Part shown: piece after piece, positions 1-26,092 of the stretch | How the letters are laid out: every line of letters begins with the position of its first letter | How positions within the stretch are numbered: position 1 is the stretch's first letter | Virus record (IMG/VR): IMGVR_UViG_3300004369_000126 | Coordinates: 1-26,092 of that record | Reading direction: 5' to 3' (one strand) | Length of the DNA stretch: 26,092 nt | Source of the DNA: a virus | Position numbers and translations under genes: made by a program | The notes under the pieces: generated by a model | What the model was told of the DNA's origin: nothing | Database searches by the model: none | What the model saw: the letters and a program-made list of their open reading frames with translations, nothing else

Positions 1-1924
<1,924 letters not shown>

Positions 1925-1939
1925 GATCGGAGTAGCTAA

Positions 1940-4900
1940 ATGGTAGATGCAAGTGTCGAGGCTGTGGATTTCACAGACACCCTACCTACCTTGACCAGTA
2001 AAGGAGTAGGTCTGAAAGAGGCTGAAGATTTCACAGGCACCGTACCCGTACTGGGAGCGAGAGAAGAATTTGATCAAGCTGTTGAGGTGAAAGATGCGGG
2101 CAGCTTTTTCGATATGTTCACCGACGGGTTGACTCCAGGACAAAGAAGCTATCTAGAAAAAAAGGGCGTTTCTGCCGAAGATTTTTTCCGATCTAAAATG
2201 TCTCGTGGCATGTCTCTTCCTAAACCAGTGGAAGACTTGTTGGGGTTGGAATCAAAATCGCCCTTACCGCCGGGTTTTAAAGAAGACGAGTTTCTGTCTC
2301 TTAGTGAAGGCCCAAGTGCTACGGAGGCAGAGAACAGTAGAAGAGAAAAGGTTTTAAGAAACACTGGATTCTATGAACAAGGTAGGCTCGACTTAGACAG
2401 CACCACTTTAACGATAGGACAAATTTACGACCTCAATAGGGCCGGTTCGGAAGAAGAAAAACTTAAGAAGTTAAAAGAGTTTTACGGAGACGGCGCTAGT
2501 TTGCAACCGGTAGTAGTGGGTGTGGACTCAGAAGGAAACGACATAATAGAGTTCCTTTACTCAAGAACTCCTACAGACAAATTTCGACGTTTGGAACCAT
2601 ATGGGTCTTTCACTGGTATTCGAGAATTAGCTAAAGACTGGGCTAGAAAAGATGTTGATCCAAAAGCCCGGAAAAGATTGGACGACATTTCTAAGAGATT
2701 TCTGGGGACCGCTTTAGATGAAGTAACAAGCCTCGAATATTTTCTCCCGGCTCTAGCTGTTGCTGTAACACCTGTTGCTGGAATGGGCCTTATCGCACAA
2801 ACGGCCATGGCCGGAGGTAGAGGAGCGGCGGCAGGAGGTTTGAATTTAATAGGGCAAGCTTTTGACCGTGTAATCGTTGGATATGATCCGTCAAACCTAC
2901 AGAATTTGGATATGTTGTCTGCTACGATAGATTCAGCTCTATTTGGCGTTGGCCCGTTGGCTATGAACACGCTGAAATGGTTCGGTGGAGATAGAAGCCC
3001 TATTTCTAAAGCTTACGACCTTGCAGGTGGCCAGAACGCTTTAGACTTCTTAACAAGAGTAGAACGAGTTTCTCCGGGTGCTTCTATTCCCAGAGCTTTT
3101 CTTTTCAGCAAGGGACTAGCAAGATCTTTCGTTGATCAAGTGTTTTCTTTTAATCCTGAGAAAGTCAAACAAGCAATAGCTCCTCTTGCAAAGGATATAT
3201 TTCTCAATTTATCTAATCAAGCCAAAAAAGCAGGAAATCTGACAAATGTCGGAGTGAACACTTTATTGCGGCTTCAAATTGATTCAGAACAACGCGCGAA
3301 AAAGTTGATGAACGATTATCTTGCAGGTTTCGCGAGTCAAAGGGGCACATCGGACATGGGCCAGGGTCCTAAAGCAGCCGAATTGGCTTTAAAAGGATTG
3401 AATGGTCTTTTCCAGAACATGACAGCAGTTAAAGATGCTCTTTATCACGAAGCCCTGAAGTCTCCAAAGGTTGTCGACGCAATTTACGACAACATGGATA
3501 TGACGGGCCTTAAAGAACTTTCTCAAGATGCTTTGCGTAAGGTGGTTTCAGAAACCAAAAGACAAGTCGGTGGAGAAGAGACCGCTGAAAAAGGTTACCA
3601 AGTAATCAATCCTCCCTCCGAAAGTATCCGTAGCATTTTAGAAAGAATTCTAAATCTTCCCGATAAGTTAGAGGGAGCTGCCGTAGACGCCTTAAACCAG
3701 GGGAAGAAGTCTTCTGTGATTTTGCAACTGCACACTCTCAAGCAAGAGTTGAGTCAGGCTAGTGATAACCTTGGCAGTGATGCTGCTTTCGTCAAGCCTC
3801 TTCGACAACGTCTAGATGACCTTATAGATAAGGCTGGGGATATCGTTGTTAGAGATGGAGGGGAAACAGCCGCAGATCTCTATAGGACCGCTCAAGCCTT
3901 AGCTCTTAGACAAGCAAACCTAAAAAGATCGAACTACATATCTAACGCATTGGCTAATAAAGACACAGAGCCGTTCATGGCTCTTATGGATCCTTTCATA
4001 CAAGGGGATACCGCTATTCGAGCTGATTCGTTGAGTTTGATGAATAGTGTTATAGACACTCAATGGACAGAACTGGTTAAATTGCCCGAGTTAAAACGAT
4101 TTTTCCCAAGAGAAAACTACACAAGCGTAGCACAAGCGAAAAAAGATTTTCGCATAGGTCTTAGAGACAGTGCTTTTGCTTTCCTAGGAAAAGAGCCTTC
4201 TGCAATCGGGGCTAATTTACTAGCACTTACTGGGGCGAGGTCTTTAGGTTCTAAAGAAACAATTCTCAACGATGAGAGTTTTAAATTTCTTGTTCCAAAT
4301 CAAACTGACAGAGCAAGACTTCTCTGGACCGTTCAAAAAATTGACAAAGAACAAAAAACGACGGAAATCTACAAATCAGCTTATAGTAATCTTTTCGATA
4401 TTGAACCTAACAGCAATGCTATGAGTAGAGATGTTTCTAGAGCATTGATGACGGAGCTTCGATCGAGAGCTTTGAAAGACGGATCGCCCACTTCGCTGTT
4501 GACGACAGGAAAAATTGAAAAAATATTTGACGCTATCGGAGATAGGATTGTTCCTCAGCTTCAACGATACTATGTGGAAAACATATTAAAAAGCTTCCAA
4601 ACGGGTATTCAAAAAGGAGATATTACTTTAGATCTAAAGCTGTTCGATTCACGAGTTCAGAGTTTGGATCCGTTTGATAGACAAGTCATGGATTATATCA
4701 CTGCAAAAGGAACGGGTTTAAACGGGCTGAATGATATACCTCAGCTTTTTGATGACATTAAAGAAATCTCTGGGGTTTTAGGGAATCTTTCTTCGGGTGA
4801 TTTTGCTGCGGGGCTGGCCACAGGTGCACAGGCCGGTAAGCTTTTGGGCAGTCAAAAAGTGAAGAATCTCATGAGTTTCATTTACAGAAACTTGGAAAAT

Positions 4901-5434
4901 AAAGCTTTGGTTTCTGCTTTATTGAAGCCCATGAATCGCAAATCCATAATGTCCGCCATATCAGAAAGTTCGCCACTCAGTTCAGCGAGCAAGAAAAGAC
5001 TCGTTCTTCAGATGCTGATAAGAGAGGAAGAAAATCTTTCTAGAGAGCCCGAATACGGTGTTCCTAAAGAGCTTCTCAACCTTGACGACTTAATCAACGT
5101 AAAAAACCCTAACGCATTACCCCCGCCTATTCGATCTGAAGTCATTGATAAGGTGAAAGCACGATTGAAAAGTGGGGAAATCAAAGAAGGAAAAACAGGT
5201 ATTGTCGAAAAAAACCCTATAGTAAAACAATGGCAGGGCCTGCAAGGAGGATCTTCTGACGACACCCTTTCTTCCCTCTTGTCAAGAGATCAGAACACTG
5301 CCCCACCGCCACCCCCTACTCCAATGGTGGGACTGCCGCAACAACAGGCACAAAACAGACCTCCTCCTGCCGCCCAAGGGGGGATTGCTACTCTTGCGGG
5401 GTTAGATAAGATAGGAATGCCCCTGTTTGCATAG
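1940..5434 (+). CDS. Giant virion protein, candidate internal or ejection protein
   Basis: 1164 residues; the start is supported by GGAG seven bases upstream. The N-terminus carries an imperfect internal duplication (DFTDTLPTLTSKG and DFTGTVPVLGARE, about residues 10 and 29). A hydrophobic Ala/Gly-rich stretch lies near residues 267-305, the long middle is helical and charged, and the C-terminus is low complexity with a run of six prolines, Gln-rich sequence and a final GGIATLAGL segment. I see no lytic transglycosylase or peptidase motif. Very large helical proteins beside the lysis genes are typical of internal virion or DNA-ejection proteins of podoviruses such as T7 gp15/gp16, but no direct similarity is claimed. 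Alternatives are a tail or baseplate component. It is followed after 14 bases by the lysozyme gene. Confidence 0.6.
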   Translation: MVDASVEAVDFTDTLPTLTSKGVGLKEAEDFTGTVPVLGAREEFDQAVEVKDAGSFFDMFTDGLTPGQRSYLEKKGVSAEDFFRSKMSRGMSLPKPVEDLLGLESKSPLPPGFKEDEFLSLSEGPSATEAENSRREKVLRNTGFYEQGRLDLDSTTLTIGQIYDLNRAGSEEEKLKKLKEFYGDGASLQPVVVGVDSEGNDIIEFLYSRTPTDKFRRLEPYGSFTGIRELAKDWARKDVDPKARKRLDDISKRFLGTALDEVTSLEYFLPALAVAVTPVAGMGLIAQTAMAGGRGAAAGGLNLIGQAFDRVIVGYDPSNLQNLDMLSATIDSALFGVGPLAMNTLKWFGGDRSPISKAYDLAGGQNALDFLTRVERVSPGASIPRAFLFSKGLARSFVDQVFSFNPEKVKQAIAPLAKDIFLNLSNQAKKAGNLTNVGVNTLLRLQIDSEQRAKKLMNDYLAGFASQRGTSDMGQGPKAAELALKGLNGLFQNMTAVKDALYHEALKSPKVVDAIYDNMDMTGLKELSQDALRKVVSETKRQVGGEETAEKGYQVINPPSESIRSILERILNLPDKLEGAAVDALNQGKKSSVILQLHTLKQELSQASDNLGSDAAFVKPLRQRLDDLIDKAGDIVVRDGGETAADLYRTAQALALRQANLKRSNYISNALANKDTEPFMALMDPFIQGDTAIRADSLSLMNSVIDTQWTELVKLPELKRFFPRENYTSVAQAKKDFRIGLRDSAFAFLGKEPSAIGANLLALTGARSLGSKETILNDESFKFLVPNQTDRARLLWTVQKIDKEQKTTEIYKSAYSNLFDIEPNSNAMSRDVSRALMTELRSRALKDGSPTSLLTTGKIEKIFDAIGDRIVPQLQRYYVENILKSFQTGIQKGDITLDLKLFDSRVQSLDPFDRQVMDYITAKGTGLNGLNDIPQLFDDIKEISGVLGNLSSGDFAAGLATGAQAGKLLGSQKVKNLMSFIYRNLENKALVSALLKPMNRKSIMSAISESSPLSSASKKRLVLQMLIREEENLSREPEYGVPKELLNLDDLINVKNPNALPPPIRSEVIDKVKARLKSGEIKEGKTGIVEKNPIVKQWQGLQGGSSDDTLSSLLSRDQNTAPPPPPTPMVGLPQQQAQNRPPPAAQGGIATLAGLDKIGMPLFA

Positions 5435-5448
5435 CACTGGATGATAAA

Positions 5449-5865
5449 ATGGACTATACGAGATTGATCGCTCAGCTGCGTAAGCATGAGGGCGTGGAGT
5501 ACAAACCGTACACTGATACCGTAGGTAAGCTTACTATCGGTGTGGGGCGAAATCTTGATGATCGTGGGCTGTCCGAGGACGAAATCGACTACCTATTGCA
5601 AAACGACATTAGGATAGTGGAAGAGGAACTGACACAGTGGTGGTCTCATTGGCAGTCGCTTAATCAAACAAGGCAGCTTGTCGTTGCAGACATGATGTTT
5701 AATATGGGTCGTCCTAGACTTTCTCAGTTCAAACTGTTTCTAATGGCACTAGAAGCCTCTGATTATGAAACGGCTGCGGTTGAAATGCTAGATTCCAAGT
5801 GGGCAGAGCAGGTCAAAGGTAGAGCTACGACCTTGGCCGAGATGATGTCCACAGGCGATGGATGA
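5449..5865 (+). CDS. Endolysin, GH24 (T4-type) lysozyme
   Basis: This 138 residue protein hydrolyses the MurNAc-GlcNAc bond of peptidoglycan at the end of infection. The T4 lysozyme catalytic triad pattern is intact: Glu14, then Asp23 after eight residues, then Thr29 after five, within KHEGVEYKPYTDTVGKLTIG. The typical later segments are also visible (Asn-Asp-Ile near 58, and ADMMFNMG near 79-86). Length is slightly shorter than T4 lysozyme (164 aa), common for phage members. No signal peptide or signal-arrest segment is evident, so release should depend on a holin. The stop overlaps the next small membrane-protein gene by eight bases, giving a lysis cassette. No strong ribosome binding site precedes the ATG. 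Confidence 0.93.
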   Translation: MDYTRLIAQLRKHEGVEYKPYTDTVGKLTIGVGRNLDDRGLSEDEIDYLLQNDIRIVEEELTQWWSHWQSLNQTRQLVVADMMFNMGRPRLSQFKLFLMALEASDYETAAVEMLDSKWAEQVKGRATTLAEMMSTGDG

Positions 5866-6022
5866 CTTTTTAAGCATAATTTCGGCCACTTGGCCCATAT
5901 TTGCTGCACTAGGCGGTATCGTCTACGCATTGATTAAATTGCATGTAGACCAGGAAAACATCAAAGAAAAAATCAAAGTTTTATTCGAGCTTTGGAACAG
6001 CAAAATAGACAAGGGTAACTGA
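5858..6022 (+). CDS. Small membrane protein, holin candidate
   Basis: 54 residues starting inside the last codons of the lysozyme gene (eight-base overlap). One hydrophobic segment spans roughly residues 5-27 (FLSIISATWPIFAALGGIVY), followed by a short charged amphipathic tail (KEKIKVLFELWNSKIDKGN). A single membrane helix, a charged C-terminus and tight coupling to an endolysin gene fit a holin or an associated lysis regulator. There is no lipobox or second membrane helix, so a spanin is less likely. No family was recognised. Its stop overlaps the next ATG in the tetranucleotide-like arrangement TGATG, indicating translational coupling. Confidence 0.6.
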   Translation: MDDFLSIISATWPIFAALGGIVYALIKLHVDQENIKEKIKVLFELWNSKIDKGN

Positions 6023-6189
6023 TGAGCACAGTTCCTTCAGAACACCTAGATCAGATATTTTGCTTGCGCTGCCTCAAGCTTTGCAAACCAGGACGTGTTC
6101 CAGGAACGCACTATGTGCATGGACATTTGGCTTGTGAAGAGTGCGGCAAGGTGCTGGAAGACTGCTGCCAAGGTGAGTGCTTTTCCTGA
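6022..6189 (+). CDS. Cys-rich mini-protein, zinc-ribbon-like
   Basis: 55 residues, start coupled to the preceding stop. Two CxxC knuckles (Cys14/Cys17 and Cys38/Cys41) plus Cys21, Cys48, Cys49 and Cys53 are consistent with a small zinc-binding fold. The function is unknown; small zinc ribbons in phages are often protein- or nucleic-acid-binding modulators. After the TGA stop the same frame remains open for 34 more codons, into a Lys/Ser-rich stretch that runs through the left arm of the inverted repeat, so a longer readthrough product or an eroded C-terminus is conceivable but not shown. Confidence 0.55.
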   Translation: MSTVPSEHLDQIFCLRCLKLCKPGRVPGTHYVHGHLACEECGKVLEDCCQGECFS

Positions 6190-6196
6190 TTACTCG

Positions 6197-6225
6197 AACT
6201 TTGCTATATAGATGAGATAGCGGAG
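6197..6225 (+). repeat. Left arm of 29 bp perfect inverted repeat
   Basis: The 29 bases from 6197 are the exact reverse complement of 6365-6393. The core reads gctatatagatgagatagcg. It lies eight bases after a stop codon, at the junction between the lysis block and the replication block. The next bases continue an imperfect match to cctccga near 6354-6360. Confidence 0.95.
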
Positions 6226-6364
6226 GTCGGAGCAGAAGGAAAAAAGAAAAAGTCAAAATCGTCGCGCGGCTCAGAGAAAGTCTTAAGCTGCTGAAACTGT
6301 TGTATATCCAGATATCTGATATTATGATATCCTAGGTAAAAAAAATTAATTCACCTCCGAATAT
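6226..6364. other. Non-coding spacer between inverted repeat arms, AT-rich
   Basis: 139 bases with no convincing gene. The first half is purine-rich (gaaggaaaaaagaaaaag), the second half AT-rich with nested palindromes: agatatct at 6310-6317, gatatc again at 6326-6331, cctagg at 6331-6336, then a run of A. Such a block at the late/early boundary could be a promoter region, an origin or a structured RNA. None of these is demonstrated. No well-spaced sigma70 promoter stood out; the nearest pair is TTGTAT (6300) and TATTAT (6320), with a spacer of only 14 bases. Confidence 0.5.
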
Positions 6365-6393
6365 CTCCGCTATCTCATCTATATAGCAAAGTT
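6365..6393 (-). repeat. Right arm of 29 bp perfect inverted repeat
   Basis: Exact reverse complement of 6197-6225, giving a 197 bp element from outer end to outer end. No target-site duplication flanks it and no transposase lies inside, so there is no positive evidence for an insertion element. Transcribed, the arms could pair as a 29 bp stem. Confidence 0.95.
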
Positions 6394-6472
6394 TGTCTTT
6401 TTGATAAAGCAGCGGTTAGTGTGGCTGCTCTGCGGTGCTACCGTAACAGCTACAAACACGTTAGGAACTTTC

Positions 6473-6565
6473 ATGCTCTCCATCAAAGAAGGCATCATCT
6501 TTATACTCATTCTCACATTGGTGGCTTTCTTTCTAGGGCTAGGAATAAGGATGCTATGGCCGTGA
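6473..6565 (+). CDS. 30 aa single-span membrane peptide
   Basis: The ORF starts at an ATG six bases after AGGA and encodes 30 residues: short N-terminus, hydrophobic helix about residues 7-24 (GIIFILILTLVAFFLGLG), then Arg-Met-Leu-Trp-Pro. The stop overlaps the helicase start by ten bases, which suggests translational coupling. The same frame is open upstream to 6350, and a GTG at 6419 would add a second hydrophobic segment (VWLLCGATVTATNTLGTF), but no good ribosome binding site supports that longer form. Function unknown; an early membrane-active peptide or lysis accessory protein are both possible. Confidence 0.45.
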   Translation: MLSIKEGIIFILILTLVAFFLGLGIRMLWP

Positions 6566-8004
6566 CATATCAGTTTAAAACGCAACCGTATGAGCACCAG
6601 TCAGATGCTTTGAACAAGGGCGCAGAGGAACCTTTTTTCGCTTACTTCATGGACATGGGCACAGGAAAAAGCAAGGTACTACTAGACAATGTGGGCCTTT
6701 TGTTTGAAGAAGGAAAAATTACGGGCGCTTGTATAATAGCCCCCAAAAGCGTGTATTTGAATTGGGCAGCAAACGAGGTGCCTTTCCACCTTCCAGACCG
6801 GTTCAATTTAGACATGCTGTGTTGGGCACCTTCCAATTCCAAGCGCAACCAAAAGCAAAGAAAACAATTCCTGCAAAAGGAACCGGGCAAGCTCAAACTC
6901 CTGTTCATGAACGTTGAGTCGTTGAGCAGCAAAAAAGGGACAGCGTTTTTAGAGTCTGTTCTCCACACCCATTCCCCTAACCTGTTGGCTATTGATGAAA
7001 GCACCACCATAAAAAGCAGAACAGCCGCGCGGACAAAGACCCTACTTCGGTTAGCGCAGTACGCTGACTACCGCAGGATACTTACGGGTTCTCCTGTTAC
7101 GCAGTCCCCGTTAGATCTGTTTACGCAATGCGAGTTTCTTCAAAAGAAAAGTTTAAACCAGAATTCCTACTGGGGGTTCCTTAACCGCTATGCAAAAATA
7201 CAACGAAAAACCATGGGCGCACACAGCTTCCAGCAAGTGGTGGGGTATCAAAATCTTGAAGAGCTAAACAAAATCATTCAACCGTTTAGCTTCCGAGTGC
7301 GCAAAGAAGACTGTCTGGACCTCCCAGACAAGATTTACCAAAAAAGAGAGGTTGAGCTGAACCCAGAGCAAAAAGCAGCCTACGAAAGCATGAAACGTGC
7401 TGCCATGGCCTTTTTAGAGCAGGGTGAGGTCACGGCAAGCACCGTGCTGACCCAACTTATGCGCTTACAGCAAATATGCTCTGGACACGTTAAAACAGAC
7501 CAGGGGGAAATCGTTGTTTTCCCGTCGCCCAAAGTGACTGAACTCATGAAGACGTTGGATGAGATAGAGGGCAAGTGCATCATTTGGTGCAATTTCACAC
7601 ATGACCTATTGCGCTTGGCCGGAGAGATAGAAAAGGTTCACGGAAAAGAAACGTATCGCCTTTTTTATGGTGCCGTGAAAGCTGAAGACAGGCAACAAAT
7701 TGTTAAAGAGTTTCAAGAGCCAGAAAACCCGTTCAGGTTTTTCCTTGGGCAACCGCGCTCTGGCGGTTATGGCCTTACTTTGACCCAGGCACAAACGGTG
7801 ATTTACTTTTCCAATGGGTTTGATCTTGAAATACGCTTGCAGTCAGAGGACAGGGCACACCGCATAGGGCAGACCAATAAGGTCACTTACATAGACTTCG
7901 TTGCTAAAGGAACGGTAGACGAAAAGATCCTTTATGCCTTGCGCAACAAGATTAACCTTGCCTCCCAAGTCATGGATGAGGGCTATAAAAAATGGTTGGT
8001 CTAA
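6556..8004 (+). CDS. SNF2-type superfamily 2 helicase/ATPase
   Basis: 482 residues from the chosen ATG, which follows a purine-rich aggaataagg and overlaps the upstream stop. An upstream GTG would add 45 residues without helicase character. Motifs in order: Q-like start PYEHQ (11-15), Walker A MGTGKSK (34-40), motif Ia IIAPKSVYLNW, Walker B DEST (147-150), motif III LTGSP (about 178), and motif VI QSEDRAHRIGQ (429-439) with the arginine fingers. The RAHRIGQ signature is diagnostic of SNF2-like enzymes. Phage members are double-stranded DNA translocases thought to act in replication, recombination or protein displacement; none of the accessory chromatin domains is present. It opens the replication gene block here. 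Confidence 0.9.
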   Translation: MAVTYQFKTQPYEHQSDALNKGAEEPFFAYFMDMGTGKSKVLLDNVGLLFEEGKITGACIIAPKSVYLNWAANEVPFHLPDRFNLDMLCWAPSNSKRNQKQRKQFLQKEPGKLKLLFMNVESLSSKKGTAFLESVLHTHSPNLLAIDESTTIKSRTAARTKTLLRLAQYADYRRILTGSPVTQSPLDLFTQCEFLQKKSLNQNSYWGFLNRYAKIQRKTMGAHSFQQVVGYQNLEELNKIIQPFSFRVRKEDCLDLPDKIYQKREVELNPEQKAAYESMKRAAMAFLEQGEVTASTVLTQLMRLQQICSGHVKTDQGEIVVFPSPKVTELMKTLDEIEGKCIIWCNFTHDLLRLAGEIEKVHGKETYRLFYGAVKAEDRQQIVKEFQEPENPFRFFLGQPRSGGYGLTLTQAQTVIYFSNGFDLEIRLQSEDRAHRIGQTNKVTYIDFVAKGTVDEKILYALRNKINLASQVMDEGYKKWLV

Positions 8005-8030
8005 AGATAAAAGTTTTGTTGCGCCTGTGC

Positions 8031-8045
8031 TTTTAGGGCCTAAAA
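8031..8045. promoter_or_regulatory. Palindrome in intergenic leader
   Basis: ttttagg-g-cctaaaa is a perfect 7 bp inverted repeat around one central base, about 40 bases before the next small gene. It has the size of a repressor or regulator operator half-site pair. No second copy was noticed, so an operator role is a guess. Confidence 0.3.
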
Positions 8046-8066
8046 TTAACTGTAGGCAATAACGCT

Positions 8067-8078
8067 CGTAGAAAGGGG
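8067..8078 (+). promoter_or_regulatory. Extended ribosome-binding motif, copy 1
   Basis: cgtagaaagggg lies 7 bases before the ATG at 8086. The identical 12-mer recurs at 21627 and 24050, each just before a start codon. The GGGG core can act as a Shine-Dalgarno sequence; the conserved CGTAGAA extension is not needed for that. Confidence 0.6.
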
Positions 8079-8085
8079 CTGACCC

Positions 8086-8163
8086 ATGTACCTAACCATG
8101 ATCACCATACTGTTTGTGATACCGGTGCTGGCTAACATTCTTATCGTGATTTTCTCGTCATGA
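8086..8163 (+). CDS. 25 aa single-span membrane peptide
   Basis: The ATG follows the cgtagaaagggg motif at good spacing and encodes 25 residues that are almost entirely a membrane helix (MITILFVIPVLANILIVIF). The stop overlaps the next ATG (ATGA arrangement), so translation is probably coupled. There is no family match by eye. It belongs with a set of five comparable small membrane ORFs in this window. Confidence 0.5.
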   Translation: MYLTMITILFVIPVLANILIVIFSS

Positions 8164-8486
8164 CCGTGTACATCGTGCAGGAAATGCGAGGCCGTGACAT
8201 AAGCGATGCCTTTGAATACGGTGATGTAAAAACCGTTGTCCCCGCAGGGGAACAAATCATCTCTTCTGTTGGGCCTATTTGCAGAATAGTAGAAAGAGAG
8301 CTGTGTAACTTTAAGCCCATGGCTGACTACCTTCTTCTATCTGGCGACCCCGTGGTTATCGGAATAGCTTGCGCGTTTGTAAGCGACGTAACCAGCGGGT
8401 TCTTTAGAGTTTTGAAATGGGATAGGTTGGACGAGCACTACCGACCTATCCTCATCAATCTGTGGGGTTCAGAAAATGAGCAGTGA
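8160..8486 (+). CDS. Conserved-type phage protein of unknown function
   Basis: 108 residues, start coupled to the preceding stop (ATGA). It is a compact mixed alpha/beta sequence beginning MTVYIVQEMRGRDISDAFEYG, with Cys at 41, 49 and 70 and no membrane segment or signal peptide. No enzyme motif was recognised. It lies in the replication block and overlaps the following gene by 11 bases, so it is probably expressed with the helicase and SSB-like genes. Confidence 0.75.
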   Translation: MTVYIVQEMRGRDISDAFEYGDVKTVVPAGEQIISSVGPICRIVERELCNFKPMADYLLLSGDPVVIGIACAFVSDVTSGFFRVLKWDRLDEHYRPILINLWGSENEQ

Positions 8487-9033
8487 ACTGGAAGAAATGG
8501 ACGAAATTTTCAGTACGTTAAATGACTCGTCTAAGCTGGGCACGGTCACCGCATTGGCCCGTTCCCAACTGGCCTTGCATGAACTGGTGCTGGCCTCTGA
8601 AGCTAAAACTAAAAAGCTGAAAGAGGAGCTACGCTCTATTCAGGAAGACCTACTACCAGCGGCTATGACGGAGCTTGGCTTGAACAGTATAGAGCTTAAC
8701 GACGGCAGCAAGGTAGTGGTGAAGACCTTTTATGGCGCTTCCATAAACAAAGAACATTTGGATCAAGCGTTTGATTGGTTAAACAGCGAAGGGTTTGGCG
8801 ACCTAATTAAAAACGTTGTCACAGCAAGTTTCAACCGTGGGGAAGAGGAAGACGCACAGACGTTGGCTGAAGAATTAGAAGGTGTGGGCCTCCGTGTGGG
8901 CACCAAAAAGTGGGTGGAGCCAATGACCCTTAAAGCTTTCGTAAGAGAACGGGTTGAGGAGGGCAAAGACTTGCCCCAGGACCTGTTTAATGTGTTTATC
9001 GGTGAAAAAGCTAACATCACAAGAAAGGGATGA
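8476..9033 (+). CDS. Coiled-coil phage protein of unknown function, SSB-linked
   Basis: 185 residues. The N-terminal third is acidic and helical, with a likely coiled coil around 35-58 (ASEAKTKKLKEELRSIQEDL). It is followed by a small beta-rich part (GLNSIELNDGSKVVVKTFYG, about 73-92) and a helical C-terminal half. The arrangement resembles a family of uncharacterised phage proteins usually encoded next to single-stranded DNA binding or polymerase genes, but I cannot name it with certainty. It overlaps both neighbours by a few bases, pointing to stoichiometric co-expression with the SSB-like protein downstream. Confidence 0.8.
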   Translation: MSSELEEMDEIFSTLNDSSKLGTVTALARSQLALHELVLASEAKTKKLKEELRSIQEDLLPAAMTELGLNSIELNDGSKVVVKTFYGASINKEHLDQAFDWLNSEGFGDLIKNVVTASFNRGEEEDAQTLAEELEGVGLRVGTKKWVEPMTLKAFVRERVEEGKDLPQDLFNVFIGEKANITRKG

Positions 9034-9035
9034 TA

Positions 9036-9827
9036 ATGGCTATGACAAAGAAAAGTGAAGGTGAGGTCATTGTGTTTGACCGAAACTCAGTACTTGAAGA
9101 ATTCGCTGGGGAGGGCTTGGAAGAGGTAACGTCAGAAGATCTAGCCATTCCCTTTCTGCGAGTGTTGGCGCAGCTTAGTCCGCAAGTGAACAAACGTGAC
9201 GGTGCTTATGTAGAAGGTGCTGAAGCGGGCATGATTTACAATACCGTTGCCAATGCAGCTTACGATGGTGAAAAAGGGATTTTGGTTGTCCCCTGCCACT
9301 ACAATAGGAAGTTTATCGAGTGGCAACCGCGTTCTTCTGGCGGGGGCTTTGTTAGCAGCCATCCTATAGACAGCAACCTGCTTAAAGAAACCACTAAAAG
9401 CGACCGTGGTGAGGATGTGCTTCCCAATGGAAACGTACTCACCAACACAGCCCAGTTTTTCGTATTGCTCGTAGAAGGTGAACAGTTGCAAAAGTGCTGC
9501 ATAACCATGAGCAGCACTCAGCTTAAAAAGGCTAGGCGTTGGGTCGCTCTTCAAGCGGGATTTAAGGGCAAAAGGAGCGACGGTTCTGCCTTCACACAGC
9601 CTAGCTTCAGCCAGATGTACCGGTTGAAAACTGTGGCAGAGTCTAACGATAAAGGCGATTGGTTTGGCTGGGACATTAGCCATGAACGTGCACTAGATCT
9701 CTCTGCAGAAGGGGGTGAGCTTTCCCTACTGTATGAGTGCCGTGACTTTAAAATAGCTGTTGCAGATGGCAGGGTAAAAACCAAGGACAGTAAGGAAAGT
9801 CCTGAGGAAGACGAAGCTCCGTTCTAA
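9036..9827 (+). CDS. Putative single-stranded DNA binding protein
   Basis: 263 residues from the ATG at 9036, chosen because AAAGGG lies about seven bases upstream; an ATG at 9030 would add two residues. The central part has a beta-rich pattern (GILVVPCHYNRKFIEW, AQFFVLLVEGEQLQKCCITM). The C-terminus is a disordered acidic tail ending in Glu-Asp-Glu-Ala-Pro-Phe. An acidic tail finishing in an aromatic residue is the hallmark of phage SSBs such as T7 gp2.5 and recruits replisome partners. The location between helicase and primase genes agrees. Sequence similarity to a named SSB family was not tested, so the call rests on tail, position and fold pattern. Confidence 0.65.
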   Translation: MAMTKKSEGEVIVFDRNSVLEEFAGEGLEEVTSEDLAIPFLRVLAQLSPQVNKRDGAYVEGAEAGMIYNTVANAAYDGEKGILVVPCHYNRKFIEWQPRSSGGGFVSSHPIDSNLLKETTKSDRGEDVLPNGNVLTNTAQFFVLLVEGEQLQKCCITMSSTQLKKARRWVALQAGFKGKRSDGSAFTQPSFSQMYRLKTVAESNDKGDWFGWDISHERALDLSAEGGELSLLYECRDFKIAVADGRVKTKDSKESPEEDEAPF

Positions 9828-11362
9828 TGAGCACATTAGCAGAGCAGTTCTTAGAGCTGTTCTGGGGTAGTGAAATAGCTCACGGCACTTTCATCGTCAA
9901 CAAATCTGCGGGCCTAGGCAAGCAGAAAGGGGATGCAAGTGTCGTGAGGCAGCCCGCTACTCTAGAACTATGGCATAAACATTTAGAGGGCGGAACGGGC
10001 CTAGGAATTATCCCCATTTGCATAGACAATTCATGTCGTTGGGGTGCAATAGATATAGACGATTACACAACGGTCCATAAGACGTTAATTCAAAAGCTGC
10101 GCAAACACTTGGTCCCTGTAATGTTGGGAAGGACTAAATCAGGGGGTGCCCATGTCTGGCTGTTTTGCCAAGAGGGCGTTCCCGCTGCTGATATGCGGCG
10201 AAAACTTACTGAGTTAGCTGCGGTTTTGGGATACGCCCGAAGTGAGATTTTCCCTAAGCAAGAGGAAATCTTGATAGACCGAGGAGATACGGGCAATTTC
10301 CTTAACATGCCCTACCAGGCAAATACTCGAACGGTGCGCTATGCTTTTGATAAGAAAGGTGAATCCTTAACGGCAGAAGAGTTCTTAGGGGAGGCTTTTG
10401 AAAAGAGGCTTTCTACGGATGAGTTCTATGCCTTAGATATCCCTAAGCTCTTTGCTGGTTCAAAAAAGGTAGAGATCCTTGAACAGGGGCCCCCCTGCCT
10501 CCAACACTTATGCGCCCAAGGATTTTCGGAGGGTAGTAGGAATAGTGCTCTCTTTAACCTTGGCGTGTATGCCAGAATGTTTGATACGGAGAACTGGGAA
10601 GTCCTAGTTCAAAAATACAATGTGGAACACTTGGTGCCCCCGCTCGGTCATAACGAGGTGGGAACTGTTATCAAACAGCTTCAGAAAAAAGATTACTTCT
10701 ACCGCTGTGATGACCAGCCCATAAATGCCCACTGTGATAAGGTGCTGTGCAGGGAAAGAAAGTTTGGAGTCGGACCCACCGGCATAAGCGCCGACTTATC
10801 TAGCCTAACCAAAATAGATGGGGACCCTGCGATATGGTTGTTGAATGTGGATGGTCAGCGGTTAGAGCTCACTACGACGGGGTTGACTGTACAGTCTCAG
10901 TTTCAGAAAGAGTGCGTATCACAAATTAATAAGTTCCCTGTGGCCGTGAACCAACGAGCTTGGCAGACTAAAATTCAAGTGTTGTTGGATAACGTGACCA
11001 TTGTAGAAGTGCCTCCTGATGCCACCCTAGAGGGAGAGTTTGAAGACCTGTTGTTTTCCTTCTGCTGTGAAAGGGCGCGTGGCTCTGAAAAAGAAGACTT
11101 GTTGCAGGGTATTTCTGTTTGGATGGACCACCGTGTGAGTTTTCAGGTAAAGGATGTGCGTAAGCATCTTCAGGCAAATGATTTTGCCCACTATTCCTCC
11201 AACAAAATCACGTTGAGATTGCAGGATATGTCTGCAGAAAAAACCTTTTGGAGGGTAAAGGGAAAGGGCCTTCATGTTTGGTCGCTGCCACAGAAGATGT
11301 TTGAAGATGAAGAGCTGCCTCTTGAGTTGCCGCCGTTGGCAGCGGAGCAAGATATACTATGA
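9827..11362 (+). CDS. Archaeo-eukaryotic primase (AEP/PrimPol-like) with C-terminal Cys domain
   Basis: 511 residues; the start overlaps the preceding stop (TAATG). The AEP catalytic core is visible: the metal-binding motif AIDIDDY with Asp76, Asp78 and Asp79, the SGGAHVWLF motif (105-113) with His109, and a third motif region GNFLNMPYQ (156-164). Downstream, PPC (Cys224), Cys294, Cys303 and Cys308 have an order reminiscent of the Fe-S domain of the eukaryotic/archaeal primase large subunit PriL, fused here in one chain; this part is inference. The enzyme would make primers for the phage polymerase. The C-terminal 180 residues are unassigned. It overlaps the UvrD-like gene by four bases. Confidence 0.85.
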   Translation: MSTLAEQFLELFWGSEIAHGTFIVNKSAGLGKQKGDASVVRQPATLELWHKHLEGGTGLGIIPICIDNSCRWGAIDIDDYTTVHKTLIQKLRKHLVPVMLGRTKSGGAHVWLFCQEGVPAADMRRKLTELAAVLGYARSEIFPKQEEILIDRGDTGNFLNMPYQANTRTVRYAFDKKGESLTAEEFLGEAFEKRLSTDEFYALDIPKLFAGSKKVEILEQGPPCLQHLCAQGFSEGSRNSALFNLGVYARMFDTENWEVLVQKYNVEHLVPPLGHNEVGTVIKQLQKKDYFYRCDDQPINAHCDKVLCRERKFGVGPTGISADLSSLTKIDGDPAIWLLNVDGQRLELTTTGLTVQSQFQKECVSQINKFPVAVNQRAWQTKIQVLLDNVTIVEVPPDATLEGEFEDLLFSFCCERARGSEKEDLLQGISVWMDHRVSFQVKDVRKHLQANDFAHYSSNKITLRLQDMSAEKTFWRVKGKGLHVWSLPQKMFEDEELPLELPPLAAEQDIL

Positions 11363-12870
11363 TTCAGATCTTTCTCGGACCCCCCGGAACGGGAAAAACA
11401 GAAACCAGTATTCGCATCGTAGAAAAGTATCTGGAAAAAGGTGTTCCTCCAGACCGCATAGCCTATTTGGCCTTTACTAGAAGAGCGAGCTTAGAAGCAA
11501 AGCACAGAGCGATGGCGCTGTTTAGCCTGAGTGCCGCAGAGCTTCCTTATTTTAGGACGTTGCATAGCTTGGCGTATATGCAGATTGGCATCTTGCGCAA
11601 CCAGATAATGAACCGTAAAAACTTTGAGGAAGTGTCTCAGTGGCTAAAGATCGGTACATTCTTTGGAAACGAGCAAGAGTCTGGGCCGTTTAAAGACTTT
11701 GGGTATGGGGACAAGTACCTAGAGCTTATCAACATAGCTAGAATCACACAGACCCCCTTAAAGCAGATCTATAAAGAAAGCCCTTCTAGGCATCTAGTGA
11801 CTTGGCAAAACTTAGAGTATGTGGCGCGAGGATTGTCCCACTACAAAAAAGTCCATTCGTTATTCGACTACACTGACATGTTGGAGCAGTTTGTTTTAGG
11901 GGAGTACTCCCCCAAGCTTGAGGTGGTCATAATAGATGAGGCCCAAGACCTTTCCGCGCTGCAATGGCAGATGGTACATCAGATCGCTAAAAAAGCAGAG
12001 CATGTGTACATCGCAGGGGATGACGACCAAGCCATTTACCGATGGGCTGGCGCGGACATAGAGCACTTTATTAATTTAGATGGTCAGGTGCACACGTTAA
12101 GTCAGTCATTTAGGATACCTAAATCCCACCATCAACTAAGCCAGCGGTTGATTAAAAGCGTTTTCAACAGAAGAGACAAACAGTTCCTTCCACGAGAAGA
12201 GGAAGGAGTTGTTAGTTGGTATCGGCACAGTGAACAGGTGGATTTGTCTGACGGGGAATGGTTGCTTCTTGCTAGAACGGTGCGAGGAGCCAACCAGCTT
12301 GAAGAAGAGGTACGAAGCCGAGGATATCTTTACGATTATGAGGGAAGTTCTAGCGCGGACAGCAAGGTCATCCAAGCCCTAACCATCTGGGAAAAAATGC
12401 GCGACGGAAATAAGTTTCCTGTCTCCGATATACGCAAAGTGTACAAGCTCATGAGAGCCCACGATCAAGTGGCTTATGGATTCAAGGGGTTGCAAGGCAT
12501 AGAAGAAGACGGGTTGTATGGCATTGAAGATCTTCAAGAGAGTTTTGGCCTATTAGTTGACTCTCCCTGGAAAACGGCCCTTGGTCTGGTGAGTGAGCGC
12601 GACTCAAGGTATATCGATGCTTGTTTGAAAAAAGGAGAAAAGCTGACCGGAAAGCCGCGTGTTAGAATTTCCACTATTCATAGAGCCAAGGGTGCCCAAG
12701 CAGAAAATGTTTGCCTAATGACTGATGTGAGCAAACGATCTAATTCACGTTGGACCTCTTCAGATCAAGATGACGAAGCCCGCGTTTTTTATGTGGGGTT
12801 GACCCGAGCAAAACAGACCTTGCATTTGGTGCACCCCATGCACGGGTCGGGTTACGACCTCCCCGCCTAA
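11359..12870 (+). CDS. UvrD/PcrA-like superfamily 1A DNA helicase
   Basis: 503 residues with a full SF1A motif set: Walker A GPPGTGKT (7-14), motif Ia AYLAFTRRA, Walker B DEAQ (193-196), motif III GDDDQAIYRWAGA (220-232), motif IV SQSFRIP, motif V STIHRAKGAQAENV (438-451), motif VI VFYVGLTRAKQTL (476-488) with Arg483. At 503 residues it is shorter than UvrD or Rep (about 670-720), nearer the size of T4 Dda (439), so it is a minimal 3'-5' or Dda-like helicase. The start overlaps the primase stop (ATGA). With no DnaB-type gene visible, this or the SNF2-type enzyme may supply replication unwinding. Confidence 0.92.
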   Translation: MIQIFLGPPGTGKTETSIRIVEKYLEKGVPPDRIAYLAFTRRASLEAKHRAMALFSLSAAELPYFRTLHSLAYMQIGILRNQIMNRKNFEEVSQWLKIGTFFGNEQESGPFKDFGYGDKYLELINIARITQTPLKQIYKESPSRHLVTWQNLEYVARGLSHYKKVHSLFDYTDMLEQFVLGEYSPKLEVVIIDEAQDLSALQWQMVHQIAKKAEHVYIAGDDDQAIYRWAGADIEHFINLDGQVHTLSQSFRIPKSHHQLSQRLIKSVFNRRDKQFLPREEEGVVSWYRHSEQVDLSDGEWLLLARTVRGANQLEEEVRSRGYLYDYEGSSSADSKVIQALTIWEKMRDGNKFPVSDIRKVYKLMRAHDQVAYGFKGLQGIEEDGLYGIEDLQESFGLLVDSPWKTALGLVSERDSRYIDACLKKGEKLTGKPRVRISTIHRAKGAQAENVCLMTDVSKRSNSRWTSSDQDDEARVFYVGLTRAKQTLHLVHPMHGSGYDLPA

Positions 12871-12951
12871 TTTATCAGAAGAGCAACCCCTGCTACCACC
12901 CCTTGTTCGTAGGCGGTACCTTTAATTGTTACCAACTTAAAGGAGAAATCC

Positions 12952-13227
12952 GTGGCTGTAGAAATAACTTACGCAACTAAGGGTCTGCTGCGTGACATAA
13001 ACCGGCAAGCCATAGAAGGGGGCTATCACCGGGCTTGGGATGCAGACTTTCTAGAAGCCCTTCCAGAAGCCCATTACCCTGTTTATAAAAGCATGGTGCA
13101 CAATGACCACCTTGTACGCGCCGTGTTCATGCTTGACCAATCAGGTACAGAAGCACCGTTAGATATGTCTTACGACGAGTTTAATAACTTACCCCGTTCA
13201 ATGTTTGAAGACGAGGAGGAAGAATAA
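12952..13227 (+). CDS. Small acidic protein of unknown function, GTG start
   Basis: 91 residues starting at GTG. The start is fixed by a strong aaaggag five bases upstream and by the fact that no in-frame ATG occurs before residue 45. The sequence is soluble, His/Tyr/Asp-rich, with an acidic tail of Glu/Asp. No motif was recognised. An 81-base gap with gttcgtaggcggtacc separates it from the helicase gene. It overlaps the DUF932 gene by one base (TAATG), suggesting the two work together. Confidence 0.75.
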   Translation: MAVEITYATKGLLRDINRQAIEGGYHRAWDADFLEALPEAHYPVYKSMVHNDHLVRAVFMLDQSGTEAPLDMSYDEFNNLPRSMFEDEEEE

Positions 13228-14252
13228 TGGCACACCTAGTAGAAACAATGGCCTACGCTGGGGAAGTTCCTTGGCACGGTTTGGGTCGGCAGGTTGAAGC
13301 TGACATGTCCCCAGAAGAAATGCTGGAGGCTGCGGAGTTAAATTGGGCCGTTTCCAAACGGCCCTTGTACACCATTGACAAACCTAACGTGTGGAATATC
13401 GTGGACCCTACGGGTGAAGCTAGTTTCCTGCCCGTTGAAAACCAGCATGTGGTTATGCGAGACTCAGACAACACCGTGCTGAGCGTGGCTGGCAACGATT
13501 ACACCCCCTTCCAAAACCATGACGTTATGGGCTTTTTCAAAAAGTTTACAGAAGCCGGTTCTATGACCATGGAAACAGCGGGTAGCCTTCGTGATGGCAA
13601 AGACATCTGGGGGTTGGCCAAGCTTAAAAGCAAAACGATACTGGTTGGTGATGATGAAATCAATGGGTATTTGTTGCTGAACAATAGCCATGAGGTTGGC
13701 AAGGCTATGACCATGATGTTTACGCCCATCAGGGTTGTTTGCAACAACACTCTCACACTGGCCCTCCAGCAAGGGGGCACTCGTTTTAGAGTGTTGCATG
13801 TGCAAATGTTTGATGAGGAAATTGTGGCCGCTGCTGAAAACGCCCTTGGGTTGAGCAGCAATGCCATGACCGAGTTCTCTGAACAGGCTGAGTTCCTTAG
13901 CACTAAACGAGCTACCGAAAGCCAGTTGGATAACTACGTTGCTGAGTTGTTCCAGCCCAAAACGCTCATAGAGCGCGGTAAATCTACTAACGATAACCTG
14001 CCCGCCCTGCGGGATGAGTTCAAGCGCACTGCCCTTTCAGTCCGGGAAGCCATTGAAACCAGCCCAGGTTCCGGCATGGTTTCGGCCAAGGGTACTTGGT
14101 GGGGAGCCCTTAACGGTGTGACGTTTGTAACGGACCACTTGAAGAAAAGCAGGACTGAAGGCAACAGCCTTCACAGTGCTTGGTTTGGTAGCGGAGCCAA
14201 CGTAAAGCGCCGCGCTTTGGATAAAGCGATTGAGTATGCCAAGGCGGCGTAA
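13227..14252 (+). CDS. DUF932 (phage/plasmid-like) protein
   Basis: 341 residues. The N-terminal PWHGLG (15-20) followed by a helix (SPEEMLEAAELNWAVSKRPL), then VGNDYTPFQNHDVMGFFKKF-like and VRVVCNNTLTLAL-like blocks, are characteristic of the DUF932 / TIGR03299 family found in phages, plasmids and mobile elements. The molecular function is not established. Members are frequently encoded with replication or single-strand annealing genes, and the position here (after primase and helicase) fits that. The gene is full length and ends just before a long hairpin, so it probably closes its transcription unit. Confidence 0.88.
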   Translation: MAHLVETMAYAGEVPWHGLGRQVEADMSPEEMLEAAELNWAVSKRPLYTIDKPNVWNIVDPTGEASFLPVENQHVVMRDSDNTVLSVAGNDYTPFQNHDVMGFFKKFTEAGSMTMETAGSLRDGKDIWGLAKLKSKTILVGDDEINGYLLLNNSHEVGKAMTMMFTPIRVVCNNTLTLALQQGGTRFRVLHVQMFDEEIVAAAENALGLSSNAMTEFSEQAEFLSTKRATESQLDNYVAELFQPKTLIERGKSTNDNLPALRDEFKRTALSVREAIETSPGSGMVSAKGTWWGALNGVTFVTDHLKKSRTEGNSLHSAWFGSGANVKRRALDKAIEYAKAA

Positions 14253-14272
14253 CCGATAAATCAGCCCTTGTG

Positions 14273-14309
14273 CGGAGGGTGCTCTTGAACAATAAAAGAG
14301 CACCCTCCG
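14273..14309 (+). terminator. 14 bp perfect hairpin after DUF932 gene
   Basis: Arms 14273-14286 and 14296-14309 are perfectly complementary around a nine-base loop (gaacaataa). The stem is GC-rich at its base. Only aacttt follows instead of a long T run, so it may be a weak or bidirectional terminator, or an mRNA-stabilising or processing hairpin. It separates the replication block from the modification cassette. Confidence 0.6.
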
Positions 14310-14328
14310 AACTTTCCAGGAGTGTCCT

Positions 14329-14847
14329 ATGGGGGGTTTAGAAGACTGGCAATACAGATCAACATGGGCTGATGGAACGACTTTCACAGCCCACGACTTA
14401 AAGACGTTAGGTTTGAAAAAAATTCTCAGAAGAAGGAAAAAAGAAATGGTAGATGAAAATATGGAAACTCATGTCGGTGATGTGGCCATCACTGACCCGA
14501 ACGCCACGGTGGTGGTTGAGGTTTCAGAAGGTCCGAAAAAAAGGGGGTCAAAGCCCGATTATCCTGGGCCAGATGCAGATACCCCTGCGGCCGAGGGCGT
14601 TATTTCCCATGGTAAGGGCCGAGGGCGTAACGAGTGGCTTGATAAGAAGCTTGTGATTGTTGCGTTGGAAGACGAGCCAGCGGGTGTTCGAAAAAATAGT
14701 AAGCGGTGGCGAAATCAGCTGGTGATCCTTCAGTGCAAGACAGTTAGTGAAGCCCTTGACCGACTGTCTGTTTTGACGAGTCCGGGCAGCGGAGCGGATA
14801 TCCGTTTGGCCGTCCGAAAAGAAATCATCAGGCTTGAAGCCCCTTAA
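14329..14847 (+). CDS. Unknown protein at head of DNA-modification cassette
   Basis: 172 residues. AGGAG seven bases upstream supports the ATG at 14329; an internal ATG at 14446 (residue 40) also has AAGGA before it and would give a 133 aa form. The N-terminal 40 residues end in a basic patch (KKILRRRKKEM). A low-complexity acidic/Pro region covers 45-90, and the C-terminal 80 residues (from about NEWLDKKLVIVALEDEP) look folded, with a beta strand rich pattern and helix SEALDRLSVL. No family recognised. Its place directly upstream of the pyrophosphorylase-like gene (12-base gap) makes a role in, or regulation of, base modification possible but unproven. Confidence 0.75.
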   Translation: MGGLEDWQYRSTWADGTTFTAHDLKTLGLKKILRRRKKEMVDENMETHVGDVAITDPNATVVVEVSEGPKKRGSKPDYPGPDADTPAAEGVISHGKGRGRNEWLDKKLVIVALEDEPAGVRKNSKRWRNQLVILQCKTVSEALDRLSVLTSPGSGADIRLAVRKEIIRLEAP

Positions 14848-14859
14848 GAAGGAATAGAC

Positions 14860-15738
14860 ATGAATCCGGAAAACGTAGAAAGTTTTTTCCATTGGATCAA
14901 CGAGCGGCATCGCATTTACCTAAAGCGAAAAGTTGGTCCGGCACCGTTTACAGAAGACGAGATACTGCAACGGTACAAGTTCACCAATCCGTTTCGTGAG
15001 AATGATCGCGTAACTATTTGGATGAGGCAAAACTGGACTAACCCGCACCAGCAAGCGCCTATTTCCCAGCAGATCTATAACATCTGTCTTTTCAGGATGT
15101 TTGGAACGCCGGAGTTTGCAGAAGCCGTTGGGTGGCAAACGGAGTTCAACCCCAGCCTTTTAAAATCAATCGCCCGTGAAAAATTGAACAGAAAAGAAAA
15201 AGTGTTCACGGGTGCTTACATCATCACTAACCAAGGGTTGAAATTGCCCAAGGAAGAAGTGGTGGTGGATCTTTTTCTAGCACCCGTGTGGCGTGACAGT
15301 GAAGATCTAGCCAAGGTCGCTGAGCAGAACAGTTTGAAGACTATGCACAAGGCCCTTGGAAAGTTGAAAGGTTGGGGTGGCGGCGGGTTCATGGCGTATG
15401 AAGCTGTCACTGATATGAACTACACCCCGGTCCTATCTAATGCGGAAGATAAAATGACTTGGGCTAACGCTGGCCCTGGAGCCAAACGTGGGTTGAACCG
15501 AATTCACAATCGCCCGCTCACCAACGGCCGCGCCGATTGGAACCAGGAGATGAAGGGACTCCTTTTGCACAAGGACTACTATGTAGAGATGCCCCAAGGT
15601 GATAACGACAAGATCGATATGCGTTGTATAGAGCATAGCTTGTGTGAGTGGGATAAGTACGAACGGGTACGGCTGGGCCAAGGTCGGCCAAGGAGCAAAG
15701 TATCCTATAACGATGGTGAGTGGTACCCGGTCAACTAG
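14860..15738 (+). CDS. 5-hmdU DNA kinase helical-domain / thymine pyrophosphorylase family protein
   Basis: 292 residues; AAGGA lies seven bases before the ATG. The N-terminal pattern FFHWINERHRIYLKR, then PAPFTEDEILQRYKFTNPFR and DRVTIWMRQNW (8-60), and the C-terminal signature IEHSLCEWDKYERVRLGQGR (from about 259) match what I know of the HMUDK_hel / alpha-glutamyl-putrescinyl-thymine pyrophosphorylase family. These proteins act on 5-hydroxymethyluracil in phage DNA, at the step that activates the hydroxymethyl group for later substitution. There is no P-loop here, so this is the helical domain alone and not the kinase fusion. Its neighbours, a hydroxymethylase-like TS and a glycosyltransferase, strengthen the assignment. 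The exact reaction is unknown. Confidence 0.8.
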   Translation: MNPENVESFFHWINERHRIYLKRKVGPAPFTEDEILQRYKFTNPFRENDRVTIWMRQNWTNPHQQAPISQQIYNICLFRMFGTPEFAEAVGWQTEFNPSLLKSIAREKLNRKEKVFTGAYIITNQGLKLPKEEVVVDLFLAPVWRDSEDLAKVAEQNSLKTMHKALGKLKGWGGGGFMAYEAVTDMNYTPVLSNAEDKMTWANAGPGAKRGLNRIHNRPLTNGRADWNQEMKGLLLHKDYYVEMPQGDNDKIDMRCIEHSLCEWDKYERVRLGQGRPRSKVSYNDGEWYPVN

Positions 15739-15747
15739 GAGTCTATC

Positions 15748-16749
15748 ATGAAAGAAGATACGGTAGTTGTGCACTTGACAAAGTGCGCGGACAAAACGAC
15801 TATTGCTAGCGCCAAGATCGCGAAGTTCATTGCCGAAGAGCACGATTTGCCTTTGGTGGATGGCCCTGGTCAATTCAAGAAACTGTATCACAACATTATT
15901 TATGTCAACAGCATGGGTGCGTTTGCCCACCCTGACTTGCGTAGAGAGTTGGCGGAGCAAGTCCTTTATTGTAATCGGTTGATTTATGTGCAGAACGATT
16001 ACAACGTTCACCCTATCAGCCAAGTACAAAAGGTTGTGCGGGATGACCGGGGTTGGAGCCATGATTTTCCATTCACCAAGGGAGAGATCTTCCTTTGGGG
16101 AACTATTCCTGAGTATATTCACCGGCCAAAGGATCGGTACCTTAACTGGAACCAGCTGACGTACACCCCGATCCCCTGGAAGGACCCCCGTACAGCCCCG
16201 CACAGTGGCTCAATATTTTATTGGGGTGCATGTAGGCCAGGGCGCAAAGACGCCTTTGCACGGCTTCTATTTGGCTGCTATGGCCATGCGAATTTCCCTG
16301 TGGTTATTAGCTGCGCCACAAAGGTGCGAAGCAAGTTTGAAGAAATCCCTAAAGAGTACAAAGACTGGATCTATGATCGGCCCACAGAAGTAAGCTATGT
16401 GAAACCTTTTAAAAGTTTGAAAGATCTTCAAGAGTATAGCTGCACCATCTACATGGAAGATGAAACCAGCAACGACGTGTATACCAGTCCGGCTAACCGC
16501 TTCTATGAAGCGCTCAGTGCAGGCCTATTCATGTTCGTAGACGATATCGCTGCGCACACACTCAAACGGGCCGGGTACGAAGTTCCCCCTGAGTGGGTTA
16601 TTAAAACTCCAGCGGACATTAAAAACGTTGGCCTACCTGTTCCTGTGGCGCAACGTAACAAGCAAGCTGTGCTGTGGAAATACAAGGCAGAGCAGGGCCT
16701 AGCAGAGCTTCGAAAAAACACCGCCCTAGCTATTTCAGGGCTTAACTAA
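15748..16749 (+). CDS. GT-B-type glycosyltransferase, candidate DNA glycosyltransferase
   Basis: 333 residues with AGGAG seven bases before the ATG. The C-terminal half shows GT-B features: an inter-domain motif IFYWGACRPGRKDAF (156-170) resembling the yyG-R-gR segment, a beta strand with NFPVVISC, and SPANRFYEALSAGLFMFVDD (247-266), in which Glu254 and Gly259 match the nucleotide-sugar binding E/G pattern. The N-terminal half has a Rossmann-like strand (VVVHLTK) and IIYVNSMGAF. No signal or membrane segment is present, so a cytoplasmic substrate is expected. Being between a thymine-pyrophosphorylase-family gene and a TS-like hydroxymethylase, it most likely transfers a sugar to hydroxymethylated pyrimidine in phage DNA. 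Sugar donor and acceptor are not readable from sequence. Confidence 0.75.
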   Translation: MKEDTVVVHLTKCADKTTIASAKIAKFIAEEHDLPLVDGPGQFKKLYHNIIYVNSMGAFAHPDLRRELAEQVLYCNRLIYVQNDYNVHPISQVQKVVRDDRGWSHDFPFTKGEIFLWGTIPEYIHRPKDRYLNWNQLTYTPIPWKDPRTAPHSGSIFYWGACRPGRKDAFARLLFGCYGHANFPVVISCATKVRSKFEEIPKEYKDWIYDRPTEVSYVKPFKSLKDLQEYSCTIYMEDETSNDVYTSPANRFYEALSAGLFMFVDDIAAHTLKRAGYEVPPEWVIKTPADIKNVGLPVPVAQRNKQAVLWKYKAEQGLAELRKNTALAISGLN

Positions 16750-16780
16750 ACCATTCAAAAAGTAAGGGTGTAGAAAGACC

Positions 16781-17899
16781 ATGTTTACTTTCAATGTGCG
16801 AAATGTCAGTGAAGCCTTATACGTTGTGAACCAAAGCCTTAAAGACAACGGCGTTCTGCGTGAGACACGAAACGGTCCCGCGTTAGAATTTCCCGCGCCA
16901 GTGGCTGTTTCCTACAGTCACCCCAAAGAACGGGTGTTGTTCTACCCCCAAAGAGACGCCAACCCCTTCTTCCACTTCATGGAAAGTATGTGGATGTTGG
17001 CTGGGCGCAGAGATGTTGAGTTTGTGCAACAGTTCAACAACCGAATGTCCGTCTACAGCGACAACGGTGTCAACTTCCACGGGGCATACGGGTACCGATG
17101 GAAGAATTGGTTTGAAGACAACCAATTAGACACTATCATCTCACGATTGAAAGAGTACCCAAACGACCGCCGATGTGTCCTAAATATGTGGGATCCAGAT
17201 AGTGATCTCACTTCTGGAAACCACAACGTAGATCTTCCTTGCAACACCCACATCTACTTTCGTGTGGAAGAAACAGGCTCCCTCGTTCCCAACCTATTGC
17301 ACATGACCGTGTGCAATCGTAGCAACGACATGATTTGGGGGGCACTCGGGGCGAACGCAGTGCACATGAGCTTTCTGCAAGAGTACATGGCAGAAATGGT
17401 TGGCGTTGCGGTTGGAACCTACGTTCAGTTCAGCAACAACTTTCACGCCTACCTAGACACATTGCCCAAGTTAGATGGCCTAGTCGCCGACTACGAGCCC
17501 TACCTGCACCTTCCAGAAGAAGGCAAGACCCCCGTTCCGTTGGTGACAGACACGGAAACGTTTGAAGAAGAGCTAGTGTACTTTATGACAGGCCAAGAGC
17601 CCCTGGTGCAAAGAGGCTACAGCAGCCCCAGCAGCAGCCTCAACAGCAGCGACTACCTGAACGATATCTTCCCCTACGTTGCAGAGCCCATGCGGAAAGC
17701 ATGGCGGCTTTGGAAAAGCCCCACAAAAGAAGTTGGAAAAGCAATCCAAGCCGCTGAAAAAATTCAGTCCGCCGATTGGCGGGTGGCCTGCTGCGAGTGG
17801 CTCCAACGAAGGGTCCCCATGCGCCACGAAATGAACGCGCCAGCATTAGACGAAGAATGGGGCTGCTCTAGTGCACAAAAGCCCAAAGAAGGGAAGTAA
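16781..17899 (+). CDS. Thymidylate-synthase-like dUMP hydroxymethylase
   Basis: 372 residues. TS-family landmarks: phosphate-binding NDRRCVLNMWD (about 127-137), the nucleophile Cys154 in DLPCNTHIYF, NRSNDMIWGALGANAVHMSF with Asn192, and NNFHAY with His222 and Tyr224. In this family, Asn at the position of E. coli TS Asn177 favours dUMP, whereas dCMP hydroxymethylases carry Asp. The residue after the nucleophile is Asn rather than the His of true TS, and the WGALGANAVH form is what I associate with phage hydroxymethylases making hydroxymethyl-dUMP from methylene-tetrahydrofolate. A plain TS is the alternative. The C-terminal 130 residues extend beyond the TS core. A weak GTAGAAAG precedes the ATG. 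Confidence 0.82.
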   Translation: MFTFNVRNVSEALYVVNQSLKDNGVLRETRNGPALEFPAPVAVSYSHPKERVLFYPQRDANPFFHFMESMWMLAGRRDVEFVQQFNNRMSVYSDNGVNFHGAYGYRWKNWFEDNQLDTIISRLKEYPNDRRCVLNMWDPDSDLTSGNHNVDLPCNTHIYFRVEETGSLVPNLLHMTVCNRSNDMIWGALGANAVHMSFLQEYMAEMVGVAVGTYVQFSNNFHAYLDTLPKLDGLVADYEPYLHLPEEGKTPVPLVTDTETFEEELVYFMTGQEPLVQRGYSSPSSSLNSSDYLNDIFPYVAEPMRKAWRLWKSPTKEVGKAIQAAEKIQSADWRVACCEWLQRRVPMRHEMNAPALDEEWGCSSAQKPKEGK

Positions 17900-17902
17900 C
17901 TC

Positions 17903-18277
17903 ATGCACAGTGAAATCATAGAAGTTGTTAAAGGGCTCACTGAAAAAGATTGGAAAGCACTGCAGAAGTCCGAAAAAAGCTACGGCGATAGCTGGCGTAA
18001 AAGAGGGGGCGTGGGTGCCTTCATGATGCTGGCCCGCAAGTGGGACAGGATAAATGTGCAAGTGGAAAAATCTTCCTACAATGTGTTCGACGCCGTTGAA
18101 GAAGACGGGCGGGAAGAAGGGATACTAGACGATATCAAAGATCTTCGGCGGTACCTTCTGTTGGTAGAAGCATGGTGCCACATGCAGACAATAGACTACG
18201 ACATAGAGCAAGAGCCCTTAGATCCCGAAGAGGACACTCAGGCCGACATCCCCCGCGCCATCGGCGTATACGATTGA
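17903..18277 (+). CDS. Nmad1/DUF1599-like protein
   Basis: 124 residues, three bases after the TS-like stop. The stretch KSYGDSWRKRGGVGAFMMLARKWDRI (residues about 27-52), followed by an acidic helix ILDDIKDLRRYLLLVEAW, matches the layout of the nucleotide modification associated domain 1 (DUF1599): a YG-SW motif, a Lys-x-x-Arg-Ile helix and a later Asp-Asp-helix-Tyr. The domain is often found beside phage base-modification genes and its helical build recalls nucleotide-binding MazG-like folds, though catalytic activity is unproven. The location right after the hydroxymethylase fits a nucleotide-pool role. It overlaps the next start by one base (TGATG). Confidence 0.7.
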   Translation: MHSEIIEVVKGLTEKDWKALQKSEKSYGDSWRKRGGVGAFMMLARKWDRINVQVEKSSYNVFDAVEEDGREEGILDDIKDLRRYLLLVEAWCHMQTIDYDIEQEPLDPEEDTQADIPRAIGVYD

Positions 18278-18429
18278 TGCAAGAAGAGGGGCTCCCTAAA
18301 AGCAACATGGAAAAGCCGTTGCTGGCAACATGCAACTGCAGCGCAGAACACCGAACACTTGTTGTTAGGACGCTAAAAAACCGATGGCCTAAATGCTCTT
18401 GTGGCCTGTTCATGAAAGTTGAAAAGTAA
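18277..18429 (+). CDS. 50 aa CxC/CxC zinc-finger-like mini-protein
   Basis: 50 residues, start coupled to the upstream stop and stop coupled to the polymerase start (TAATG). Two CxC pairs, Cys19/Cys21 and Cys40/Cys42, are separated by 18 residues, and the rest is basic, consistent with a single zinc-bound nucleic-acid-binding finger. No family recognised. Being welded between the modification cassette and the polymerase gene suggests a replication accessory role, which is inference. Confidence 0.55.
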   Translation: MQEEGLPKSNMEKPLLATCNCSAEHRTLVVRTLKNRWPKCSCGLFMKVEK

Positions 18430-20363
18430 TGGCCAAAGGCCCCCGGCAAATGACTTTCTTCGCGCCTAAAGGCGAGTGGGTGGCACCAACAGAATTCCCG
18501 GACCTATCAGCGTATAGCACCGTAGCCGTGGATCTTGAAACAAGAGACCCGCACCTCCGTGAACGCGGCAGCGGGTGGCCCCGAAAAGACGGATACATTA
18601 TCGGTGTCGCAGTAGCTGTTGAAAACGAAGCATGGTACTTTCCCATCAGGCATGAAATTGGCCCCAACCTTGATGTTAAACGAACCTTGGGTTGGCTGGC
18701 CGACTTGCTTAAAGACCCCACCCGGCAGGTAGTATTTCACAATGCGCAGTACGATGTAGGCTGGCTCCTCGCCGAGGGGGTAACTATCCACTCGGCAATA
18801 CGCGACACCATGGTCGTGGCCCCTTTGTTGGATGAAAATCGGTTTAGCTATTCGCTTAATAATTTAAGTAGAGACTACCTTGCAGACATTAAGTCGGAAA
18901 AGGGCTTACGAGAAGCAGCCGCTGAGTTTGGTGTGGATGCCAAGAGCGAAATGTACAAGCTTCCGGCCAGCTTCGTGGGGGCATACGCCGAGCAAGACGC
19001 AGCACTTACACTACGGTTGTGGAACCACTTTCAAGTGCTAATTGTTAAAGAAGACATCGCCGATATCCTAGCACTTGAACACAAAGTCCTCGCTACTGTC
19101 ATTCCCATGCGGCATCGTGGGGTGCCCATTGATATAGATAGGGCCGCAGAACTAAAAGGGTACTTCCACAAAAAAGAAATAGAATTCCTATCCGAAATAA
19201 AGCGCGAAACAGGCAAAGACGTTGAAATATGGGCTGCTGCGAGCATTGCCAAAGCCTTTGACGCGATTGATCTGCCCTACCCCCGCACCGAAAAGACGGG
19301 TGTTCCAAGCTTCACGAAGTTTTGGCTAAAAAACCACGAACACAAAGTCCCCAAAATGATTGTAGAAGCACGAGAGCTTAACAAAGCCCGAACGACCTTC
19401 GTAGACACCATTCTCAAACACAACCACAACGGTAGAATTCACGCTGAGCTGAACCAGCTACGAAGCGACGATGCAGGAACAGTCACCGGGCGTTTTAGCT
19501 ACAGCAATCCTAATCTGCAACAAATGCCTGCACGGAACGCTGAAATTGGCCCGTTGATTCGCAGCCTGTTTGTACCCGAAAAAGACACCGTGTGGGGCAC
19601 CTTTGATTACTCCAGCCAAGAGCCCCGCTTGGTCGTTCACTACAGTAGCCTTCTAGGGTTCAACGGAGCCACGGACTTTGCGGATGAGTACCATAAGGAT
19701 GCAACAACAGATTTCCACCAAATGGCGGCGGATATCGTGGGCCTTCCTCGCAAACAGGCTAAGGATATCAACCTTGGATTGTTCTATGGAATGGGCACCA
19801 AGAAGCTGGCGACGAGCTTGGGGCTAGAAGTAGACGAAGGTAAAAAACTTTTTGAAGAGTACCACGCAAAAGTTCCGTTTGTGAGGCAGTTGAGCGAATA
19901 CGCCATGAAACGCGCATCCACCAAAGGGGTGATCCGCACCCTGCTAGGTAGACGGTGCCGCTTTGATAAGTGGGAGCCCAGTCGGTACGGCCTATACAAG
20001 TCTCTAAGCTACCAGGAGGCCTATGACGAGCACGGCCCTAGCATTCGCCGCGCCTTTACCTACAAGGCCCTCAACAAGCTTATACAAGGCAGCGCGGCAG
20101 ACCAGACCAAAGCAGCCATGGTCGCTTTGCACGAAAACGGCTATTTGCCCATGATACAAGTTCATGACGAGCTTGACTTTTCGGTGTCTTCTGAAAAAGA
20201 GGCCAAGGAGATCAAAGAAATCATGGAAACCTGTGTAGAGCTACGGGTACCCAGTCTTGTAGATTCTGAATTCGGTAAGAACTGGGGGGAAGCAAAACAA
20301 ACCTTTGGAGATAAACCATGGACACGAGGGATAGCGGACAGCCACTCGGAGATGGAAACGTAG
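18429..20363 (+). CDS. polA: Family A DNA polymerase with 3'-5' exonuclease domain
   Basis: 644 residues. Exonuclease motifs: DLET (Asp35, Glu37), HNAQYD (Asp109) and YAEQD (Tyr186, Asp190), so proofreading looks intact. Polymerase motifs: TVTGRFSYSNPNLQQMPAR, motif A DYSSQEPR (Asp393), motif B RKQAKDINLGLFYG (441-454), motif C VHDE (Asp580, Glu581). The residue equivalent to E. coli Pol I Phe762 is Leu449. There is no 5'-3' nuclease domain, as usual in phage enzymes. It is the replicative polymerase of the phage and, with the upstream cassette, the enzyme that would have to accept a modified dUTP analogue. It overlaps the HD gene by 46 bases. Confidence 0.95.
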   Translation: MAKGPRQMTFFAPKGEWVAPTEFPDLSAYSTVAVDLETRDPHLRERGSGWPRKDGYIIGVAVAVENEAWYFPIRHEIGPNLDVKRTLGWLADLLKDPTRQVVFHNAQYDVGWLLAEGVTIHSAIRDTMVVAPLLDENRFSYSLNNLSRDYLADIKSEKGLREAAAEFGVDAKSEMYKLPASFVGAYAEQDAALTLRLWNHFQVLIVKEDIADILALEHKVLATVIPMRHRGVPIDIDRAAELKGYFHKKEIEFLSEIKRETGKDVEIWAAASIAKAFDAIDLPYPRTEKTGVPSFTKFWLKNHEHKVPKMIVEARELNKARTTFVDTILKHNHNGRIHAELNQLRSDDAGTVTGRFSYSNPNLQQMPARNAEIGPLIRSLFVPEKDTVWGTFDYSSQEPRLVVHYSSLLGFNGATDFADEYHKDATTDFHQMAADIVGLPRKQAKDINLGLFYGMGTKKLATSLGLEVDEGKKLFEEYHAKVPFVRQLSEYAMKRASTKGVIRTLLGRRCRFDKWEPSRYGLYKSLSYQEAYDEHGPSIRRAFTYKALNKLIQGSAADQTKAAMVALHENGYLPMIQVHDELDFSVSSEKEAKEIKEIMETCVELRVPSLVDSEFGKNWGEAKQTFGDKPWTRGIADSHSEMET

Positions 20364-20947
20364 AAGAGCTGATCGCTTGTATGGATCAACGGCTAGCCAC
20401 TGGAGACATTCTTCGGTATCACACCACACCGCAAGTCGGACAAGGACAAACCGTTGGACAGCACACTTGGCGCGGATTAGTGCTATTGGATTTGATATGG
20501 CCTTCTGCTCCCATGCAGATATGGCGATATTTTTTGTACCACGATGCGGCAGAGCTGTTCACGGGGGACATCCCTAGTCCCATAAAATGGTCCAACAAAG
20601 AGCTCCAAAAAATAATTGTTGGGATAGAAGAAGATATCTGCGATAAAATGGGGCTCCCTTCAAAAACGGACCTGCCTGTAGATGAGCAAATCCTTGTAGA
20701 AATGATTGATGTGCTAGAGTTGATGTTTCATTGCAACCCGCTTAGGAAAACGATAACTAAGGCTGAGGAGATATATCAGGTGGGCTACGAAAAGGTTTGG
20801 AAGCTGAGTGTACAGCTGGAAATGATCCTACGAAAATCCCAAAAGAGTATGGCCCACCAAGAAAGAACCAGGAGTTTATCTATGATAAGAAAACTTTTGG
20901 ACGAAATTGGGCCATTTCCAGTGCGATATCCGCCGCTATTTGAATGA
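20318..20947 (+). CDS. YfbR-like HD-domain 5'-nucleotidase
   Basis: 209 residues; GGAG eight bases upstream supports the ATG inside the polymerase gene. HD-superfamily metal ligands are visible: His49 in VGQHTWR, His75-Asp76 with Glu79 in YHDAAELFTGDIPSPIKW, and Asp131 in MIDVLEL. The HDAAE-TGD-P-P-K block matches YfbR, which removes the 5'-phosphate from dNMPs such as dTMP and dUMP. A phage with modified thymine could use it to lower the normal dTMP pool, as other hmdU phages do with dTMP-degrading enzymes. That link is inference; general nucleotide salvage is the alternative. Confidence 0.85.
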   Translation: MDTRDSGQPLGDGNVEELIACMDQRLATGDILRYHTTPQVGQGQTVGQHTWRGLVLLDLIWPSAPMQIWRYFLYHDAAELFTGDIPSPIKWSNKELQKIIVGIEEDICDKMGLPSKTDLPVDEQILVEMIDVLELMFHCNPLRKTITKAEEIYQVGYEKVWKLSVQLEMILRKSQKSMAHQERTRSLSMIRKLLDEIGPFPVRYPPLFE

Positions 20948-21123
20948 AGGACAATGTAATTCCTTTTCCGGGCACGGTGTCCTTCCAACAAGAATCGGAA
21001 GATGTAACTGTTCTGCAATGCCCAGAAAATACCTGCGGTGGCACCCAGTTCTTCTTAGAGACAAAGGATACCCACAGAATAATCTGCACGAGTTGCTTTG
21101 CTACTTTTAAGGAAGGTTGGTAA
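20944..21123 (+). CDS. 59 aa zinc-ribbon-like mini-protein
   Basis: 59 residues, start overlapping the HD gene stop (ATGA). The sequence carries Cys26, Cys31, Cys48 and Cys51 (CPENTC and CTSC), a plausible treble of beta strands between the pairs (TQFFLETKDTHRIIC), and ends KEGW. The layout is that of a single zinc ribbon. Function unknown; the position after polymerase and nucleotidase suggests an accessory to replication or transcription. Confidence 0.55.
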   Translation: MKDNVIPFPGTVSFQQESEDVTVLQCPENTCGGTQFFLETKDTHRIICTSCFATFKEGW

Positions 21124-21195
21124 GAGCAAATAACCCTTGTGGCGTTTATTCAGCTTTACTAAACTTTAAAAAGGTAACAACCAACGGAGGCCACT

Positions 21196-21453
21196 ATGGG
21201 TAAAATGTCACAAATACACGCTGAGGCACAGCAGAAAACCGCGCTCGCGCCGGAAGACCCCGGTTTTGACGAAGAAGTTCAAAGCGTCGCCGGTGAGATA
21301 CTGGTCTTGTACGCAGAGCAGGCGCAGCTAGAAAAATCGTTGGTGAGAATAGAGTACGGCGATGATTCGGCCTATATCACCCAGCAGAAAGAAATAAAGG
21401 CGATACAACGAAAACTGCGCAGTGTGAAACAAGAAATACGAGCGCTTCTTTAA
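21196..21453 (+). CDS. Small helical coiled-coil protein of unknown function
   Basis: 85 residues preceded by a good cggagg eight bases upstream. The C-terminal two thirds are helical with heptad-like spacing (LYAEQAQLEKSLVRIEYGDD, then KEIKAIQRKLRSVKQEIRAL), so a dimeric or hairpin coiled coil is likely. There is no Cys, membrane segment or catalytic motif. The upstream 70 bases are AT-rich and could hold a promoter. Confidence 0.7.
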   Translation: MGKMSQIHAEAQQKTALAPEDPGFDEEVQSVAGEILVLYAEQAQLEKSLVRIEYGDDSAYITQQKEIKAIQRKLRSVKQEIRALL

Positions 21454-21486
21454 AGCTCTTTGAGGGGGAGACCTATAACCTCCATG

Positions 21487-21510
21487 AGTGCCGCCCCCGG
21501 TTCGGGCACT
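21487..21510 (+). terminator. Candidate hairpin in 21454-21643 intergenic region
   Basis: agtgcc (21487-21492) pairs with ggcact (21505-21510), followed by tttc. The loop is C/G-rich and could pair internally. It is weak as a terminator because the T run is short. The rest of the 190-base gap holds ttgataacttgataa direct repeats near 21552-21566 and no gene that I can support. Confidence 0.35.
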
Positions 21511-21626
21511 TTCAACGCTGTGATGCTCTTATCAAGATCCCCTCAAATGCTTTGATAACTTGATAAGTAGTTAATAAGGGGTCTCATAAATCATAGCCTG
21601 AAAATCACAGAACACCGGGAATTTCT

Positions 21627-21638
21627 CGTAGAAAGGGG
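21627..21638 (+). promoter_or_regulatory. Extended ribosome-binding motif, copy 2
   Basis: Identical 12-mer cgtagaaagggg five bases before the ATG at 21644. Upstream of it, ttgata (21560) and cataaa (21585) are the nearest -35/-10-like pair, with a loose 19-base spacer. Confidence 0.6.
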
Positions 21639-21643
21639 AAACC

Positions 21644-22195
21644 ATGAATATATTTTTTCTTGATGAAGACCCAAAGAAAGCCGCTATCGCCCACGGCGAT
21701 AAACACTGCAACAAAATGATTCTTGAAACAGCGCAGATGCTGTCTACAGCACATCATTTGTGCAATACGTTTGAGTATGCTGAAAAACATCAACTGTACA
21801 AATCGGCATTCCAAAACCACCCTTGCACTCGTTGGGTACGCGCTGCCCAAGAGAACTATGTATGGGCGCATCATCTGCTCTATCATCTTTGCAGTGAGTT
21901 CAAATTTCGGCGCAAAAAAATACACGCAACGACAAGATTGTTGCTGCCCCTGTGTGAAGTGCCCCCGTTCATAGCTGAAAAATGGAGAACACCCGTAGCG
22001 CAAGCGATGCCCGAAGAGTTCAAAGATAAGAATCCTGTGATTGCCTATCGCCAGTACTACCGATATAAAGTTGAACAAGGAAAAGTAGACTACAACTGGG
22101 GAAGAGAATCGCCTGATTGGCTAGAAAAAGAGCAGCCCGTTAAAAAATGCCGGATCGTGACAGGCTTTGTTGAAGGAGAATATCCCAATGGATAA
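21644..22195 (+). CDS. Conserved phage protein of unknown function
   Basis: 183 residues with a His/Cys/Trp-rich character. The opening MNIFFLDEDPKKAAIAHGDK HCNKMILETAQMLSTAHH matches a family I have seen in many tailed phages, notably environmental ones, whose members carry the D-D-P-x-K, H-x-D-K-H and ETAQ-LSTAHH blocks. Later NHPCTRWVR (58-66), HATTRLLLPL and AYRQYYRY blocks are also typical. The many conserved His, Asp and Glu residues suggest a metal enzyme, but no activity is established and I give no function. The upstream gap carries the conserved cgtagaaagggg motif. It overlaps the next gene by eight bases. Confidence 0.75.
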   Translation: MNIFFLDEDPKKAAIAHGDKHCNKMILETAQMLSTAHHLCNTFEYAEKHQLYKSAFQNHPCTRWVRAAQENYVWAHHLLYHLCSEFKFRRKKIHATTRLLLPLCEVPPFIAEKWRTPVAQAMPEEFKDKNPVIAYRQYYRYKVEQGKVDYNWGRESPDWLEKEQPVKKCRIVTGFVEGEYPNG

Positions 22196-22433
22196 AATTA
22201 TCTTGATGATAGGAATCTTAAACTTTAACCCTGATCTGAATTCTAAGATCTTCGTTGTTCAAGAACAGCTACTCATGCCAAATATGATGCTCTGTAGCCA
22301 AGCTATGATTCACATAATCAAAGAACGAACTTCCCCGCAAATGGCGATGTGCACTATGATTCCTAGATTGTACACACCCCCCATTCAAAAACTTAGGATT
22401 TCAGAACATGGTAGCCCCAAAAATCACCCATAA
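22188..22433 (+). CDS. Small Met-rich protein of unknown function
   Basis: 81 residues. AAGGAG eight bases before the ATG at 22188 fixes the start; an ATG 21 bases earlier has no site. The sequence is unusually rich in Met and Ile (LLMPNMMLCSQAMIHIIKER, then MAMCTMIPRLY) with a Pro-rich C-terminus. It is hydrophobic but without a clean membrane helix. No family recognised. It overlaps the terminase small subunit gene by 26 bases. Confidence 0.6.
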   Translation: MDKIILMIGILNFNPDLNSKIFVVQEQLLMPNMMLCSQAMIHIIKERTSPQMAMCTMIPRLYTPPIQKLRISEHGSPKNHP

Positions 22434-22935
22434 GAACAGGCAAGAAATCGTTGTCAATCCGAAAAGAGAAAAAGGCGTAAGCCCCGTTCAAGAGCGATTT
22501 TGTCAGCTGTACGTCACACGGGAAGATCTTACGCAAAGCCAATGCGCGGTGGAAGCTGGATACAGCAATCGTAGTGCGCATAGTAAAGCGAGTGAACTGC
22601 TAAACCCAAACCGATGGCCCAACATCACGGTGAGAATACGGGAGCTGAAACAGGAGCTTGGACGTAAATACGAAGTGACCTACGAAAAGCATTTGAAAAA
22701 GATGGCTGAACTTAGAGATGAAGCATTGCAAAACGGAAACTACTCCGCAGCGATAAACGCTGAAAAATTCAGGGGACAAGCGGCTGGAATCTACATAGAC
22801 CGCAAAGAAATACTTCACGGAAAAATTGACCAGATGAGTAGAGAAGAAGTAATGAGAGCGATAACCGAAATGCAGAAGGATTTCCCCGCTCTTCAGGAAG
22901 TAGAAGTGGATTTTAAGGTAGTAAAAAAGGGATAA
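22408..22935 (+). CDS. terS: Terminase small subunit
   Basis: 175 residues. The segment SPVQERFCQLYVTREDLTQS (25-44), then AVEAGYSNRSAHSKASELLN and ITVRIRELKQEL, is the HTH-type DNA-binding N-terminus of the Terminase_2 family: QxxFxxxYV, a TQxxAVxAGY turn and a helix reading out LL-P. A central helical oligomerisation region (KHLKKMAELRDEALQNGNYS AAINAEKFRGQAAGIY) and a C-terminal tail follow. It recognises the packaging site and recruits the large subunit. No terL follows within the window, which is unusual; the next genes are small ORFs. Confidence 0.88.
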   Translation: MVAPKITHKNRQEIVVNPKREKGVSPVQERFCQLYVTREDLTQSQCAVEAGYSNRSAHSKASELLNPNRWPNITVRIRELKQELGRKYEVTYEKHLKKMAELRDEALQNGNYSAAINAEKFRGQAAGIYIDRKEILHGKIDQMSREEVMRAITEMQKDFPALQEVEVDFKVVKKG

Positions 22936-23010
22936 AATAGTTGTTGTGCGGCTTAATCGGCCAAAGCATAGTTATTTTACTAACACAACAGCAACTTAAC
23001 GGAGCAAGCT
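22936..23010 (+). promoter_or_regulatory. Leader region with inverted repeat
   Basis: A 75-base gap in which tgttgtg (22944-22950) pairs with cacaaca (22984-22990), enclosing an AT-rich stretch (agttattttacta). A GGAG is placed correctly for the next gene. It might be a promoter/operator or a packaging site next to terS; nothing decides between these. Confidence 0.3.
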
Positions 23011-23253
23011 ATGTCCAGTATCAGCCTAGATATTCATGGTGTTAAGGCCATCTTGATAGAGCGCTTTGACTACTCCGGCGCGGACTACTCCGGCGCGACG
23101 GGGGTTTACCTGCACCTGAAAAACGCAGAGGGGAATGTGACCCAGATCACATGCTACAACGCAGAAGAGATTCCAGTGTTGACAATCAACCCCCAGCCAG
23201 GGGAGACAACCTGGGACGTTCGTTATGCTGCCTTCAAAAAGTTGGGCTGCTAG
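23011..23253 (+). CDS. Small protein of unknown function with 5-residue tandem duplication
   Basis: 80 residues, with GGAG in place before the ATG. It has a beta-rich look (GVKAILIERFDYSG, GVYLHLKNAEGNVTQITCYN) and contains DYSGA twice in tandem, encoded by an exact 15 bp duplication. No motif recognised. It could be a small single-domain beta protein. The stop lies four bases before a candidate GTG start. Confidence 0.65.
   Translation: MSSISLDIHGVKAILIERFDYSGADYSGATGVYLHLKNAEGNVTQITCYNAEEIPVLTINPQPGETTWDVRYAAFKKLGC
23068..23097 (+). repeat. 15 bp perfect tandem duplication
   Basis: gactactccggcgcg occurs twice back to back in frame, adding five residues. Perfect identity indicates a recent event. 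Confidence 0.9.
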
Positions 23254-23256
23254 GTC

Positions 23257-23361
23257 GTGTTCGGCCTAGTCTATGCCCTTTTTGAGGGCGTTGTTTTCCT
23301 CCTGGGGATGGGCACGTTACTCGCCCTTATCTGGGTCATCTCTACCTTAATGCACGGGTGA
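23257..23361 (+). CDS. 34 aa membrane peptide, GTG start
   Basis: From the GTG at 23257 the frame encodes 34 residues dominated by hydrophobic sequence (FGLVYALFEGVVFLLGMGTL, then LALIWVISTL) ending His-Gly. Length is compatible with one long or two short membrane helices. The ribosome binding site is poor, and the start lies three bases after the previous stop, so translation would rely on reinitiation. Composition and tight fit between neighbours support a real gene, but this is a weak call. Confidence 0.4.
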   Translation: MFGLVYALFEGVVFLLGMGTLLALIWVISTLMHG

Positions 23362-23365
23362 TATT

Positions 23366-23551
23366 ATGAAACTCACAAAACTCACAAAACAGCAACAGAT
23401 GGCCGTGGCCCGATTGAGTGGACGGTACGACAAGCCTTACAAAGAGCTAAGGCGCGAGGTGGTATCCACCATTGGCTTTGATTCGTGTGTCATGATTAAT
23501 ATCGGGCATATGTGGCTGGGCATTGAAGAAGACGGTTACACCCACTCATGA
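23366..23551 (+). CDS. Small conserved-type phage protein of unknown function
   Basis: 61 residues beginning MKLTKLTKQQQMAVARLSGR, a basic N-terminus with a helix and a C-terminal strand containing GHMWLGIEEDG. Similar small proteins are common in phage accessory regions, with a variable middle and a WxGIExDG-like end. No function is known. No good Shine-Dalgarno is visible; it starts four bases after the previous stop. Confidence 0.6.
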   Translation: MKLTKLTKQQQMAVARLSGRYDKPYKELRREVVSTIGFDSCVMINIGHMWLGIEEDGYTHS

Positions 23552-23558
23552 AATCAAT

Positions 23559-23585
23559 AAGGCCACTGGCATCGCTGGTGGCCTT
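23559..23585 (+). terminator. Hairpin ahead of 23611 gene
   Basis: aaggccac (23559-23566) pairs with gtggcctt (23578-23585) around an 11-base loop, with a short T-rich tail. It is a modest intrinsic terminator or attenuator. It falls inside the longest form of the next ORF, arguing for the shorter start at 23611. Confidence 0.5.
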
Positions 23586-23610
23586 TGATTACTCATCTTT
23601 GGAGGGCGTT

Positions 23611-23907
23611 ATGTTGATAGGACACAAAGCGGAATTCCTGCGCACCAAGGAATTCGCTGTTGAGAGACGAAAGCGCGTGGAAAACTCCCTAACACGATAT
23701 GTTGTGTGGATTGAACTGAAAAATAACAACATGGTAGAGCTAGACGCAACGAGCAAAGACCACGCTGAAAGGATGGCCTATCACTGGCTCTACACGATGG
23801 GCAACGTGCGATCGGCCAGCTATCGGCAGGTCACCCAAGAGGGTCATATAAAACGAAAAGCTGAAAAGATACTTGACACGAACCATGACTGTTGGGACAA
23901 ACCATGA
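23611..23907 (+). CDS. Small protein of unknown function
   Basis: 98 residues from the ATG at 23611, chosen because GGAGG lies five bases upstream. A start at 23548 would add 21 residues but would be translated through a hairpin and lacks a ribosome site. The sequence is basic and mixed (KAEFLRTKEFAVERRKRVEN, then YVVWIELKNNNMVELDATSK), with a central beta hairpin followed by a helix (HAERMAYHWLYTMG). No family recognised. The stop overlaps the next ATG. Confidence 0.65.
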   Translation: MLIGHKAEFLRTKEFAVERRKRVENSLTRYVVWIELKNNNMVELDATSKDHAERMAYHWLYTMGNVRSASYRQVTQEGHIKRKAEKILDTNHDCWDKP

Positions 23908-23972
23908 TGCTATCTGCTTTTCTAACCGCGCTTTTCGGCATGTTTGTGCTCTTCTTCCTTTTTGGCAGTTGA
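23904..23972 (+). CDS. 22 aa membrane peptide
   Basis: ATG overlaps the preceding stop (ATGA). The 22 residues are almost entirely hydrophobic (SAFLTALFGMFVLFFLFGS). A second in-frame ATG follows directly. The minimal length makes it uncertain, but coupling and composition match the other tiny membrane ORFs in the window. Confidence 0.35.
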   Translation: MMLSAFLTALFGMFVLFFLFGS

Positions 23973-24049
23973 GCATTTAGTTGTTGCATGGCTAGGTCCA
24001 CCATTGTAATATTACTTATTGGGTAGGCATTCAGCCCATCCAAACCGCC

Positions 24050-24061
24050 CGTAGAAAGGGG
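24050..24061 (+). promoter_or_regulatory. Extended ribosome-binding motif, copy 3
   Basis: Identical 12-mer cgtagaaagggg, eight bases before the ATG at 24070. The 97-base gap in front of that gene also contains AT-rich attgtaatattactta, a possible promoter area. Confidence 0.6.
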
Positions 24062-24069
24062 TACATCTA

Positions 24070-24570
24070 ATGGTAGAAGCTATCAACCTTGCGCAAGCGC
24101 GCGAAAAACAACTGGCCAACCCTAAGACGGTTTCCGTGCCAAAAAGTTCGGCCTCGGCCAAGGTCACTATTCCCGCCAAAGCGGTCAAGCCCGCCAAAGT
24201 TGTGGAACTGGTGTGCAAGGGCGAGGAAATCACCCAGGCCGACATCACCCGGTTCATCCGCGAACACGCGGGCGGTCAGCCAGCAAACGTTCGGGTAGAA
24301 GTTCTGCCCAACGTGGCCATGGCAGAGCCCAAGCCTATCCCGTTCTTCTCCAACGTAACCTACGAGCGCAAAGGCGTAAGGTACAGCGACCTTATGGACC
24401 ACCTAAAAGGCGTGAAAGGCGACACCCGCCTGAGCACCATTTGGCAAGAGGGCAGTAAGCGTGGCACGAGCGCCACAAACAACCTCATGACCCAAATGCT
24501 TTTGAATGGTGGCCAAAGCCGGAACTCCAAAAGCTGGGGTACTAGCTTTGTGAAATTGGTTGTGGTGTAA
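24070..24570 (+). CDS. Basic protein of unknown function, own transcription unit
   Basis: 166 residues, starting after the conserved cgtagaaagggg motif. Residues 1-45 are an Ala/Lys/Pro/Val-rich linker with repeated PAKAVKPAK-type units. From about residue 47 a folded region begins (VCKGEEITQADITRFIREHA) and continues to a beta-like C-terminus (GTSFVKLVVV). The disordered basic N-terminus plus compact C-terminus resembles small nucleic-acid-binding proteins. No family was recognised. A GC-rich hairpin and a canonical terminator follow immediately, so it ends a transcription unit and may be strongly expressed. Confidence 0.75.
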   Translation: MVEAINLAQAREKQLANPKTVSVPKSSASAKVTIPAKAVKPAKVVELVCKGEEITQADITRFIREHAGGQPANVRVEVLPNVAMAEPKPIPFFSNVTYERKGVRYSDLMDHLKGVKGDTRLSTIWQEGSKRGTSATNNLMTQMLLNGGQSRNSKSWGTSFVKLVVV

Positions 24571-24574
24571 TAGA

Positions 24575-24604
24575 AGGGCTGCTGGTGCCCCCATCAGCAG
24601 CCCT
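24575..24604 (+). terminator. 10 bp hairpin after 24070 gene
   Basis: agggctgctg (24575-24584) pairs perfectly with cagcagccct (24595-24604) around a ten-base loop. No T tract follows, so it probably acts together with the stronger hairpin 11 bases downstream or protects the mRNA 3' end. Confidence 0.6.
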
Positions 24605-24615
24605 CCCTGTAAACT

Positions 24616-24645
24616 CCCCCGCCAAAATATCGGCGGGGGCTTTTT
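24616..24645 (+). terminator. Canonical rho-independent terminator
   Basis: cccccgcc (24616-24623) pairs with ggcggggg (24632-24639) around aaaatatc, directly followed by cttttt. This is the clearest intrinsic terminator in the window, giving transcription ending in the + direction after the 166 aa gene. Confidence 0.9.
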
Positions 24646-24662
24646 CTAAGAGGAGAGATTTC

Positions 24663-25136
24663 ATGGGCAATAAATCATGGCTAAGGCAAGAGTCTGGCAC
24701 TAACAGGGTTGAGAAATACCTGATCAAGCACGGCACCATCTCCACAACACAAGCCGAAGCTCTCGGTGTAAGAGTACCGGGGCACCTCGCTACGATTATT
24801 CATAGGTTGCGCCACAAACGACTCCTAAACATCGTGGCTCTTGATAGACGAGAGCTGCAATGGAACCAGAACGAAGAACAAGCATACCGGCTGCTTGAAG
24901 ATGGAAAATCCAAGTCATCTCTGGTACTCCAACCAATCAAAAACCCAACCGAAGAAGAAATCACCGCGCTCATTAAAAGCAGCAAACTGAAATGTGTGCG
25001 GAAAATCAGCGACCCATCAACCGGGGATCTTTGGTACTGGCCTGCTGAACAAGGGACACACGCAGAAGGCGCTGACTTCCTAAACATCGCCTACGACAAA
25101 GAGCCAGGAACAGGGGAAATCGTTGTACTAGGGTAA
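24663..25136 (+). CDS. Winged helix-turn-helix protein, putative regulator
   Basis: 157 residues from the ATG at 24663, with gaggag about ten bases upstream; an upstream GTG reading through the terminator is rejected. The N-terminal 60 residues show a winged HTH pattern (VEKYLIKHGTISTTQAEALG, then HLATIIHRLRHKRLLNIVAL) like small phage and bacterial HTH proteins that read a DNA element. The C-terminal part is mixed, with a second HTH-like helix pair (TEEEITALIKSSKLKCVRK) and strand-rich end. It could repress the accessory region, but no operator was identified. Placement right after a strong terminator suggests a fresh promoter nearby. Confidence 0.7.
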   Translation: MGNKSWLRQESGTNRVEKYLIKHGTISTTQAEALGVRVPGHLATIIHRLRHKRLLNIVALDRRELQWNQNEEQAYRLLEDGKSKSSLVLQPIKNPTEEEITALIKSSKLKCVRKISDPSTGDLWYWPAEQGTHAEGADFLNIAYDKEPGTGEIVVLG

Positions 25137-25167
25137 CCAGATTGAAGACCAGCCAAGGAGCCAAACA

Positions 25168-25533
25168 ATGACTGATGAACTAGAACTGGCGGTGGCACAG
25201 GCTATTTGCTGCCCCGACAAATGTATTTGCCGCGAGATCAAGGCCGAGTGCCCGCCGTTCCAAAAGGACATACTCAAGGCCCGCGCCGCCATCGCCGTGA
25301 TGGGCAAGGCAAAAGTCGAACAGCAGAGCGGTCTGCGGTTTTCGGACGCCCTGGGCCACATGCGGGACGGCCTACTCATGCGTCGAGCAGAGTGGCCAGC
25401 GCACGTCTATACGTGCATCCCAGAGAACCGATTAGTCATCCTGCTCTGCCGTGGGGATGAACCCGGCGTCCCATGGCGCATAACCAGCGCCCAGATCCTG
25501 GCCGGTGATTGGGAAGCCTACAACAAAGAGTGA
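25168..25533 (+). CDS. Tad2-like (DUF2829) protein with Cys-rich N-terminal extension
   Basis: 121 residues; AAGGAG eight bases upstream. Residues 57-117 match the DUF2829 layout: FSDALGHMRDGLLMRRAEW (FxxAL-x-x-M/L-x-x-G-x-x-x-R-x-x-W), a variable beta region, then VPWRITSAQILAGDW with the terminal Asp-Trp. DUF2829 includes Tad2, a phage protein that binds the signalling nucleotide of Thoeris (and in some members CBASS cyclic dinucleotides), shielding the phage. The first 45 residues carry Cys14, Cys15, Cys19, Cys21 and Cys28, not part of classic Tad2, and may bind zinc. Anti-defence activity is inference from family; other DUF2829 proteins have no assigned role. Confidence 0.75.
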   Translation: MTDELELAVAQAICCPDKCICREIKAECPPFQKDILKARAAIAVMGKAKVEQQSGLRFSDALGHMRDGLLMRRAEWPAHVYTCIPENRLVILLCRGDEPGVPWRITSAQILAGDWEAYNKE

Positions 25534-25635
25534 GAGGCCCGCTCGCTCGCAAGGCATGGAGATCATCCGGGTATCGCTGGCGCTGAGTAATAACCCGTGG
25601 CCACACCAAATCGCCAACTGTATTATTACACATAG

Positions 25636-25650
25636 GGGCGGTGGTCGCCC
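25636..25650 (+). promoter_or_regulatory. Leader hairpin, copy 1
   Basis: gggcg-gtggt-cgccc forms a 5 bp stem 19 bases before the ATG at 25670. The same hairpin recurs at 26036-26050 before the next gene. Flanks are also alike (attattaca / attataaca upstream, a GGGG site downstream). Confidence 0.6.
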
Positions 25651-25669
25651 TCCAACAGGGGAGTTCATT

Positions 25670-25978
25670 ATGCGGTTCTATGCAAATTTCGGCTCTGCCA
25701 TCAACGTCAAGTTAAGCATTGCCAATGGGCAAACCATTCGGCACCACCAATCACGGCCGACTGACGAAGGCTATGAGTATAACGCCACCGAGTACACGCT
25801 AGAGGGCACCAAATTGTTCGCCCGCCACCACGCAGGAGGCAAAGATTGCGATGGCCAAACCAGCCACTGCGCCGAACTCGTAGCCAACGTAACCTTCCCA
25901 TGCGCCATTCCCAACTGGAAATATGTAGACGGTTCGGCCAAGACGTACGACCAATACGCTGAACTAGACAACTACTAG
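25670..25978 (+). CDS. Small protein of unknown function
   Basis: 102 residues from the ATG at 25670, chosen because a ggggag site lies just upstream; a longer form from 25505 would overlap the Tad2-like gene and run through the hairpin. The sequence is hydrophilic and beta-rich (MRFYANFGSAINVKLSIANG), with two Cys/His-containing stretches (HHAGGKDCDGQTSHC). No family recognised. It shares a leader hairpin with the next gene, suggesting common control. Confidence 0.65.
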   Translation: MRFYANFGSAINVKLSIANGQTIRHHQSRPTDEGYEYNATEYTLEGTKLFARHHAGGKDCDGQTSHCAELVANVTFPCAIPNWKYVDGSAKTYDQYAELDNY

Positions 25979-26034
25979 CTTACGAGCAAATAGCACTGCC
26001 TCCCGGCCATCACCCCGCGTACCATTATAACAGT

Positions 26035-26051
26035 AGGGCGGTGGTCGCCCT
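26035..26051 (+). promoter_or_regulatory. Leader hairpin, copy 2
   Basis: agggcg-gtggt-cgccct, a 6 bp stem 22 bases before the ATG at 26074, repeats the element at 25636. The loop gtggt and stem are identical. Confidence 0.6.
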
Positions 26052-26073
26052 ACACATCTAACGGGGGGCACTC

Positions 26074-26092
26074 ATGGCCTTACAAACAGGAA
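26074..26092 (+). CDS. 5' end of a gene cut by the window edge
   Basis: An ATG preceded by acgggggg at good spacing and by the repeated leader hairpin opens a frame reading Met-Ala-Leu-Gln-Thr-Gly before the sequence ends. Nothing can be said about its product. Confidence 0.6.

Follow-up and report, generated by a model that had tools for sequence, protein, structure and literature searches.

Phages M6, ViI, and phiW-14 make their known 5-hmdU-derived thymine hypermodifications via a kinase, and the products carry amines or amino acids. The locus studied here raises the question of what a phage might make when the same kind of hydroxymethylase and the helical protein HMUDK_hel lie beside a glycosyltransferase and no such kinase is in view. 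The window analysed, a linear IMG/VR fragment from a tailed phage, is 26,092 bases long. It encodes a lysozyme, an SNF2 helicase, an AEP-type primase, a UvrD-like helicase, a DUF932 protein, the cassette, PolA, an HD phosphatase, and a small terminase, as well as two large proteins at its left end that have no family match and are probably structural. A first-pass annotation, made from the letters alone, had proposed that five consecutive genes form a base hypermodification cassette of novel composition, which makes hydroxymethyl-dU and adds a sugar to it, possibly through an activated intermediate. Our results indicate that the cassette probably yields glycosylated 5-hmdU in the phage DNA. 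The sugar-adding reading was supported by the features of the TS-like enzyme, the GT-B fold of the predicted glycosyltransferase, and the glycosyltransferases found at the same position in sister phages.

The five genes lie consecutively on the plus strand exactly where they had been placed, and their order is kept across related contigs. Compared with their nearest relatives, the open reading frames had dN/dS values of 0.07–0.19 and no internal stops, and purine-rich stretches precede most of them. Judged from these comparisons, they are real, conserved genes under purifying selection. A small zinc-ribbon-like protein encoded just downstream had a dN/dS of 0.11 against relatives. The start given for it in Table 1 follows the ORF that relatives conserve; the listed start, 18172, gives a longer ORF.

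Table 1. Cassette genes and downstream neighbors in the window
Feature	Coordinates	Strand	Basis
172 aa protein	14329..14847	+	order kept in relatives
HMUDK_hel (PF18723; aG/PT-PPlase clade 1)	14860..15738	+	Pfam, E = 9.9e-47
GT-B glycosyltransferase, 333 aa, slot gene, predicted DNA 5-hmdU glycosyltransferase	15748..16749	+	predicted fold
TS-fold enzyme, predicted dUMP hydroxymethylase	16781..17899	+	PHROG 5131, E = 3.2e-107
124 aa conserved protein, between TS and PolA	17903..18277	+	conservation in relatives
Small (~59 aa) Cys-rich zinc-ribbon-like protein	18250..18429	+	homolog in relative L007 at 12454-12633
DNA polymerase A, 3′-5′ exonuclease and polymerase	18429..20363	+	Pfam PF00476 (2e-63), PF01612
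HD-domain YfbR-like 5′-deoxynucleotidase	20318..20947	+	Pfam PF12917 (6.8e-9)

The TS-like protein matched the Pfam TS family (E = 2e-20) in addition to its PHROG, was 42.9% identical to M6 gp58, and had the CMP 5-hydroxymethylase MilA as its closest PDB sequence. When 84 homologs were aligned with E. coli ThyA, the catalytic C154, the dUMP-selecting N192 (E. coli N177), D183, H222, and Y224 were invariant, and the position of E. coli W80 was a gap in all 84. In thymidylate synthases, W80 stacks on the pterin and is needed for methyl transfer. Since the Cys, Asn, and Asp are kept and W80 is lost, established TS enzymology would read the protein as a dUMP hydroxymethylase. The enzyme is consequently predicted to make 5-hydroxymethyl-dUMP, in agreement with the phage hydroxymethylase features annotated earlier.

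The HMUDK_hel signature was confirmed at nearly full length, as the 292-aa protein scored 160 bits against PF18723 (cut-off 25) over positions 4–276 of 281. Its relatives number 514 in IMG/VR, and carriers include M6, ViI, phiW-14, SBSphiC, RHph_TM26, and EP_H11; searches of SPO1, SP-15, T4, and YerA41 found it in none of the four. In M6, ViI, and phiW-14, 5-hmdU is hypermodified, whereas in SPO1 it is left plain. Since HMUDK_hel tracks the phages with hypermodified 5-hmdU and not SPO1, a post-replicative role is indicated rather than one in nucleotide or 5-hmdU synthesis. The M6 homolog, gp55, directly follows the PF18748 kinase gp54, and in Bacillus phage SBSphiC the 5-hmdU DNA kinase and HMUDK_hel are fused into one protein of 636 aa. 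HMUDK_hel is probably a shared 5-hmdU-DNA module. A GxGxFMAYE motif had hinted by eye at an HhH DNA-glycosylase-like fold, for which the comparisons gave no significant support: Foldseek against MagIII was not significant (prob 0.08, TM 0.26–0.32), and hhalign against Nth and MutY did no better than controls.

The GT-B-like glycosyltransferase was supported by predicted fold and not by a sequence family, as searches of Pfam, PHROGs, NCBIfam, and PDB sequences gave no match, and no homologs were found in cellular genome contigs. In a fold search of the whole PDB with the AF2 model (pLDDT 80.5, pTM 0.81), T4 β-glucosyltransferase 1BGT ranked first (E = 1.6e-6, prob 1.00; TM 0.56 at 7 Å rmsd) and T4 α-GT bound to HMU-DNA ranked third. 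AviGT4, Gtf3, and SenB, which serve other acceptors, were also among the similar GT-B folds. A colinear but weak hhalign alignment placed R163, R166, and E254, all invariant within the family of the window protein, on R191, R195, and E272 of the T4 β-enzyme, its UDP-phosphate Arg pair and ribose Glu, respectively. Shuffled sequences scored as high in 3 of 200 cases and aligned as many columns in none of the 200. The protein is thus predicted, from its modelled fold, to be a DNA 5-hmdU glycosyltransferase.

A tblastn search detected remote homologs of this glycosyltransferase in two coliphages, EP_H11 and IME392. There the gene directly precedes HMUDK_hel, and around the pair lie a protein resembling thymidylate kinase, TS, HD, another putative glycosyltransferase, and a PIG-L deacetylase. 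Both coliphages are unrelated to the window phage, yet the glycosyltransferase adjoins HMUDK_hel in each. The P-loop protein of EP_H11 was considered as a 5-hmdU DNA kinase and rejected; since it is not PF18748 and matches thymidylate kinase phrog_2107, a role as nucleotide kinase is more likely. S13_057 of a T4-like Cronobacter phage is also homologous to the window glycosyltransferase (hhalign 98.9%).

The position of the glycosyltransferase gene was surveyed in the best 80 loci of the 514 HMUDK_hel relatives. Among these 80, the flanks were nearly constant, in the order 172 aa protein, HMUDK_hel, slot, TS, 124 aa protein, PolA, and HD. In some loci the slot contained the glycosyltransferase of the window, at times joined by an FkbM methyltransferase or a radical SAM/SPASM-type protein. 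In others it was occupied by a TAGT (PF20691), usually accompanied by radical SAM, by a GT4-like protein, with or without a cytidylyltransferase nearby, or by a further putative glycosyltransferase without family match (cluster 65), for which FkbM is optional. In still others it was empty. The TAGT slot enzyme matched phrog_842 (β-glucosyl-HMC-α-glucosyltransferase, 9.6e-43). The median gap between slot gene and HMUDK_hel was −3 bases, so that the two nearly overlap. After removal of near-identical PolA sequences, 40 records with eight slot types were retained. At least 13 changes of slot type are needed on the PolA tree, and well supported branches forced at least three changes in each of two slot types. 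Because the slot changes repeatedly on nearly constant flanks, the gene set behaves as an exchangeable glycosyltransferase cassette, which suggests that slot swapping is a modular way to disguise viral DNA. Optional sugar-type helper genes in relatives encode the FkbM methyltransferase, the cytidylyltransferase, a mannose-6-P isomerase-like protein, and a PfkB kinase, and in EP_H11 the PIG-L deacetylase belongs to this type. The distant relative L017 is the exception to the kinase-free pattern described below, as its cassette includes a P-loop NTPase, although an unrelated one.

The first-pass annotation had seen no P-loop kinase and suggested that the route might differ from the kinase pathway. 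Both points were supported: the only convincing Walker A protein in the 26-kb window is the UvrD-like helicase, and the proposed search for a 5-hmdU kinase in flanking sequence, carried out in relatives, found PF18748 in 0 of 17 related contigs of 50–69 kb, with the M6-like positive control Bhz59 detected. PF18748 was likewise absent from two more related records (36.7 and 95.7 kb). The record of relative L073 lacks it. Over the whole length of four related contigs of 60–63 kb, no P-loop kinase was found and the UvrD-like helicase was again the sole convincing Walker A protein. HTVC023P-type genomes are reported to average 58.8 kb, with which relatives here of 56–63 kb agree (PMC9599517), and the four contigs match complete genomes of that type in length. 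Since the window and the contigs closest to it are fragmentary (36.7 kb at most), the absence of the kinase is well supported for the sister lineages only.

Based on family and fold evidence, the pathway would begin with hydroxymethylation of dUMP to 5-hmdUMP by the TS-fold enzyme. The product would then be phosphorylated, presumably by host kinases, and 5-hmdU incorporated by the neighboring PolA, while the HD phosphatase may drain dTMP. Also on grounds of family and fold, the GT-B enzyme would put a sugar straight onto 5-hmdU in DNA, at its hydroxymethyl group, with no 5-phosphomethyl intermediate, a step modelled on the action of T4 β-glucosyltransferase on hmC. Lacking its usual kinase partner, HMUDK_hel would most likely bind 5-hmdU DNA or present it to the slot transferase; we rate such an adaptor function somewhat short of an even bet. 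The analysis itself bears on families, fold, the pattern of catalytic residues, the missing kinase in relatives, and the exchange of slot genes, from which substrate, sugar, direct chemistry, and the part played by HMUDK_hel are inferred. The activated, phosphorylated or pyrophosphorylated, intermediate entertained earlier was not supported, since nothing in view would produce it and T4-type glycosyltransferases work directly on the hydroxymethyl group.

HMUDK_hel could instead be catalytic itself, activating the 5-hydroxymethyl group or transferring a small group to it, with the glycosyltransferase adding the sugar to that intermediate. Activation is reportedly what the original "pyrophosphorylase" proposal had in mind. 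Many charged residues are invariant across 32 homologs, as in an enzyme, and relatives L073 and L074 retain HMUDK_hel and TS without any glycosyltransferase. There is also a remote link to the amino acid:DNA transferase, as its HMM, PF18724, gave sub-threshold matches (E ~1e-4) in two contigs at coordinates inside HMUDK_hel, with an E..LC.W motif in common. However, HMUDK_hel has no nucleotide-binding motif, its AF2 model (pLDDT 91) had no matching fold in the PDB, and in SBSphiC activation is done by the P-loop kinase to which it is fused. We therefore regard a catalytic HMUDK_hel as rather unlikely, if still a serious candidate. A separate proposal, that the target of the slot enzyme is a glycan of the host or the virion, leaving only 5-hmdU in the phage DNA, draws on the many acceptors served by similar GT-B folds and on the protection that plain 5-hmdU would already give to some degree. 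It is improbable in view of the slot lying between two DNA-modification genes and nearly overlapping one of them, the DNA glycosyltransferase as nearest fold, the TAGT DNA-GT family in the same slot of sisters, and the pairing with HMUDK_hel in coliphages.

The known amino-acid pathway of Pseudomonas phage M6 (gp51–gp59) and ViI, which leads to 5-NedU and 5-NeOmdU, resembles the window in gene order: a 43% identical hydroxymethylase, HMUDK_hel, the HD nucleotidase, and PolA appear in nearly the same arrangement. The window differs in having a glycosyltransferase instead of the PF18748 kinase, the PF18724 transferase, and the PLP enzyme. Placing the kinase and the amino acid:DNA transferase in an unseen part of the genome would reconcile the two, but the kinase searches in related contigs described above speak against it, and PF18724 never exceeded its cut-off in eight related records, making this pathway a distinctly poor prospect. 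Slightly more remote still is the addition of the sugar to the nucleotide before replication, with PolA incorporating a glycosylated dNTP. The cassette does adjoin PolA and nucleotide enzymes, but HMUDK_hel belongs to DNA-acting pathways, the glycosyltransferase fold resembles DNA glucosyltransferases, and kinases would have to accept bulky glycosylated nucleotides.

The composition of the cassette proved less novel than first claimed. HTVC023P-type pelagiphages have TS and aG/PT-PPlase1 as partner genes, a pair read as M6-like, and the accessible portion of that description contains no β-GT-like family, exchangeable slot, or missing kinase (PMC9599517). DNA glycosyltransferases and TAGTs are already known; the TAGTs of T6-like phages and TET clusters, which occupy the same slot in sister phages, are of the GT-A type and unrelated in fold to the GT-B enzyme of the window (PMC13216743). 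Phages with sugar-bearing modified thymine in their DNA have also been described, namely SP-15, with DHPU glucosylation, and YerA41, with thymine glycosubstitution (PMC5977210, PMC9023294), but both genomes lack HMUDK_hel, and SP-15 builds a dihydroxypentyl chain. T4 β-glucosyltransferase has the GT-B fold predicted for the window enzyme, and the weak alignment pairs its phosphate- and ribose-contacting residues with invariant ones of the window family, but the window enzyme has no family-level sequence match, and its partner makes hydroxymethyl-uracil rather than the hydroxymethyl-cytosine of the T4 context. What is new is the kinase-free sugar branch, the β-GT-like family at the HMUDK_hel/TS locus, and the exchangeable slot. 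Among openly accessible papers, none on HMUDK_hel-linked thymine glycosylation was found.

If glycosylated 5-hmdU is indeed the product, a sugar branch that is widespread, needs no kinase, and draws on a swappable glycosyltransferase slot would be new chemistry shielding phage DNA, new DNA glycosyltransferases would become available as tools, and the role of HMUDK_hel would be directly testable. Such DNA may resist restriction or CRISPR. We tentatively propose, at fewer than even chances and with less confidence than the adaptor function as such, that HMUDK_hel is a universal 5-hmdU-DNA adaptor with interchangeable partners, either the kinase (M6, ViI, and the SBSphiC fusion) or unrelated glycosyltransferases (the window phage and its sisters). 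A universal adaptor of this kind would allow kinase-independent, lineage-specific glycan coats on thymine.

The remaining genes of the cassette and its surroundings gave fewer clues. The 172 aa protein, whose gene lies directly upstream of HMUDK_hel in most relatives, has a basic, low-complexity N-terminal part and a conserved C-terminal domain of ~60 aa, with nothing significant in Pfam, PHROG, or NCBIfam. The gene of the 124 aa protein is a constant cassette member flanked by TS and PolA. HMM searches with this protein, including Pfam and NCBIfam, and a PDB profile search were empty. Its earlier label as Nmad1/DUF1599 was dropped, as five members of the 124 aa protein's own family gave no such Pfam match up to E = 5; the motif resemblance seen by eye (YGDSWRKRGGVGAFMMLARKWDR...DLRRYLLLVEAW) is no more than a lead. 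The HD YfbR-like 5′-deoxynucleotidase is likely a nucleotide-pool adjuster, and its equivalents adjoin TS in M6 (gp59) and EP_H11.

The per-gene synonymous divergence (dS) indicated that the segment 14329-20363 of the window is a recombination mosaic with respect to L006 and L007, two loci of related phages. The genes for HMUDK_hel, the predicted dUMP hydroxymethylase (TS) and PolA were nearer L007, with dS values of 0.26-0.40, compared with 1.4-2.2 to L006. The 172 aa gene was nearer L006 (dS 0.43 vs. 2.19 to L007), as was the putative DNA 5-hmdU glycosyltransferase (GT) gene (0.52 vs. 0.67), and these two genes may have been transferred jointly or have co-evolved.

The composition of the cassette varied among the related loci (see table). 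L006 and L010 carry an inserted FkbM-type enzyme, for which the added sugar is a possible methylation substrate. The cassette of L017 belongs to a 95.7 kb phage that is a distant relative. In L073 and L074, TS immediately adjoins HMUDK_hel without a GT, and the kinase family PF18748 was not found in the record of L073. These two loci represent a minimal cassette, which provides a way into the function of HMUDK_hel by itself.

Homologs of the window's GT were also encountered in other settings. S13_057 of a T4-like Cronobacter phage, in which HMUDK_hel is absent, is a candidate DNA glycosyltransferase acting on a different base. Escherichia phage EP_H11 is a coliphage in culture, offering a convenient system for the chemistry. 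In L012-L016, GT homologs are accompanied by a radical SAM-type protein, which is elsewhere the companion of TAGT, an alternative occupant of the GT slot.

Features of the related loci and additional genes of the window
Feature	Locus and coordinates	Position or remark
PfkB sugar kinase, two glycosyltransferases, P-loop NTPase	L017 9105-12869	Cassette; adjoining TS
FkbM-type methyltransferase	L006 4519-5142	Between TS and 124 aa gene
FkbM-type methyltransferase	L010 12088-12744	Between TS and 124 aa gene
S13_057 (no annotation), homologous to the GT of the window	L002 (Cronobacter phage) 4668-5519	Flanked by uvsY and uvsW
PIG-L deacetylase, two putative GTs, HMUDK_hel, thymidylate-kinase-like protein, TS	L001 (Escherichia phage EP_H11) 7292-12924	Consecutive
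AEP-type primase	Window 9827-11362	Resembles primase domain of TOTE conflict system
183 aa protein, conserved, no known family	Window 21644-22195	Downstream of cassette

Follow-up and report, generated by a model that had tools for sequence, protein, structure and literature searches.

A viral contig in IMG/VR (26,092 bp, analysed over its full length and called the window here) carries a glycosyltransferase (GT) gene between a gene for a PF18723 protein and a gene for a thymidylate-synthase (TS)-like enzyme (Table 1), and the question raised by this locus is which molecule receives the sugar. The original prediction was that the acceptor is hydroxymethyluracil in DNA, in analogy to the glucosylation of T4 DNA. 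According to our analysis, the window GT is probably a T4-BGT-like DNA glycosyltransferase acting on 5-hydroxymethyl-dU (5-hmdU), in what would be the phage counterpart of base J. Direct support comes from homology to BGT, from correspondences of single residues, and from the composition and recurrence of the operon.

Table 1. Genes and residues of the modification locus, in window positions
Feature	Position	Strand	Remarks
PF18723 (HMUDK_hel) protein, 'HEL', aGPT-PPlase1 type	14860..15738	+	PF18723, E 1e-46
BGT-like GT-B glycosyltransferase (predicted)	15748..16749	+	333 aa, ATG start; AlphaFold2 model, BGT profile match
Asp84 codon	15997..15999	+	Aligned by hhalign with BGT Asp100, the catalytic base of BGT; Q-N-D-Y-N motif
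YWGACRPGRKDAF, putative donor-site loop	16219..16257	+	Residues 158-170; Arg163 aligned with BGT Arg191
SPANRFYEALSAG	16486..16524	+	Residues 247-259; Arg251 and Glu254 aligned with BGT Arg269 and Glu272
TS-like enzyme, predicted dUMP hydroxymethylase	16781..17899	+	PF00303, E 2e-20; phrog_5131, 3e-107
Small conserved protein, co-travels with TS/HEL/polA	17903..18277	+	No Pfam match
Family A DNA polymerase, HTVC023P type	18429..20363	+	PF00476; 51-54% identical to HTVC023P-type phages
HD-domain 5'-deoxynucleotidase, YfbR-like	20318..20947	+	PF12917, E 7e-9; as in M6 operon

The GT gene is real, since its frame is kept in relatives of 82-88% identity on other contigs and its dN/dS of 0.14-0.17 corresponds to purifying selection. 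The open reading frame and both of the motifs claimed for it were located, and these motifs are not a chance likeness because their key residues are nearly invariant across a family of 27 members. Hydrophobicity reaches a 19-residue mean of only 1.2 (Kyte-Doolittle, residues 173-191), hence there is no evident membrane or signal segment, as had been claimed. The tight spacing was also confirmed, with gaps of 9 bp to the upstream gene and 31 bp to the downstream gene.

Searches with the window GT as a single sequence gave no match in Pfam, PHROGs, NCBIfam or PDB sequences, a scan of GTDB contigs with one peptide pattern gave no relatives, and the family profile found nothing useful among PDB sequences. 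Two rounds of relatives were collected into an alignment of 27 members, which was the input to AlphaFold2 and led to a confident model (pLDDT 87.6, pTM 0.88). In a Foldseek search of the PDB, T4 BGT ranked first for this model (E 2e-8). VIA-align also put T4 BGT first (Z 20.8, rmsd 3.6 A, 298 residues); the top four matches were all BGT entries (Z 20.2-20.8, 3.5-3.6 A, 291-298 residues), followed by five T4 AGT entries (Z 16.3-16.6) and the remaining GT-B enzymes from 15.8 downwards. BGT leads by about 5 Z units, so that the likeness of the window GT to it goes beyond what all GT-B enzymes share; T4 AGT leads the other GT-B enzymes by no more than 1 Z unit, which carries little weight. This was the structural comparison set beforehand as a check on the prediction, and T4 BGT came first and T4 AGT second by Z, ahead of lipopolysaccharide (LPS) and protein glycosyltransferases.

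Profile comparison, which does not depend on the model, led to the same enzyme. With hhalign the GT family matched a profile of seven BGTs over the full length (E 3e-13, probability 98%). The AGT and GT4 controls were single sequences, and the like-for-like contrast is therefore between single T4 BGT (6e-8) and values of about 0.2: 0.19 for T4 AGT, by which no match to the T4 AGT family (GT72) is seen, and 0.25 for a GT4. Four BGT residues map onto the window GT (Table 1), namely Asp100, the catalytic base in BGT structures, and Arg191, Arg269 and Glu272, which lie in the donor site there. The counterparts of the latter three are invariant in the family alignment. Of the 23 rows that cover position 84, 13 have D and 10 have E; D is present in every covering member with a hydroxymethylation partner, and the rows with E, together with one D row (the first copy in L017), are without such a partner.

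BGT Glu22, which is invariant in BGTs, has no acidic counterpart in the hydroxymethylation-linked rows, where the N-terminal alignment is gapped, and PF09198 (the BGT domain) matches neither the window GT nor any of the 27 members. For these reasons we call the enzyme BGT-like and not a member of GT63. PF20691 (TAGT) likewise matched neither the window GT nor the family. The family tree has long branches and local support only. On the evidence of profiles and the predicted structure, we place the window GT as a distant homologue of T4 BGT with a GT-B fold, the fold that had been claimed from its motifs. The original prediction that it is not obviously of a T4 family holds for BLAST and Pfam, at which level the relation is invisible, and fails for profiles and structure; its analogy to T4 glucosylation is supported.

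The upstream gene had been read as a member of an hmdU family. PF18723 (HMUDK_hel) is indeed found there, but its product is a helical protein and not the P-loop 5-hmdU kinase, PF18748. Its AlphaFold2 model (pLDDT 85.6, mostly helical) matches the 5-PmdU glycinyltransferase PUGT of phage PaMx11 (Z 11.5), base-flipping DNA glycosylases (Z 8-10) and, at a Z of about 10, enzymes of queuine salvage as well. Foldseek E-values for this model are weak (0.09), and the predicted DNA-glycosylase-like helical fold is suggestive only. PF18723 as the 5-hmdU kinase itself was considered and dropped; the PF18748 kinase in phage M6 is gp54. This gp54 (L052:4186-4749) and the gene at L036:3807-4370 are annotated as 'terminase small subunit' and match PF18748 (5-hmdU DNA kinase), so this label is a misannotation in YuA-like phages.

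Downstream, where a hydroxymethylase had been claimed, lies a TS-like gene with a PF00303 match, whose product shares 43% identity with its phage M6 counterpart at 96% coverage. The catalytic Cys is kept in alignments with ThyA, T4 gp42, SPO1 gp29 and MP1412. The residue corresponding to E. coli position 177 is Asn in the window enzyme, in E. coli ThyA and in SPO1 gp29, and Asp in T4 gp42. Because of Asn at this base-recognition position, the enzyme should use dUMP. The context of this position is GALGAN, versus GTFGAN in SPO1 gp29, which is annotated as dUMP hydroxymethylase. From its M6 and SPO1 relatives, we infer that the window enzyme hydroxymethylates rather than methylates. With a BGT-like transferase between PF18723 and a predicted dUMP-type hydroxymethylase, both a DNA substrate and the hmdU acceptor appear likely, as originally predicted.

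In HTVC023P-type phages the helicase gene lies directly before polA or a few small genes away, and in the window a block of DUF932, PF18723, GT and TS sits between the two. The small protein after TS has a short relative in L016 that belongs to PF07659 (nucleotide modification associated domain 1), and the PF12917 domain of the HD nucleotidase is also present in MP1412 gp17. Elsewhere in the window, positions 9827-11362 encode a primase matching PF22548 (TOTE conflict system archaeo-eukaryotic primase domain), and the contig starts within a Met-Gly-Gly repeat run (MGGMGGMGG, positions 2-80) that belongs to a large protein with no match in Pfam.

Relatives of the window GT were grouped at 50% identity into 24 clusters. 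PF18723 and a TS-like gene occur together within about 8 kb of the GT in 8 of these, a TS-like gene alone in two, and an adjacent TET/JBP oxygenase in another two; L014 and L015 have TET/JBP on the same contig, outside the flanks. In two divergent phages the GT stands beside a Tet_JBP-type oxygenase and a ParB-like protein (L020:7059-8948, L053:3148-4993). The set of PF18723, GT and TS is found in at least five gene orders: PF18723-GT-TS in the window, PF18723-GT4-GT-TS in L013, GT-PF18723-TS in L019, L027 and L054, GT-PF18723-kinase-TS in EP_H11, and TS-PF18723-TAGT-GT in L058. At the same sensitivity PF18723 is rare (242 of 50,697 phage records), thus its adjacency to the GT is not due to chance. 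Eleven clusters, L014/L015 among them, have no partner within the flanks examined, and these count against the 5-hmdU reading; most of them fall in a distant clade that has Glu, not Asp, at position 84. Most of L059-L112 form this large clade, with no hydroxymethylation partner within 8 kb and Glu at the catalytic position in the sampled members.

The TS-like partner is of the dCMP type (Asp) in L016, L055, L056 and L058, which means that the GT family is not tied to uracil. An Asp-type enzyme occurs with PF18723 at L055:1228-3151, L056:2236-4150 and L058:5299-6997, and PF18723 is therefore not confined to thymidine pathways. The GT family overall seems to serve hydroxymethylated pyrimidines, the uracil assignment being specific to the window type. 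Two cultured E. coli phages, EP_H11 (L002, OP688485.1) and IME392 (L003, MH719082.1), carry genes for a PIG-L deacetylase, the GT, PF18723, a P-loop kinase-like protein and a TS-like enzyme, mostly annotated as hypothetical; both phages are likely to have modified DNA.

Among the genes of the GT operons that may tailor sugars are those for FkbM methyltransferases, PIG-L deacetylase, TAGT glycosyltransferases, the UDP-glucose dehydrogenase family, an epimerase and the ADP-heptose pathway. In L019, homologues of HldA, GmhA, HldC and GmhB lie directly 3' of GT-PF18723-TS (11245-13604) and would make up the whole route to ADP-glycero-manno-heptose; these assignments are the top hits, whose scores fall short of the equivalog cut-offs, and they suggest a heptose donor. 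A search of IMG/VR yielded no close relative of either the L019 or the L013 transferase, so the heptose link comes from one contig. In L056 (4325-9277) a UDP-glucose/GDP-mannose dehydrogenase, an epimerase, an FkbM methyltransferase, a TAGT and another methyltransferase surround the GT; the sugar genes are placed between PF18723 and a ribonucleotide-reductase-like gene, with TAGT, FkbM, dehydrogenase and epimerase between PF18723 and the GT. TAGT-like genes are also found in the operons of L055 and L058. Among window-type relatives, an FkbM-family methyltransferase gene follows directly after TS in L006 (4519-5142) and L010 (10088-10744) and is absent from the window, a case of variable sugar tailoring. 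The nucleotidyltransferase PF00483 was found in none of the GT-carrying records and the epimerase PF01370 only in L016 and L028, hence both give little information on the donor. The 26-kb window showed no sugar-nucleotide gene, which makes a nucleotide-sugar supplied by the host, for example UDP-glucose, its likeliest donor.

In accordance with the 5-hmdU reading, the downstream TS-like enzyme would first make hydroxymethyl-dUMP, which the phage polymerase would then incorporate as 5-hmdU. In finished DNA, the GT would move a sugar from a nucleotide-sugar onto the 5-hydroxymethyl oxygen of 5-hmdU, with Asp84 as the putative general base and a presumably inverting mechanism. The PF18723 protein probably recognises or presents the modified base, for which its predicted fold suggests base flipping. 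The product would be glycosylated 5-hmdU, a base-J-like nucleotide, which may shield the genome from restriction. A wider proposal, which we put forward only tentatively and hold to be less probable than its opposite, is that thymidine hypermodification has a second branch in phages, where an exchangeable sugar module around a BGT-like transferase replaces the kinase and amino-acid module and leads to base-J-like glycosyl-5-hmdU; some lineages would use sugars other than glucose, and L019 would carry heptosyl-5-hmdU DNA.

Several observations count against 5-hmdU glycosylation and lead to other acceptors. Besides the missing Glu22 counterpart and PF09198 match, some relatives have a dCMP-type hydroxymethylase, and an acceptor in the form of hydroxymethylcytosine (or 5-hydroxycytosine), with the TS-like gene encoding a dCMP enzyme, would fit the Asp-type partners of L016 and, with PF18723, of L055, L056 and L058, as well as the relatives beside TET/JBP oxygenases; the TS superfamily also includes 5-hydroxy-dCMP synthases (PMC13390438). 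For the window we consider this improbable, because its own TS-like enzyme has Asn in a context like that of SPO1 gp29 and is close to the M6 enzyme. In addition, plain glycosylation would have no need of PF18723 if this protein worked only with the kinase. In another alternative the acceptor is a phosphate on 5-hmdU, or an earlier sugar, so that a phosphoglycosyl or disaccharide base results, and PF18723 acts upstream of the GT step. The M6 pathway, to which PF18723 belongs, runs via phosphorylated 5-hmdU (PMC6449724), and in SP-15 DNA a glucuronolactone is attached through phosphate (PMC5977210). PF18723 and the GT occur together in 8 of the 24 clusters, and a P-loop kinase-like gene stands beside both in EP_H11 (an AAA_28 protein, between PF18723 and TS) and in L054 (before the GT). 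However, the GT-carrying records searched showed no PF18748 kinase, the only P-loop protein of the window is a UvrD-type helicase, and a BGT-type fold with a catalytic Asp fits a hydroxyl acceptor, so we give this alternative a similarly small chance.

The least credible alternative is that the enzyme glycosylates a surface structure (LPS, capsule) or proteins and stands beside nucleotide genes by accident. About ten clusters of distant relatives without a DNA-modification partner, and weak below-threshold matches to PF13524 in four relatives, would be in line with it. On the other hand, structure and profile place BGT above LPS enzymes, the gene stays with PF18723, TS or TET across unrelated phages, and the protein has no membrane segment.

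Sugar on hydroxymethyl-uracil was unreported in phages as of a 2019 paper, and within the part of the literature covered we found no later report of phage glycosylated 5-hmdU. Likewise, no description of the BGT homology, the operon recurrence or the sugar cassettes was found within the literature reached. If glycosylation of 5-hmdU is right, this gap would be closed by a bacterial-virus counterpart of base J, phages would be shown to exchange amino-acid and sugar decorations on a single precursor, and enzymes for tagging 5-hmdU in DNA would be at hand. The claim of a sugar on 5-hmdU is directly testable, because the same set of genes is present in two isolated phages, EP_H11 and IME392.

Among known systems, HTVC023P-type phages share a related polymerase and replication genes with the window, and published text on them mentions the same combination of functions; none of their records in the phage collection matched the window GT. 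TAGTs (PF20691, TET-associated phage glycosyltransferases) are also DNA-modification glycosyltransferases, with TAGT-like genes in three GT operons, whereas the window GT itself has no TAGT match. The 5-NedU operon of the Pseudomonas phages M6 and MP1412 likewise has PF18723 followed by a TS-like hydroxymethylase, and the genes for PolA and an HD nucleotidase lie downstream of these. Its order is ADDT, PLP, radical SAM, PF18748 kinase, PF18723, Nmad5, TS, HD, PolA, and that of the window is PF18723, GT, TS, PolA, HD; thus the GT occupies the place of Nmad5, and the HD gene lies after polA instead of before it. Neither the window nor the other GT-carrying loci and records examined, where M6 pathway proteins were sought by phmmer, yielded the PF18748 kinase, PF18724 amino acid:DNA transferase, PLP, radical SAM or Nmad5 genes. 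PF18748 was found in 0 of 17 GT-carrying records, many of which are fragments, and PF18724 gave one below-cut-off match overlapping PF18723; the GT relatives of 66 kb and 111-116 kb are also without both. For the window, which is a fragment, this absence is provisional.

T4 b-gt (GT63, PF09198) also adjoins a gene for a TS-superfamily hydroxymethylase (gp42 in T4) near a polymerase gene, and BGT shares with the window GT the GT-B fold, the full-length profile match and the positions of Asp100, Arg191, Arg269 and Glu272. The window GT differs from it in being about 10-15% identical, in having no PF09198 match and no Glu22 counterpart, in its PF18723 companion, and in its predicted acceptor, 5-hmdU versus 5-hmC in T4. 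With base J of kinetoplastids (beta-D-glucosyl-hydroxymethyluracil, made by JBP and JGT), the predicted product of the window, an O-glycosylated 5-hmdU, would be shared. The difference lies in the origin of hmdU, which is predicted to be made before replication by a TS-like enzyme in the window and is formed by the JBP oxygenase in base J.
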